From NCBI RefSeq assembly GCF_022763525.1, contig NZ_JALEGG010000007.1:1-64000 (forward strand): 64,000 nt of DNA, in the 5' to 3' direction. Below, piece by piece: positions 1 to 64,000 of the stretch. Both the position numbers and the translations under genes were made by a program. This DNA comes from Acidovorax sp. (GTDB lineage Bacteria > Pseudomonadota > Gammaproteobacteria > Burkholderiales > Burkholderiaceae_C). Below the pieces are notes generated by a model, which worked only from the letters and a program-made list of their open reading frames with translations, did no database searches and was not told the origin of the DNA. How positions within the stretch are numbered: position 1 is the stretch's first letter; each line of letters begins with the position of its first letter.

Positions 1-1485
<1,485 letters not shown>

Positions 1486-1596
1486 GGGCCTTCCGTGCGT
1501 TTCCGGGGGGAAGGCCCATCATGGGGGAATTGTGGCTACTCGTAAACGTGCAAATGGCCCCGGAAGGAGCCATGGATCACGGTGGCGGGGCTGCCC

Positions 1597-2919
1597 TCAG
1601 GTGAGCAGCGCTTGGGCGAATTCGCGTGCGTTGAAGGTCTCCAGGTCTTCGAGCTTCTCGCCCACGCCGATGAAATACACCGGGATGGGGCGCTCCTGCG
1701 CGATGGCGGCCAGCACGCCGCCCTTGGCCGTGCCGTCGAGCTTGGTCACGATCAGGCCCGTGAGTTGCAGCGCGTCGTCAAAGGCGCGCACCTGGGCCAG
1801 TGCGTTCTGGCCGGTGTTGCCGTCGATGACCAGCAGCACCTCGTGCGGGGCCGTGGCATCGGCCTTGGTGACCACGCGGCGGATCTTCTTGAGCTCTTCC
1901 ATCAGATGCAGCTGGGTGGGCAGGCGGCCGGCGGTGTCCACCAGCACCACGTCCTTGCCACGCGCCTTGCCGGCCGTGACGGCGTCAAAGCTCACTGCGG
2001 CGGGGTCGCCACCTTCCTGGCTCACGATCTCGACCGTGTTGCGGTCAGCCCAGACACCGAGCTGCTCGCGCGCAGCGGCGCGGAAGGTATCGGCGGCGGC
2101 CAGCAGCACGGCCGCGCCTTCATCCGCGAGGTGCTTGGTGAGCTTGCCGATGGAGGTGGTCTTGCCCGCGCCGTTGACGCCCGCCACCATGATCACGGTG
2201 GGCGTGTATTCGCCAATGACCAGTGGCTTCTCCAGCGGGCGCAGCAGGTCGGCCAGTGCGTCGGCCAGCAGGCCCTTGACGGCGGCGGGGTCGGTGGCCT
2301 TGGTTTCCTTCACGCGGCGCTTGAGGTCGGCCAGCAGGTGGGTGGTGGCCTTCACGCCGGTGTCCGCCATCAGCAGGGCTTCTTCCAGCTCCTCATACAG
2401 CACGTCGTTGATCTGCGTGCCGGTGAACACCGTGGTGATGCTCGTGCCCGTCTTGCGCAGGCCGGACTTGAGGCGGTCGAGCCAGCCCTTGCGTTCGGCC
2501 GAGGGCGCGGCGGGCGCGCTGCCCGGTGCCAGGGTGGCTGAGGCAGCGGGCATTGGCGTGGAATGGCCTGCGGGCACGGCGGGGGCCGGAGCAGGCGTTG
2601 CGGGCGGGGGCAGCGGCGTGGGGGCTGGCTTGGACTCCGGCGCCGGGTGCGCCGCAGGTTCCGGCGGCTTGGTGCCGAACGGGTTGCGCAGCCATCCAAA
2701 GGCTGAGGACCCCGGGGCGGGAGCGGGTGCGGGGGCTGCGGCAGGGGCCTGAGGGGGTTCTACCGGGGTGGGCACAGGGAGGACTGCCGCGGGTCCGCCC
2801 GTCCCGGCCGGCGTCGATGGGGGCTCCGCTGCGGGCGGAGGGGGCGCAGCCGCAGGGGCGGCCGTGTCCGTGGTGGGGACGGACTCGGGAGAGGGCTTCT
2901 TCTTGAAAAAACTGAACAT
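1597..2919 (-). CDS. ftsY: Signal recognition particle receptor FtsY
   Basis: GVNGAGKTTSIGKLTKHL, DTAGRLPTQLHLMEELKKI, TKLDGTAKGG; Pro/Ala-rich acidic N-terminal extension. Confidence 0.97.
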   Translation of the reverse strand: MFSFFKKKPSPESVPTTDTAAPAAAPPPPAAEPPSTPAGTGGPAAVLPVPTPVEPPQAPAAAPAPAPAPGSSAFGWLRNPFGTKPPEPAAHPAPESKPAPTPLPPPATPAPAPAVPAGHSTPMPAASATLAPGSAPAAPSAERKGWLDRLKSGLRKTGTSITTVFTGTQINDVLYEELEEALLMADTGVKATTHLLADLKRRVKETKATDPAAVKGLLADALADLLRPLEKPLVIGEYTPTVIMVAGVNGAGKTTSIGKLTKHLADEGAAVLLAAADTFRAAAREQLGVWADRNTVEIVSQEGGDPAAVSFDAVTAGKARGKDVVLVDTAGRLPTQLHLMEELKKIRRVVTKADATAPHEVLLVIDGNTGQNALAQVRAFDDALQLTGLIVTKLDGTAKGGVLAAIAQERPIPVYFIGVGEKLEDLETFNAREFAQALLT

Positions 2920-2947
2920 TGGCGGGTTCTTAGAATCACCCCATTCT

Positions 2948-4381
2948 ATGAAACGCGCTTTCACCCTTCTCGGCCTGGTGGCCAGCCTTTGCAGCGGGGC
3001 TGGCTTGGCGGCCACCCCGCCCCTTGTTCCTCCAACCGCCGCGCCATCGGTCACCAGTTCTGGTGCGCAGCAGTTCACGCTCAAGAACGGCATGCAACTC
3101 ATCGTGCAGCCCGACCGGCGCGCCCCCACGGCGGTGCACATGGTGTGGGTGCGAGTGGGCTCCATGGACGAGGTGGATGGCACCACGGGCGTGGCCCATG
3201 TGCTGGAGCACATGCTCTTCAAGGGCACCAAGACGCTGCCGCCTGGCGAGTTCTCGCGCCGCGTGGCGGCCCTGGGCGGACGCGAAAACGCGTTCACCAG
3301 CCGTGACTACACCGGCTACTACCAGCAGATCCCGTCCAACCGGCTGGAGGACGTGATGAAGCTCGAAGCCGACCGTTTTGCCCACAACCACTGGCCGGAC
3401 GAAGAGTTCAAGAAGGAACTGGAGGTGGTCAAGGAAGAGCGCCGCCTGCGCACCGAAGACCAGCCCCGTGCCATGCTGGCCGAGCAGCTGTTCGCGGCCA
3501 CGTTCACTGCGTCGCCCTACCGCCGCCCCATCGTGGGCTGGATGAGCGACCTGGAATCGATGACGCCGAACGATGCGCGGGCCTTCTACCGCCAGTGGTA
3601 CACCCCCACCAACGCGGCCGTGGTGGTGGCGGGCGACGTGGATGTGGAGCAGGTGCGCGCGCTGGCCGAAAAGTACTACGGCAGCATCCCCGCCCATGCC
3701 TTGCCCGAACGCAAGCCCCGCATCGAGCCCGCACAGCAGGGCCTGCGCCGCATCGCCGTCAAGGCCCCGGCCGAGCAGGCGTATGTGGCACTGGCCTTCC
3801 GCACGCCCAGCCTTGAACGCGTGGACCAACTGGCCGATACCGATCGCGACGCACTCGCGCTGATGGTGCTTTCGGCGGTGTTCAGTGGCTACGACGGCGC
3901 GCGCCTGGACCGGGCGCTGACCCAGGGCGAGAACCGCGTAGCCGACAGCGCCAGCAGCAGTGCGATGGTGACCGGCCGCGGGCCGAGCCTTTTCATGCTG
4001 ACTGGCGTGCCCGCCGCAGGCAAGACCGCCGAGCAGGTGGAAGCTGCCCTGCGCGCCGAGGTGGCCCGCGTGGCCCGCGAAGGCGTGAGCGAGGCCGAGC
4101 TCACGCGGGTGAAGACGCAGTGGATCGCCTCCACCGTGTACGAGCGCGACTCGGTGATGAGCCAGGCGCAGGAACTGGGCGGTAACTGGATCCAGGGCTT
4201 TCCGCTGGACGCCAACGAACGCCTGCTGGCGCTGCTGCGCACCGTGACGCCGGCGCAGGTGCAGGCCGTGGCTGCCAAGTATTTTGGCGACGACCAGCTC
4301 ACCGTGGCCACGTTGCTGCCCCAGCCTCTCGATGCGCCCCGCCAGCGCGCCCGCCCCGCAGCCGCAGCGGCCCGCCACTGA
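2948..4381 (+). CDS. M16 family zinc metallopeptidase (HXXEH active site), secreted
   Basis: Signal peptide MKRAFTLLGLVASLCSGAGLAA; HVLEHMLFKGT motif. Confidence 0.93.
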   Translation: MKRAFTLLGLVASLCSGAGLAATPPLVPPTAAPSVTSSGAQQFTLKNGMQLIVQPDRRAPTAVHMVWVRVGSMDEVDGTTGVAHVLEHMLFKGTKTLPPGEFSRRVAALGGRENAFTSRDYTGYYQQIPSNRLEDVMKLEADRFAHNHWPDEEFKKELEVVKEERRLRTEDQPRAMLAEQLFAATFTASPYRRPIVGWMSDLESMTPNDARAFYRQWYTPTNAAVVVAGDVDVEQVRALAEKYYGSIPAHALPERKPRIEPAQQGLRRIAVKAPAEQAYVALAFRTPSLERVDQLADTDRDALALMVLSAVFSGYDGARLDRALTQGENRVADSASSSAMVTGRGPSLFMLTGVPAAGKTAEQVEAALRAEVARVAREGVSEAELTRVKTQWIASTVYERDSVMSQAQELGGNWIQGFPLDANERLLALLRTVTPAQVQAVAAKYFGDDQLTVATLLPQPLDAPRQRARPAAAAARH

Positions 4382-4401
4382 CCCGCATTGCACAGGTTGC
4401 C

Positions 4402-5748
4402 ATGATTACTATCAAAAACATAGCTGCTCGCGCTTTATTGATAAGCGCTGGGGCCATTTTTTACTCGAACGCTGCCTGGGCGCTGCTGCCCATCCAGCAC
4501 TGGACGGAGCCCAGCGGCGCCAAGGTCTACCTGGTGGAAAGCCCCGTCATCCCGATGGTGGACGTGCAGATTGACTTTGACGCGGGCACGCGCCGCGACC
4601 CCGCAGGTCAGTCCGGGCTGGCGACGGCGGTGGCGGCGATGGCGAGCAAGGGCGTGAAGGCGCTGGGCGCCGAGCCCGCGCTGGACGAGAACGGCCTGGG
4701 CGAAGCCTGGGCCGATCTGGGCGCCAGCTTCGAGGCCGGGGCCGACAACGATGCCCTCCACTACACGTTGCGCTCGCTGACCGACCCGCCGCTGCTGGAC
4801 AAGGCCGCCCGCCTGGCTGCGCGCCAGATCGGGGAGCCCAGCTTTCCGGCCGACGTCTGGCCGCGCGATCGTGCACGCTGGAGCGCCAGCCTCAAGGAAT
4901 CGCTGACCCGCCCCTCCACGGTGGCAGCCCACGCATTCGGCGCCGCCGTCTATGGCAGCCATCCCTACGGCACGCGCACCACCGAGGAAACGCTGGCACG
5001 CATCAATGTGGCCGACATGCAAGCCTTCCACACGCAGCACATCGCTGCCTGCCGCGCCAAGGTCAGCATCGTGGGCGCTGTCTCGCGTGCGCAGGCTCAG
5101 GCGCTGGTGGCCACGCTGCTGTCGCGCCTGCCCGCTACCACCGGCTGTGCGCCGCTGCCGCCCGTGGGCGAGATCAGCGCGCTGGCCGCGTCCGTGGAGC
5201 AGAACATTCCCTTCGCCTCGGCACAGGCCCACGTGCTCATCGGCCAGCCAGGTTTTCAGCGGCGCGACCCCGACTTCGTCGCGCTGCTGGTGGGCAACCA
5301 CATCCTGGGCGGCGGCGGCTTTGTCTCGCGCCTGACCAACGAGGTGCGTGAAAAACGCGGGCTCTCGTACAGCGTCTACAGCTACTTTGCGGCGGGCCTG
5401 CACGCTGGCGCCTTCACTGTGGGCCTGCAGACACGGCCCGACCAGGCGCGTGAGGCCGTGAAGGTCTCGCGCGACGTGATCGCGCGCTTCGTGGCGGAAG
5501 GCCCCACCGAGGCCGAGCTGCGCGCCGCCAAGGACAACCTCATCGGCGGCTTCGCGCTGCGCATCGACAGCAACAAGAAGCTCCTGGGCAACGTGGCCAA
5601 CATCGCCTGGAACGAGTTGCCACTCGATTACCTGGACCAGTGGACGAAGAAGGTTGAGGCCCTCACGGTGGCTGATGTGCGCGCCGCCATGGCCCGAAAG
5701 CTCCAGCCCGAGCGCATGGTGACGGTGGTGGTGGGGGGCAAGCCATGA
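4402..5748 (+). CDS. M16 family peptidase-like protein (second of tandem pair)
   Basis: M16 architecture without canonical HXXEH; signal peptide encoded by a dispersed repeat copy. Confidence 0.9.
   Translation: MITIKNIAARALLISAGAIFYSNAAWALLPIQHWTEPSGAKVYLVESPVIPMVDVQIDFDAGTRRDPAGQSGLATAVAAMASKGVKALGAEPALDENGLGEAWADLGASFEAGADNDALHYTLRSLTDPPLLDKAARLAARQIGEPSFPADVWPRDRARWSASLKESLTRPSTVAAHAFGAAVYGSHPYGTRTTEETLARINVADMQAFHTQHIAACRAKVSIVGAVSRAQAQALVATLLSRLPATTGCAPLPPVGEISALAASVEQNIPFASAQAHVLIGQPGFQRRDPDFVALLVGNHILGGGGFVSRLTNEVREKRGLSYSVYSYFAAGLHAGAFTVGLQTRPDQAREAVKVSRDVIARFVAEGPTEAELRAAKDNLIGGFALRIDSNKKLLGNVANIAWNELPLDYLDQWTKKVEALTVADVRAAMARKLQPERMVTVVVGGKP
4408..4462 (+). repeat. Family A two-hairpin dispersed repeat, copy 1 (inside a CDS)
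   Basis: ACTATCAAAAACATAGCTGCTCGCGCTTTATTGATAAGCGCTGGGGCCATTTTTTA. Confidence 0.9.
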
Positions 5749-6422
5749 GCCGCTCCACCCTGCGCGGCAGCGCCATCCAGGCCGAGATCCGCAAGGCCCA
5801 AGCTGCGGCGTCGGCACCGGCGCCGGATCCGAAGAAGGCCAAGCCCAAGCCCGCGGCCGCCGCGCCCAAGGGCACGGGCGAAATCCGCATCATCGGCGGG
5901 CAATGGAAGCGAACCCGGCTGCCCGTGGCCCAGCGCCCCGGCCTGCGCCCCACGCCTGACCGCGTGCGCGAAACCCTGTTCAACTGGCTGGGCCAGGACC
6001 TGGCGGGCTGGCGCTGCCTGGATGCGTTTGCGGGCACGGGCGCGCTGGGGCTGGAGGCCGCCTCGCGCGGCGCGGCTTCGGTGCTGCTGGTGGAGAACGA
6101 CGCTGCGCTGGTGGCGCAGCTCCATACACTGCAGCAGCGCCTGCAGGCCAGCGCCATTCGCGTGCAGCGGGGTGATGGCGTGGCGGCCCTGCAGCAGGCC
6201 GCGCCTGCCAGCCTGGACCTGGTGCTGCTGGACCCGCCTTTCGATGGGCCCTTCTTCGAACCCGCGCTGCAGGCGGCGGCCCGGGCCGTGGCGGCGGGGG
6301 GCTTTGTCTACCTCGAAGCGCCCCGCGCCTGGACCGAAGATGAACTGACCTCGACGGGCTTGGTGCCATACCGCCACCTCAAGGCCGGTGCGGTGCACGC
6401 ACACCTGTTCCAGCGCGGCTGA
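5745..6422 (+). CDS. rsmD: 16S rRNA (guanine(966)-N(2))-methyltransferase RsmD
   Basis: IRIIGGQWKRTRLPV...RPTPDRVRETLFNWL...DLVLLDPPF. Confidence 0.95.
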   Translation: MSRSTLRGSAIQAEIRKAQAAASAPAPDPKKAKPKPAAAAPKGTGEIRIIGGQWKRTRLPVAQRPGLRPTPDRVRETLFNWLGQDLAGWRCLDAFAGTGALGLEAASRGAASVLLVENDAALVAQLHTLQQRLQASAIRVQRGDGVAALQQAAPASLDLVLLDPPFDGPFFEPALQAAARAVAAGGFVYLEAPRAWTEDELTSTGLVPYRHLKAGAVHAHLFQRG

Positions 6423-6569
6423 TCCCTGCAAGCGCTCCGAGTCTCCGGCCTGCGCCCATGCCAAGCCGGTTGAAGTGCCGCGCACGGCGTCGGCCGGACC
6501 CGGCTCGATGGGACGAAGTGAGCCAAAGCCGCTCCCCAGCGTCGCCCGCCGCGCCCTGCCATTCGTTTT

Positions 6570-6627
6570 GACGGTTTTGGCCTCTCGCGCTTTTCCAGAA
6601 AGCGCTGGCAGCTACATATTTGATAGC
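6570..6627 (-). repeat. Family A repeat, copy 2
   Basis: rc: GCTATCAAATATGTAGCTGCCAGCGCTTTCTGGAAAAGCGCGAGAGGCCAAAACCGTC. Confidence 0.9.
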
Positions 6628-6643
6628 TAATGCGTGGCCTGGC

Positions 6644-7042
6644 TTAGCCCTCGGGCACCACCCTCAGCCGCAGTGCGCCGCCCTCCAGCGTGTAGATGAA
6701 GGTGTAGCGGCCGGGCACGAGCGTGGCTTGTCCGCCGGGGAAAGATGCGTCGGTCACGTGCGTCAGCTGGCGCTGGCCGATCTGGATGCGTGTCTTGCGG
6801 TAGTGCGCCAGCACGGGCGGCAGCGCGTGCCAGCGGCTGGTGTCGCCCGGCAGCAGCGGCCCCAGGTCGGCATCGGTGCCCTGCTGCGGCAAACCCTGCC
6901 AGACGTGGGTGAAGGCTTCCTGGCTGTCGTTGCGGATGCGCAGCCATACATTGCCATCGCCGGGGGCCTGGGCCTGGGCTCGCAGGCCCGCCCCGGCGAG
7001 GGCGAGCCAGGGCAGCGCCCGTGCGAACTGGCGGCGCATCAT
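6644..7042 (-). CDS. Hypothetical secreted protein
   Basis: Signal-peptide-like N-terminus MMRRQFARALPWLALAGAGLRAQAQA; ORF in a same-strand series. Confidence 0.65.
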   Translation of the reverse strand: MMRRQFARALPWLALAGAGLRAQAQAPGDGNVWLRIRNDSQEAFTHVWQGLPQQGTDADLGPLLPGDTSRWHALPPVLAHYRKTRIQIGQRQLTHVTDASFPGGQATLVPGRYTFIYTLEGGALRLRVVPEG

Positions 7043-7482
7043 GGCGAGTCCTTCAAGCTTTCCAGATCGGTGGTGAGCGCGCAGACGCGGGCGCGGCGGC
7101 GCTCCAGTGCAGCGCCCCCGATGTTCAGCGCGGCCGAGCTGCCCTGTTGTGCAAACACGGCGCTGTCCCATTGGCCCTGGGCCGCGTCGTAGGCGAGCCA
7201 GGCACGTTGTGCTGCGCGCAGGGTGTCGCGCCGCCCCGGGCCTGCGGCTTTCATCACCTGGGCGTAGATGCGGTTGAGTTCCTTGTCCCACGCGGTGTAG
7301 GCGGCGTTCTGGGCGTTAATCAGGTCCACCGTCACGCCGCCGCTGCGTTCGGCAGCGGTGGCCAGCGCCTTGTCGATGGGGTGGGCAGTGGGCTGGCCGC
7401 AGAAGTGCGGTTCGGCGGCGTGGGCGCCGGTGGCCAGGGCCAGCAGCAGGCCCAGGGCGGCGGGGGTGAAAGCGGGGGTCAT
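7039..7482 (-). CDS. LprI-like / DUF1311 domain protein, secreted
   Basis: Signal peptide; AAYTAWDKELNRIYAQVM...RDTLRAAQRAWLAYDAAQ typical of the LprI N-terminal domain. Confidence 0.8.
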   Translation of the reverse strand: MTPAFTPAALGLLLALATGAHAAEPHFCGQPTAHPIDKALATAAERSGGVTVDLINAQNAAYTAWDKELNRIYAQVMKAAGPGRRDTLRAAQRAWLAYDAAQGQWDSAVFAQQGSSAALNIGGAALERRRARVCALTTDLESLKDSP

Positions 7483-7495
7483 GCGAAGAGCCTGT

Positions 7496-7876
7496 TCAAG
7501 CGGGTCTCAGAAGGTACTGCCTCAGCAGCGGAAGGTGGCGGCGCACATCGTCGGCTTGCACGGACAACTGGTAGCCTGTCCACGCCCCGTGGGCGTCGTT
7601 GGCGTGGCGGCTGCGCGCGATGCCAAGGCGCTGCAGGATCGCGTCCTTGTCTTCCCACAGGCCATCGGCCCGGCGCAGTTCCACAAAAACCTGGCCCCGG
7701 TCGCGCTCGATGCGCAGCTCCAGCGCCGGGGCGCCGTCTGCCGTGCTGGTGTAGCGCGCCACGCAGTTGTCAAAGGCGCGGGGCGTATCGATGAACTCGG
7801 CCAGGGTGAAGCCGGCTTCCTGCTCCAGAAAGGCGAAGCCGGCGCGCAGTGGGTGCGTGGCGGTGGCGTTGTTCAT
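7496..7876 (-). CDS. Hypothetical protein
   Basis: 126 aa ORF between same-strand genes with tight spacing. Confidence 0.6.
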   Translation of the reverse strand: MNNATATHPLRAGFAFLEQEAGFTLAEFIDTPRAFDNCVARYTSTADGAPALELRIERDRGQVFVELRRADGLWEDKDAILQRLGIARSRHANDAHGAWTGYQLSVQADDVRRHLPLLRQYLLRPA

Positions 7877-7891
7877 GGGCGCGCGGTGGGG

Positions 7892-8212
7892 TCAACGGCT
7901 CACCGCCATCGCCAGCACCACCGTTACGGCAAAGGCCGAGACCACCCATGCCGCCACGGTGATGAGGGCTCCCAGCACCACGCACACGGCCACATGCCAC
8001 TCGCGCGCCAGGCCCCATGCGGTCAGCCGCCGCGCCAGCGCCAGGCTCGCGCCCCACAGCAGCACCAGGGCCACCGCCATGCCGGCCAAAAAGATGCCAC
8101 CGCGGTGGCCGTTCATGCCGTTGCTGCCCAGCAGCGCGCCAAACATCCAGGCGCCCGCCAGCAGCAGGTTGGCGCTGCCAGCGAGCAGCATGGTTCCGGC
8201 GTGTGGAGACAT
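7892..8212 (-). CDS. Hypothetical small membrane protein
   Basis: 106 aa, several hydrophobic helices. Confidence 0.6.
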   Translation of the reverse strand: MSPHAGTMLLAGSANLLLAGAWMFGALLGSNGMNGHRGGIFLAGMAVALVLLWGASLALARRLTAWGLAREWHVAVCVVLGALITVAAWVVSAFAVTVVLAMAVSR

Positions 8213-8228
8213 GCGGGCGGCCTGGGGG

Positions 8229-9929
8229 TTATTCAGTGACGCTGTAGCTCAGCACGTCGAGCGACTGCGTGTCCTTGGGATTCCACGACAGGCCGGCCGC
8301 GCGCGCGATCACGGTGTAGGTCTTGCCCTGTTCCAGCTTGCCGCCGGGCTGCAAGGCGGCGGTGCGCGGGTCCACATACAGCATGGTGGTCAGGCCTTCG
8401 GCGCTGCGCAGCAGCACGGGCTGCTTGCCGTTTTTCACCTTCACGTCGTTGACCCAGGCGGCCTTGTTGCCGGTAGGTGGGTTGATGCTTTCGACCGTGC
8501 CCGACAGCCGCACGATCTTGCGCCACACCTTGCTGTTCTTGGGGTTGGTGACCTTGCCGTTCTCAGCCGCGTCGGCCTTCTGGATGTCGCCCAGCGACTG
8601 GTAGGCGATGGTCCAGTCGCCGTGGCGGGTATCGCGGCGGATGTGGTCGGCCGCCAGCATCAGGTTTTCCGTCCAGTTGCCGCAGGCATTCTTCTTCTTG
8701 CACAGTGGCCAGGCGGTGGTCATCCAGCGCTTGAGCTGCTCGGCCTTGTCATGGCTGCCCATCTCCAGCGCGACGCCAGCGCCCAGCACGGCGGCAGCCT
8801 GGTTCTGCTCGGGCGCCACCACCAGCACGGCCCCGTTGCCCACGTCCAGCTTGCCCACGCGCAGCTGGCGCATCATGGCGTGGGCGTAGTCTTCAGCGCT
8901 TTGGCCGTCCAGGTCTTTCACCAGCAGGGTGACGATCTCCACACCCGTGGCCTGCGCGTGTTCGTACATCTGCTTTTCAAACTGGGCGCGGATGGCCGGG
9001 TCCAGGATGCCGAACTCGTCGTAAATGAACTGCGTTCCCTTGGACGGAATGGCAGCCACGTCTACCTTGGGCAGGGTTTCGGCGGGTGCGGCCGAGGCGA
9101 GGGCGGGCGCCTTGGCGGGAGGCGCCATAGTGGGGGCCGCTGGCGACGGAGCAGGGGCCTTGGCCACTGGCGTGGCCGGGGCTGGCGCGGGCGTGGCGGC
9201 TGGCGCTGCCGCCACCGCCGTGGCCCGCACCGGCTGGCCGCCGCTGCACTGTGCGCCGCCGCCCTGCAGCTCGCAGGCTTCCTTCCAGCCCGCTTCGATG
9301 GCGGCCAGGCGCTTTCTGCGGCCGGGGTGGGTTTCGCCGTCCTTCTCGGGGATCAGCGTGGCGATGGCGCGCTGGGCGTCGGCCAGCGGCGCGCCCATCT
9401 TGTACAGCACGAAGCCGCTGAACTTGTCGGATTCCAGTTCAATGGGCGGCTGGCTGCCTCCGGGCACGATGGTGTGGCCCGAGAGGTGGTGCCCGATCTC
9501 GTGCGCCATGATGCTCACGGGCGCCCAGTTGTTCGATTTGGTGGCCTCGATCACCTGGCCCATGAAGGCGGGGTTGTAGGCAATCACGCGGCGCGGCACC
9601 TGGTCGGGGCCCTGCATGATCACGGCGGCCGCGTTGGGCACCTTGCCCTCCACCACCACAAAGTTGGCGGGCAGGCCGGTGTATTTCATGATCTCGGCCA
9701 CCACCTGCTTGCCGCTGCCCCCGCCCTTGGACAGGTCGGGCGGCGAAAACGCCAGCGGGCTGCCGTCGTACGAGCAAGCCTGCAGCGTGGCGGCCAGCTC
9801 AGCCACCAGCTGGGCCTTGCTGGGCTTGGCCACGGCAGCCGTCTTTTGGGCCATGGCCAAGCCGCCCACGGCCAAGCCCAGCATGGTGGCGCAGGCGAAG
9901 GCGACAGGGCGAACATTGCGGTGTTTCAT
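8229..9929 (-). CDS. Secreted metalloprotease (HEIGHH) fused to a TPM (TLP18.3/Psb32/MOLO-1-like) domain
   Basis: IMAHEIGHHLSGH...ELESDKFSGF zinc site, Ala/Pro linker, then FIYDEFGILDPAIRAQFEKQMYEHAQATGVEIVTLLVKDLDGQSAEDYAHAMMRQLRVGKLDVGNGAVLVVA typical of TPM. Confidence 0.75.
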   Translation of the reverse strand: MKHRNVRPVAFACATMLGLAVGGLAMAQKTAAVAKPSKAQLVAELAATLQACSYDGSPLAFSPPDLSKGGGSGKQVVAEIMKYTGLPANFVVVEGKVPNAAAVIMQGPDQVPRRVIAYNPAFMGQVIEATKSNNWAPVSIMAHEIGHHLSGHTIVPGGSQPPIELESDKFSGFVLYKMGAPLADAQRAIATLIPEKDGETHPGRRKRLAAIEAGWKEACELQGGGAQCSGGQPVRATAVAAAPAATPAPAPATPVAKAPAPSPAAPTMAPPAKAPALASAAPAETLPKVDVAAIPSKGTQFIYDEFGILDPAIRAQFEKQMYEHAQATGVEIVTLLVKDLDGQSAEDYAHAMMRQLRVGKLDVGNGAVLVVAPEQNQAAAVLGAGVALEMGSHDKAEQLKRWMTTAWPLCKKKNACGNWTENLMLAADHIRRDTRHGDWTIAYQSLGDIQKADAAENGKVTNPKNSKVWRKIVRLSGTVESINPPTGNKAAWVNDVKVKNGKQPVLLRSAEGLTTMLYVDPRTAALQPGGKLEQGKTYTVIARAAGLSWNPKDTQSLDVLSYSVTE

Positions 9930-10034
9930 GGGTGCAGGTTCCTCAGGTTGGATTGGTGAATTCAGCGGCTGCTGCGCCGTGCATCGCCCAGGGGCGTCGA
10001 TACGGGCACGCCCCAGGCGTCTCAGGGGGGCGTC

Positions 10035-11306
10035 TCATACAGTCACCAGCGCCGCTACGCGCAGCACCCGCTGAGCCAGTTCGGCCTGGCCCCGCGTGCC
10101 CGTCTTGGCGTACAGGCTGGCCAGCTGGGAGCGCACGGTAGGCATCTTCACGTGCCGGTTGTCGGCCATCTCGCGTGGCGTCATGCCCTGCAACAGCAGC
10201 GGCAGCAGGGCCGCCTCGGCGGCCGTGAGCCCATAGAGCGCGCTGCATACCGATACCGTGGCGCCCGGGTGGGGTGGCGTTTCGGGTACCAGGATGAATT
10301 GGGCCAGCGGCTCGGCGACAGGCCCCGGGCCGTTGCGTAGCGGAGCGGCCAGCGCCACCAGCGTTCCGCCCGGCGCCGCCGGTGCTGTCGGCGAGGCGTC
10401 CTGCGGCGTTTGCAGCCGGGCCGATACCGGCGACTGGGTGCTCAGGCAGGCGGCAAGCAGCGGTGCCAGCCCGGGATGGATCTGCGCCAGCTGCAGCGGC
10501 TGGCGCGCCTGCCAGAGTGTGGCGTGGCGCAGCAGGATGCGGCATTCGTCTTCCACGCCCAGCCAGGCGCGGGCGTGCTCGTTCAGGTAGCGCACCTCGC
10601 CGCGCCGGTTCACGTGCATCAGCCCCAGCGGCAGCTGGTCCAACGTGCGTTCCAGCGCCTGGCTGTGGCGCTGGGCGTGCTGCAGGCGGCGCTGCGCTCG
10701 CATGAGGCTGCGCACCCACGGCGTCGCGGCGCGCAGCCGCGCGAACTGCTCGGGAGTGAACTCGCTCTGGCCCAGGTCGTTGTACATCGCCAGCACATGC
10801 ATGCCGGTTTCCGGCGACGCCTCCACGATGCTGTTGACCATGGCGTCGATGCCCAGCGGTTTCAGGTAGTCGGCGTAGAACGCGCCGCGCCGCAGCGCCT
10901 GGGTTCCCACCAACTGCTGGCTCAGCGATCCACCGCGGGCCAGCGCCTGGGGCTGCTGCCGCTCCAGGGCCTCGCTCCAGGCGTCGCTGCCCTGGATCAG
11001 GTTCGCATAGCGCGCCAGGAAGTCATCGGGCATGCCCCATTGGTAAGCGGCCAGCGGGTCGTCGGAGCCGGGCAGCGGGCAGAACAGCACCACCTTGTGG
11101 CTGCCCAGCGCCAGGCCCAGGCGGTGCAGCAGGCGCTCCACCATGCCGGGCTCGCCCAGAGCCTCCAGGCTTTCGGCCATGAGCGTGTGCAAGCCGGCAA
11201 TCCCCAGCTCCTGCGTGAGCAGTTCCTCACCCGTCAATCGTCGCTCCTTGGTGTGTCGGTTGAACTGCGCCGGATGGTAGGTGGCTTGCCTTGGGGGCGG
11301 CATCAT
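10035..11306 (-). CDS. LuxR-family transcriptional regulator with N-terminal sensory region (start uncertain)
   Basis: C-terminal LTAAEAALLPLLLQGMTPREMADNRHVKMPTVRSQLASLYAKTGTRGQAELAQ HTH_LuxR-like. Confidence 0.82.
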   Translation of the reverse strand: MMPPPRQATYHPAQFNRHTKERRLTGEELLTQELGIAGLHTLMAESLEALGEPGMVERLLHRLGLALGSHKVVLFCPLPGSDDPLAAYQWGMPDDFLARYANLIQGSDAWSEALERQQPQALARGGSLSQQLVGTQALRRGAFYADYLKPLGIDAMVNSIVEASPETGMHVLAMYNDLGQSEFTPEQFARLRAATPWVRSLMRAQRRLQHAQRHSQALERTLDQLPLGLMHVNRRGEVRYLNEHARAWLGVEDECRILLRHATLWQARQPLQLAQIHPGLAPLLAACLSTQSPVSARLQTPQDASPTAPAAPGGTLVALAAPLRNGPGPVAEPLAQFILVPETPPHPGATVSVCSALYGLTAAEAALLPLLLQGMTPREMADNRHVKMPTVRSQLASLYAKTGTRGQAELAQRVLRVAALVTV

Positions 11307-11370
11307 TCAGGTGAACGATGGGGCCTTGCGAGGCTGGCTTTCCATGAAATTGTTCACGCTTTCCAGCGTG

Positions 11371-11418
11371 GCAACGGCAACGGCAACGGCAACGGCAGCG
11401 GCAGCGGCAGCGGCAACG
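11371..11418. repeat. Hexanucleotide tandem repeat (GCAACG)4(GCAGCG)3(GCAACG)1
   Basis: Directly read: eight consecutive GCARCG units between the DUF3667 stop and the luxR start. Confidence 0.97.
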
Positions 11419-11432
11419 GGTGCGATGCAAGC

Positions 11433-12212
11433 CTATCGGCCCATCTGCCAGAGCACCAGTTCCACCACGCCGCGGGCATACCAGTGCGTGGCCTGCCACT
11501 TGAGTGCGGCGAACAGGCCCCCCGCCACCAGCAGGCGCCAGCCTTCCTGCGGCAGATCCACCTGGAAGAACTGGCGCAGCGCCACCATGAGCATGGCGGT
11601 CTGCAGCGCCGTCATGTACCAGGGCGACCAGGCCTTGTGCCACTGGAGAAGCGCCGGCGTGCCTGCCAGCACCAGCGGCAGCTGGTTGAGCATCTGCAGC
11701 GCGATGAACATCGCCTGGCAATACAGCGCCAGCGCCAGCAACTCGGCCGCGTTGTAGCCCCGGCGCCTGAACACGATCCACATGCTGGCCAGCGCTGCCA
11801 CGGCGCCCAGCGAGAAAGACCATTTCGAATACGCGGTGACCAGCGCGTACATGCGCTGTGCCTCCTCGCTGGGCAGGGTGGGGCGCAGGTAATCGGTGTG
11901 CCCCAGCACGATGAGCAGCAGCCCGATGGCCAGGCACAGCAGGGTCAAGGGATGAGGGTGGTCCTTGCGGCGGCCAAGCACGTACTCTCGCGCCATGGTG
12001 CCGGGCTGCAGGAGCACGCGCAGCGCGCCGCGCAGGGTGGTCCATTCGAACCAGCGAAACCGCTCCCATGCCTCCTTGCGGACGGTGCGGCCGCCGATGC
12101 GGGCGGCCTTCTTCTGGCCGCAATGGGCGCAAAAAGGCCCGGAGAGCACAGCCTGGCAGTTGAGGCAATGCGCGGTCTCAAAGAGCGCGTCGGTGGAGGA
12201 GGTGGGGATCAC
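11433..12212 (-). CDS. DUF3667-like zinc-ribbon membrane protein
   Basis: CLNCQAVLSGPFCAHCGQKKAARIGGRTV... with downstream hydrophobic helices. Confidence 0.8.
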   Translation of the reverse strand: MIPTSSTDALFETAHCLNCQAVLSGPFCAHCGQKKAARIGGRTVRKEAWERFRWFEWTTLRGALRVLLQPGTMAREYVLGRRKDHPHPLTLLCLAIGLLLIVLGHTDYLRPTLPSEEAQRMYALVTAYSKWSFSLGAVAALASMWIVFRRRGYNAAELLALALYCQAMFIALQMLNQLPLVLAGTPALLQWHKAWSPWYMTALQTAMLMVALRQFFQVDLPQEGWRLLVAGGLFAALKWQATHWYARGVVELVLWQMGR

Positions 12213-12486
12213 GAACTAAAGCACTGGCAAAGGCGCCGGTGGCGGTGGCGATGCGGCAGCGCATCGTAGGGCGGCTTGACGGACCCGGCATCGTTCACAT
12301 GGATGAGGTGGGCGACGCACTCCGGCGGATGCGTGTGCTGGCCTGGAGGATCACCCGCCTTTCACGCAGGCGCGGCGTTCATGTTGCACTGCACTGCATA
12401 ATGCGCGCACGCGGCCCGGCAGGCCCCGGGGCAAGCCCGGCCACGCCCGGGCTACCGCCATTCCGCCAGACAGGAGACAACCAGCC

Positions 12487-12987
12487 ATGGCCCAGAACGT
12501 GCTCGCCGTGTACCCCGGAACTTTCGACCCCATCACGCTGGGTCATGAAGACGTGGTGCGCAGGGCCACGCAGCTGTTTGAGCGCGTGATCGTCGCGGTG
12601 GCCGCCGGCCACCACAAGAAGACGCTGTTCACGCTGGAAGAGCGCATTGAGATGGTCCGTGAGGCCGTCAAGATGTACCCCCAGGTGCAGGTCGAGCCGT
12701 TCTCGGGCCTGCTGCGCGACTTTGTGGTGGAGCGCGGCGGCAAGGCCATGGTGCGCGGCCTGCGCGCCGTGACCGACTTCGACTACGAATTCCAGCTCGC
12801 CGGCATGAACCGCAGCCTGATGCCGCAGGTGGAGACGGTGTTCCTCACGCCCAGCGACAAGTACCAGTTCATCAGTAGCACCTTCGTTCGCGAGATCGCC
12901 GTGCTGGGGGGCGAGGTCGACAAGTTTGTGTCGCCTTCGGTGCAGGACCGGCTGGCCGAAAAGGTGCGCAGCCTGACGCCGCCCTGA
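12487..12987 (+). CDS. coaD: Pantetheine-phosphate adenylyltransferase
   Basis: AVYPGTFDPITLGHEDVVRRA...ISSTFVREIA. Confidence 0.97.
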   Translation: MAQNVLAVYPGTFDPITLGHEDVVRRATQLFERVIVAVAAGHHKKTLFTLEERIEMVREAVKMYPQVQVEPFSGLLRDFVVERGGKAMVRGLRAVTDFDYEFQLAGMNRSLMPQVETVFLTPSDKYQFISSTFVREIAVLGGEVDKFVSPSVQDRLAEKVRSLTPP

Positions 12988-12995
12988 TGGTTGAG

Positions 12996-13053
12996 GCAAG
13001 AAAAGGCTCCTGGCGCCCGTCATGCAAGCGCCGGCAGCTATTTAATCCGTAGC
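12996..13053 (-). repeat. Family A repeat, copy 3
   Basis: rc: GCTACGGATTAAATAGCTGCCGGCGCTTGCATGACGGGCGCCAGGAGCCTTTTCTTGC. Confidence 0.85.
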
Positions 13054-13105
13054 ATCCTCACGCGGCGGCAGGATGCGAGTATGCCGGCCGCAGGATTTCC
13101 CGGAT

Positions 13106-14053
13106 TCAGGCCAAGTCTTCAAGGCGCCGGGCCACATCCGCGGCTTCGGCCCGCAGGGCGTCCAGCATGGGCGCCACCTCGGGCAGCGGCGGGCGGTACA
13201 GCGGCAGCAAGGCCGACACGCTGAACGGAATCGAAAATGCCAGCCGCCGCAGGGCCAGCCGGCCGCTGGCCGCAGCGGTCAGGGCTGTCAACGGGTTGAC
13301 GATGGCCAGGCCCAGGCCGTGTTCCACCATGGCGCAGACGGCCGCCGCGCTGTGGGTTTCCATGCGCAGCGTGCGCGGAACGTCGGCTTCTGCAAACCGC
13401 GCGTCGATAAGGCGGCGATAGGGGTCATCGGCCGACAGGCTCACGAAGGGCTGACCGGCGAAATCCGCCAGCTGCAGCACGGGTTGGCTGGCCAGCGCAT
13501 GGGTGGTGGGCAGCACGGCCACTTCATCCAGGGTGAGCAGCACTTCAGCCCGGGTGCCGGGTGGGGCGGTGGTCTGTTCGCTCAGGCCCAGGTCAAAGCG
13601 CTGGGCGCTCATCCATTCCTCCAGCAACGGCGATTCCTGGGGCGTGACGGAGAGGCGCGCATGCGGCTGCACCTGCATCAGCCGCGCCGCCGCACCGGGC
13701 AGCAGCGCGTGTGCCAGCGCGGGCAGGCACAGCACGGCCAACTGCACGGCGTCGGAGCGGCCCAGCGCCACGGCGCGGTCCACCACGCGCTCCAGGCCTT
13801 GCCACGAGCGCTGCACCTCGTCCCACAGGGCCAGCGCCCGCGCGTTGGCGCGCAGGCGGCCTTGCACGCGTTCGAACAAGGCATAACCCAGCAGCGACTC
13901 CAGCCGGGCCAGCTCGCGGCTCACCGTGGGCTGTGAGCTGTGCAGCAGGTCGGCCGCGCCGGTGGCGCTGCCAGCGGTCATCACCGCGCGGAAGACCTCA
14001 ATGTGCCGGTGGGTGATGCGGTGGGCCAGGGGGAAGTCGGTCGTGCCAGTCAT
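13106..14053 (-). CDS. LysR-family transcriptional regulator, divergent from lysA
   Basis: HIEVFRAVMTAGSATGAADLLHSSQPTVSRELARLESLLGYALFER HTH; position next to lysA. Confidence 0.9.
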   Translation of the reverse strand: MTGTTDFPLAHRITHRHIEVFRAVMTAGSATGAADLLHSSQPTVSRELARLESLLGYALFERVQGRLRANARALALWDEVQRSWQGLERVVDRAVALGRSDAVQLAVLCLPALAHALLPGAAARLMQVQPHARLSVTPQESPLLEEWMSAQRFDLGLSEQTTAPPGTRAEVLLTLDEVAVLPTTHALASQPVLQLADFAGQPFVSLSADDPYRRLIDARFAEADVPRTLRMETHSAAAVCAMVEHGLGLAIVNPLTALTAAASGRLALRRLAFSIPFSVSALLPLYRPPLPEVAPMLDALRAEAADVARRLEDLA

Positions 14054-14166
14054 GCGCGAAGCATATCGAAAGTGAATGGATGGCGAATATCAAAGCATTC
14101 GACCAAATAATCAGGCGGCGGCATCATCACGGCTTCCATCCGCTTTCCTGCCTTCCGGAGCCCTAC

Positions 14167-15411
14167 ATGTCCAACCCCTTCTCCGCCGCCCAGCTCTGGG
14201 AGCTGGCCGACCAGTTCGGCACCCCGCTGTGGGTATACGACGCGGCCACCATCCGCCAGCGCATTGCGCAGGTGTCCAACTTCGAGACCATCCGCTTTGC
14301 GCAAAAGGCCTGCTCCAACATTCACATCCTGAAGCTCATGCGCGAGCAGGGCGTGAAGGTGGATGCGGTCTCGCGCGGCGAAATCCTGCGCGCGCTGGCG
14401 GCGGGCTACGTGGCCGGGGGCGAGCCTTCGGAGATCGTGTTCACCGCCGACCTGTTCGACGCGGCCACGCTCGACTGCGTGGTGGAGCACGGCGTGCCCG
14501 TCAACGCCGGTTCCATCGACATGCTGCACCAGCTGGGGGCGCGCTCCCCCGGCCATGCGGTGTGGCTGCGCATCAACCCCGGCTTTGGCCACGGCCACAG
14601 CAACAAGACCAACACGGGTGGCGAGCACAGCAAGCACGGCATCTGGCATACCGACCTGCCTGCGGCGCTGGCTGCCATTCAGCAGCATGGCCTGAAGCTG
14701 GTGGGCCTGCACATGCACATCGGCTCGGGCGTGGATTACAGCCACCTGCAGGAAGTGTGCGGTGCCATGGTCAACCTGGTGCGCACGGCGCACGCGGCGG
14801 GGCATGACCTGCACGCCATCTCGGCGGGCGGTGGTCTGTCCATCCCCTATCGCAGCGGCGACCCGGTGGTCGATACGCAGCACTACCATGGCCTCTGGGA
14901 TGCCGCGCGCCAGCAGGCCGAGGCCATCGTGGGCCACAAGCTCGGGCTGGAGATCGAGCCCGGCCGCTTCCTGGTAGCGGAATCCGGCGTGCTGCTGGGC
15001 CAGGTGCGCGCCACCAAGGACGCGGGCAGCAACCACTTCGTGCTGGTCGATACCGGCTTCAACGAGCTCATGCGTCCGTCGATGTACGGCAGCTACCACG
15101 CCATGAGCGTGCTGCGCCGCGATGGATCCGCCGCGGCGCCGCAGCCCACCGTGGTGGCCGGGCCGCTGTGCGAATCCGGGGATGTGTTCACGCAGGGCGA
15201 CGGCGGCGTGGTGCTGCCGCGTGAGCTGCCCGCCGCGCAGGTGGGCGATCTGCTGGTGATCCATGACACGGGGGCCTATGGCGCCAGCATGTCCTCGAAC
15301 TACAACACGCGTCCGCTGATTGCCGAAGTGCTGGTGGACGGCGGGCAAGCGCGCCTCATCCGCCGCCGCCAGACGGTGGAAGAACTGCTGGCGCTCGAAG
15401 TCGGCCTGTAG
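14167..15411 (+). CDS. lysA: Diaminopimelate decarboxylase
   Basis: Fold-type III PLP enzyme motifs HMHIGSG, EPGRFLV, GPLCESGD; MSNPF start preferred over the longer ORF start at 14080. Confidence 0.95.
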   Translation: MSNPFSAAQLWELADQFGTPLWVYDAATIRQRIAQVSNFETIRFAQKACSNIHILKLMREQGVKVDAVSRGEILRALAAGYVAGGEPSEIVFTADLFDAATLDCVVEHGVPVNAGSIDMLHQLGARSPGHAVWLRINPGFGHGHSNKTNTGGEHSKHGIWHTDLPAALAAIQQHGLKLVGLHMHIGSGVDYSHLQEVCGAMVNLVRTAHAAGHDLHAISAGGGLSIPYRSGDPVVDTQHYHGLWDAARQQAEAIVGHKLGLEIEPGRFLVAESGVLLGQVRATKDAGSNHFVLVDTGFNELMRPSMYGSYHAMSVLRRDGSAAAPQPTVVAGPLCESGDVFTQGDGGVVLPRELPAAQVGDLLVIHDTGAYGASMSSNYNTRPLIAEVLVDGGQARLIRRRQTVEELLALEVGL

Positions 15412-15440
15412 GAGTCCGTCCACGGTCTCCCAGGGGTCGC

Positions 15441-15542
15441 GCAGCGGTCTTTGCGGGATGGTGTGCAAGGCGCGGTACGCAGCCAATAGCTCGGCTATTG
15501 GCAAACGCCGCAACGCCACAGACCGCCCGCAAAGACCACTGC
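15441..15542. repeat. Nested palindromic intergenic element (family B copy 1)
   Basis: Outer arms GCAGCGGTCTTTGCGGG / CCCGCAAAGACCACTGC; inner perfect hairpin GCCAATAGC-TCG-GCTATTGGC. Confidence 0.85.
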
Positions 15543-15834
15543 CCGAGGGGTTGGAGTGAATTCGGGCTGATGAACTCGGAGCTTTGACGCCCCGGCTGCT
15601 TGCATGGGCACGAGCCCATGCGGCACACCCGAAGCATCCACGTCCATCACGATGGCGCTCTCACGCGACCCCTGCGAGATCGCAAACACGTTCTAAGGGG
15701 CTGCTCAGGCCGCGGGCAGGGGGGTAGGCACGGGACTACGCGCAGGGGCAGCGATGGCGCACAAGCAGGGGCAGGGGGCGACGATAAGGTGACATCACCT
15801 CATCAACCTTTACCCCTTCTACAAGGAGATCACC

Positions 15835-15909
15835 ATGCCCATCATCGCTTGGCTGCTCGGCGTCCCTCTGTCGGTTGTGCTGCTGCTCATGCTGTTTGGC
15901 GTGTTCTGA
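15835..15909 (+). CDS. Small hydrophobic protein (24 aa, MPIIAWLLGVPLSVVLLLMLFGVF)
   Basis: Shine-Dalgarno AAGGAG 7 nt upstream, single transmembrane-like sequence, followed by a strong terminator. Confidence 0.65.
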   Translation: MPIIAWLLGVPLSVVLLLMLFGVF

Positions 15910-15946
15910 ACACCGGGCCTGTCGAGCAGGCATCCCGTAAAGAACG

Positions 15947-15989
15947 AAAGCCGCATGGCACCTGATTGAAGGGTGCCCTGCGGCTTTTT
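15947..15989 (+). terminator. Rho-independent terminator
   Basis: AAAGCCGCATGGCACC-TGATTGAA-GGGTGCCCTGCGGCTTTTT. Confidence 0.9.
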
Positions 15990-16007
15990 CTTGTGTGGAA
16001 GAAGGGC

Positions 16008-17021
16008 TCAGGCCTCGACCCGGGGGCCGCGACCCATCAGCTGTGCCACGGCCTCCGCGGGACGCAGGCGGCCATCCAGCAAGGCCACCACGGCCTCAGC
16101 AATGGGCATGTCCACGCCCAGCAGCTGCGCACGCTGCACCACGGTGCGCGCGCTGTAGACGCCTTCGGCCACATGCCCCAGCGACTCAACGGCCTGTGCC
16201 AGGCTGCGGCCCTGCGCCAGCAGCATGCCCACGCGCCGGTTGCGTGACAGGTCGCCCGTGGCCGTGAGCACCAGGTCGCCCAGGCCCGACAGCCCCATGA
16301 AGGTGTCGGGCCGCGCTCCCAGTGCCAGCCCCAGCCGCGTCATTTCGGCCAGGCCCCGCGTGATGAGCGCCGCGCGCGCATTGAGGCCCAGCGAGAGCCC
16401 GTCGCACAGGCCGGTGGCGATGGCCAGCACGTTCTTCACCGCGCCGCCCACTTCCACGCCCACGATGTCCTCGTTGGCGTACACCCGCACGCTCGGGCTG
16501 TGAAAGGCGTGGACCAGCGCATCGCGCACGGCGGCATGGACGCTGGCCGCCACCAGCGCCGTGGGTTGCGCCAGGGCCACCTCTTGGGCAAAGCTCGGGC
16601 CGCTGAATACGCCTGCTATCAAATCGGGAGCTACCTGCGCTTGCACCTCATGCGCCAGCAGCCCAAAAGATGCTGTATCGGCACCGGGCGGCACCGCCTC
16701 GAACCCCTTGCACAGCCACGCCACCGGCGCAGCGCAGCCCGCCAGCGCCTGCAGCATGCCACGCAGCGCCGCCATGGGCGTGGCCACGATCACCAGGTCG
16801 GCGCCCGGCAGCAGGGCGCCAAAGTGGCCATCCGCCACGGTGAGAGAGGGGGGGAAGTCGATGCCCGGCAGGTACCGCGCATTCTGGCGCGCCGCGCGCA
16901 TGGCCTGTGCCTGGCCCGCATCGCGCGCCCACAGCGTGACCGCATGCCCGGCCGGGTGCTGGGCAGCACTCATGGCGAGCGCCGAACCCCAGGCGCCGGC
17001 ACCCAATACTATGATTTTCAT
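16008..17021 (-). CDS. gpsA: NAD(P)-dependent glycerol-3-phosphate dehydrogenase
   Basis: [63 protein letters not shown]. Confidence 0.96.
16615..16670 (+). repeat. Family A repeat, copy 4 (inside gpsA)
   Basis: GCTATCAAATCGGGAGCTACCTGCGCTTGCACCTCATGCGCCAGCAGCCCAAAAGA. Confidence 0.82.
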
Positions 17022-17063
17022 AGCTGCTTGCGCTTGCTAGATAAGCGCTGGAGCCCAAAAAGA
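17008..17063 (+). repeat. Family A repeat, copy 5 (overlaps gpsA start)
   Basis: ACTATGATTTTCATAGCTGCTTGCGCTTGCTAGATAAGCGCTGGAGCCCAAAAAGA. Confidence 0.92.
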
Positions 17064-17239
17064 CGTTGAAGTTATCAGACCCTGCGCTGCGACCTGAGAA
17101 CTGCCGCTGGAACCAGCGCGGCCCAGTCGGGGTAGCCGCGGAACTGGCTTCGCCAGGCCGCTGGCTGCGTCCCCCACCCGAGCGCGCAGCGCGACGAGAG
17201 AGGGGGAAGGCGCGAAGCGCCTCAGGGGGAGCACGCTTC

Positions 17240-17698
17240 TTACTGCGTGACGATCGGCGAAGCCTGGCCAGCGGCCTGGGCTTGCTGCTGCTCGTACATG
17301 CCCTGGAAGTTGATTTCAGCCAGGTGCACGGGAGGGAAGCCTGCGCGGTTGATCAAATCGGCCACGTTGCCACGCAGGTAGGGGTACACGATCTGCGGGC
17401 AGGCGATGCCCATGATCGGGCCCATCTGGTCTTCGGGCACGTTGCGGATCTCAAAAATGCCGGCCTGCTTGGCTTCCACCAAGAACACCGTCTTGTCCTT
17501 GATCTTGGTCTGCACCGTGGCCGTCACCGCCACTTCAAAGATGCCTTCGGCCACGGGCGTGGCTTCCACGCCCAGCTGGATGTCTACGTTGGGCTGCTCT
17601 TGCTCAAGCAGGATGGCGGGGGAGTTGGGCTGCTCCAGCGACATGTCCTTGAGGTAGACGCGCTGGATCTGGAAGACGGGAGTTGCTTGATCGGCCAT
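17240..17698 (-). CDS. secB: Protein-export chaperone SecB
   Basis: [20 protein letters not shown]...[35 protein letters not shown]. Confidence 0.97.
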
Positions 17699-17804
17699 GG
17701 TGAAGTCTCTTTTGCAAACGAGTTTTTGGCAAAACGAAACCCGCCGGGGATCAGCTCCCGCAGCGGGCACATGGGGCTGCATTATGCAGCGCCCGGGGCA
17801 GGGG

Positions 17805-18062
17805 TCAGGCGCCTAGCAGGGGCATCAGCTCGCCGCGGCCGTCCAGCGCCACCAGATCGTCGTGGCCGCCCACGTGCGTGTCGCCGATGTAGATCTGCGG
17901 CACTGTGCGGCGTCCGGTGATCTCCATCATGTGCGCGCGCGCGGCCGGGTCCATGTCGATGCGGATCTCCTCGATCTGCTCCACACCCTTGGACTTGAGG
18001 ATCTGCTTGGCCCGGATGCAGTAGGGGCAGACGGCGGTGGTGTACATCTTCACGGGTTGCAT
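17805..18062 (-). CDS. grxC: Glutaredoxin 3
   Basis: [19 protein letters not shown] (CPYC) ... [20 protein letters not shown]. Confidence 0.95.
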
Positions 18063-18137
18063 GGCGATCCTTCCTTTTCTTCCGGTGGGGCTAAAACCAA
18101 TGGCAAGACTAGCGCTGATGGAATAACTGGGGGCGGA

Positions 18138-18545
18138 TCAGTTCTTTTCCACGGGCAGGCTGGCTTCGCGCCAGGCCTTGAGGCCGCCGGCCAGGGACTG
18201 GGCGTTCTCATAGCCCAGCTTCTTGGCAATCGCCACGGCCCGGTTGGAGCGCGCGCCGCTGGCGCACACGAGCACCACGGGCAGGGCCTTGTTCTTGACC
18301 ACGGCGGGCAGGCGCTCTTCGAGCTGGCCCAGCGGCACGTTCTTGGCACCGCCCACGTGGCCGGCAGCGTATTCCTCGGTTTCGCAGACGTCGATGACCA
18401 CGGCCTTCTCGCGGTTGATGAGCTGCACGGCGCGTGCCGGCGTCAGCGAACCGCCACTGGCGCTCTTGAGCGCCGGCCACAGCAACATGCTGCCGGAGGC
18501 CAGTGCAACGAAGATCAGATACCAGTTGTCGATAATGAATTTCAC
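18138..18545 (-). CDS. Membrane-anchored rhodanese-like domain protein (GTG start)
   Basis: N-terminal [28 protein letters not shown]...[13 protein letters not shown]. Confidence 0.92.
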
Positions 18546-18639
18546 AAAGATTCCTTGGGTTGGCGAACCCCGTAATTCTAGAATGCTGGGTTTTGGCCCG
18601 CTTTTCGCTTTTCTTAGACCCGCCTTTCCTGGGGAAACC

Positions 18640-19383
18640 ATGTACAAGCTCGTTTTGATCCGCCACGGCGAATCCACCTGGAACCTTGAAAACCGTTTTA
18701 CCGGCTGGACCGACGTGGATCTCACGCCCACAGGGGTTTCCCAGGCCATGTCCGCCGGCAAGCTGCTCAAGGCGGAAGGCTACGAGTTCGACCTGGCCTT
18801 CACCAGCGTGCTCAAGCGCGCCATCCACACCCTGTGGTACGCCCTGGATGAGATGGACTGCACTTGGCTGCCGGTGGTCAAGGACTGGCGACTGAACGAG
18901 CGCCACTACGGTGCCCTGCAGGGTCTGAACAAGGCCGACATGGCCAAGCAGTACGGCGACGAGCAGGTGCTGGTGTGGCGCCGCAGCTATGACACGCCGC
19001 CGCCCGCCCTGGAGGCCGCCGACCCCCGCAGCGAGCGCAGCGACCGCCGCTACGCTGGCCTGGCCGAAGGCAGCGTGCCGCTGACCGAATGTCTGAAAGA
19101 CACCGTAGCCCGCGTGCTGCCGTTCTGGAACGACGCCATGGCGCCGGCCATCCGCTCTGGCAAGCGCGTTGTGGTGGCGGCGCACGGCAACTCCATCCGG
19201 GCCCTGGTGAAGTACCTGGACAACATTTCCGAGTCGGACATCGTGGGCCTGAACATTCCCAACGGAATCCCGCTGGTATACGAACTCGACGCCGAGCTCA
19301 AGCCCATCCGCCACTACTATCTGGGCGATGCGGAGGCGGCTGCGAAGGCCGCCGCCGCTGTGGCTTCGCAGGGCAAAGCGTAA
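18640..19383 (+). CDS. gpmA: 2,3-bisphosphoglycerate-dependent phosphoglycerate mutase
   Basis: [23 protein letters not shown]...[14 protein letters not shown]. Confidence 0.97.
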
Positions 19384-19507
19384 AGCCCGCGTAAAGGCGG
19401 GAAAACCCCGCCATATTCCGCTGCCAAAACCAGCGTCCGCGCGGAACCGCAGCGGGCCAGGCCCTTCCAAGGTGTATATTGATTTCGAAGCGGGAAAAGG
19501 TAGTTGT

Positions 19508-20944
19508 ATGGGCCAGAAACTGAAAATCGCGGGTTGGGTGTCCGTCGGGGTGGTGGCGGGTGCGCTCACCACCGTGTCGCTGCAGACCGTGGCGCGCGGG
19601 GCCATGACGCCGCTGCCCCTGGAAGAAATCCAGCAGCTGTCGGCGGTGTTCGGCCTGGTCAAGACCGATTACGTCGAGCCGGTGGATGACAAGAAGCTCA
19701 TCACCGACGCCATCTCCGGCATGGTCGCGAGCCTGGACCCCCACTCCCAGTACTTCGACAAGAAGTCCTTCAAGGAATTTCGCGAAGGCACCTCGGGCCG
19801 TTTTGTGGGCGTGGGGATCGAAATCACCCAGGAAGACGGCCTGATCAAGGTGGTGTCCCCCATTGAAGGCTCGCCCGCCTTCCGCGCCGGCCTCAAGACC
19901 AACGACCTGATCACCAAGATTGACGAGACAGCCGTCAAGGGGCTGACGCTCAACGACGCGGTCAAGCGCATGCGGGGCGAGCCCAACACCAAGGTCGTGC
20001 TCACCATCTTCCGCAAGGACGAAAACCGCTCGTTCCCCGTCACCATTACGCGCGAGGAAATCAAGACCCAGTCCGTCAAGGGCAAGGTGGTGGAGCCGGG
20101 CTACGCCTGGATCCGCCTGTCGCAGTTCCAGGAGCGCACGGTGGATGACTTCGTGCGCAAGGTCGAAGAGGTCTACAAGCAGGAGCCCAACCTCAAGGGA
20201 CTGGTGCTGGACCTGCGCAACGACCCGGGCGGGCTGCTGGATGCCGCCGTGGCGATCTCTGCGGCGTTTTTGCCCGAGAACGTGACCGTGGTTTCCACCA
20301 ACGGCCAGCTGGCCGACAGCAAGGCCACCTACAAGGCCTCGCCCGACTACTACCAGCGCCGCGGCGGAGGTGATCCGCTCAAGCGCCTGCCCGCAGCGCT
20401 CAAAACGGTGCCGCTGGTGGTGCTGGTCAATGAAGGCTCGGCCTCGGCCAGCGAAATCGTGGCGGGTGCGCTGCAAGACCACAAGCGCGCCACCATCATG
20501 GGCAGCCAGACTTTTGGCAAGGGCTCGGTGCAGACCGTGCGCCCCCTGGGACCGGACACCGGCATCAAGCTGACCACTGCGCGTTACTACACCCCGAGCG
20601 GCAAATCGATCCAGGCCAAGGGCATCGTGCCCGACGTGATGGTCGACGAGTCCGAAGAAGGCAACCTCTTTGCAGCGCTGCGCATGCGCGAGGCTGATCT
20701 GGACAAGCACCTGGGCAGCGGCCAGGGCGAGGAAAAGAAGGACGAAGCCCGCGAAAAGGCCCGTGAGGACGCCCGCAAGCGCATGGAAGAAGAGGCCAAG
20801 AAACCCGCGGCTGACCGCAAGGTGCCCGAGTTCGGCAGCGACAAGGACTTCCAGCTCGTGCAGGCGCTCAACCAGCTCAAGGGCCGTTCTGTCCTGGTCA
20901 GCAAGACGCAGACGGAGCGCAAGGAAGAAAAGAAGGAAAATTGA
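19508..20944 (+). CDS. S41 family C-terminal processing peptidase
   Basis: PDZ region plus LVNEGSASASEIVAGALQDHKRATIMGSQTFGKGSVQ catalytic region. Confidence 0.95.
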   Translation: MGQKLKIAGWVSVGVVAGALTTVSLQTVARGAMTPLPLEEIQQLSAVFGLVKTDYVEPVDDKKLITDAISGMVASLDPHSQYFDKKSFKEFREGTSGRFVGVGIEITQEDGLIKVVSPIEGSPAFRAGLKTNDLITKIDETAVKGLTLNDAVKRMRGEPNTKVVLTIFRKDENRSFPVTITREEIKTQSVKGKVVEPGYAWIRLSQFQERTVDDFVRKVEEVYKQEPNLKGLVLDLRNDPGGLLDAAVAISAAFLPENVTVVSTNGQLADSKATYKASPDYYQRRGGGDPLKRLPAALKTVPLVVLVNEGSASASEIVAGALQDHKRATIMGSQTFGKGSVQTVRPLGPDTGIKLTTARYYTPSGKSIQAKGIVPDVMVDESEEGNLFAALRMREADLDKHLGSGQGEEKKDEAREKAREDARKRMEEEAKKPAADRKVPEFGSDKDFQLVQALNQLKGRSVLVSKTQTERKEEKKEN

Positions 20945-20963
20945 AGCTTCTTTTCTGAAGCCC

Positions 20964-20994
20964 AAAGCCGGATTCCCGCGGAATCCGGCTTTTT
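20964..20994 (+). terminator. Rho-independent terminator downstream of the S41 peptidase
   Basis: AAAGCCGGATTCC-CGC-GGAATCCGGCTTTTT. Confidence 0.9.
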
Positions 20995-21027
20995 CATTGG
21001 CCCTCCCGGCCCCCTGAAGATTGCCTC

Positions 21028-21804
21028 ATGACCGACGACCAGCTCCTCCGATACTCCCGCCACATCCTGCTGGATGAAATGGGCATCGAAGCGCAGGAAA
21101 AAGTGCTGGCTGCCCACGCGCTCATCATCGGCGCCGGCGGCCTGGGCTCCCCGGCAGCGCTGTACCTCGCTTCGGCCGGCGTGGGGCACATCACCCTTGT
21201 GGACGATGACGTGGTCGATCTGACCAACCTCCAGCGGCAGATCGCACACACCACGGCAAGGGTGGGTCAGCCCAAGGTAGCCTCTGCGGCCGTGGCGATG
21301 AGCGCCATCAACCCCGAAGTGCGGGTGACCGCGCTGCAGGCACGCGCGGATGCTGCCGGGCTCGATGGCCTGGTGCGCGAGGCCAGCATTGTCCTGGACT
21401 GCAGCGACAACTACGTCACCCGCCATGCCGTCAACGCGGCATGCGTGCGCCACGGCAAGCCGCTGGTGGCCGGAGCGGTCATCCGCTTCGACGCGCAAAT
21501 CACGGTGGTGGACCCGCGCGATGCGCTCTCGCCCTGCTACGCCTGCATCTTTCCGCCCCAGGCCGAGTTCGAGGAGGTGCGTTGTTCCACGATGGGCGTT
21601 TTCGCGCCACTGGTCGGCGTGGTGGGGGCTCTGCAGGCGACCGAAGCGCTCAAGCTTGTGGCGGGCGTGGGCACCTCCCTGGCGGGGCGCCTGCTGATGC
21701 TGGATGGCCGGTCCATGGAGTTCAGCTCGCTCCAGCTTCAGCGTGCTTCCCACTGCGCGGTGTGCGGGACCGAGGGACTTGCAAACGCAGCGGCTCACGC
21801 GTAG
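21028..21804 (+). CDS. HesA/MoeB/ThiF family adenylyltransferase
   Basis: LIIGAGGLGSPAALYLASAGVGHITLVDDDVVDLTNLQRQI; CYACIFP. Confidence 0.93.
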   Translation: MTDDQLLRYSRHILLDEMGIEAQEKVLAAHALIIGAGGLGSPAALYLASAGVGHITLVDDDVVDLTNLQRQIAHTTARVGQPKVASAAVAMSAINPEVRVTALQARADAAGLDGLVREASIVLDCSDNYVTRHAVNAACVRHGKPLVAGAVIRFDAQITVVDPRDALSPCYACIFPPQAEFEEVRCSTMGVFAPLVGVVGALQATEALKLVAGVGTSLAGRLLMLDGRSMEFSSLQLQRASHCAVCGTEGLANAAAHA

Positions 21805-21989
21805 CCCCTGGAATCCGCCGCGCCGGTCTGTACCGATTCCTCGAATGGGGTGAACCAGCAAGGGTGTGGCGGGGTAGGAAAACGCCTACGAGCGCCGCGT
21901 GCGGCGGCTGGCAGAATTGCGATGTTCGTGCATCTACATTGGAACTTCGATCAGCGCAACTGTGCACCGGTCGCACCTTGGATTCACCC

Positions 21990-22412
21990 GTGAAACTCCG
22001 CACCTACATTGTTGAAGACAACGCGACCATTCGCGAGAACCTCATCGGGACTCTCGAAGAACTTGCGTCCGTAGAGGCAGTCGGGGTGGCGGAAACGGAA
22101 GACGAAGGCAAGAGCTGGCTCGCCGCGCACCGCGGCGAGTGGGACTTGGCCATCGTGGATCTCTTTTTGCGCCAGGGCAGTGGACTGGGTGTTCTGGCCG
22201 CATGTCGCGACCGCAAGCCCGGCCAAAAAATGGTGGTGCTCAGCAACTACGCCACGCCGGATGTGCGCATGCGTTGTGCGCAGTTGGGTGTCGATGCAGT
22301 GTTTGACAAATCCAATGAAATCGACGCGTTGGTGGACTACTGCATCCAGCACAGCACCCCGGTGGGCCTGGACTTCAATCCACCCATGCCCGCTTCAGGG
22401 CAAGCCGCCTGA
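21990..22412 (+). CDS. Single-domain response regulator (GTG start)
   Basis: RTYIVEDNATIRENLIGTL...DLAIVDLFLRQGSGLGVL...VVLSNYATPDVRMRCAQLGVDAVFDKS; no output domain. Confidence 0.85.
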   Translation: MKLRTYIVEDNATIRENLIGTLEELASVEAVGVAETEDEGKSWLAAHRGEWDLAIVDLFLRQGSGLGVLAACRDRKPGQKMVVLSNYATPDVRMRCAQLGVDAVFDKSNEIDALVDYCIQHSTPVGLDFNPPMPASGQAA

Positions 22413-22482
22413 GGTCATCAGCCAGCGGCGGCGCCAAGCCCCCGTTACCGCGGTGACTGTTGAAATCTCTTCTGTCGGCGGG

Positions 22483-23244
22483 TCACCGCTTCCGCGCGGG
22501 CTGCCTTGCGCGCTGCGGCAAGCCGTGTTGGCGCGGCTGAGGCATCCACCGCCGTGCCAACGTGGCTCGCATGCTGACCGTGCCCGGTGCGCACCGGGCA
22601 GCGGCCGCAGTTCCGTCGATCAACCGGTTCTTGAGAGCGTAGTAGGTCAGGTCGCTATTGGACGAGAGGCTCATCTTCTCCATCAACCGCGTGCGGTAGG
22701 TGCTCACCGTCTTCACGCTCAGCGACAGGGCCTTGGCAATATCGCCCGCCGTTTCGCCCTTGGCCAGCTTGAGGAACACCTGGAACTCGCGTTCCGAGAG
22801 TTGTTCGTGGGGCGGCGCGTCGTCCTTGCGGTTGAGTTGCTGGGCCAGCAGTTCGGCCACGGCAGGCGTGAGGTAGCGTCGACCCAGCGCAATGGTGCGA
22901 ATGGCCTCCACGATCTCGGAAGGTTCGCATTCCTTGTTGAGGTAGCCGCTGGCGCCTTGCCGGATCAGGTTGATGGCGTAGTGCTCTTCCGGGTAGCCGC
23001 TCAGGATCAGGATGCCCATGTCGGGCGCCTTTGCACGCAGCATGGCCAGTGCGTCGAGCCCGCTCTGGCCGGGCATCGACAGGTCCATGAGAAGGACGTC
23101 AATCTCTTTGTTGCGCACGAGGTCGATCGCTTCGCGGCCGTTGGCAGCCTCGCCCTCGACCCGCAGGTCCACATGCTCGGAGAGGAACTGTCGCAAGCCG
23201 GAGCGAACAATCGCGTGGTCATCCACAATGCCAATTTTGATCAT
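22483..23244 (-). CDS. NarL/UvrY-type response regulator with C-terminal basic extension
   Basis: IKIGIVDDHAIVRSGLRQFL...LLMDLSMPGQSGLDAL; HTH LSEREFQVFLKLAKGETAGDIAKALSLSVKTVSTYRTRLMEKM. Confidence 0.93.
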   Translation of the reverse strand: MIKIGIVDDHAIVRSGLRQFLSEHVDLRVEGEAANGREAIDLVRNKEIDVLLMDLSMPGQSGLDALAMLRAKAPDMGILILSGYPEEHYAINLIRQGASGYLNKECEPSEIVEAIRTIALGRRYLTPAVAELLAQQLNRKDDAPPHEQLSEREFQVFLKLAKGETAGDIAKALSLSVKTVSTYRTRLMEKMSLSSNSDLTYYALKNRLIDGTAAAARCAPGTVSMRATLARRWMPQPRQHGLPQRARQPARKR

Positions 23245-23369
23245 CGAACTTTCTTTCGCAGGGCGGGAGTGCCGCGCCTGATGGTGATTGGTTGGAAAGG
23301 TTCTCGGGCAGCCGACCCTGGGTGCAGGGCGGTGCTTGTAGGGCTTACACATTATCCAGAATACCGCGT

Positions 23370-24782
23370 ATGAGCCTTAAAGAAAACACCCGCATCTGGC
23401 TGCCCAAAGTTCGCAAGATGGCGCTGAGCCTGCCAATGGCCTTGCTGGCTGCGATGGTACTGGTGGGTATCAACGAGACAGGGCACATGCGTTCCCAGGA
23501 TGCCGTGGAGCAAATGACCCACGGGCAGAACACGCGCAAGGCCGTCAATCTCTTGCTGCAGAGCATGCTGGACGCTGAAACAGGCCAGCGCGGCTATCTG
23601 CTCACGGGCAACGAGACCTACCTTGAACCCTACGACAAGGCCGTGGCGAGTGTGCAGACCAATCTGGACGGATTGCGGAACCTGTTCATGAACTCGCCAG
23701 AGGACATGCAGGAATTCGCGCTGCTGTCGCGGCAGATATCGCGCAAGCTGGCGGAGATGGAGCTCAGCCTGCGTCTGCGCCGCCAGGGCAACGAAGATGC
23801 GTGGAAGTTCATCTTGCACACCGACGTGGGCAAGGAGCACATGGAGGGCATCCGCAAACATGCACACGAACTGATTGCTCGCAGCGACGAACATGTGCGG
23901 CTGGGGCGCGAACAGATTGAGCAGTCGCTCATGCTTTCGCGCATTGGCATTGCCACGGTGACGGCCATCGGCTTGCTCGCGTTCTACATGTACCTGCGCC
24001 AGGCACAGGCGCTCCAGTCGGTCAACCTGCGCGAGCAGGCATTGCTAGAGCGTGAGCGTGACCGTCTGGAGAGTCTGGTGAAGCTGCGCACAGCCACCCT
24101 CTCTGAACTGGCGAACCACCTGCAGCAGGTGCGGGAGGAAGAGCGGGGCCACCTCGCGCGCGAGCTCCATGACGAACTGGGCGCCTTGTTGACGGCTGCC
24201 AAGCTGGACGTGGCGCGGCTCAAATCGCGGATCGACACCGCCGCCACGCCAGAAGTGGGCGAGCGGCTCAAGCACCTCACCGACACGCTCAACAGCGGCA
24301 TTGCGCTCAAGCGCCGCATCATCGAAGACCTGCGGCCTTCGTCGCTGTCCAACCTCGGGTTGACGGCAGCCATCGAGATCCTCACGCGCGAATATGCGGA
24401 ACGCGCCGGCATCGAGATCGAGACCAGCCTGGAGTCTGTGCAGCTACCCGACGCCGCGCAACTCACGGTGTACCGCATGGTGCAAGAGGCCCTCACCAAC
24501 ATCGGCAAATACGCCAAGGCCACCAAGGTGCTGGTGTCCATCCACGGGTACCCCACCCATGTGGCGGTGCAGGTGCGCGACAACGGCAGCGGCTTCGATC
24601 CCGCCGCAGTGCGGCCTACTTCGCACGGGCTGTCGGGCATGCGGCACCGTGTGGAGTCCGCGGGGGGCCGGTTGTCCATCACGTCCCGGCCGGGCAACGG
24701 CACCCTCGTGTCGGCCGTGCTGCCGCTGCAGCAGCGACCCGGTGCGGCGGACACGCCCCTGCCCAAGCCCGCAGAGGCCTGA
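23370..24782 (+). CDS. CHASE3-type sensor histidine kinase (HisKA_3/HATPase)
   Basis: CHASE3-like ETGQRGYLLTGNETYLEPY; EERGHLARELHDELGALLTAAKLDV; GLSGMRHRVESAGGRLSI. Confidence 0.93.
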   Translation: MSLKENTRIWLPKVRKMALSLPMALLAAMVLVGINETGHMRSQDAVEQMTHGQNTRKAVNLLLQSMLDAETGQRGYLLTGNETYLEPYDKAVASVQTNLDGLRNLFMNSPEDMQEFALLSRQISRKLAEMELSLRLRRQGNEDAWKFILHTDVGKEHMEGIRKHAHELIARSDEHVRLGREQIEQSLMLSRIGIATVTAIGLLAFYMYLRQAQALQSVNLREQALLERERDRLESLVKLRTATLSELANHLQQVREEERGHLARELHDELGALLTAAKLDVARLKSRIDTAATPEVGERLKHLTDTLNSGIALKRRIIEDLRPSSLSNLGLTAAIEILTREYAERAGIEIETSLESVQLPDAAQLTVYRMVQEALTNIGKYAKATKVLVSIHGYPTHVAVQVRDNGSGFDPAAVRPTSHGLSGMRHRVESAGGRLSITSRPGNGTLVSAVLPLQQRPGAADTPLPKPAEA

Positions 24783-24996
24783 CGGCAAGCGTCCGCACGG
24801 CGCGAAATCTACGACGCGCCGGCAGCCATGGCAAAGCATCACGGCTTTGTCCTACAGGGCCCTCCCCGCATCGCCGACAGGGGTGCGCGCCGAGGACCGG
24901 CATCGTCCCTCATCAGAACTTCCTACAGTGGACTCCAGGCGCTGAAGTCCTGTGCCGTCCTTAACCGCCGGCACACCCCCTGAAAGGAGAAAAGAA

Positions 24997-25161
24997 ATGT
25001 TGCATTACGCAGTGGTTTTTCTGGTGATCGCACTGATCGCGGCTCTCTTCGGCTTTGGCGGCATCGCTGCCGGGGCGGTGGGCATTGCCAAGATTTTGTT
25101 CTTCGTGTTCGTGGTCATGGCCATCGTGACCTTCGTGCTGGGCCTGCAGCGAAAGGGCTGA
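24997..25161 (+). CDS. DUF1328 small membrane protein (YtjA family)
   Basis: [49 protein letters not shown]. Confidence 0.92.
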
Positions 25162-25227
25162 CCGCCTGGGCTGCCTGAACACCTCACCGTTTTTGTATTT
25201 ACCTCACCGCATCCAAGGAGCCCCTCA

Positions 25228-25635
25228 ATGAGCATCCAGACCGCCACCGACAAAGTTGCGAGCAGCGCCCGTCACATCGCCGACGACGTGCTGCAAAGTG
25301 CGCAAGACGCCGTCCAGTCCACCCGCGCCACGGCCAACAGCACGTTGGAAAAAGCCGAGGAAGGCGTGCGCACCCTGCGCAGCCAGACGGATCCGGTCAT
25401 TGACGATCTGGCCGCGCGTGCCCAGGAACTGGCCGCACGCAGCATCGACTACTGCGCTGAAACGAGTGCCCGCGCACGCCAGAAGATGCATGAAGCAGCA
25501 GACGCCACCAGCAAGTACGTGGCCGAGCAGCCTGGCAAGTCCCTGGTCATCGCCGCCGCATCTGGTGCTGCTCTGGCTGCCTTGTTCATGATGGCGTCGC
25601 GCCGCCGTCATCACCCCCATCATTCAGCCTATTGA
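25228..25635 (+). CDS. DUF883 family (ElaB/YqjD-like) protein
   Basis: Helical N-terminus, C-terminal VAEQPGKSLVIAAASGAALAALFMMASRRR. Confidence 0.88.
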   Translation: MSIQTATDKVASSARHIADDVLQSAQDAVQSTRATANSTLEKAEEGVRTLRSQTDPVIDDLAARAQELAARSIDYCAETSARARQKMHEAADATSKYVAEQPGKSLVIAAASGAALAALFMMASRRRHHPHHSAY

Positions 25636-25829
25636 TCAAGCCAGCCGCTCCTGGCTGGCGCGGCGGCGTGGCGATGAGTCCACTGCCCGGCCGACCAGGA
25701 AGCACAAGAACTATCAGACAAACCCAACACTGGAACCCACGGTTTGCCGGTCACGGAGGGTGCAACAGACCGGCGGATTGAACTCCCCAGCACCCGCGTT
25801 TCCAACCTATCTTCCATAAGGACAACATC

Positions 25830-26147
25830 ATGAAATACGCACGTGCCCTCGCTTTTGCCGCCGTCGCTGGCGTCACCATCGTCACCGCTACGGGCTGCTC
25901 CGTGGCGCGCAATCAGCAGACCATGGGCGCCTACGTGGACGATGCCAGCATCACCACCGCGGTGAAGGCCAAGATGGCGGAAGACAAATCGGTGTCGGCA
26001 ACCTCCATCAGCGTGGAGACGCTCAACGGCACGGTCCAGCTGTCGGGATTTGCGAAATCGCAGGCCGAAAAGAACCAGGCTGAAGCCATCGCCCGCAATA
26101 CCAAGAATGTGCGCGAGGTCCGCAACAGCATCGTTGTGCGTCCCTGA
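25830..26147 (+). CDS. BON-domain lipoprotein
   Basis: Lipobox TATGC; DDASITTAVKAKMAEDKSVSATSISVETLNGTVQLSGFAKS. Confidence 0.9.
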   Translation: MKYARALAFAAVAGVTIVTATGCSVARNQQTMGAYVDDASITTAVKAKMAEDKSVSATSISVETLNGTVQLSGFAKSQAEKNQAEAIARNTKNVREVRNSIVVRP

Positions 26148-26211
26148 TCGGACAGACAGCTTGACCTTCGTGTAGCGCGCGGCGCGGCCGCTCTGCAAGA
26201 AGGCAGGATGT

Positions 26212-26242
26212 GGGCTCCAGGACCAGTGCCTGGAGCCTTTGT
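26212..26242 (+). terminator. Putative Rho-independent terminator
   Basis: GGCTCCAGG-ACCAGTG-CCTGGAGCC followed by TTT. Confidence 0.6.
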
Positions 26243-26327
26243 CATTTGTTGCGAGGCGAGGCAAGCGAGGAGGCTGAAAATCGAGCCGCTTCACTCGCCG
26301 CCGCACCAGAGGTATAAGCTCGGCTCC

Positions 26328-27443
26328 ATGCGTGTTTTCAACTGCGACCATTGCGGTCACCTGGTGTTCTTCGATAGTGTGCGATGCCTGCATTGCGGCA
26401 GCACCTTGGCGTTCTTGCCCGATGAGCTGACCATGGCGGCACTGGCTCCCGCGCCCCAGGATGGCGCAGGGCTTTGGCGCCGCATGGGAGAGCGCGGGGG
26501 CACCCACTACGGAGGCCGCCTGTACCGGATGTGCCACAACCACACGGCTCACGAGGCTTGCAACTTTGCCATCCCCGCCAATGACTATGCCGACCTGTGC
26601 GTCTCGTGTCGGCAGACCCGGGTGCTTCCGGATTTGTCGGACGCCGCGAATCTGCGGCGCTGGAAGCAAATCGAGGCGGCCAAGCGCCAGCTCTTCTATA
26701 CGTTGGCGCGGTTGGGCCTGGAGCCATTGCCGGGGAAATTCGGCCCGGTGTTTGAATTTCTTGCGGACCTGCCAGGGGGCCCAACGATCCTCACGGGCCA
26801 TCTGGGCGGCACCATCACCCTGAACGTGGCAGAGGCGGACGACGACGAACGGGCCCGCCGCCGCATTGCCCTGGGTGAGCCTTACCGCACGCTCATCGGG
26901 CACCTTCGGCACGAGTCGGGTCACTTCTACTGGGACCAGCTCGTGCGCGATGGCGGCCGCATTGAGGCATTTCGGCAGGTGTTTGGCGATGAGCGCCAGG
27001 ACTACGCCGCTGCACTGGACGCGCACTACGCGCGGCGCAATGATCTCGGCGACTGGGCTGCACGCCACGTGAGCGCCTACGCCGCAGCCCACCCCTGGGA
27101 AGACTGGGCCGAGACATGGGCCCATTACCTGCACATGATCGACTTGCTGGAGACGGCAGCCAGCTACGAGACGGGCGTCACCGTCCCTGACCCCCATGCA
27201 GCCCTGCGTCACCACGTCACTGATCCGTTTGCCGAACCTCGCCCTGCGTTCCAGGACATGGTGCGCCAGTGGGTTCCGCTGACCTTGATGCTCAACAGCC
27301 TGAACCGGAGCCTGGGTCAGCATGATGCTTACCCCTTTGCGCTGTCTTCTGGGGCCATGGTCAAGCTGAGGTTCGTGCACGATCTGGTGCAGGCCCAGTC
27401 TCCTCGGGCGTCCCCGCAGGTGGCATCATCGGAGATGCTTTGA
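26328..27443 (+). CDS. Zinc-ribbon putative zinc-binding metallopeptidase (DUF2248/PF10005-like)
   Basis: FNCDHCGHLVFFDSVRCLHCGSTLAFLPD ... LIGHLRHESGHFYWD (HESGH). Confidence 0.87.
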   Translation: MRVFNCDHCGHLVFFDSVRCLHCGSTLAFLPDELTMAALAPAPQDGAGLWRRMGERGGTHYGGRLYRMCHNHTAHEACNFAIPANDYADLCVSCRQTRVLPDLSDAANLRRWKQIEAAKRQLFYTLARLGLEPLPGKFGPVFEFLADLPGGPTILTGHLGGTITLNVAEADDDERARRRIALGEPYRTLIGHLRHESGHFYWDQLVRDGGRIEAFRQVFGDERQDYAAALDAHYARRNDLGDWAARHVSAYAAAHPWEDWAETWAHYLHMIDLLETAASYETGVTVPDPHAALRHHVTDPFAEPRPAFQDMVRQWVPLTLMLNSLNRSLGQHDAYPFALSSGAMVKLRFVHDLVQAQSPRASPQVASSEML

Positions 27444-27500
27444 GGTAAAAGCGGCCCCCGCGCTGATGGAACAAGCGCAGGCAGCTACTAAATCAGTAGC
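27443..27500 (-). repeat. Family A repeat, copy 6
   Basis: rc: GCTACTGATTTAGTAGCTGCCTGCGCTTGTTCCATCAGCGCGGGGGCCGCTTTTACCTC. Confidence 0.87.
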
Positions 27501-27501
27501 A

Positions 27502-28347
27502 TTAGAACTCGAGATTGTCGATGAGCCGGGTGGTGCCCAGGCGTGCAGCTCCGAGCACGACCAGTGCGCCGGGCTGGTCCTGCGCCGTGGGGGGCTGCAG
27601 GTCGCTGCGGCGGCGCACGGTCAGGTAGTCCGGCTGCCAGCCCCGCGCGCGAAGCGCTTCCATCGCGAGCGCCTCCAGGGCATCGCGTTCGTGGGGCGCG
27701 CTGGTGGCCCACCGCCCCGCGAGCTGCTGCAGGGCCTGCGGCAGCGCCACCGCCTCCTGCCGTTCTTGCGAGCTGAGATAGCCGTTGCGTGAACTCAGCG
27801 CAAGCCCATCCACTGCGCGGCGCGTCTCGCCTGCCACGATGTCGATGGGCAAGGCGAATTGCTGCACCATCTGGCGGATGACCATGAGTTGCTGATAGTC
27901 CTTCTTGCCAAACACAGCGGTGCCGCCGGTGGTGCCCAGCACGCAGGCAAACAGCTTCATCACCACGGTGCTCACACCCACGAAAAATCCGGGGCGGTAG
28001 TGGCCTTCCAGGATGTCCGCGAGGGCCGGGTCGGGGTGCACCTTGAAGGTCTGGGGCTGCGGGTACAGGTCTTTTTCGCGGGGGGCGAACAGCACGTCGC
28101 AGCCTGCCGCCCGCAACTGCGCACAGTCCGCGTCCCAGGTACGGGGGTAGCTGTCAAAGTCCTCGTGCGGCAGGAATTGCAGGCGGTTCACAAAAATGCT
28201 GGCTACCGTGACGTCGCCCAGTGGCTTGGCCTGGTGCACCAGGGCAATGTGCCCGGCGTGCAGGTTGCCCATGGTGGGTACAAAGGCGGGGTGGCGGTGC
28301 GGGGCCAGGGCCTGGCGCAGCTCGGCGATGGTGTGGGCGATGAGCAT
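27502..28347 (-). CDS. panC: Pantoate-beta-alanine ligase
   Basis: [43 protein letters not shown]. Confidence 0.97.
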
Positions 28348-28410
28348 CGGAATCGGAAGGGAAGGCGAACGGGAGTTCGGTGCGCGCAGCGCGTGAAGGG
28401 CTGCCGAGGG

Positions 28411-29292
28411 CTACCAAGCATGCACGGCGTTGTCGGGAAAGTGTCCATGCTTGACGGCTTGCACGTACGTTTCCATGGCCGCACGCACGCTGCCCGCGCC
28501 GTCCATGAAGTTGCGGACGAACTTCGGCATCTTGCCCAGGTTCATGCCCAGCATGTCGTGCAGCACCAGCACCTGGCCTGCGGTGCCGTTGCCTGCGCCG
28601 ATGCCGATCGTGTGGCAGTGCGGCAGTTCGGCCGTGATGTCGGCGGCCAGCGCACTAGGCACCATCTCCAGCACCAGCATGGCGGCCCCGGCGTCCTGCA
28701 GTTCGTGGGCGTGCTGGCGCAGCGTGCGCGCGGCATCTTCGCCCTTGCCTTGCACTCGGTAGCCGCCAAGGGCGTGAACGGTCTGGGGCGTGAGCCCCAG
28801 GTGCGTGCACACCGGCACGCCGCGTTGCACCAGGAACTCCACGGCGGGCACGGTCCACCCGCCGCCTTCGAGCTTGACCATGTGGGCGCCTGCCTGCATC
28901 AGCGTGCAGGCGCTGCGCAGGGCCTGCTCGCGGCTTTCGGCATAGGTGCCGTAGGGCAGGTCGGCGATCAGCCAGGCCGTGCCCTGCGCCCGCTGCAGGC
29001 CCCGCGCCACGCTGGCCGTGTGGTAGGCCATGGTGTCCAGTGTCACCCCCACGGTGCTGGGCAAGCCCTGACACACCATGCCCAGCGAGTCACCCACCAA
29101 GATGCATTCCACGCCCGCAGCATCGGCCACGGCGGCGAAGGTGGCGTCGTAGGCTGTCAGCATGGTGATCTTTTCACCCGCCTGCCGCATCTGCGCCAGC
29201 CGCGGCAGGCTGACGGGGCGGCGCTGGGGCATGGGGGACGCGGGCGGCAGCGTGCCGTAGGGCGACGCGGAAACGGCGCTGGTTGCTGTCAT
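28411..29292 (-). CDS. panB: 3-methyl-2-oxobutanoate hydroxymethyltransferase
   Basis: [33 protein letters not shown]...[19 protein letters not shown]. Confidence 0.97.
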
Positions 29293-29425
29293 GAGGGCTC
29301 CCGGGGCAAGAAAAATTGCCGCGAGTCTATGCGACCAATCATGGGCGTACTTATGGTTTCCGGGGCGGGAGGCCGTGGCCTACTCTGGCGCAGTGGCCTT
29401 TGCGTTCCCGGTATGCTCGCGGCTC

Positions 29426-30307
29426 ATGACAGCAGTGTTACACCCCGCGACCCGTCCCATGAATGACAACGATGTGAGGGCTCTGGCCCAGGCTGATGTG
29501 GCCCGTGCCCTGGCTGAAGACGTCGGCTCCGGCGACCTCACGGCCGGTTTGATCAACCCCACCCGCCGGGCCCGCGCCCGCATCCTGGCGCGCGAGTCCG
29601 CCGTCATCTGCGGCGCTCCGTGGGCCGAGGCGGCGCTGCGCGCACTCGACCCCACCGTGCAGATCACCTGGCATGTGCCCGAAGGCCAGCGCTGCACGCC
29701 CGACCAAGTGGTGCTGGAGCTGGAAGGCAACGCCCGCGCGCTGCTCAGCGCCGAGCGCACGGCGCTCAACTTCCTGCAACTGCTCTCGGCCGTGGCCACC
29801 AAAACCCGCACCTATGTGGACGTGGTGGCGGGCACCCGTGCCCACATTGTGGATACGCGCAAGACCATTCCGGGCCTGCGCCTGGCGCAAAAGTATGCCG
29901 TGCGCGTTGGCGGAGGCACCAACCACCGCATCGGCCTGCACGATGCGGTGCTCATCAAGGAAAACCACATTGCCGCGGCCGGTGGCGTCACGGCCGTGCT
30001 GCGCGCGGCCGAGAAGGTCGCTACACAGGCCCAGTTCATTGAGATTGAAGTGGAAACGCTCGAACAGTTGGCCGAGGCGCTGGATGCCGGCGCCAAGATG
30101 GTGCTGCTGGATAACATGCCCCTGCCCATGCTGCGCGAAGCCGTGCGCATCAACGCAGGCCGGGCCATTCTCGAAATTTCGGGTGGCGTGACGCTCGATG
30201 GCCTGCGCGAGTTGGCCGAAACCGGCGTGGACCGCATTTCCATCGGCACGCTGACGAAAGACGTGAAGGCCACCGATTTCTCCATGCGCCTGCAGGAAGT
30301 TCAGTGA
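29426..30307 (+). CDS. nadC: Nicotinate-nucleotide pyrophosphorylase (carboxylating)
   Basis: EDVGSGDLTAGLI...RAHIVDTRKTIPGLRLAQKYAVRVGGGTNHRIGLHDAVLIKENH. Confidence 0.97.
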   Translation: MTAVLHPATRPMNDNDVRALAQADVARALAEDVGSGDLTAGLINPTRRARARILARESAVICGAPWAEAALRALDPTVQITWHVPEGQRCTPDQVVLELEGNARALLSAERTALNFLQLLSAVATKTRTYVDVVAGTRAHIVDTRKTIPGLRLAQKYAVRVGGGTNHRIGLHDAVLIKENHIAAAGGVTAVLRAAEKVATQAQFIEIEVETLEQLAEALDAGAKMVLLDNMPLPMLREAVRINAGRAILEISGGVTLDGLRELAETGVDRISIGTLTKDVKATDFSMRLQEVQ

Positions 30308-30418
30308 CCACTCGCCTGAGCCGCTGCGCGGCGGGGCGGCCCTTGCGCGGCGTCCGCTGGCCTCGTGCGTGCCTGTTTGAAGTGCGGCTGCCACTTTGCA
30401 ATGCTATGGAACCCTGCC

Positions 30419-31537
30419 ATGACTACAGTGATTGATATCGAATACGAGCAGCCCGATGAGGCCGCAGGGGGGGCGGTGTGCTCCACCAAACACGCCTGGG
30501 CCCGCGTGCCGCCCGAACCAACCCAGGCCGAGCGCGCCGCGTTGAAAGACAAGATCCGCCGCCTGCTCAAAGAGAAAAACGCGGTCATGGTGTCGCACTA
30601 CTACGTGCACCCCGACCTGCAAGATTTAGCCGAGGAAACCGGCGGCCTCGTGAGCGATTCGCTGGAGATGGCCCGCTTCGGCCGCGACCACGCCGCCCAG
30701 ACGCTGGTCGTGAGCGGCGTGCGCTTCATGGGCGAGACGGCCAAAATCCTGAGCCCCGAGAAAACGGTGCTCATGCCCGACCTGGATGCCACCTGCTCGC
30801 TGGACCTGGGTTGCCCCGTGGACGAGTTCAGCGCGTTTTGCGATGCGCACCCCGACCGTACCGTGGTGGTCTATGCCAACACCAGCGCTGCCGTCAAGGC
30901 GCGGGCCGATTGGCTGGTCACGTCGAGCTGCGCGCTCGACATCGTCGGCGCCTTGAAGGCTGCGGGGCAAAAAATCCTTTGGGCACCCGACCGCCACCTG
31001 GGCGCGTACATCCAGCGCGAGACGGGAGCGGACATGGTGTTCTGGAACGGCGCCTGCATCGTGCACGACGAGTTCAAGGCGCTGGAGCTGGAACTGTTGA
31101 AAAAGGACCACCCCCAGGCCAAGGTGCTGGTGCACCCCGAAAGCCCTGCGGATGTGATTGCCCTGGCCGACGCCGTGGGCTCCACCAGCGCCATCCTCAA
31201 GGCCGCGCGCGAAATGGACGCCACCGAGTTCATCGTGGCCACCGACAACGGCATGATGCACAAGCTGCGCACGCTGAACCCTGGCAAGACGTTTTACGAA
31301 GCCCCGACCGCCGGCAACAGCGCCACCTGCAAGAGCTGCGCGCATTGCCCCTGGATGGCCATGAACGGTCTGGCCGACGTGGCCCGCGTGCTGGAGACGG
31401 GTGCCAACGCCATCGAGGTGGACCCGGCGCTCATCCCGCGTGCGCGCCAGCCCATTGACCGCATGCTGGCCTTCACCGCGGCGCTCAAGGGCGGCGCGCC
31501 GGTGGATACGCTGGTGCCTGGCATCGGCGCAGCCTGA
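30419..31537 (+). CDS. nadA: Quinolinate synthase NadA
   Basis: [32 protein letters not shown]...[14 protein letters not shown]. Confidence 0.96.
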
Positions 31538-31699
31538 GAAGGTGTGAACGAACCCACCATGCCCGCTCATTCCCCCAAAACACGCCCGTTCGTCGTTGCA
31601 AATGCTCGCCATAGCCCGCGCTATGGCTGCGCTTTGCGCCTAGATCGGCCGCGTTTCGGCGGTCTGCTCGGACACGCCGGATTCATTCACACCTTCTGA
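31535..31699. repeat. Nested palindromic intergenic element (family B copy 2)
   Basis: Outer arms TGAGAAGGTGTGAACGAA / TTCATTCACACCTTCTGA (2 mismatches); inner hairpin GCCATAGC-CCGC-GCTATGGC. Confidence 0.88.
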
Positions 31700-31714
31700 G
31701 GTCCGGGCAGTGGC

Positions 31715-32470
31715 CTACGCCACGCCGTCCACGATCACCTGCGGTGCCCCCTGCGAGCAGCTTTCGACGCGTGCCTGGATGCGGTAGATCTCCCGAAGCA
31801 TGTCCGTCGTGATCACCTGGTCGCAAGGGCCGCTGCGCTGCGCCCGGCCGTTGGCGATCACCAGGGCCTGATCGCAGTAGCGCAGGGCCTGGTTGAGGTC
31901 ATGCAGTGCGACGAATACGATCAGCCCACGCGCCCGCGCCAGTGCGCGCATGAAGTCCAGCACCTGGATCTGCCGGTACAGGTCGAGTGCACTGGTGGGC
32001 TCGTCCATGAGCAGGATCTCGGGGTCGCGCGCCAGCGTCTGGGCGATGGACACCAATTGCCGCTGGCCGCCGCTCAGCTCGCCCAAGTTGCGAAAAGCCA
32101 GTTCCGCGATGCCCAGGGAGGCGGCGATGGCGCCGACCTGCGCCAGCTCGGCATCGCTCACGGCCCAGCCCTGGTGCTGCTGTTTGGCGGCCAGCAGGAT
32201 CGACTCATACACCGTGAGCCGGGCGCTGGCGTTGATGTCCTGCGGCATGTAGCAGATACCGCCTGAGCCCCGGCGCGAGCCTTGCAGCAGCACTTCGCCC
32301 GGGCCCTTGAGCATGCCGGCCACCCGTTTGAACAGCGTGGACTTGCCGGCTGCGTTCGGGCCGATCACCGCCACCACCTGCCCTGCGTGGTAGACCGGCG
32401 TGCTGATTTTCTGCAGCGCCGCACGGCTGCCGTAGTGCGCGCCCAGGCCCTGTAGTTGCAGTGTCACCAT
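31715..32470 (-). CDS. Iron-siderophore ABC transporter ATP-binding protein
   Basis: GPNAAGKSTLFKRVAG, LGELSGGQRQLVSIAQTLARDPEILLMDEPTSALD. Confidence 0.94.
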   Translation of the reverse strand: MVTLQLQGLGAHYGSRAALQKISTPVYHAGQVVAVIGPNAAGKSTLFKRVAGMLKGPGEVLLQGSRRGSGGICYMPQDINASARLTVYESILLAAKQQHQGWAVSDAELAQVGAIAASLGIAELAFRNLGELSGGQRQLVSIAQTLARDPEILLMDEPTSALDLYRQIQVLDFMRALARARGLIVFVALHDLNQALRYCDQALVIANGRAQRSGPCDQVITTDMLREIYRIQARVESCSQGAPQVIVDGVA

Positions 32471-33528
32471 GAGCGCCCCCGGCCGCTCAGGATGAGCGAG
32501 ATGAAGAACGGCACGCCGATCAGCGACGTCACCACGCCGACGGGAAAGATGGCTCCGGGGATGAGCGTCTTGCTGACCACCGAGCTGATCGACAGCAGCA
32601 GCGCCCCGGTCATCACCGAGGCGGGCAGAAAGAACCGCTGGTCCTCTCCGATCAGCATGCGCGCGATGTGCGGGCCCACCAGCCCGACAAAGCCGATGGT
32701 GCCCACGAAAGCCACCGGGAAGGCGGCCAGCAGGCTGATCAGCACCAGTGTCTGCAGGCGCAGGCGCGACACGTTGATGCCGAAGCTGGCGGCCTTGTCG
32801 TCCCCCAGGCGCAGGGCCGTCAAGGCCCAGCTGTTGCGTGCAAACAGGGGCAGCGTGACCGCGATGACTAGGCACGTCACGCCGAGCTTGGGCCAGGTGG
32901 CCTTGGTCAGGCTGCCCATCGTCCAGAACACCACGGCAGCGACGGCTTGCTCGGTGGCGAAATACTGCACCAAGGCGAGCAGCGCATTGAAGGTGAACAC
33001 CAGGGCGATGCCCAGCAGCACCATGGTCTCGGTGGTCACGCCCCGTTTCACGCTGAGCAGATGGATCAACCCGGCCGACAGCATCGCCATGACAAACGCA
33101 TTGACGGGGACCATGTAGCCCGCGAAAGAAGGGAAGAGCGCGACGCCAAACGCCAGCCCGAGCGCGGCGCCGAAGCTGGCGGCCGCCGAGATGCCCAGCG
33201 TGAACGGGCTGGCCAGGGGGTTGTTCAGCGTGGTCTGCATTTGCGCACCGGCCACCGACAGCGCCGCGCCCACGGCCAACGCCATGAGCGCCGTGGGCAG
33301 CCGGATGTCCCACACCACCACGCGCAGCTGCAGGGGCACGCTGTCAGGCCACAGCACCGCCTGCACGACCTCCTTCACGCTGTAGCCGACCGGCCCGAGC
33401 GCCAGGTCGAGCACCAGGCTCAAGGTGGTCAGCACCAGGAAGCCCAGCAGCAGCCAGCGCTTGCGGCGCACGAGCGCGCGGTAGCCGGCGGTCTGACCCG
33501 CCGGGGTTGCCATCGCAGCGATGTTCAT
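32464..33528 (-). CDS. Iron-siderophore ABC transporter permease (FecCD family)
   Basis: LGPVGYSVKEVVQAVLW...RLPTALMALAVGAALSVAGAQMQTTLNNPLASPFTLGISAAASFGAAL; C-terminal VGPHIARMLIG. Confidence 0.95.
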   Translation of the reverse strand: MNIAAMATPAGQTAGYRALVRRKRWLLLGFLVLTTLSLVLDLALGPVGYSVKEVVQAVLWPDSVPLQLRVVVWDIRLPTALMALAVGAALSVAGAQMQTTLNNPLASPFTLGISAAASFGAALGLAFGVALFPSFAGYMVPVNAFVMAMLSAGLIHLLSVKRGVTTETMVLLGIALVFTFNALLALVQYFATEQAVAAVVFWTMGSLTKATWPKLGVTCLVIAVTLPLFARNSWALTALRLGDDKAASFGINVSRLRLQTLVLISLLAAFPVAFVGTIGFVGLVGPHIARMLIGEDQRFFLPASVMTGALLLSISSVVSKTLIPGAIFPVGVVTSLIGVPFFISLILSGRGRSW

Positions 33529-34748
33529 GGCGCTGCCTTGGCTGCGGGCGATGCACCGCCGTCCAAGCTCACGAAGTAGCCCGGCTGGTAGGGCACGGGC
33601 AGGAAGCGCTCGTGCAATTCGCGGTAGGTGGCGTCCGGGTCAAGGTCCGCGAACAGCGCGGGGTGGAGCCACTTGGCCAGCTGCTGGATGGCCACGAACT
33701 CGTACGGACTGTTGTAGAACTGGTGCCAGATGGCGTGAAACGCGCGGTCTTGCGCGGCCCGGGTGCCCGCGTACGCCGGGCGACGGGTGTAGGCTTCCAG
33801 CTTGCGCCGCGCTTCGGCCAGATCGGCGCCAGGCCCCACGCCGATCCAGCGGCCCGAGGGCACGTAGGCCTCCCAGTTGGCGCTGGTGACCACGACCTGG
33901 TCGGGGTTGGCGGCAATCACCTGTTCGGGGTTGAGCTGGCCGAACGTGCCTGGAATCATGCCCCTGGCCACGTTGGTGCCACCTGCCACTTCCACGAACT
34001 TGCCGAAATTTTCGTTGCCGAAGCTCAGGCAGCAGTCTTCCGTGTAGCCGCCGATGCGTTCGATGAAGACCTTGGGGCGCGCTGGCTGAGCCGCCGCAAT
34101 GGCGCCCGACACGCGCTGGATCTGCGCGTTGCGGTAGGCAATGAACTCCTCGGCGCGCGCTTCCTTGCCGAGCAAGCGGCCGATCAGGCGCATGGTAGGT
34201 TCGGTGTTTTCCATGGGATGGTGGCGGAAGTCCACGTACACCACGGGGATCCCTAGCGCCGCGAGCTTCTCGATGTAGCGGGCGTCGTCCGTGGCGCGCT
34301 GGGCCTCGATGTTGAGCAGGATCACGTCGGGCTTTTGCGCAATGGCCTGCTCGATGTCAAAGGTGCCGTCCTCGAAGCCGCCAAAGGTGGGGATGTCTGC
34401 AATGGCCGGAAATCTCCGTGCGTAGGCCGAGTAGGTATCGGGGTCCGCCTGGATCAGGTCCTTGCGCCAGCCCACGATGCGCTGGATCGGGTTGTCCGTA
34501 TCGAGCGCCGCCACCAGGTACAGCTGCCGGCCTTCGCCCAGGATCACGCGCTGCGCCGGCACGCGGACCTGCACCTCGCGGCCCAGCAGGTCCTTCACCG
34601 TGACGCTCTGGGCTTGCGGTGGCAGAGCAGCGGCTGCAGTGCTGTCTGCGCGGCGACCTGGATCGAGGAGAAAGATGCCCGCGGCCACGACACCGACGGA
34701 TACGAGAGTCAGGAGCGCAATGCCCCAGCGGCGATCAATTGCCATCAC
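33525..34748 (-). CDS. Iron-siderophore ABC transporter substrate-binding protein
   Basis: N-terminal TM/signal; VKDLLGREVQVRVPAQRVILGEGRQLYLVAAL, PDVILLN; operon context. Confidence 0.88.
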   Translation of the reverse strand: MMAIDRRWGIALLTLVSVGVVAAGIFLLDPGRRADSTAAAALPPQAQSVTVKDLLGREVQVRVPAQRVILGEGRQLYLVAALDTDNPIQRIVGWRKDLIQADPDTYSAYARRFPAIADIPTFGGFEDGTFDIEQAIAQKPDVILLNIEAQRATDDARYIEKLAALGIPVVYVDFRHHPMENTEPTMRLIGRLLGKEARAEEFIAYRNAQIQRVSGAIAAAQPARPKVFIERIGGYTEDCCLSFGNENFGKFVEVAGGTNVARGMIPGTFGQLNPEQVIAANPDQVVVTSANWEAYVPSGRWIGVGPGADLAEARRKLEAYTRRPAYAGTRAAQDRAFHAIWHQFYNSPYEFVAIQQLAKWLHPALFADLDPDATYRELHERFLPVPYQPGYFVSLDGGASPAAKAAP

Positions 34749-34798
34749 ATAGCCTCTTTATGGTTTGAAAAGTGGGGAGTTGAAAAGGGGGCGCTGTC

Positions 34799-36079
34799 TC
34801 AGGGCCCGGCCAGCGTTCCGCTGCGGGCCTGGCTTGCACGGCTTGCGCGCAGCAGCGCCAGGATGACGCCCAGCGCACAGGCATAGGCCGCGGCCACGAG
34901 GAAATAGGTGCTGTGCAGACCCAGCAGCTGCGTGAGCCCGCCGCCCAGGGCGATGCCGCTCATCGACGAAAACTGCGCCGTGCTCTGGGCCACGCCCAGC
35001 ATGCGCCCCTGGCGCTCCCTGCTCGTGGCGTGGGAGATCAGCGTCATCAGCACCGGGGTGGTGGCGCCCAGCAGCACACCCCATGCAAAGTGCAGTGCGA
35101 TGAAGAACGCCACGCTGCGCGTGACGCCTGCCAGCACCATGAGCACCATGCATACTGCGGCCACCCAGGCCAGGCGCGCCAGGGTGGTGTGGCCGTCGCG
35201 CCGCTCAAAATAGCGCGCCCACCACGTGGCGGATGCGATAAAGCCCAGCGAGAGCAGCCCGTAGCACAGGCCGACCACCCAGTTGTCCACCGCGAACACT
35301 GAACGCACGTACAGCGCAAACGGCGTCTGCGTGAGCATGCGGGCCACCAGCAGGCACCCCAGCACGGCCAGCAGGCCGGCCACGGGCGACGCGTGCCACG
35401 GCACGGGCGGTACAGGCGCGGCGTCGCCGGTGGAGGTGGATGGAGAGCGCTGCGGCGCAGCCAGCGCTGCGGCGCCTTCTGCAGGGGTGCGCGGCAGCAG
35501 CCCGGCCACCGCTACGGCGCACAGCGCGCACAGCCCGGCGGCGGTGAGGTTGATCCAGAAGAACGTGGCGTGGTCCAGGATGAGCCCTCCGGCGAGGGCA
35601 CCCAGAAGCGAGCCCACGTTGGTGGAGACCTGCAGATAGGCAAACAGCCGCCCTCGGCTGGCCGGCGTGACGATGCCCACGCCATAGGCCTGCGCGGGCG
35701 CCAGGTACCCGGCGCACGCGCCTTGCAGAAAACGCAACGCGAGAATCGTCCACACGTCCTGCGTGAACGCCAGGGCCAGTTGCGTCACCGCGAGGCCCAG
35801 CAGGGCACGGATCATCATGGGCTTGTGGCCGAAGCGGTCGCCCACCTTGCCCCAGAAAGCGCTGGTGAGCGCGATGCCCAGCATGGGGCCCACGTAGACG
35901 GCGACGCCGGCAAACGCCCGCAGGGCCGGTGAGGCCGCCAGGGATTGCAAGTGCACAGGCCAGAACGGCCCACTCATCTCCATGGCGCCCATGGAGACGA
36001 GCTGGATCACGAACAGCGCGTGGACCAGGCCAGGCAAGCGGGCGTTGGCGATGGAGTGCGCAGCCGGTGCGAGAGCCAT
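34799..36079 (-). CDS. MFS transporter, likely siderophore exporter
   Basis: 12-TM pattern; FWGKVGDRFGHKPMMIRALLGLAVTQ. Confidence 0.9.
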   Translation of the reverse strand: MALAPAAHSIANARLPGLVHALFVIQLVSMGAMEMSGPFWPVHLQSLAASPALRAFAGVAVYVGPMLGIALTSAFWGKVGDRFGHKPMMIRALLGLAVTQLALAFTQDVWTILALRFLQGACAGYLAPAQAYGVGIVTPASRGRLFAYLQVSTNVGSLLGALAGGLILDHATFFWINLTAAGLCALCAVAVAGLLPRTPAEGAAALAAPQRSPSTSTGDAAPVPPVPWHASPVAGLLAVLGCLLVARMLTQTPFALYVRSVFAVDNWVVGLCYGLLSLGFIASATWWARYFERRDGHTTLARLAWVAAVCMVLMVLAGVTRSVAFFIALHFAWGVLLGATTPVLMTLISHATSRERQGRMLGVAQSTAQFSSMSGIALGGGLTQLLGLHSTYFLVAAAYACALGVILALLRASRASQARSGTLAGP

Positions 36080-38013
36080 CAGCCGTGTGCACTGGGCTGC
36101 AACGCCGCCAGCGGATTGGGAAGGTGGTGCTGCAAGCGATAGTCGGCGTACTGCTGCAGGTGCATGCGCAGTACCGAGCGTGTGGGCCAGGGCGCTTCCA
36201 GAAACTGCGTGCGCTCCGCATGCCACAGCGAGGGCTCGATGCGGGGCTTCACCGCGTCAAATGCTGCGGCCGTTTCTTCGCGCAGGATCTCCCAGAGCCA
36301 CGTGGGCGGCAACTGGTATTCGTGCGTGAGCGCCAGCGCCAGTTCGTGCAGGTGGCAGACAAAGCACGCGTCCAGCACAAAAGTGCGAACGGGTTCGATA
36401 TCGTCCCGGAAGACGGTGGGCAGGATGCCCGGGTGCACGTAGGGCTGCAGCGTGTGCCCGCGCGCCTCCAGCAGTGGAGCAAAGGTCCGCCCGTCCCCGA
36501 AATCCCGGATCAGCAGGCCCCGGGGGGTGCCATCCTCGGCGCACAGCACCGAGGTGTTCTGCTGATGTGCTTCCAGCCCGATACCGTAGAGCAGGTAGAT
36601 GGCCAGTACGGGCTGCACCACGGTGCGTGCGTACTGCCTGAAATAGACGCCCACCGCCTCGGGCGTGGCGCGGCCCGCTAGCGGCCGCTCGATGAGTTCG
36701 GTGATCAGCGCTCGCCCATCCACCGGCGAGGCGGTGAAGAGCGTGGCTACGGTGATGGGCAGCAAGCCGTCGTTGCGGTCCAGCGCCTGTGCGGTGGCAC
36801 GGTAGGCCACCGACAAATGCCTGCCTGGCCGATCTTCCTGGCGGACCGCGTGCCGGTAGTGCAGGGCCACTTCCTCGGGGAAGATCTCCAAGCGATGGCC
36901 GAACCCCTGCTCCTGAGCCAGGATGCGTTCAATCACCGCGCTGATGCGCGGGCCCATGTGGATCGACTTGGCCTGCAGGCTGCGCTGCTCGCTGGTCAGC
37001 CACAGCGCCAGCGGCAGTTTGATGAAGGGCGGCGTGGCGCTGGGCAGCTGCGGCACCATGGTGCGAAACGACATGGTGGGACGGGTGTCGATGTCGGGGC
37101 CGTCGAAGACCAGCACGCCTTCGGCGATTTCGGCGGCGTACGCGTCCTTCACGTAGTGATCGAGGTGCCAGCTGTGGATGGGCAGGGGCAGCCAGTCGCG
37201 CTCGTCGAGGTGACGCGCCGCGAGGCCATCCTTCCAGCGTTGCCACACCTGCGGGAACCGCTCGGCAAACCACGTGCGGTAGTCCGCCACGTGGGGCATG
37301 CGTTCCACATAGGCCATGTTGGAGCGCAGCGCGGCGATGCGCACCGGCACCTGTGCGTCGAACTCCGGCGACAGCTGCGCGACCTCGGCGGGGCTCAGCT
37401 GGGGCTTGGTTTTCCAGGTGGGGTAGAAGGGATGGCCCTCCAGCGAGCCCCATTGCTCGAGCAGCACCGCCGCCTCGCGCAGGGTGCAGTTCTGACGCAG
37501 GTGGTCCACCAGGCCCCGGGCGCCCGTGGCCTCCATGGCCTGGCGCAGGGTCTGGTTCCAGTGGGCGCGGTGGGACCGCGCCAGTGCGTCGTTGGCGACG
37601 CTGTTGGCCACGTCGTCGTGAAGCCCGGCCAAGCTCTCGGGCGATGGCGTGAAGTCAAACCGGGGTGCCAGCAGGTCGATGAGCTGGCCGGGCGTGTCGA
37701 TGGCCAGCCGGGTGCCGTCTGCCTTGACCAGGGTGACCGTGCCGGTCAGCACATAGGTGGCCGCTGGCGCGGCCCACAAGCCGCTGAAATACAGCAGGGC
37801 GTGCTGGTCCCACAGCGGAAACCATGCGGCTGCGCCGTGGGGCGCGAAAACCAGGGCGCTGCAGTCCAGGATGCCTTCGGCAAAGAGGCAGCGCACCAGG
37901 CGCCGCAAGGCGTTGTGCCGCGAGAACGCGGTCGCATCCTGCTGCGGCGCCGATGCTGCAGGCAGGGCCTGCGAGGTGGGCGAGGCGGGCAAGGGGTGGT
38001 TGGAAAGTTGCAT
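36079..38013 (-). CDS. IucA/IucC family NRPS-independent siderophore (NIS) synthetase
   Basis: EGHPFYPTWKTKPQLS, WLPLPIHSWHLDHYVKDAYA, PTMSFRTMVPQ, LEAHQQNTSVLCAEDGTPRGLLIRDFGDG. Confidence 0.95.
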   Translation of the reverse strand: MQLSNHPLPASPTSQALPAASAPQQDATAFSRHNALRRLVRCLFAEGILDCSALVFAPHGAAAWFPLWDQHALLYFSGLWAAPAATYVLTGTVTLVKADGTRLAIDTPGQLIDLLAPRFDFTPSPESLAGLHDDVANSVANDALARSHRAHWNQTLRQAMEATGARGLVDHLRQNCTLREAAVLLEQWGSLEGHPFYPTWKTKPQLSPAEVAQLSPEFDAQVPVRIAALRSNMAYVERMPHVADYRTWFAERFPQVWQRWKDGLAARHLDERDWLPLPIHSWHLDHYVKDAYAAEIAEGVLVFDGPDIDTRPTMSFRTMVPQLPSATPPFIKLPLALWLTSEQRSLQAKSIHMGPRISAVIERILAQEQGFGHRLEIFPEEVALHYRHAVRQEDRPGRHLSVAYRATAQALDRNDGLLPITVATLFTASPVDGRALITELIERPLAGRATPEAVGVYFRQYARTVVQPVLAIYLLYGIGLEAHQQNTSVLCAEDGTPRGLLIRDFGDGRTFAPLLEARGHTLQPYVHPGILPTVFRDDIEPVRTFVLDACFVCHLHELALALTHEYQLPPTWLWEILREETAAAFDAVKPRIEPSLWHAERTQFLEAPWPTRSVLRMHLQQYADYRLQHHLPNPLAALQPSAHG

Positions 38014-38043
38014 GGGTGTGCTTCAAGCGTCAGGCCCAGCTGG

Positions 38044-39192
38044 TCAGGCTGGCCAGGTGGATGGGAAGTAATCGAGCGCGGAGCCGCGCAGGCCCTGCAT
38101 GTAGCCCACGTTCCAGTCGAAGATCTCCTGGATGTGGGGCAAGCGGACATCCAGTCGGCGCCCCATCTCCACCAGCACGGCCAGGCCGTAGGCCACGTCT
38201 TCCTGGAAGGCCCGGCTCTCCTTGTCGATCACGTAGCCGGGCTGGGTGGGGGCCGGGGCCATGGGGGCTTCGATGGCGTCGTAGGCCTGGTTGGTGCGCA
38301 GTGTCGACAGCAGCGTGCGCGGGTCGCGGATCTGGTCGCCGTAGGCTTCGACGATTTCCTGGTGCAGCGGCTTGACGGACGACAGATCAATGCCCAGGCG
38401 CTCCTGCACCGCCTGGCACAGGCGCTGGCATTCCTCATCGCTGCGCTGCAGAAAGTACGCCCCCAGCTCGGTGCAGTCGGTCCACCAGCACACCGGCGCG
38501 GGAAACGCGCGCCCGTGCCACTGGCTGTAGGGGCCTGCCAGCCCATAGACGACCGAGCTGTGCATGATCGGGTTGCCCGGTGTGAGGGTGATTTCCAGGA
38601 AGTGGTCGAGCAGGTGCACGGGCGCCGCATACAGGCGCTGCAGCAGGCCTTGCAGTGCGGCCCGGGCCTCGGGGGTTTCGCGTGCATGGGTGCCCACATG
38701 CAGCACCTGCTTGGCGCCGCCCATGCGCACCGAGACACCGGGGTGCAGGTCGAACGCGGTGTGCGGCACGTCCTTCATGCCCCAGATCACTGCGTTGGGC
38801 CGTTCGGCAAGGATCTGCTCGGCCAGCCAGTCGAAGCCGCAGAAACCGGGGATTGCGCCCACGTACACCGGTTTGTCACGTGGTAGCGCGTGCACCACGC
38901 GGCGCAGCCAGGGGGCGCGCACGTGGGCCGGTACGGTCAGGACCACGAGGTCTGCCTGGGCGGCCAGGCTGGCTTCGGCGCCCACGGCGTCCAGGCGCGC
39001 GCGCAGCGGCGGGGCATCGGGCACGAAGGCGGTCAGGCTTTCGCTGCTGGCGTGGTGCTGTGCGATCACGTCCTGCCGTGTGGTGAGAAGCGACACGCGA
39101 ACGCCGGGCACCTGCTTGAACAGCACGGCGTTCAAGTGCCCTGTCCGCCCGCCGCCGCAGACGACCACGTTCAGGTCTTGTCGGGCGCCCAC
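38044..39192 (-). CDS. NAD/NADP octopine/nopaline (opine) dehydrogenase family protein
   Basis: N-terminal Rossmann VVVCGGGRTGHLNAVLFKQVPGVRVSLLT; C-terminal LTPGNPIMHSSVVYGLAGPYSQWHG typical of Octopine_DH. Confidence 0.85.
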   Translation of the reverse strand: MGARQDLNVVVCGGGRTGHLNAVLFKQVPGVRVSLLTTRQDVIAQHHASSESLTAFVPDAPPLRARLDAVGAEASLAAQADLVVLTVPAHVRAPWLRRVVHALPRDKPVYVGAIPGFCGFDWLAEQILAERPNAVIWGMKDVPHTAFDLHPGVSVRMGGAKQVLHVGTHARETPEARAALQGLLQRLYAAPVHLLDHFLEITLTPGNPIMHSSVVYGLAGPYSQWHGRAFPAPVCWWTDCTELGAYFLQRSDEECQRLCQAVQERLGIDLSSVKPLHQEIVEAYGDQIRDPRTLLSTLRTNQAYDAIEAPMAPAPTQPGYVIDKESRAFQEDVAYGLAVLVEMGRRLDVRLPHIQEIFDWNVGYMQGLRGSALDYFPSTWPA

Positions 39193-39194
39193 GC

Positions 39195-40238
39195 TCAGGC
39201 CACCTTCAGCCGGTCGGCGGCACGCGGCATTTCTTCCACCACATCCTTCGCAAGCCAGCCATCCAGCTGCGCCCAGACCGTGGGGTCGATCATGTTGCGT
39301 TCTTTGAGCCAGGCTTCGTTGAACACCGTGTGCAGGTACTTCTCGCCCCCATCGGCCACCACCGCCACCACGTTGCCCGCGATCACGCCGCTGTGAATGA
39401 ACTCCAGCGCCTTGTAGAGCACGCCGCCGGTGGATCCCCCCACCAGCAGGCCCGTGTGTTGCGCGAAGTAGCGGGCAGTCTCGAAGGCCTGCGCATCGGT
39501 CACCTGCACGCCCATGTCGATGCAGCTGTAGTCCAGCACCAGGCCCACGGTGTCGCCCTTCGGCGTGCCCGTGCCCGACTGGTAATACGGCCGCCCTGGC
39601 TGGCCGAAGATGATCGACCCCGCAGGCTCCACCGCGATGGTGCGGGTGCGGGGGTTGTGCAGCTTGAGGCCGCGCGCGATGCCTGTCATGGAACCGCCCG
39701 TGCCCACGCAGCCCACGTACGCGTCCACCGGGCCCTGGACCTGTTCCACCACTTCGCGCACGAAGTCGAAATAGCCGCCGGCGTTGGCCACGTTGTCGGA
39801 CTGGTTCATGAACACAGCGCCGGGGATCTTGGAGGCCACCTCGGCCGCCAGCCGCTGCCGCTCGACCACGGCCACCTCGTCTTCGCGGTATTCGCCCTCC
39901 ACGTAGCGGATCTCCGCACCCAGGGCGCGCATCACGGCGATCTTGTCGGGCGCGGCGTGGTGGTCTACCACGGCGATGAAGCGCAGGCCGAACTCGATGG
40001 CGGCGATGGCCAGCCCGATGCCGGTGTTGCCCGAGGAGGACTCGACCACCACGCCGCCGGGCTGCAGGCGGCCGGAGCGCATGGCCGCCACGATCATGTT
40101 GCGGGCCATGCGGTCCTTGATGCTGCCACCCGGGTTGTTCTTCTCGATCTTGAGCAGCAGCCGCGTTTTCTTCGCGGGAATGGGGATGCCCAGGATGGGC
40201 GTGTTGCCGATCAGGTCCGTCACTTTGCTGAGAATCAT
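39195..40238 (-). CDS. Cysteine-synthase-like PLP enzyme, SbnA-like (2,3-diaminopropionate precursor synthesis)
   Basis: DLIGNTPILGIPIPAKKTRLLLKIEKNNPGGSIKDRMA, SSSGNTGIGLAI, VGTGGSMTGIARGLK; siderophore operon context. Confidence 0.88.
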   Translation of the reverse strand: MILSKVTDLIGNTPILGIPIPAKKTRLLLKIEKNNPGGSIKDRMARNMIVAAMRSGRLQPGGVVVESSSGNTGIGLAIAAIEFGLRFIAVVDHHAAPDKIAVMRALGAEIRYVEGEYREDEVAVVERQRLAAEVASKIPGAVFMNQSDNVANAGGYFDFVREVVEQVQGPVDAYVGCVGTGGSMTGIARGLKLHNPRTRTIAVEPAGSIIFGQPGRPYYQSGTGTPKGDTVGLVLDYSCIDMGVQVTDAQAFETARYFAQHTGLLVGGSTGGVLYKALEFIHSGVIAGNVVAVVADGGEKYLHTVFNEAWLKERNMIDPTVWAQLDGWLAKDVVEEMPRAADRLKVA

Positions 40239-40242
40239 GTCT

Positions 40243-41712
40243 TTACTCCGTTCGGTTGTCGTCTGGCGAAAAGGCCATGCCGCCGGCCGCAGTGCGCGTG
40301 ACCGCAATGCGCCGGGGCATGGGGTGGCGGTGAAACTCGTTTTCCAGCAGGTCCATCTGGTAGCCGGCCGTGTTGGCATACACCAGCAGGTCGCCGCGCT
40401 GCGGCGTGCGTGCAAAGTGGATCCAGCGGTGGGTCAGCACGTCGTCGTCCAGGCAGCTGTGCCCCGCGATGTAGGCGTGGCAGGTTGCCGGGGGCGCTCC
40501 TTGCGGCTGCGGGCACGCTGCGGGCACATGCAGCGGGTCGACCAGGAATTCCGAGCTGAACCACGTTTCGCAGGCGCTGAAACTGCTGCCCTCCACCAGC
40601 ACTACGCACCGCCCTGGCGCCAGGGGCTTGGTCCGGGTGACGCGAAAGACCGAGATCGCAGCCTGGTCCACCAGGCTGCGGCCGGGCTCGATGGCCAGCG
40701 TCAGGTCGGCGCCGCGCAGACACGCGGCCACGTCCAGGCCATCGGCACAGGGGGAGGCCAGCAGGTGCGCGAGCCAGGTGCTCGCATCCATCGGGCCGCC
40801 GTAGGGGTAGAAGGAGGCAGGCACCTTGCCGTGGCGGTAGTGGCCGCCGTCTTGCGCCGCCAGGAAAGACGCGTAGGCAGCGGCGTCCACGTAGCGGATC
40901 GGCAGCCCGCCGCCGATGTCCAGCATGCGTGGCGCGAGCCCGGCGCGGCGCGCCTCGCGGACCCAGGGGAGCAGCTCGCGGATCGCCTGCACGCGCGGCC
41001 CCACCTCATAGCCTCCCAGGTGGAAGTGGAAGCCCTCGAAGGCGACGGTGCCCTGGCGCTCTGCGAGCCGCTGCAGGCAGTCCTGCAGCTCTTGGGGGCC
41101 CATGCCGAAACGGCTCGATCCGCTGGCCACAGGCCGGTAGCGCAGCAGCACGCGCGCCGGGCGGCTGGGTGGTCCCGGGCGCAGGCAGTCTTCCAGGTCT
41201 TGCAGCTCCTGCCGCGAGTCGATGGAAACGAGCGCGCCTTGCGCGATCAGCAGCTCGTGAAAGGCGCGGGTCTTGGCCGGGCCGGTGGCGCAGAGCCGGC
41301 CGGGGTCTGCGCCGGCCTGCAATGCGTCGGCCGCCTCATGGAGGCTCGACACATCAACGCCGATGCCTGCCTGCACCGCGGCATGGATGAACGCCTGGGA
41401 TTTGTTGACCTTGGCGCCGTAGAAAACCTCGTGCCGCACGCCGTGGCGGCGCAACACATCGGTCAGCTTGCGGGCGTTGTCGCCCAGCAGGTGCGGCCAC
41501 ACCAGATTCAGCGGCGAGCCGTACTGCTCCACCAGCTCGTGCAGTACCACTGGCGATTCCTGCACCAGTTGGGCCACAGCCTCGTCCAGCAGGGGGGGCA
41601 GCGGGGGATAGGTGCTTGTCAGCCGCCCGCTCGGCAGCGAATGCACGGTGGCGTGCATTGTGTCGGCCACGCCCGGCAGGCTCGCGGGCTCGCCATGGTG
41701 ATGCGCTCGCAT
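40243..41712 (-). CDS. Fold-type III PLP-dependent decarboxylase (Y4yA/SbnH-like)
   Basis: FYGAKVNKSQAFI, HFHLGGYEVG, LDIGGGLPIRY, IEPGRSLVDQAA; operon context. Confidence 0.88.
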   Translation of the reverse strand: MRAHHHGEPASLPGVADTMHATVHSLPSGRLTSTYPPLPPLLDEAVAQLVQESPVVLHELVEQYGSPLNLVWPHLLGDNARKLTDVLRRHGVRHEVFYGAKVNKSQAFIHAAVQAGIGVDVSSLHEAADALQAGADPGRLCATGPAKTRAFHELLIAQGALVSIDSRQELQDLEDCLRPGPPSRPARVLLRYRPVASGSSRFGMGPQELQDCLQRLAERQGTVAFEGFHFHLGGYEVGPRVQAIRELLPWVREARRAGLAPRMLDIGGGLPIRYVDAAAYASFLAAQDGGHYRHGKVPASFYPYGGPMDASTWLAHLLASPCADGLDVAACLRGADLTLAIEPGRSLVDQAAISVFRVTRTKPLAPGRCVVLVEGSSFSACETWFSSEFLVDPLHVPAACPQPQGAPPATCHAYIAGHSCLDDDVLTHRWIHFARTPQRGDLLVYANTAGYQMDLLENEFHRHPMPRRIAVTRTAAGGMAFSPDDNRTE

Positions 41713-41722
41713 CGGCGATCGC

Positions 41723-43978
41723 TCAGAAGTCCACCGTGGCCGAAACCACCAGGGCCCGCGGGGCGCCTTGCACCAGGCTGCCGTATTGGGACACGCTGGC
41801 CCAGTAGGCGCGGTCCGCCGCGTTGCGCAGGTTGGCCCGGAAGGTGGTGGTCTTGCCCGCGATCAGCGTGCGGTAGCGCGCACCCAGGTCGAGCGTGGTC
41901 CACGCGGGGATGGCGAGCGTGTTGGCACGGTCCACGTACTGCTTGCCCGTGTGGGTGAGGCCACCGCTCAGCGCCAGGCCGGGCAGCCACGGCACGTCCC
42001 ATTCCAGGCCCAGGTTGGCTTGCACCGACGGAACGCCAATCGCCTTCCTGCCCTGCGTGGTGGCGCTGTTGGTGTGGGTCAGCACGCCTTGCAGCCAAGT
42101 GATGCCGCCCGTGACCGACACGCCGGGCGCCGCGCGGCCGCTGGTGTTGAGTTCGATGCCGCGGTTGCGCTGCTCGGCGTCCACCGCAAACAGGCCATTG
42201 GTCTGCTGGCCGCTGGGCTTGGTGATCTCGAACAGGCTCAGGGTGGTGACCATGCGGCCCCACTCGACCTTGGCGCCGATTTCCTTTTGCTTGGTCTTGT
42301 AGGGCGCGAACATCTCGCCTGCGTTGGTTGCGGTGGCCGGTGCGCTATCGCCCTTGCTGAGGCCTTCGATGTAGTTGGCGTAGAGCGAGACGTTGTTCTG
42401 CCAGGGTTTCACCACCAGGCCGGCCAGCGGTGTCACCGCGCTCTGGTCGTACGAAGAAGCCACCGCCCCCGTGGTGGCGTTGAAGTTGTCGGACTGCACG
42501 CGCTGGCGGCGCACGCCCAGCATCAGCTGTACCCGGTCATCCAGAAAGGACAGGTTGTCGGCCAGGGCCAGGCTGGACAGCTGTGTGTCCGACACCCGCA
42601 CCGCCTGGGGGCTGGTGACGTGTTGCGCCGGGCTGGTCACAGGGGCGTAGAGGTTGGACAGCACTGCTGTGCCGTTGACCGAGCCGCGTGCCAGGCGGTC
42701 GTTGTATGTGCTGGCTTGCAGCGTGACGGTGTGGCGCACCCCGCCCGTGGCGAATTGCGTGCGCAAGCCGGCGTCTGCGGTGCTGCGGTCCACCTCGAAG
42801 CGAAAGCGCTGCGGCAGCGTGCTGGTGTCGCCGCGCAGGTTCAGCAGTGTGGGGTTGCCAAAGAGCCGGTCCACGCGGCTGCGTCCGCCCCCGGCGTTGG
42901 CGAACACGGTGGTGCGATCGTCCAGGTCATATTCGGCGTGCAGCAGCAGGGAGCGGTCGGTGGTGTCGAACCACTCCCAGGGCTGGCTCACATTGCGCCG
43001 GCCGTCAGGGGCCCGGGGAACCGCCGTGGCGCCCGCGGCGAGGAAGGGGCGGCGCAGGGGCGCGTCCACGCTTTCCTTCTGGACGATGGCATCCAGAGTG
43101 GCGCGCAGCCGCTCGCCTTGGTAATCGAGCGCCAGCGCCCCCACGCCGGCCTTGCGCGACTGGTGGTCCAGCAGGGTGTCGCCTTGGTGGTGGCTGCCGT
43201 TGAAGCGCACGCCGAACTGGCGTTCGGGGCCGAAACGGCGGCTCACGTCGATCTGGCCGCCGCCCTGGGCGCCGGCGCCGAAGTCGGCGGACACGCGCGT
43301 CAACGGTGCGCCCGTCGCGCGCTTGGGCACGATGTTGATGGCGCCGCCCACGCTGCTGGCCGGGGACATGCCATAGAGCAGCGCGGCCGGCCCCTTGATG
43401 ATCTCGATGCGCTCGGCATAGTCGGCGAGCACGCGGTAGTTGGGCGCAACGCCATAGACTCCATCGAAAGCGATTTCGCCCGAGTTTTGGTCGCCCACCG
43501 GGAATCCGCGGATGAAGAACGAGTCGAGCTGGTCGCCCGGATGGCCGGAGAGGCGGACGGAGGAGTCGTTCCTCACGATGTCGGCCACCGTGACAGCCTG
43601 CTGGTCCTGCACCATCTGCGACGTGTAGCTGGCCGTGTTCAGTGGCGCATTCAGGACATCGGTGTTGCCCAGCAAGCCCAGCCGCGCGCCGCGTGCGGTG
43701 TGCCCGTTGCCCAGCGTGGTGGGCAGGACTGCAGCCTCGCCTTCCGCGGTGACGCGAACCTCGGGCAGCGAAGAGGGCAGGCCTTGAGCCGGTTGAGGTG
43801 CCGTGGTCTGGGCGAAGGCCGGCGCCAGGAACCCTGCAGTGACCAGGCCGCCGAGCGCGCGGCGGATGGCGACGGCCAGCGGCGAAAGCGCGGGTGCGCA
43901 GGCGCTGCGCGAGGACGAAGGCGATGAACAGGAAGAGCGCAAGGAGGGCTCGTAGCCCGGCAGGGTCGATGGCAGCAC
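41723..43978 (-). CDS. TonB-dependent siderophore receptor (start uncertain; ORF extends to 44071)
   Basis: Plug domain VTVADIVRNDSSVRLSGHPGDQLDSFFIRGFPVGDQNSGEIAFDGVYGVAPNYR...IEIIKGPAALLYGMSPASSVGGAINIVPKR; C-terminal ALVVSATVDF. Confidence 0.94.
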   Translation of the reverse strand: MLPSTLPGYEPSLRSSCSSPSSSRSACAPALSPLAVAIRRALGGLVTAGFLAPAFAQTTAPQPAQGLPSSLPEVRVTAEGEAAVLPTTLGNGHTARGARLGLLGNTDVLNAPLNTASYTSQMVQDQQAVTVADIVRNDSSVRLSGHPGDQLDSFFIRGFPVGDQNSGEIAFDGVYGVAPNYRVLADYAERIEIIKGPAALLYGMSPASSVGGAINIVPKRATGAPLTRVSADFGAGAQGGGQIDVSRRFGPERQFGVRFNGSHHQGDTLLDHQSRKAGVGALALDYQGERLRATLDAIVQKESVDAPLRRPFLAAGATAVPRAPDGRRNVSQPWEWFDTTDRSLLLHAEYDLDDRTTVFANAGGGRSRVDRLFGNPTLLNLRGDTSTLPQRFRFEVDRSTADAGLRTQFATGGVRHTVTLQASTYNDRLARGSVNGTAVLSNLYAPVTSPAQHVTSPQAVRVSDTQLSSLALADNLSFLDDRVQLMLGVRRQRVQSDNFNATTGAVASSYDQSAVTPLAGLVVKPWQNNVSLYANYIEGLSKGDSAPATATNAGEMFAPYKTKQKEIGAKVEWGRMVTTLSLFEITKPSGQQTNGLFAVDAEQRNRGIELNTSGRAAPGVSVTGGITWLQGVLTHTNSATTQGRKAIGVPSVQANLGLEWDVPWLPGLALSGGLTHTGKQYVDRANTLAIPAWTTLDLGARYRTLIAGKTTTFRANLRNAADRAYWASVSQYGSLVQGAPRALVVSATVDF

Positions 43979-44078
43979 AGTGAGAATCCTTGATGGGAAG
44001 GAGGCTGGCTGGCGTCGGCTGGCTGCGTCGGGCGACTGGGACAAAAGGCCCAGAAAGCGCGCGGGTTGCACACTATAA

Positions 44079-44097
44079 ACGAGAATTATTCTTATTC
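44079..44097. promoter_or_regulatory. Putative Fur box upstream of the siderophore operon
   Basis: ACGAGAATTATTCTTATTC resembles Fur GATAATGATAATCATTATC-type operators; positioned between the TonB receptor and divergent pabBC. Confidence 0.75.
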
Positions 44098-44235
44098 AAA
44101 ATACTCCGGGCCGGTGCGGCGGCCCAGTGTTTGCGTCCGAGCAGGGCGCCCCGGCATCGTGGCGTTTACGATAGCTGCCCGCGGGCCTTGCCGGGCATGA
44201 TGGACGCCAAGGTTCCGCGTCGCCCGCACATCCCC

Positions 44236-46080
44236 ATGAACTCCTGCATCGACTTCACCGATCCCCTCCACCCCTCGGGCCCCCGTCTGCGCCACGTGTT
44301 CAGCACACCGCGCACGGTGCTGGCTGCCCGCGTGCTCGGGGAGGTCCGGCAGGTGCTCGACGATGTCCAGGCGGCGGCAGCGGCGGGCCGATGGTGTGTG
44401 GGCTTTGTGCGCTATGAGGCCGCACCCGCCTTTGACACCGCGCTGCAGACCCATTCCGTGGAGGAAGTATCCGGGCCGTTGGCATGGTTCGCCGTGTACG
44501 ACGCCCCTGGCCCATGGCCGATGGACAGCGGCACGCAGGGTCCCGAGGCCGCGCAGGTGGTGTGGGAGGGCGCCCTTGGGCGGGCCGACTTTGAAGCCGC
44601 GATGGCGCGCATCCACCACGCCATCCGCGAAGGCGAGCTCTACCAGGTGAACTACACCGCGCCGTTGTCCGGGCAACTGCTGCAGGGCGATGCCTGGGGT
44701 TTTTTCCAGGCGCTGCAGCGCGCCCAGCCCGGCGGCTACGCGGCGTACATCGATGCGGGCGCCGAGCAGGTGTTGTCGGTTTCCCCCGAGCTGTTCTTTG
44801 ACTGGCGCGACGCGCCCGATGGCGGCAACATCCTGGCGCGGCCCATGAAAGGCACTGCCCCGCGCGGCGCCACGCCCGAAGCGGACGCCGCGCAGGCTGC
44901 CCGCCTGCGCACAGCGCCCAAGGAGCGTGCCGAGAACGTGATGATCGTGGACCTGCTGCGCAACGACCTCTCGCGCATCGCGCTGCCCCACAGCGTGCGC
45001 GTGCACGACCTGTTCGCCACCCAGGCCCTGCCCACGGTGTGGCAGATGACGTCGGACGTGGCGGCGCGCACGCGCCCCGGCACCACGCTGAGCGATGTGT
45101 TCGCGGCGCTGTTCCCGTGCGGTTCCGTCACGGGGGCACCCAAGGCGCGCGCCATGCAGCTGATCCGCGAACTGGAGCCCGCGCCGCGCGGTGTGTACTG
45201 CGGCGCGGTGGGCGTGGTGCGCCCGGCGGGGCCAGCGCGGCCCGACGGCAGCTTTGCCGCGGCCGCCACGTTCAATGTGCCCATCCGCACGGTGGTGCTG
45301 CGCCCCGGCCGCAGCAGGGACACGGGCGATGCGGCAGTGCAGGCCATCTGCGGCATTGGCAGCGGCATCACGGCCGATGCGCAGCCGGATGCGGAGTGGA
45401 GCGAGTGGCGCCACAAGCGCGCCTTTGTGGAAAGGGCCAGCATGCCGTTCGAGATTCTGGAAACCTTGGGTCTGCACGAGGGCAAGTTTCCGCACGCGAG
45501 CCTGCACCTGCGCCGCATGGGTGAAGCGGCGGCGCATTTTGGCTATGCCTTCAGCGCCCACGCCGTGCGGCAGGAGTTGCAGGTGACCGCGCTGCGCCAC
45601 CTGCGCGGCCATTGGCGCGTGCGCCTGCTGCTGGCGCCCGACGGCAGTTCACGCGCCGAGGCGTTTGCGCTGCAGCCCACGCCGGGGCCGGTGCGGCTGC
45701 AGCTGGCCACCCGGCCCTTCGAAGCCGCCCACAGCGAGTTCGTGCGCCACAAGACCACACGGCGCGCGCACTACGCCGCCTTTGCCCCCACCACGCCGGG
45801 CGTGTTCGACACCCTGCTGTGGAACGAGGCTGGCGAGCTCACCGAGACCACGTTCGGCAACATCGCGGCTTGGGTGGGCGGCGCCTGGGTCACGCCAGCG
45901 CTCACCTGCGGCCTGTTGCCCGGCGTGGGCCGTGCAATGGCCTTGGGCGACGGCTTGGTGACCGAGGGTGTGCTGCGGGTGGAGGATGTGCCGCAGGTGG
46001 AGCGCTGGGCGTTCATCAACAGCCTGCGGGGGTGGATCGACGCCACCGTGGAGGTGGCGGCAGCCCCTGAGAGCGCCTGA
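44236..46080 (+). CDS. pabB: Bifunctional aminodeoxychorismate synthase component I / aminodeoxychorismate lyase-like (PabB-PabC fusion)
   Basis: LYQVNYTAPLSGQL, KERAENVMIVDLLRNDLSRIA, LFPCGSVTGAPKARAMQLI, then class IV aminotransferase LLWNEAGELTETTFGNIAAWVGGAWVTPAL. Confidence 0.92.
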   Translation: MNSCIDFTDPLHPSGPRLRHVFSTPRTVLAARVLGEVRQVLDDVQAAAAAGRWCVGFVRYEAAPAFDTALQTHSVEEVSGPLAWFAVYDAPGPWPMDSGTQGPEAAQVVWEGALGRADFEAAMARIHHAIREGELYQVNYTAPLSGQLLQGDAWGFFQALQRAQPGGYAAYIDAGAEQVLSVSPELFFDWRDAPDGGNILARPMKGTAPRGATPEADAAQAARLRTAPKERAENVMIVDLLRNDLSRIALPHSVRVHDLFATQALPTVWQMTSDVAARTRPGTTLSDVFAALFPCGSVTGAPKARAMQLIRELEPAPRGVYCGAVGVVRPAGPARPDGSFAAAATFNVPIRTVVLRPGRSRDTGDAAVQAICGIGSGITADAQPDAEWSEWRHKRAFVERASMPFEILETLGLHEGKFPHASLHLRRMGEAAAHFGYAFSAHAVRQELQVTALRHLRGHWRVRLLLAPDGSSRAEAFALQPTPGPVRLQLATRPFEAAHSEFVRHKTTRRAHYAAFAPTTPGVFDTLLWNEAGELTETTFGNIAAWVGGAWVTPALTCGLLPGVGRAMALGDGLVTEGVLRVEDVPQVERWAFINSLRGWIDATVEVAAAPESA

Positions 46081-46100
46081 TCTCCAGGAACTGGATTCAG

Positions 46101-46157
46101 GCATTTTTGGCCGCTGGCGCCCGGCCAGTAAGCGCTAATAGCTATCAAATTGGTAGC
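46101..46157 (-). repeat. Family A repeat, copy 7
   Basis: rc: GCTACCAATTTGATAGCTATTAGCGCTTACTGGCCGGGCGCCAGCGGCCAAAAATGC. Confidence 0.87.
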
Positions 46158-46175
46158 ATTCCGGGCGGCAGAGCC

Positions 46176-47768
46176 TCACGCCAGCCCACCGGCCGCCCAC
46201 AGCCGGGTGGCGTGCAGGCCCGCTGGCGTCCAGTGCAGGGCCGGCCCCATGGCGGCCACGAGAGCCGCGCGCCGAGCGTCGCCCGTCAACTGCGCCAGGC
46301 GCTCGTCCAACGCCACCCGGTCTGGATCGGACGCGTCATCGGCTGGCAGGCCCCCAGTTGATCGCCCGGCAGAACCGTGCATGCGCTGCAGTGCGCGAAA
46401 GCTGGGGCGGCGACCGCTCTGGTTGGCGGCGGCGGGCTCGAAGTACGCTTGGCCGTCCGCGCTGTCGGCACCGCGAATCCAGTCGTGGATCACCTGCAGC
46501 TCATAGGGGCTGAACACGCCGAACATCTCGGCACGCTCGCCCTGGAGCAGGTTCCACAGGCGGCTGTCCTGCGCCGGCTTGCCGTGTTGGATCCAGCCGC
46601 CGTCGGCCAGCGCCAGCAGGAACTCGCCCATGCGTTCGGGCTCGGCCAGCCATTGATTCACTGTTCGCCCGCCAATGCGCGCGTAGTCCGAATGGAGCCC
46701 GGCGCCCGCAGCGGCCTTGGCCTGGAAAATGCGCGTGGCCTCGGCGGCGGCGTCAAAGCTTTCGATCACGCTCACCGTGCCGCGTCCCACGCTGCCCAAC
46801 TGGCTGCCAGCCCGCACCCGTTGCCAGAAGGCCTGGCGCGCGTCGGCGTCGCCATCGCCGCGCGCGCCCGCAGGAGGCAGCATGTGCAGCACCGCATCGC
46901 AGGCTTGCCGTGCGTGACCGCTGTCGCTGTTGTCCACGGTCACATGCAGGGTGAAGTAGTACGGGTCGATGCCCAGTTCGTTGAGCTCGTAGGCCGTGAT
47001 CAGCAGGTGCAGCGGCAGCTGCTCATAGCCCAGGTTGAAGCCGATGATCTCCGGCAGGAATTCTTCAGCCGTCCATGCCAGCGCCAGCTGCATCAGGCCC
47101 TGCTCGTACAGGGCGTCGTCAGTGGGCAGGTCATCGGCCATGCCATGCCGGGCGAGCAGTTTTCGATACAGCGTGACGTGGTTCTTGTCGGCCTGGCCAT
47201 CACCCAGTTCTTCGAGGTAGGTGCGTACCAGCGGCGCCAGCCGGGGGTTGCCGCCGTGCGCCATCAGGCCATACAGCCAGGCACCGTCCACCAGCTTGGT
47301 GGGCGCGACCGAGCGCAGGAAATACAGCGCATGCGCGCGGTTGCTGAAATAACGGCGCGGTGCGCCGGCCCGGCGTTGCTGCAGATAGTCGGCATAGGCC
47401 TGCGCGGTCCGGGCGGCCTGTCCGCGCATCCAGGCATACAGATCGTCGGGCGATGCGGGCAAGTCGCATTCGTCCTGGGCCGTGCATGCCAGCGCACCAC
47501 GCACCCACGCAGCCGCTTCGGCCCGCGCTGCAGGGCTGGGCTCGGGCTGGGCGAGGCGCTGGTAGAGCGTTTGTAGCGGCCCGGGCGTCGGAGCGTGCGG
47601 CACGCGGAGCGCTCGGGCTTCCTCTTCTTGCGAGTTGCGATGGAGTGAGGTGAAGGTGCCGTCTGGCAGCGGCCGGTGCGCGAGGGCACAGACGCCGGGT
47701 GTGGGCTGGTCGGTGACCGGGCCGGTGGCTGGAGGTGCGGCCAATGTGGCAACGGCGTGAAGGCGCAT
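46176..47768 (-). CDS. Iron-containing redox enzyme family (haem-oxygenase-like diiron oxidase, HDO)
   Basis: LEELGDGQADKNHVTLYRKLLARHG ... FLPEIIGFNLGYEQLPLHLLITAYELNELGIDPYYFTLHVTVDNSDSGHARQACDAV with E/H/D ligand spacing typical of PF14518-like proteins. Confidence 0.82.
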   Translation of the reverse strand: MRLHAVATLAAPPATGPVTDQPTPGVCALAHRPLPDGTFTSLHRNSQEEEARALRVPHAPTPGPLQTLYQRLAQPEPSPAARAEAAAWVRGALACTAQDECDLPASPDDLYAWMRGQAARTAQAYADYLQQRRAGAPRRYFSNRAHALYFLRSVAPTKLVDGAWLYGLMAHGGNPRLAPLVRTYLEELGDGQADKNHVTLYRKLLARHGMADDLPTDDALYEQGLMQLALAWTAEEFLPEIIGFNLGYEQLPLHLLITAYELNELGIDPYYFTLHVTVDNSDSGHARQACDAVLHMLPPAGARGDGDADARQAFWQRVRAGSQLGSVGRGTVSVIESFDAAAEATRIFQAKAAAGAGLHSDYARIGGRTVNQWLAEPERMGEFLLALADGGWIQHGKPAQDSRLWNLLQGERAEMFGVFSPYELQVIHDWIRGADSADGQAYFEPAAANQSGRRPSFRALQRMHGSAGRSTGGLPADDASDPDRVALDERLAQLTGDARRAALVAAMGPALHWTPAGLHATRLWAAGGLA

Positions 47769-47878
47769 GGTGAAAGGCTTGGAAGCTTGGGAAGCAGCAG
47801 TGATGCCGATGTCCCATGGTCGGCTGGTGCTCGGCTTCGCCGCGCTGGCCGATGGCCCGAAACCGGGTCAGCAGACTC

Positions 47879-49276
47879 CTACGCCAGGTGGGTGCCCGGC
47901 GATTCGATCCAGCCCAGGCGCTGCAGGCGCGCCCATTCGCCCGCCAGCAGACGTTCGCCGATGTCGGTGCGGTAGCGCAGGTTGGGCACCAGCACCTGGC
48001 GTGCCAGGGCCACGGCGGCGTCGTTCGCGGTGGAGATGGCGTCACCCCGCCCCAGCGCCACGCCCAGGTAGCCGCAGGCGCCGCTGGCAACGAGCTGGCC
48101 GCCTTCTTCCAGCGCCACCTCGCCCCAGGCGATATCCGTGCGCTGTGCGTCGGTCATGCCGGGCCCAAGGAGGATGGGTGTGCCTTTGGAAAGCTCCGCA
48201 TAGCCCTGGCGGTAGGGAAATGGCGGCACGGTCAGCACCACGCCGGCCGCAAAGCCGCCCCGCGTGCCGAAGTTCAGCCGCTCTGCTGGCGGCGTCCTGT
48301 CGCTGTACGCCAGGCGCCGCAGCACCATGTCCCACGGGTCGGTGTGCAGCGCCCCGCAGATCGCAAAGCCGGGATAGCCAAAGCGGCTGGTGAACTCCAG
48401 CGGCCACAGCCCCTCTTCGTTGGCGATCAGGTTCACATTGATGTAGCCGCAGTAGCCGCCATCGCGCAGCACGGGTGCCAGCGGCGCCAGCGCTGCCCGG
48501 AACAGCCGCTCGCCGCCGCGGTAGGTGACGATGGTCCCCATCTCTCCGGTCAGCTCGCCCAGGTCGCCCGGGAAGAACCGCTTGTGCTCAAAGTCCATGC
48601 ACACGGGCTGCATGAATTGTTCGCCGTTGAAGTACGCCCCCACGCCCACTTCCACGCCTTCGAGGTGGTCCATGAGCACGTAGTCCACCTCATGGGCCGT
48701 TGTGGTGTCGAGGGTTGCGTGCGGGTCCGCGCCGGGGTTCGCGTCGCGGGCAGCTGCATGGTGTGCATAGCCCTGCAGCAGCGCGGCCACGTCGCTGCCA
48801 TCAGGCGCCTGGCCCACGTAGTTGCGGGTGCGTTCGCTTCCTGCGCCGTTGAACTTGAGCACCAGCCGGGCCGGCGCCCGCTCGATGTGCGCGATGCCCT
48901 CGGCATAGCTGGCAAACCGCGTGCACCGTGCCACGGGCAGGCCCGCGGCGCGCAGCACCTCCTGGCCAAAGCTGCGGTCGGCTTCGAGCCGGTCGCCCAG
49001 GGTGCTGCCGCCCACCACCCGAAAACCCTCGGCGCGCAAGGCGTCCTGCAGCGGGCCTTGCGTGGCAGATTCAAACAGTACCAGGCTCTCGCCAGAGCCC
49101 GCGGCGCGCAGCCAGCCCAGCTCCGCGCTCCAGTCCGGCACGCGTTGCAGCAGGCCGGCGTACACGTCGTGGCATGCCTCGTCACGAATGTAGACCTTCA
49201 CCTCGTGCCCATGCTCCTGCAGGGCCAGGTACATGGCGGCCAGGTCGTTGGTCTCGCCGATGCCCAGCACCCTCAT
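47879..49276 (-). CDS. ATP-grasp ligase, PurD-like
   Basis: MRVLGIGETNDLAAMYLALQEHGHEVKVYIRD; VLKFNGAGSERTRNYVG; GYINVNLIANEEGLWPLEFTSRFGYPG. Confidence 0.85.
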   Translation of the reverse strand: MRVLGIGETNDLAAMYLALQEHGHEVKVYIRDEACHDVYAGLLQRVPDWSAELGWLRAAGSGESLVLFESATQGPLQDALRAEGFRVVGGSTLGDRLEADRSFGQEVLRAAGLPVARCTRFASYAEGIAHIERAPARLVLKFNGAGSERTRNYVGQAPDGSDVAALLQGYAHHAAARDANPGADPHATLDTTTAHEVDYVLMDHLEGVEVGVGAYFNGEQFMQPVCMDFEHKRFFPGDLGELTGEMGTIVTYRGGERLFRAALAPLAPVLRDGGYCGYINVNLIANEEGLWPLEFTSRFGYPGFAICGALHTDPWDMVLRRLAYSDRTPPAERLNFGTRGGFAAGVVLTVPPFPYRQGYAELSKGTPILLGPGMTDAQRTDIAWGEVALEEGGQLVASGACGYLGVALGRGDAISTANDAAVALARQVLVPNLRYRTDIGERLLAGEWARLQRLGWIESPGTHLA

Positions 49277-50298
49277 GCTGCGGGCCTTTGCACCACCATG
49301 CCCACAGCGGCAATGCGCTCGGCGCAGACGTAGGCGGGTGCGTCCAGTTCCTCGCCGAAGACATCCGGGTCGAGTTCGCCGTAGGCCATGGGCCAGCCGC
49401 GCGCGCGCACGATCGCCGCCAGACTCTCGCGCAGCGGATCGCGGCCGCGCACCATGGCCGCGCCCGTGTAAAGCACCAGACGGCCGCCGGGCCGCAGGAA
49501 GTCGAGTCCCTCGCGCACGATGCGCTCCGACAGCTCGCCACCCAGCGCACCGCCGCCGTGCCGGTAGGTGCGCGATGCACCGTCCACCAGGTAGGGCGGG
49601 TTGGCAACGATCAGGTCATAGGTTCCTTCGATGCCTGCGTACAGATCCGTGGTCACGCACTGCGCCTGGGGTAGGCCCGCCAGCAGGGCGTTGGCCTGGG
49701 CATGCGCCAGGGCGCGGCCGTTGATGTCGGCCAGCACGATGGATGCGGGCGGCACGCCTCGCTCCAGTGCCAGCGTGGCCGCCAGCAACCCGCCGGGGCC
49801 GCCGCCGCAGCCCATGTCCAGGATGTGCGCCGCACGGGGCAGGGGCGCCAGGCGCAGTGTTTCGGTGATCAGCGAGGCAAAGCGGTAGGTGTCGGGGCCG
49901 AAAAAAACCGCGTCGGCCGCCGTCGTCGGGTAAGCCGAATGGGAAATGAGCAGGCCATCCAGCGTGCTCCAGCGCACGGTGCTGCGCCACGCGCCGCCAG
50001 CCCCGTCCTCCACAACGATGCCCGCCTGCAACAGCCGCTGGCCGAGAGCGTGGGGGAGGAGTGTGGGGGCGAAAGGCCGGCTCCAGCCAAACGCGTCGCG
50101 CTCGTCGGCGTCTTGCACTGCGCGGTGGCGAGCGAGGATCCGCTGGTGGGTGAGGGGCGTGACAGTGATGAAACGGTAGGCCCGGCTTTGCAGCCAGCGG
50201 CCCAGGTCCAGCAGCTCCGCGGGGCCGGGCAGGGCGGGGGGGGGTGGTGGGCGGAGCGAACTGGCGGCTTCCCGCAAGACGGGTGAAATGCTGGACAT
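49273..50298 (-). CDS. Class I SAM-dependent methyltransferase, PrmC/HemK-like (start uncertain; ORF to 50364)
   Basis: HILDMGCGGGPGGLLAATLALE, YDLIVANPPYLVDGASRTYRHGGGALGGELSERIV. Confidence 0.88.
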   Translation of the reverse strand: MSSISPVLREAASSLRPPPPPALPGPAELLDLGRWLQSRAYRFITVTPLTHQRILARHRAVQDADERDAFGWSRPFAPTLLPHALGQRLLQAGIVVEDGAGGAWRSTVRWSTLDGLLISHSAYPTTAADAVFFGPDTYRFASLITETLRLAPLPRAAHILDMGCGGGPGGLLAATLALERGVPPASIVLADINGRALAHAQANALLAGLPQAQCVTTDLYAGIEGTYDLIVANPPYLVDGASRTYRHGGGALGGELSERIVREGLDFLRPGGRLVLYTGAAMVRGRDPLRESLAAIVRARGWPMAYGELDPDVFGEELDAPAYVCAERIAAVGMVVQRPAA

Positions 50299-50404
50299 GG
50301 CTGGGGCGTTGTGTACCTCTGCATGGTCCAGCGGCCAAGTGTGCGCCGCTGTAGGACGCGGCATGCGGCGGCTGTCGGTGCCCGCGGCGGCCCGCCGCGC
50401 AGGA

Positions 50405-50764
50405 TCAGAGGCGTTCCTTGACGTACGAGCCGCGGTCCATGTCCACCACCTCCACGCTCAGGTGGATCGCCACGCCCTGCGGGCGGGGCGTGCGCTCGCG
50501 CAGCACGGCGGCAATGGCTTCGGAGAGCTCCTTCTTGGCCTGGGGCGTGCGGCCTGCCAGCAAGCGCAGCTGGGCATGCACAAAGGCGCGCTGGGCGGGT
50601 GCCGTGCCCATCTCGAAGCTGTCGGCCACGATGAAGCGGGTCTTCAAGTCGACTTCGTCCTGGATCTCCGGGTGGGCGCACAGCGCCGCATTCAGCGCGG
50701 TGAGGGTTTCGGCCTCCGGGTAGTGGGGCAGGTTGGCGGTGTATTCAATGGTGAGATGGGGCAT
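50405..50764 (-). CDS. 5-carboxymethyl-2-hydroxymuconate isomerase family protein
   Basis: MPHLTIEYTANL...RFIVADSFEMGTAPAQRAFVHAQLRLLAGRTPQAKKELSEAI. Confidence 0.85.
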   Translation of the reverse strand: MPHLTIEYTANLPHYPEAETLTALNAALCAHPEIQDEVDLKTRFIVADSFEMGTAPAQRAFVHAQLRLLAGRTPQAKKELSEAIAAVLRERTPRPQGVAIHLSVEVVDMDRGSYVKERL

Positions 50765-50856
50765 GGTAGGGGTCCAGTCGGGTCGCTGCGATTCAATGCG
50801 CCTCGAAGCCCCGGGGGGGCGCAAGCAACCCCTGGGCCGTCAATGGCACCGTGCAG

Positions 50857-51093
50857 TTTAGGGCTTGCTCGCACTGTTTTTGCCAGCTGCGTTGCGACGC
50901 CAAAGGGCCAGGCGCAAGGCGCCAAAAGAAGGGGGGTTGCGGCCCCGCGAGGCATGGCAACGTCGTGGATGGCCCTTTTGGCATCGCAACCCGAGAGGAA
51001 GGCTGCCCTCGCCACGCCACTCGTCGTCACGCGCCTGGATTGGCGCGGTGGGGCCGCCTTCGCGCTGGCAAGAATAGTGTGAACAGGCCCTTA
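50857..51093. repeat. Long imperfect inverted-repeat intergenic element with internal inverted repeat
   Basis: Outer arms TTTAGGGCTTGCTCGCACTGTTTTTGCCAGCTGCG vs rc of CGCGCTGGCAAGAATAGTGTGAACAGGCCCTTAA; inner arms GTTGCGACGCCAAAGGGCCA / TGGCCCTTTTGGCATCGCAAC. Confidence 0.78.
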
Positions 51094-51177
51094 AGCCGCC
51101 GTTAAGCTGGGCTATCGACTATCACGCGGCTGCGCTATGCAGCTTGACTTGCATCAATTTATTGTTCTTCAGAAGCC

Positions 51178-51936
51178 ATGATCACCTTCCATCGGATCCA
51201 GAAAACCACATTGCTTGCCCTCATCCTGGGCGCTGCCACTTGGGCGAACGCCGAGGGTGCCCACCCCCATTGGGAATACAAGGGCAAACACGGTGCAGCC
51301 CACTGGGGCGAGCTTGAACCCGGCTTCGAGGCATGCGCGCGAGGCGCGGCGCAGAGCCCCATCGACATCCGCAAGACCGTGAAGGAGGCGCTGCCCGCAC
51401 TGGACTTCCAGTACACGGCCGGAGCGCCCACCCTGGTCAACAATGGGCACACCGTGCAGGTGAACATGCCCGCGGGCAGCAAGCTGGTGGTGGATGGCAA
51501 GGCGATGGAGCTGCTGCAGTTCCACTTTCATACCCCCAGCGAAGAGGCTGTGGGCGGCAAGCGCGCGGCCATGGTGGCGCACTTTGTGCACAAGGCCGCC
51601 GACGGTGGGCTGGGCGTAGTGGCCGTGCTGATCCAGCCGGGTAAGACCAATAGCGTCTGGGCACCCATCTTCGCGCACCTGCCGCGCGTGGGTGAGCAGG
51701 TGACGGTGGACGGGCTCACACTCGACGCCAGCACCCTCTTGCCCGCCAAGAAGGGCTACTACAGCTTTGCCGGTTCACTCACCACGCCGCCATGCTCGGA
51801 AGGGGTGCAATGGATGGTGCTCAAGGAGCCCGTGAAACTGGGCGCCGGGCAGATCAAGGCGTTTCGCCAGCTCTACAACGCCAACGCGCGGCCGCTGCAG
51901 CCGCTCAACGGCCGTGTGGTGAAGGAAAGCGCCTGA
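51178..51936 (+). CDS. Periplasmic alpha-carbonic anhydrase
   Basis: Signal peptide; WGELEPGFEACARGAAQSPIDI, LLQFHFHTPSEEAVGGKRAAMVAHFVHK, YYSFAGSLTTPPCSEGVQWMVL. Confidence 0.96.
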   Translation: MITFHRIQKTTLLALILGAATWANAEGAHPHWEYKGKHGAAHWGELEPGFEACARGAAQSPIDIRKTVKEALPALDFQYTAGAPTLVNNGHTVQVNMPAGSKLVVDGKAMELLQFHFHTPSEEAVGGKRAAMVAHFVHKAADGGLGVVAVLIQPGKTNSVWAPIFAHLPRVGEQVTVDGLTLDASTLLPAKKGYYSFAGSLTTPPCSEGVQWMVLKEPVKLGAGQIKAFRQLYNANARPLQPLNGRVVKESA

Positions 51937-51962
51937 AAGCGCCGGACGGTGCGCCGCCCCGG

Positions 51963-53228
51963 TCACGCAATTGCAGCTGACGGGGCGCTGGTGCCTGTGG
52001 CTTGCTCCGGGCGGGCACCGATGCAGTCGGCCGCATGGGCGGCGAGTGCGAGCAGCAATTCCTGCACGTCCGACTCTGTGTGCGCGGCCGACAGCGCAAT
52101 GCGCAGCCGGGCCGTGCCTGGGGGCACCGTCGGCGGGCGGATGGCGGGCACCCACAGGCCCCGCTGGCGCAGGCTTTCCATCACGGCCAGCGCCGCTTCG
52201 TTGCTGCCGATCACCAGCGCCTGCACGGCCGTGTGGGACGGCAGCAAGCGCCAGCCCAGCTGCGGGGGCAGTTCGGCCAGGCCGTTGCGCAGTTGCGCAA
52301 TGCGCTGGCGCAGCCCTTCGCGCAGGTCGTCTGCCGCAGCGATCAGCGCCAGGCTGGTGCGCAAGGCGCTCGCCAGCAGCGGCGGCGCGGCCGTGGCAAA
52401 GATGTAGGTGCGGGTTTTTTGCAGCAGCCACTCAATGATGGCGGCATCACCCGCCACAAAGGCGCCTGCCACGCCCGCGGCCTTGCCCAGCGTGGCCATG
52501 TACAGCACGCGGCGCGAGGCATTGGCACCCGTCAGGCCTGCCTGCGCTAGGCTGCCGCGCCCCTGAGGGCCCAGCACGCCAAAGCCATGGGCGTCGTCCA
52601 GCAGCAGCAGCGCGTCGTAGCGCTCGCACAGAGCGAGCAGTGCGGGGATGTCGATCAGGTCGCCGTCCATGCTGAACACGGCGTCGCTGATCACCAGCTT
52701 GCGGTGTGCCGGGCTGGCGGCCAGCTGCGCCTCCAGCGCGGCCAGGTCGGCATGCGGATAGCGGTGGATGGTGGCGCGTGACAGGCGAGCGCCGTCGATG
52801 AGGCAGGCGTGGTTCAGCGCATCGGAGAAGATCGCATCTCCATCGCCCACCAGCGCGGGGATGATGCCGCTGTTGGTGGCGTAGCCCGCGTAGAAGTACA
52901 GCGCACGGGGCAACTGCACGAAGGCGGCCAGTTCGTGCTCCAGCGCATCATTGGCTGCGCTGTGGCCGCTGACCAGCGGCGATCCGCCCGAGCCCACGCC
53001 AAAAGTGTGCGTGGCTTCGCGGGCGGCCTGGGCCAGCGCCGGGTGGCCGGCCCGGCCCAGGTAGTCGTTGTTGCAAAACGCGAGCATGGACTGCCCGTCC
53101 ACCCGCAGGCGGGCGCCGCCTTCGGGCTGCACCACGCGGCGGCGGCGCAGCAGGTGGGCGCGCTCGATGTCGGCCAGGCGCTGCGGCATCTCGTCGAGCC
53201 AGGAAGCGGTGTGGAGATCTTGGGTCAT
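51963..53228 (-). CDS. bioF: 8-amino-7-oxononanoate synthase
   Basis: FCNNDYLGRAGHPAL, FGVGSGGSPLVSGHSAANDALE, DDAHGFGVLGPQGRGSL. Confidence 0.96.
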   Translation of the reverse strand: MTQDLHTASWLDEMPQRLADIERAHLLRRRRVVQPEGGARLRVDGQSMLAFCNNDYLGRAGHPALAQAAREATHTFGVGSGGSPLVSGHSAANDALEHELAAFVQLPRALYFYAGYATNSGIIPALVGDGDAIFSDALNHACLIDGARLSRATIHRYPHADLAALEAQLAASPAHRKLVISDAVFSMDGDLIDIPALLALCERYDALLLLDDAHGFGVLGPQGRGSLAQAGLTGANASRRVLYMATLGKAAGVAGAFVAGDAAIIEWLLQKTRTYIFATAAPPLLASALRTSLALIAAADDLREGLRQRIAQLRNGLAELPPQLGWRLLPSHTAVQALVIGSNEAALAVMESLRQRGLWVPAIRPPTVPPGTARLRIALSAAHTESDVQELLLALAAHAADCIGARPEQATGTSAPSAAIA

Positions 53229-53896
53229 CGCCATTCCAGGGGGAGTTCGAACGCCAGGCCGTGCGCGTCGGGCAGATCCTGGTAAGGCACCTCGGCCAGC
53301 AAGGGGGCGCCCAGGCGCGCGCGCAGGTAGGCAATGTTCTCGTCGGCGGCTTCCATGGCTGGGTCCACGCGATTGGCGACCCAGCCCGCCAGCGTGAGGC
53401 CGCGCGCGCGAATGGCCTCGGCCGTCAGCAACGCATGGTTCAGGCAGCCCAGGCGCAGGCCCACTACCAGCACCACCGGCAGGGCCAGCGCCTGGGCCAG
53501 GTCGGCGCCGGTTTGCGTGTCGGTCAGCGGCACCAGAAAGCCGCCAGCCCCTTCGACCACCACGGCATCGGCCTGGGCCGCCAGCGCCTGGTAGCTGCGC
53601 ACGATGGCGGCAATGTCGATCTCCACCCCGGCCCGGGCAGCGGCGATGTGGGGCGACAGCGGGTCGGACAGCAGCACGGGGTTGTCCAGTTCGGGCGCCA
53701 CGGCCACCGTGGAAGCCGAGCGCAGCGCGACCGCGTCCTCGCTGGCCCAGTCGTCCCCCCAGGGTACGAGCCCGGCGGCCACGGGCTTCATGCCCACCAC
53801 GCGCGCGTGGTGGCGTGCCAGCGTATACAGCAGGCCGGCAGATACCAGCGTCTTGCCGACACCCGTGTCGGTGCCGGTCACAAAACATCCCATCAT
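53225..53896 (-). CDS. bioD: ATP-dependent dethiobiotin synthetase
   Basis: CFVTGTDTGVGKTLVSAGLL...VVVEGAGGFLVPL. Confidence 0.96.
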   Translation of the reverse strand: MMGCFVTGTDTGVGKTLVSAGLLYTLARHHARVVGMKPVAAGLVPWGDDWASEDAVALRSASTVAVAPELDNPVLLSDPLSPHIAAARAGVEIDIAAIVRSYQALAAQADAVVVEGAGGFLVPLTDTQTGADLAQALALPVVLVVGLRLGCLNHALLTAEAIRARGLTLAGWVANRVDPAMEAADENIAYLRARLGAPLLAEVPYQDLPDAHGLAFELPLEWR

Positions 53897-55224
53897 CCGT
53901 GTGGTTCCTCTTGCAGGGTTGCGTTCAGCGCAGCGAGCGCGCCGCTGGCGAGGCACTGCACGGCCTCGTCGTCGAGCGCATAGGGCGGCATGGCGTACAG
54001 CGTCTTGCCGATGGGCCGCAGCACCAGCCCCCGCGCCATGGCGTGTTGGTGGTAGCGGCGTGAAAAGTCGGGCAGGGGGGTGTCCACATCCCAGGCCCAG
54101 ATCATCCCCAGCCGCCGCGCATGCCGCACGCGCGGGTGCTGTGCCAGGGGGGCACAGGCCGCGTCAATGCGCTGCGCGAGCGCCTGATTGGCGTTCAGCG
54201 CGTCCAGCTGGTCAAAAAGTTCCAGCGTGGCCAGCGCAGCGCGGCAGGCCAGCGGGTTGCCGGTGTACGAGTGCGAATGCAGGAAGCCGCGCGCCACGTC
54301 ATCGTCGTAGAACGCGGCATATACCGCATCGGTGGTGAGCACGGCCGACAAGGGCAGCGTGCCGCCGGTGAGGCCTTTGGAAAGACAGATGAAATCCGGC
54401 CGGATGCCTGCCTGCTGGTGCGCGAACATCGTGCCCGTGCGGCCAAAGCCCACAGCGATCTCGTCCACCACCAGATGCACCTCGTAGCGGCTGCACAGCG
54501 CGCGGGCCCGGCGCAGGTATTCCGGGTCGTGCATCGCCATGCCGGCGGCGCATTGCACGAGTGGCTCCACGATGAGTGCGGCCGTGGTTTCGTGGTGCTC
54601 GGCCAGCCAGGCCTCCAGCGCCGCAGCAGCGCGCAGGGCCGCGTCCTGTGCGTTCTCGCCGGGCGCGGCGCTGCGTGCATCCGGGCTGGGCACGGTCGCG
54701 GCCAGGCGCACCAGCGGGGCATAGGCCTCGCGGAAGATGGCGATGTCTGTCACCGCCAGCGCGCCCACGGTTTCACCGTGGTAGCCGCCCGCCAGGCCTA
54801 CGAAGCGGCTCTTGGCGGGACGGCCAGTGTTGCGCCAGTAGTGCGCGCTCATCTTCAGGGCGATCTCGGTGGCGGCTGCGCCGTCGCTGCCGTAGAACGC
54901 ATGGCCCAGGCCGGTGAGGGCGCCAAGGCGCTCGGACAGCTCCACCACGGGCGCATGGGTAAAGCCCGCCAGCATCACGTGGTCCAGCTGGCCCAACTGC
55001 TCCACCAGCGCGGCCTGGATGTGCGGGTGGCTGTGGCCGAACAGGTTGACCCACCAGGAGCTGATTGCGTCGAGGTATCGCTGGCCGTCGGTGCCATAGA
55101 GCCAAGGGCCTTGCGCGCGGGCGATGGCCACGGGTGGCTGGGCCTCGTGCCGCTTCATCTGCGTGCATGGGTGCCAGACGCTGGCGACGCTGCGGGCCAC
55201 GAGCCCGTCGTGCAGGGGCTGCAT
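53893..55224 (-). CDS. bioA: Adenosylmethionine-8-amino-7-oxononanoate aminotransferase
   Basis: SVWHPCTQMKRHEAQPPVAI...DAISSWWVNLFGHSHPHI...LSKGLTGGTLPLSAVLT. Confidence 0.96.
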   Translation of the reverse strand: MQPLHDGLVARSVASVWHPCTQMKRHEAQPPVAIARAQGPWLYGTDGQRYLDAISSWWVNLFGHSHPHIQAALVEQLGQLDHVMLAGFTHAPVVELSERLGALTGLGHAFYGSDGAAATEIALKMSAHYWRNTGRPAKSRFVGLAGGYHGETVGALAVTDIAIFREAYAPLVRLAATVPSPDARSAAPGENAQDAALRAAAALEAWLAEHHETTAALIVEPLVQCAAGMAMHDPEYLRRARALCSRYEVHLVVDEIAVGFGRTGTMFAHQQAGIRPDFICLSKGLTGGTLPLSAVLTTDAVYAAFYDDDVARGFLHSHSYTGNPLACRAALATLELFDQLDALNANQALAQRIDAACAPLAQHPRVRHARRLGMIWAWDVDTPLPDFSRRYHQHAMARGLVLRPIGKTLYAMPPYALDDEAVQCLASGALAALNATLQEEPHG

Positions 55225-55226
55225 GC

Positions 55227-55607
55227 TCAGACGGCTTGGGTGGGCACGGCGTGGCGCAGTTCCGTCTGCCGGTTGTGCTCGTCCACAAATACCAGCTGCG
55301 GCTGGTGCGTGGCCACCTGGTCCTCATGCACCTGGGCGAAGGCCGCGATGATGATGAGGTCGCCCACCGCGGCGCGGCGTGCGGCCGAGCCGTTCACCGA
55401 GATCATGCCGCTGCCGCGCTGGCCCTTGATGGCATAGGTGATGAAGCGCTCGCCGTTGTTGATGTTCCAGATATGGATCTGCTCGTTCTCGGCGATGTTG
55501 GCGGCGTCGAGCAGGTCTTCATCGATGGCGCAGGAGCCCTCGTAGTGCAGCTCGCACTGGGTCACGGCCACGCGGTGGATCTTGGATTTGAGCAAGGTGC
55601 GGAACAT
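55227..55607 (-). CDS. panD: Aspartate 1-decarboxylase
   Basis: [37 protein letters not shown] includes the G-S processing site. Confidence 0.96.
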
Positions 55608-55661
55608 CGGGCTTCCTGGGGTGAAGTCTGTGAAATGGGGGGGGCGGGTCCTGGCGTGGCT

Positions 55662-56036
55662 TCAGGGTGCAGGGAAGTCCAGCACGCAGCTGTCCCCCAG
55701 GGCCTCTCGCCACACGCGCACACGGCTCACGCTGGCGCGCAGGTCGGCAGGCAGGGCCCGGGCGATGAACACACACAGGTTCTCCAGCGTGGGCGTGCCC
55801 AGGCCGGGCACCTCGTCCAGCATGTGGTGGTCCAGCTGCTCGCGCACCACTTCGAGGCCCCGGCGCAGCAGGCCCAGGTCCAGCACCATGCCGGTGGCGG
55901 GGTCGCGCGGGCCGGTCAGGAACACTTCGGCATGGTAGGTGTGGCCGTGCACGCGGCGGCTGCCTTCGGCCTCGATCTCGCGGCGCAGGGTGTGGGCGGC
56001 GTCGAAGAAGAAGCGCTGGGAGATGGTGAACAACAT
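55662..56036 (-). CDS. queD: 6-carboxy-5,6,7,8-tetrahydropterin synthase
   Basis: FFFDAAHTLRREIEAEGSRRVHGHTYHAEVFL...DHHMLDEVPGLGTPTLENLCVFIA. Confidence 0.95.
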   Translation of the reverse strand: MLFTISQRFFFDAAHTLRREIEAEGSRRVHGHTYHAEVFLTGPRDPATGMVLDLGLLRRGLEVVREQLDHHMLDEVPGLGTPTLENLCVFIARALPADLRASVSRVRVWREALGDSCVLDFPAP

Positions 56037-56059
56037 ACGGGAACCAAGAAGAGAGCTGC

Positions 56060-56695
56060 TCAACGGATGCCGGCGAGCTTGTGGGTTTGCAGGCTCAATC
56101 GCCATGCGGGGTGGGCCAGGCAGGCATCAATGCAGGCGGCAGTGTTCTGGCGCTGCATCGGGCCGTCCATGGGCTGCAGAAAGCGGTGGGTGAACTGCGT
56201 GTCCTGCTCCAGCGCCTGCAGGTCGAAGCCGGGCTGGGGCCAGACCAGTTTCAGCTCCTGCCCGCTGCGTTGCACCCAGGGCGCGCCGGCCTTGGGGCTG
56301 ATGCACAGCCAGTCGATGCCCTCGGGCGCGGCGACCGTGCCGTTGCTTTCAACGGCGATGCGGAACTGCTGGGCGTGCAGCGCGTCGATCAGCGCCGCGT
56401 CGACCTGCAGCAAAGGCTCGCCACCCGTCAGCACCACCAGGCGGTGGCCCATGCCCGCAGGCCATTGGGCTGCGATCAGTTCGGCCAGTGCCGTGGCGGT
56501 TTCGAACTTGCCGCCCAGCGTGCCGTCGGTGCCCACAAAGTCGGTGTCGCAGAACTGGCAGATGGCCTGCGCGCGGTCCTGCTCGCGGCCCGTCCAGAGG
56601 TTGCAGCCTGCAAAGCGGCAGAACACGGCGGGCATGCCGGCCTGGCCGCCTTCGCCTTGCAGAGTGTAGAAAATTTCCTTGACGCTGTAAGTCAT
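56060..56695 (-). CDS. queE: 7-carboxy-7-deazaguanine synthase
   Basis: [32 protein letters not shown]...[24 protein letters not shown]. Confidence 0.95.
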
Positions 56696-58272
56696 CGGGG
56701 CACCGGGGGGACGAGGATGGTGGGCGCGGCGGGCGCGGCCATCTCGGGATAGTCGCGGCTGAAATGCAGGCCCCGGCTTTCGCGGCGGGCCTGGGCGCTT
56801 TTCACGATCAGGTCGGCCACCTGCACCAGGTTGCGCAGCTCCAGCAGGTCGCGCGAGACGTGGAAGTGGGCATAGAACTCCTGGATTTCGGCCTGCAGCA
56901 TGGCAATGCGGTGGGCGGCGCGCTCCAGGCGCTTGTTGGTGCGCACGATGCCCACGTAGTCCCACATGAAGCGGCGCAGTTCGTCCCAGTTGTGCGAGAT
57001 GACCACGCACTCGTCGGCGTCGGTCACGCGGCTGTCGTCCCAGGCAGGCACGGTGGGCAATTCGGCCGCGGGGGCGGCTGCGATGGCCTGCGCGGCCGCG
57101 CGGGCAAACACCATGCATTCCAGCAGTGAGTTGCTGGCCAGCCGGTTGGCGCCGTGCAGGCCGGTACAGGCGACTTCGCCCACGGCATACAGGCCGGGCA
57201 GGTCGGTGCGCCCGGCCAGGTCGGTCAGCACGCCGCCGCAGGTGAAGTGCGCAGTCGGCACCACCGGGATGGGTTCCTTCGTGATGTCGATGCCGAGCGT
57301 CGCGCAATGCGCCAGGATGTTGGGGAAGTGTTCTTGCAGGAATTCAGGACTCTGGTGCGAGATGTCCAGGTGCACGCAATCGAGCCCGTGCTTCTTCATC
57401 TCGAAGTCGATGGCGCGGGCTACCACGTCGCGGGGGGCCAGCTCGGCGCGGGGGTCGTGGTCGAGCATGAAGCGCGTGCCGTCGGGCAGCTTGAGCTGCC
57501 CGCCTTCGCCGCGCACCGCCTCGCTGATGAGGAAGGACTTTTCGTGCGGGTGGTACAGGCCCGTGGGGTGGAACTGGATGAACTCCATGTTCGCCACGCG
57601 GCAGCCCGCGCGCCAGGCGGCGGCGATGCCGTCGCCTGTGGCGGTGTCGGGATTGGTGGTGTACAGGTACACCTTGCCCGCGCCGCCCGTGGCCAGGATG
57701 GTTTGTGGCGCGCGGAAGGTCACGACCTCGTCGGTGTCGCTGTCCAGCGCGTACAGACCCAGGCAGCGCTGGCCGGGCAGGCCGAGCTTGCGCGTGGTGA
57801 TCAGGTCCACCAGCGTGTGCTGCTCGAACAGCGTGATGCCGGGTGTGCTGCGCACCACGTCGATCAGCGTGCGCTGCACCGCTGCGCCGGTGGCATCGGT
57901 CACATGGGCGATGCGGCGTGCGCTGTGGCCGCCTTCGCGGGTCAGGTGCAGCTGGTCGCCTTCCAGCGTGAAGGGCACGCCCAGGCGGCGCAGCCAGGCA
58001 ATGGACTCGGGCGCGTTCTCCACCACAAAGCGGGTTGTGGCCAGGTCGCAGAGGCCTGCACCTGCGACCAGCGTGTCTTCGATGTGGGCCGCAAAGCTGT
58101 CGTCGTCGGCCAGCACGGCGGCAATGCCGCCCTGGGCCCAGCCGCTGGAGCCATCCTGCAGCGTGCGCTTGGTGATGACGGCCACGCGGTGGGTGGGCGC
58201 CAGATGCAGTGCGGCCGAAAGGCCAGCGAGGCCGCTGCCTACGATGAGGACGTCAAAGTCGTGGGATGCCAT
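56692..58272 (-). CDS. nadB: L-aspartate oxidase
   Basis: [18 protein letters not shown]...[17 protein letters not shown]...[44 protein letters not shown]. Confidence 0.97.
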
Positions 58273-58338
58273 GGCTTGCGGGTGAAGAAATGGGTAACGC
58301 CACGGCCACCGGCCAGGGCGGTGAACAGGGGAGCCAGC

Positions 58339-59205
58339 CTAGACCGGCGTGTAAGCGAGGCGCACGTAAATGGGGGCAAAAGCCTCGGCCTGCGTGATCT
58401 CGATCAGTGTCTCTTTGGCCAGCTCCAGCAGCGCGATGAAGGTCACCACGAGCACGGTGCTGCCTTTTTCGGGCTCGAAGAGTTCTTCAAACTCCACGAA
58501 GCGGCGGCCCTGCAGCGTCTTGAGCACCATGCTCATGTATTCGCGCACGCTCAGCTCTTCGCGCGTGATCTTGTGGTGCTGCACGAGCTTGGCGCGTTTC
58601 AGGATATCGCGCCAGGCCTCCTGCAGCTCCACCACGTGCACGTCCGGAAAGCGCGGCTGCAGGCTCTGCTCGATGTAGACCTGGGCCTTGAGGAAGTCGC
58701 GGCCGTACTGCGGCAGGTTGGCCAGGCGCATGGCCGCCATCTTCATCTGCTCGTATTCGAGCAGGCGGCGCACCAGCTCGGCGCGCGGGTCTTCGGGCTC
58801 CTCGCCGCCCTCCTGCTTCTTGGGCGGCAGCAGCATGCGCGACTTGATCTCGATGAGCATCGCTGCCATCAGCAAATACTCGGCCGCCAGCTCCAGGTTG
58901 CGGCTGCGGATCTCGTCCACATACGCCAGGTACTGCTTGGTCACCCCCACCATGGGGATGTCCAGGATGTTGAAGTTCTGCTTGCGGATCAGGTACAGCA
59001 GCAAGTCCAGCGGGCCTTCGAAGGCTTCGAGGAAGACTTCGAGCGCATCGGGCGGGATGTACAGGTCCTGCGGCAGCGCAAACAGCGGCTCGCCGTACAG
59101 GCGCGCCAGAGCCACCTGGTCGACCACCACGGGCATGCCCTCGGCATCCAGCGTGGACAGGCGCGGGAGACCGTCCGCGTCGGCTTCGTTCGCGGTGGTG
59201 GTCAT
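58339..59205 (-). CDS. scpA: Segregation and condensation protein A
   Basis: FEGPLDLLLYLIRKQNFNILDIPMVGVTKQYLAYVDEIRSRNLELAAEYLLMAAMLIEIKSRMLLP. Confidence 0.95.
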   Translation of the reverse strand: MTTTANEADADGLPRLSTLDAEGMPVVVDQVALARLYGEPLFALPQDLYIPPDALEVFLEAFEGPLDLLLYLIRKQNFNILDIPMVGVTKQYLAYVDEIRSRNLELAAEYLLMAAMLIEIKSRMLLPPKKQEGGEEPEDPRAELVRRLLEYEQMKMAAMRLANLPQYGRDFLKAQVYIEQSLQPRFPDVHVVELQEAWRDILKRAKLVQHHKITREELSVREYMSMVLKTLQGRRFVEFEELFEPEKGSTVLVVTFIALLELAKETLIEITQAEAFAPIYVRLAYTPV

Positions 59206-59210
59206 TTTTT

Positions 59211-59267
59211 GCTATTAAAAAATGAGCTGCCAGCGCTTGCTGGATAAGCGCTGGATGGCAATTAGAT
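59211..59267 (+). repeat. Family A repeat, copy 8 (fills the DUF3460-scpA intergenic gap)
   Basis: GCTATTAAAAAATGAGCTGCCAGCGCTTGCTGGATAAGCGCTGGATGGCAATTAGAT. Confidence 0.92.
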
Positions 59268-59269
59268 GC

Positions 59270-59476
59270 TCAATCCGCATTCGTCTGGTAGACGTAGGGC
59301 TTTTGGCCGACCTGGCCCTGGCGGTATTCGGTCCAGATGTTGCGGTCGACCTTCTTGTCCCACAGCAAGGCACGCCCTGCCTGCTGCTGTGCATCCAGCT
59401 CGGGGCGGCTCGCCTTGAGCTGGTTGATGAACTGGGTGGCGTCGGACTGGTAGTCGGGGCGGCGGAAAATGGACAT
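59270..59476 (-). CDS. DUF3460 family small protein
   Basis: MSIFRRPDYQSDATQFINQLKASRPELDAQQQAGRALLWDKKVDRNIWTEYRQGQVGQKPYVYQTNAD. Confidence 0.85.
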   Translation of the reverse strand: MSIFRRPDYQSDATQFINQLKASRPELDAQQQAGRALLWDKKVDRNIWTEYRQGQVGQKPYVYQTNAD

Positions 59477-59538
59477 GGACTGTTAACCTTGTTCTGGGAG
59501 CGTTGAGCGCAACCCAGGATTTTACCGGGAGCCCCCCC

Positions 59539-60054
59539 ATGCCCTTGAACCACCGTGCCGCAGCCACCCTGGCCGCGGCCTTTTGCCTGCTGGCGCTTGC
59601 TGCCTGCGACCCCCAGCGCATCAGCGAACTGCAGCCGGGTGTCTCCACCGAGGCCGACGTGCGCGATCGCTTCGGCGCCCCCGAGAACGTGTGGGACGAA
59701 CCCGGCGGCGCGCGCACCTTCGAATACAACCGCCAGCCTGCGGGCCAGGTCAACTACATGATCACCATCGGGGCGGACGGCCGCATGACGGCACTGCAGC
59801 AGGTGCTCACCCAGGACAATTTCGCGCGCGTGCAGCCCGGCATGGGCATGGATGCTGTGCGCCGCCTGCTGGGCAAGCCGGCCAAGGTGACGCCCTTTGC
59901 GCTGCAAAACGAAACCCACGCCACCTGGCGCTACCTGCAGCCGCCCAACCAGCCCAAGGTGTTCTCGGTGATCTATGGCCCCGACCAGCGGGTGCTGCGC
60001 ACCCAAACCGGTGACGACCTGGACGCGCCGGAATTCAAGGGTGGCGGCCGGTAA
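59539..60054 (+). CDS. SmpA/OmlA (BamE-like) domain lipoprotein
   Basis: Lipobox LALAAC; ISELQPGVSTEADVRDRFGAPENVWDEPGG repeated motif. Confidence 0.85.
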   Translation: MPLNHRAAATLAAAFCLLALAACDPQRISELQPGVSTEADVRDRFGAPENVWDEPGGARTFEYNRQPAGQVNYMITIGADGRMTALQQVLTQDNFARVQPGMGMDAVRRLLGKPAKVTPFALQNETHATWRYLQPPNQPKVFSVIYGPDQRVLRTQTGDDLDAPEFKGGGR

Positions 60055-60080
60055 GCCGCCCCTGTGCCCTCACAGCCCTA

Positions 60081-61769
60081 TCAGATCGGCACGTCCGCCA
60101 GGCCTTGGGCGGCCAGCTTGGCGGCAAAGCCCGAGCGCTCGATGAGCGAGCGCGGCTGGTCTTGCAGATTCACCACCGAGAGGCGCCCGCCGCGCGCCGC
60201 CACGGCCTTGAGGATTTGCGCCAGGGCGTCCAGCCCCGTGGTGTCCAGCACCACCAGCTCGCTTGCATCCAGCACCACGTCCAGGCCGTGGGGGCCTTCT
60301 TCCACCGCCTGCACGATGGGGTCGACCTTGGCGGCCGCGCCAAAGAACAGCGCTCCGTGCAGGTGCCACGTGGCCACCGGGCGCGGCGCGGTGCCCACCG
60401 GGGGCGGCCCGCCCGTGGCGCCTGGGGTGTCAGCCTGCCGCTCTACCCGGAACAGCGCGCTCATGCGCCGCACGAACAGGGCGCAGGCCATGAACAGCCC
60501 CACCTCCACCGCCACCGTGAGATCGAACACCACGGTGAGGAAGAACGTGCCCAGCATCAACAGCCGGTAGTGGTTGGTGAAGTATTTCAGCCGCACGAAC
60601 TCGTGCCACTCGCCCATGTTCCAGGCGACATACAGCAGGATGCCCGCCAGCACCGCCAGCGGAATGTGCAGCGCCAGCGGCGCCGCCACCAGCACGATCA
60701 CCGCCAGCGTAGCCGCGTGCACCATGCCCGCCACGGGCGATGTAGCGCCCGAGCGGATGTTGGTCACCGTGCGCGCGATGGTGCCGGTGGCTGGCATGCC
60801 GCCAAAAAACGGCACCACCAGGTTGGCCACGCCCTGGGCCATGAGCTCCTGGTTGGGGTCGTGCTTCTTGTGGTGCGGGTCGGTGGCCAACTGGTCGGCC
60901 ACGCGCGCGCACAGCAGCGACTCGATGGCGCCCAGCAACGCGATGGTGAGCGTGGGCGCCACCAGCAGGCGCACCGTCTCCCACGAAAAATCGGGCAGCG
61001 CGAACACCGGCAGCCCCTGCGGTATGCCCCCGAAGCGCGAGCCAATGGTCTCCACCGGAAAGCGGAACGCCCAGGCCAGCACGCTCAGCAGCACCAGCGC
61101 CACCACGGGCGCGGGTACGCGCGCAAACTGCCGCACGCTGTGGCCTTCCAGCAGCCGGACCACGGGCGAGCCCTTGAGGAACAACCGCGGCCAGATGAAC
61201 AGCAGCGCCACGCAGGCCAGCCCCAGCCCGAAGGCATACGGGTTGAACGTGCCGATGTGCCGCGCAATCGCACCCACCTGCGAGAAGAAATCGCCCGGCA
61301 TGCGGTCGATGGACAGGCCCAGCCAGTCCTTCACCTGCGACAGCGCAATCAGCACCGCGATGCCATTGGTAAAGCCGATCACGATGCTCACCGGCACAAA
61401 CCGCACCAGCGTGCCCAGCCGAAACAGCCCGAGCAGCACCAGCAGCACCCCCGCGCAGGCCGTGGAGATCAGCAGGTTGGCCACGCCATAACGCTCGACG
61501 ATGCCGTAGACGATGACGATGAACGCCCCCGCCGGCCCGCCGATCTGCGCATTGGTGCCACCCAGTGCCGAGATGAGGAAGCCCGCGATGATCGCCGTCC
61601 ACAGCCCCGCCTCGGGCTTGAGCCCGCTGGCAATCGCAAACGCCATGGCCAGCGGCAGCGCCACGATGCCCACGGTGACTCCTGCACCCACATCGGCCAG
61701 CCAGCGGCTCTGGCCGTAGCCGCGCAGGGCATCGAGCAGGCGGGGGCGGAAGCTGGGCGAGAACGTCAT
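60081..61769 (-). CDS. SulP family inorganic anion transporter with C-terminal STAS domain
   Basis: DVGAGVTVGIVALPLAMAFAIASGLKPEAGLWTAIIAGFLISALGGTNAQIGGPAGAFIVIV; STAS VLDASELVVLDTTGLDALAQIL. Confidence 0.95.
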   Translation of the reverse strand: MTFSPSFRPRLLDALRGYGQSRWLADVGAGVTVGIVALPLAMAFAIASGLKPEAGLWTAIIAGFLISALGGTNAQIGGPAGAFIVIVYGIVERYGVANLLISTACAGVLLVLLGLFRLGTLVRFVPVSIVIGFTNGIAVLIALSQVKDWLGLSIDRMPGDFFSQVGAIARHIGTFNPYAFGLGLACVALLFIWPRLFLKGSPVVRLLEGHSVRQFARVPAPVVALVLLSVLAWAFRFPVETIGSRFGGIPQGLPVFALPDFSWETVRLLVAPTLTIALLGAIESLLCARVADQLATDPHHKKHDPNQELMAQGVANLVVPFFGGMPATGTIARTVTNIRSGATSPVAGMVHAATLAVIVLVAAPLALHIPLAVLAGILLYVAWNMGEWHEFVRLKYFTNHYRLLMLGTFFLTVVFDLTVAVEVGLFMACALFVRRMSALFRVERQADTPGATGGPPPVGTAPRPVATWHLHGALFFGAAAKVDPIVQAVEEGPHGLDVVLDASELVVLDTTGLDALAQILKAVAARGGRLSVVNLQDQPRSLIERSGFAAKLAAQGLADVPI

Positions 61770-62049
61770 CAACAGGGACTCCTGGGGGCGGGCGGTGCGC
61801 GGGGCGCCGCAAAATGCTTGCATCCCTCCAAGCAAGGCGTGTTCCAGTGTAGTAAGCGCGGCGGCAAACGCAACCGAGGGCAACCCCGATCTGCCGCGCT
61901 GCGGTCTTCCGGTGGACCACGGGTGCTGCAACTTTTCCTGCTCACCCCGGGGCGGCAAGGGGCTCGCAAATGTCTCATGAGCGGCTTGCGATTGGCCGCT
62001 CCATCGCGGGCACCGCGCGGCAGGCGCGGCCCTTGCTTGCAGCGGTGTC

Positions 62050-62718
62050 ATGCACCATGCCGATACTTCCCCCAGCGCGCCTGCCATTTCCCCACTGCCC
62101 ATGCCCACGCCAGAACCCTCTCCCTCCCTGCGCCACGGCGCATTTGAAGACGCGCAGGCGCTGTTCGCCGGCACGCTGTTTGTTGCCATGGCGCTCATGC
62201 TGTTCAACCAGGCGGGGCTGCTGGTGGGCGGCACGGCCGGTGTGGCGTTTTTGCTGCACTACGTCACCGGCATTTCGTTCGGCAAGCTTTTTTTCGCGGT
62301 CAACCTGCCGTTCTATTGGTTCGCGTGGACCCGCATGGGCCGCGAATTCACCATCAAGACGTTTGTGTGCGTGGGGCTGCTGTCGCTGCTCACCGAACTG
62401 TTCCCGCACGTTATGCACGTGGACTACCTGAATCCGCTGTTCGCCTCCCTGCTAGGCGGCCTGCTGCTGGGCACCGGATGCCTGTTCCTGGCGCGCCACC
62501 GCTCCAGCCTGGGCGGGGCGACCGTGGTGTCGCTTTACTTGCAAACCCGCTACGGCATGCGCGCGGGCAAGGTGCAAATGATCATCGACGGCACAGTGGT
62601 GCTGCTGGCCCTCTTTGTGGTGCCGGTGGAGCGGGTGGCGTACTCGGTGCTGGCTGTGCTGGTGATGAGCGGGTTTTTGTGGATCAGCCACCGGCCCGGG
62701 CGGTACGTCGGACACTGA
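62050..62718 (+). CDS. YitT family membrane protein (start uncertain)
   Basis: LFNQAGLLVGGTAGVAFLLHYVTGISFGKLFFAVNLPFYWFAW...TRYGMRAGKVQMIIDGTVVLLALF. Confidence 0.88.
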   Translation: MHHADTSPSAPAISPLPMPTPEPSPSLRHGAFEDAQALFAGTLFVAMALMLFNQAGLLVGGTAGVAFLLHYVTGISFGKLFFAVNLPFYWFAWTRMGREFTIKTFVCVGLLSLLTELFPHVMHVDYLNPLFASLLGGLLLGTGCLFLARHRSSLGGATVVSLYLQTRYGMRAGKVQMIIDGTVVLLALFVVPVERVAYSVLAVLVMSGFLWISHRPGRYVGH

Positions 62719-62769
62719 CGCGGGACGAGGCGCAGGCCGCACAGGTCCGGTAGCCGAGCCTGCGAGCTG

Positions 62770-63153
62770 TCAGTCCGCATGGTTCACGTAGAAAACCCCG
62801 TCCGCGTCTTCGCCCACTTCCAGCGCAATACGGCGGCGGCCCGTGCGGTGAAACAGCGACCGCGCCGTGTCTGCAATCTCGCAGTGATGCGCCACGAGCA
62901 GGCCCAGCAGTTCGGCGGCGGTGCCTTGCTTTGCGCCGGTGCCGGCGCCGCGCCGGGGCCAGGCCACGTCCACGCCGATGACATCGGTGCCCTCGGTGTA
63001 GTCCATGTGGATATGCTGGCCCGTGCGCCGGGTGGCCCGCTGCCGCTCTTTCTGGAGCATCGAGCGCACGACATCGAGCGACGCGCCCGGGTCTTCCTCT
63101 CCGGCAACGGAGTCAAGAATGTGGGCTTCGGACAGGTTGGGCTGGCTGGACAT
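62770..63153 (-). CDS. Hypothetical protein
   Basis: ORF MSSQPNLSEAHILDSVAGEEDPGASLDVVRSMLQKERQ...; isolated, no recognised family. Confidence 0.55.
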   Translation of the reverse strand: MSSQPNLSEAHILDSVAGEEDPGASLDVVRSMLQKERQRATRRTGQHIHMDYTEGTDVIGVDVAWPRRGAGTGAKQGTAAELLGLLVAHHCEIADTARSLFHRTGRRRIALEVGEDADGVFYVNHAD

Positions 63154-63522
63154 GGTGGCGACCTCGCAGGACAACACGCAGAACCGCATGCCCCGCGGCA
63201 CACAGACCTGCTAACGCAGCCGACATTGGCTGCAACAGGCTCCACGGCGGCGTGGGATGGGCGCCTTCCCATCGTCACCATCGCAAGCACCACGGCGTGG
63301 GCCTCCATGCAACCCATTGAGCGCTGGCGGCAACTGCGAGCGTGTCGGAAATCTTCGCACCGTGGGGTCGGCGTGGTCTGGTGCGCTCGGGTTCTCACAG
63401 CGCACCGGCACATCGGTGCCCGGCCCAGCATGGGGCCGGAGGCCACGCCGCGCGCCGTCTGAGGGGGCGGGCAGGGCAGGGGGCACAGGGCGGGGGATCA
63501 ATCCCCCGAAACTCGCACGATT

Positions 63523-63572
63523 GCTATGTTTTTGATAGCTATCTGCGCTCTTCGGATCAGCGAGGACGGCCT
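63523..63572 (+). repeat. Family A repeat, copy 9 (degenerate 3' half)
   Basis: GCTATGTTTTTGATAGCTATCTGCGCTCTTCGGATCAGCGAGGACGGCC. Confidence 0.72.
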
Positions 63573-64000
63573 GTAGCGCTCAAATCCCTTTTGCGTTGCA
63601 GTGCCCGCACGCCCAGCGTTGCCGCCGCCAATGACAGTAGCGCCAGCGCCCACTCTCCCAGCGTGGGCACGGCCGTGGCAGGCCCTGGCGGCGCGCCGTT
63701 GCACTGGGCGTGCCAGGGGGTGACGCCGGTGGCGACGTTCCAGTCGTTGCTGGCGGACGGCGTTAGCGGATTGGGGCACAGGATGGATTGCCCGGTGAGC
63801 AGCGAATTCGGCGCGGCGGGCACGGGGCCGGTGAGTTGGTTCTGTTGCGCCACCAGGATTTGCAGGCCGGGAGGTAGTGCGGGAATGGAGCCGCTGAGCT
63901 GGTTCGCTTGCAGTGCCAGAATTTGCAACGCGGGCATGCCCGCCAGCGATGGAATGGTGCCCGTGATTTGGTTGTCAGACACGATGAGCCATTCGAGCGC
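63557..64000 (-). CDS. Leucine-rich-repeat surface protein with IPTL-CTERM sorting signal (truncated by window end)
   Basis: NQITGTIPSLAGMPALQILALQANQLSGSIPALPPGLQILVAQQNQLTGPVP (plant-type LRR) and C-terminal AVPTLGEWALALLSLAAATLGVRALQRKR. Confidence 0.88.
   Translation of the reverse strand, partial: ALEWLIVSDNQITGTIPSLAGMPALQILALQANQLSGSIPALPPGLQILVAQQNQLTGPVPAAPNSLLTGQSILCPNPLTPSASNDWNVATGVTPWHAQCNGAPPGPATAVPTLGEWALALLSLAAATLGVRALQRKRDLSATGRPR

Follow-up and report, generated by a model that had tools for sequence, protein, structure and literature searches.

A haem-oxygenase-like dimetal oxygenase, methyltransferase and ATP-grasp ligase cassette in Acidovorax sp. as a candidate small-molecule biosynthetic operon

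ORF calling revealed three adjacent minus-strand genes in the window, a 64,000-nucleotide stretch of an Acidovorax sp. contig, in the order methyltransferase (MT), PurD-like ATP-grasp ligase and haem-oxygenase-like dimetal oxygenase (HDO1). The SAM-dependent MT (49273-50364, 363 aa) and the ligase (47879-49276, 465 aa) share a 4-bp start-stop overlap at 49273-49276, an arrangement of translational coupling that recurs in most relatives carrying the full trio (L023, L031, L035, L036, L041, L042 and L048). Because homology of the MT begins near residue 47, a start at 50298 is equally possible. The ligase is separated from HDO1 (46176-47768, 530 aa) by a 110-bp intergenic gap (47769-47878), in which a promoter and terminator scan found neither a terminator nor a sigma-70 consensus. 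A preliminary description made from the sequence alone had already given the shared strand, the gene order, the overlap and the motifs EELGDGQ, FLPEIIGFN, YELNELGIDPYY and DNSDSGHA, and all of these were confirmed, the motifs lying in the translation of 46176-47768.

HDO1 matched PF14518 with an E-value of 1.2e-30 (107.1 bits against a curated cut-off of 28.9) and comprises about 45 disordered N-terminal residues, a helical N-domain, the PF14518 core (residues 149-321) and a mostly helical C-terminal region of about 210 residues. Its AlphaFold model (pLDDT 85.5, pTM 0.85) matched the haem-oxygenase-like helical bundles of HrmI, BesC, FlcD and PolF in Foldseek at weak E-values of 0.011 and above, with HrmI on top at a probability of 1.00 but an E-value of 0.011. 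Conservation and alignment to HrmI, whose E, H, E, H, D and H positions line up with those of HDO1, gave six candidate diiron ligands, E187, H197, E249, H275, D279 and H285 (three histidines and three carboxylates; 46914-47210, minus strand), and these were invariant in 37/37 homologues and in 15/15 members of a wider HDO1 set, in keeping with the diiron site first proposed for this protein. Domain, candidate ligand set and modelled fold together indicate that HDO1 is probably a member of the haem-oxygenase-like dimetal oxidases (HDOs), among which near-identical ligand sets support different reactions (PMC13108848). The best sequence relatives, HrmI, RohS and SznF, are all weak: a profile of HDO1 joined with HDO2, a second HDO found beside the same MT family, reached 3.2e-12 for HrmI, 9e-6 for SznF and 0.025 for RohS, whereas an HDO1-only profile gave 0.063 for HrmI and 1.1 for SznF. 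The lysine N6-oxygenases HrmI and BelK have the PF14518-type fold and ligand positions in common with HDO1, but HDO1 exceeds them by about 170 residues, its C-terminal region lies outside the HrmI alignment, and relative to HrmI and SznF its alpha-3 motif has a three-residue insertion ahead of the final histidine.

The MT belongs to the Pfam family MTS (PF05175, E 2.6e-15), and its NPPY motif (N255-Y258) was invariant in 16/16 sequences. It had been described as PrmC-like, a label that fails as a statement of function: the MT lies outside the housekeeping PrmC family because its score against the NCBIfam model, 60.7 bits, is far under the cut-off of 199.1, and its AlphaFold model (pLDDT 85.9) is closer in Foldseek to GenN (first, 1e-15) and AerE (2e-13) than to PrmC (4e-10). 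The matches to GenN, the gentamicin N-methyltransferase, and to AerE/PoyE, which methylate Asn side-chain nitrogen, cover 306-349 columns and span the N-terminal accessory domain as well as the class I methyltransferase fold, but identity to the MT is about 20%, and neither aminoglycoside genes nor a precursor peptide could be recognised beside the cassette. The model thus predicts a GenN/AerE-like N-methyltransferase fold rather than that of PrmC, and N-methyl transfer as the likely activity.

The second label, PurD-like, likewise did not hold as a function. The ligase matched GARS_A/GARS_C in Pfam (PF01071, E 7.4e-9) and PurD structures by profile (2.9e-31), and it belongs to the same ATP-grasp superfamily as PurD (phosphoribosylamine-glycine ligase) at about 28% identity, but it falls outside the housekeeping PurD family because its NCBIfam score is far under the cut-off (71.8 against 288 bits). 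Active-site motifs of PurD are also lost: the GGREHA loop, with its phosphoribosylamine signature, is gone, EFN has become EFT with replacement of the Mg-ligand Asn, and GDPE has become GYPG. Another PurD-like match is present at a different place in the genome. The ATP-binding Lys (K141) and metal-binding Glu (E294) align with PurD and were conserved in 12/12 ligases, and from its sequence we predict a PurD-superfamily ATP-grasp protein acting as an amide ligase.

Across 399 genomes of the phylum, HDO genes were present in 17, MT genes in 18 and both in 15 (Fisher p 1.8e-22), whereas the ATP-grasp gene was present in one. Co-conservation across genomes, expected if the trio formed a single pathway as proposed, therefore holds for the HDO and the MT but not for the ligase, which is optional. 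Both genes were adjacent in opposite orders, as MT-[ligase]-HDO in Comamonadaceae and as HDO-MT in gammaproteobacteria, and the full MT-ATP-grasp-HDO order occurred in 10/33 fetched HDO loci, mostly with the overlap. The cassette is patchily distributed (12/201 family genomes), and many loci hold HDO1 but neither partner, so HDO1 can also function where the MT and ligase are absent. The trio is accordingly rejected as an obligate unit; HDO and MT make up the conserved core, and the ATP-grasp gene is a Comamonadaceae-level addition. Some individual loci are incomplete or altered, with only ligase fragments left after the MT (G110), a truncated HDO (L047) and a second HDO copy that has lost H197 and H285 (L147 of G553).

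Partners are also exchanged around the MT. HDO2, present at L077, L078 and L124, is a clear HrmI homologue (E 5.9e-28) whose profile also matches BesC (0.0018), and in profile searches BesC was matched only with HDO2. At L120 the oxygenase position beside the MT is held by a YqcI/YcgG haem protein (PF08892, 4.3e-52), a member of the haem N-hydroxylases (such as AglA) that is unrelated to the HDOs and absent from the window's cassette; this family is reported to hydroxylate guanidine N-H (PMC12866846). Both exchange partners point to N-oxygenation. The ligase slot appears to be refilled elsewhere by other putative amide ligases, with a gene 6 bp after the MT at L108 that is taken as GCS2-type from its 49% match with a protein of PF04107, and a putative ATP-grasp-like gene overlapping the MT at L077, where, as at L078, the ligase was recognised by eye and had no Pfam match.

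We suggest, with a probability of about one half, that these three genes form an operon for small-molecule biosynthesis, with an N-oxygenase (HDO1) and N-methyltransferase core, to which an amide ligase was added in the present lineage. We infer its chemistry, substrate and order of steps as follows: with O2 and a diiron centre, HDO1 would hydroxylate an amino-acid-like substrate at a side-chain nitrogen of amine or guanidine type, the MT would methylate a nitrogen on the substrate or product, and the ligase would form an amide (carboxylate-amine) bond to a second building block. The case for N-oxygenation rests mainly on partner exchange, because the similarity of HDO1 by itself to solved N-oxygenases is weak. 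A comparable pairing of an N-methyltransferase with an HDO N-oxygenase is found in SznE, the arginine N-methyltransferase of the streptozotocin pathway, and SznF, though the cupin domain of SznF is absent from HDO1 and the cassette has an amide ligase. Families, structures and papers searched, including the literature on HDO, ATP-grasp and methyltransferase combinations, yielded no characterised pathway or product for the cassette, which agrees with its first description as an uncharacterised compact operon.

That description had left the HDO open to N-oxygenation, C-C cleavage or decarboxylation; partner exchange, the HrmI/SznF similarity and the GenN/AerE match favour N-oxygenation with N-methylation and make the other two less favoured. 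We nevertheless considered that the ATP-grasp enzyme may make a small peptide on which the HDO performs C-H chemistry (decarboxylation, C-C scission, desaturation or alkyne formation), with the MT capping the product. The mangotoxin mbo cluster, with MboA as HDO and MboC/MboD as ATP-grasp enzymes, is an established compact operon of this kind, reports count at least 25 clusters that combine an HDO with ATP-grasp, and in MboA, too, the last two alpha-3 ligands (D176/H181) stand further apart; the product of MboA is an alkyne, formed with the redox partner MboB, and no methyltransferase is mentioned for the cluster (PMC13185094). The ligase of the present cassette differs in being PurD-like. Such chemistry is unlikely here, since the solved sequence relatives of HDO1 are N-oxygenases and not MboA, UndA, PolF or AetD, the proteins swapped in beside the MT are HrmI-like or of the YqcI/YcgG family, the cassette has no MboB-type partner, and ATP-grasp is absent from most HDO1 loci.

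Recurring neighbours of the relatives include KatE, Ku/LigD and hemerythrin, and stress-type markers were found near HDO/MT genes in 7/17 phylum, 12/38 family and 4/4 plasmid or A. baumannii windows, as against 2/40 random windows, although these markers were picked after the neighbourhoods had been seen, the windows were broad and the loci include close relatives. HDO1 lies directly upstream of katE in an A. baumannii record and near catalase and trehalose-6-phosphate synthase genes on Acinetobacter plasmids, and no transporter or regulator was found conserved with the cassette among relatives. These neighbours suggest a product that helps cells to survive stress or stationary phase and not one for taking up iron. 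They could also reflect a stress-induced set that, with catalase, NHEJ and trehalose/glucan genes, modifies a primary metabolite (an amine, arginine derivative or gamma-glutamyl compound) or a protein without any secreted product; this explanation overlaps with ours, the main difference being the product's place of action. We consider it quite improbable, as the genes next to the window's own cassette are not stress-type and a gene set present in 12/201 family genomes looks more like a dispensable accessory pathway than like core metabolism.

An iron-acquisition operon beside the cassette had been offered as a clue, and a TonB siderophore receptor (41723-44071; TIGR01783, 351 bits) does lie 2.1 kb away, while hydroxylamine or hydroxamate chemistry can bind metals. 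A siderophore or metallophore pathway is nonetheless very improbable and the iron link was rejected: opposite-strand pabB stands between receptor and cassette; neither the receptor nor pabB, a CHMI-like upstream gene or carbonic anhydrase is conserved in the neighbourhoods of relatives; and TonB proteins appeared in only a few of their windows, at 23-26% identity. Chance adjacency or decay without a pathway, which the altered copies and the many loci lacking one or two members might suggest, is hardly credible beside the same-order trios, the HDO-MT co-occurrence and the invariant ligands.

HDO-ATP-grasp clusters are an already known class, so the cassette is a variant within it and not a class of its own. 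Speculatively, and with the odds against it, HDO1, HDO2 or YqcI/YcgG and the one MT family could form a widespread plug-in module that works with unrelated amide ligases to make an N-oxidised, N-methylated stress metabolite of pseudomonads, Acinetobacter and Comamonadaceae, belonging to a stationary-phase or desiccation programme and serving as neither antibiotic nor siderophore. If so, one MT family would mark a hidden class of N-oxidised metabolites in common environmental and clinical genera, and the MT gene would be a handle for finding them whatever the oxygenase or ligase. The three-enzyme pathway would then be small enough for in vitro reconstitution, and the cassette would allow one to ask whether dedicated small-molecule chemistry is housed in bacterial stress islands.

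We found the three minus-strand genes that the preliminary description had claimed borne out by the open reading frames in the window: a methyltransferase (MT, 49273-50364, Pfam MTS), an ATP-grasp ligase (47879-49276, Pfam GARS_A/C) and a haem-oxygenase-like diiron protein (HDO, 46176-47768, PF14518). The claimed overlap of MT and ATP-grasp genes is genuine at 4 bp, and a 110-bp gap lies ahead of the HDO gene. As statements of function, the labels "PrmC-like" and "PurD-like" fit poorly, as the two proteins score far under the respective NCBIfam cut-offs. Genome-wide, the cassette HDO is the only PF14518 match, and another PurD-like gene sits on a different contig. A CHMI-like gene (50405-50824), 40 bp upstream of the MT on the same strand, is possibly co-transcribed with it in this genome; none was found beside cassette relatives. 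The biotin biosynthesis genes bioF, bioD and bioA (by eye; 51963-55224, minus strand) lie near the cassette with no sign of a link to it.

The conserved core was the HDO with the MT. Among 399 phylum genomes, 17 had the HDO, 18 the MT and 15 both (Fisher p 1.8e-22, relatedness not corrected), with the cassette ATP-grasp in the window's genome only, so the co-conservation expected of the trio held for HDO with MT and failed for the ligase. Most gammaproteobacterial loci place the HDO (42-51% identical to the window HDO) directly upstream of the MT, with a 4-bp overlap at L118; this is the reverse of the Comamonadaceae order, and retention of the same pair in both orders argues for a shared function. 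Of 201 family genomes, 12 had strong HDO matches, 6 had the cassette MT and 2 had the cassette ATP-grasp, with G110 keeping a remnant of that ligase; the remaining ATP-grasp matches were ~24-31% identical, and those inspected were PurD genes. In G110, ATP-grasp fragments (locus L081, 6179-6602) directly follow an MT that is still intact, a Ku gene is close by, and the HDO is on another contig. Scanning 84,980 species genomes yielded 33 HDO loci, the named organisms being mostly Comamonadaceae. The order MT-ATP-grasp-HDO was kept at 10 of these, most with a start-stop overlap of the first two genes; four more had ATP-grasp-HDO (two ending at a contig edge before a possible MT), two had MT-HDO, one had an MT in the opposite orientation, and the others had an HDO without intact MT or ATP-grasp nearby. 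No further neighbour was conserved across HDO loci, the TonB receptor, pabB and the CHMI-like gene included, and with the TonB receptor unconserved the proposed iron-acquisition context is not supported.

Both partners of the MT appear exchangeable. A GCS2-type gene begins 6 bp after the MT at L108, its product a 49% match to the L118 protein, itself PF04107 by Pfam; a gene of this type is encoded on the other strand, immediately upstream of the HDO, at L112, L113, L117 and L118. At L077 a putative ATP-grasp gene, identified by eye, overlaps the MT; Pfam gave no match for its L078 homologue. The ligase slot is thus filled by more than one type of enzyme, each with the same role in bond formation, which suggests that an amide bond belongs to the product; lineages with HDO-MT alone show that the ligase is either dispensable or supplied from another locus. 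At MT loci without HDO1 (the window HDO and its homologues), another oxygenase usually adjoins the MT: HDO2, a HrmI homologue (E 5.9e-28), at L077, L078 and L124, and a YqcI/YcgG protein (PF08892, 4.3e-52) at L120; none was recognised next to the MT at L121 and L123. MTs partnered by HDO2-type proteins and gammaproteobacterial MTs partnered by HDO1 or YcgG formed separate supported groups in the MT tree. At L120 the YqcI/YcgG gene and MT stand in a row with a gene resembling, by eye, EgtD histidine methyltransferase.

The AlphaFold model of the HDO was confident (pLDDT 85.5, pTM 0.85), and its top Foldseek match was the N-oxygenase HrmI (probability 1.00 but E 0.011, TM 0.54 on target), followed among HDOs by BesC, FlcD and PolF. 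Residues E187, H197, E249, H275, D279 and H285 were invariant in 37 homologues, and all six align with HrmI in a profile alignment. A second copy in G553 (L147, 34% identical to HDO1) has lost H197 and H285 and looks like a non-metal-binding pseudo-enzyme judging by its residues; ligand loss thus occurs, though not in the main family. A joint HDO1 and HDO2 profile matched HrmI (3.2e-12), SznF (9e-6), 9pfw (9e-4) and RohS (0.025), whereas scores without HDO2 were not significant and the window HDO alone, whose similarity to HrmI is weak, best matched 9pfw (0.0044). Chemistry is not predictable from HDO ligand sets alone (PMC13108848), and YqcI/YcgG proteins are reported to hydroxylate guanidine N-H (PMC12866846). 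We favour N-oxygenation for HDO1, chiefly on the evidence of what takes its place beside the MT at other loci, a HrmI homologue or a YqcI/YcgG protein. C-terminal residues ~335-395 showed weak, non-significant similarity to MarR winged-helix proteins (E 0.12). On the reverse strand at L159 (G448), a ~736 aa protein carries an HDO domain after a region resembling this C-terminal part, an order suggesting that the C-terminal part is a movable domain; a NodU-type carbamoyltransferase gene (by eye) follows.

The cassette ATP-grasp retains K141 and E294, which we take to be the ATP lysine and a metal-type Glu. Unlike PurD, it has lost the GGREHA loop, GDPE is now GYPG, and the EFN Asn, presumably a metal ligand, is now Thr; from these motif losses it would be expected to use a different amine and acid. 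The MT model (pLDDT 85.9) matched the N-methyltransferases GenN (1e-15) and AerE (2e-13), with alignments taking in the N-terminal domain too, then RsmC (3e-11), the carbamoyl N-methyltransferase Asc-Orf2 (2e-10) and PrmC (4e-10). Its NPPY motif was invariant in 16 sequences. For AerE and PoyE, the methyl acceptor is the side-chain amide of Asn (PMC11285071).

Stress-type genes recur around HDO and MT, though the genes that flank the cassette in the window show no such context. We detected katE near HDO or MT at L112, L039 and on Acinetobacter plasmids. HDO1 homologues without an MT lie beside catalase, DUF421 and trehalose-6-phosphate synthase genes on two Acinetobacter plasmids (L182, L184) and in an A. 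baumannii record (L183), where katE is immediately downstream of the HDO. Ku, LigD or both occurred in 8 of 26 long Comamonadaceae-type windows, and hemerythrin, GlgE, GalU, KGG repeats and trehalose-6-phosphate synthase were also recurrent. At least one marker was present in 7/17 phylum windows (p 0.002), 12/38 family windows (p 0.003) and 4/4 plasmid or A. baumannii windows, compared with 2/40 windows drawn at random from the same genomes. This enrichment is no more than suggestive, since the choice of markers followed inspection and the loci include relatives of one another.

Clusters pairing an HDO with an ATP-grasp, as this cassette does, are a recognised class, with at least 25 reported and MboA characterised (PMC13185094). 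Three features look new: a core made of HDO and MT, a single MT family around which oxygenase and ligase are both exchanged, and the recurrence of stress genes in the surroundings.
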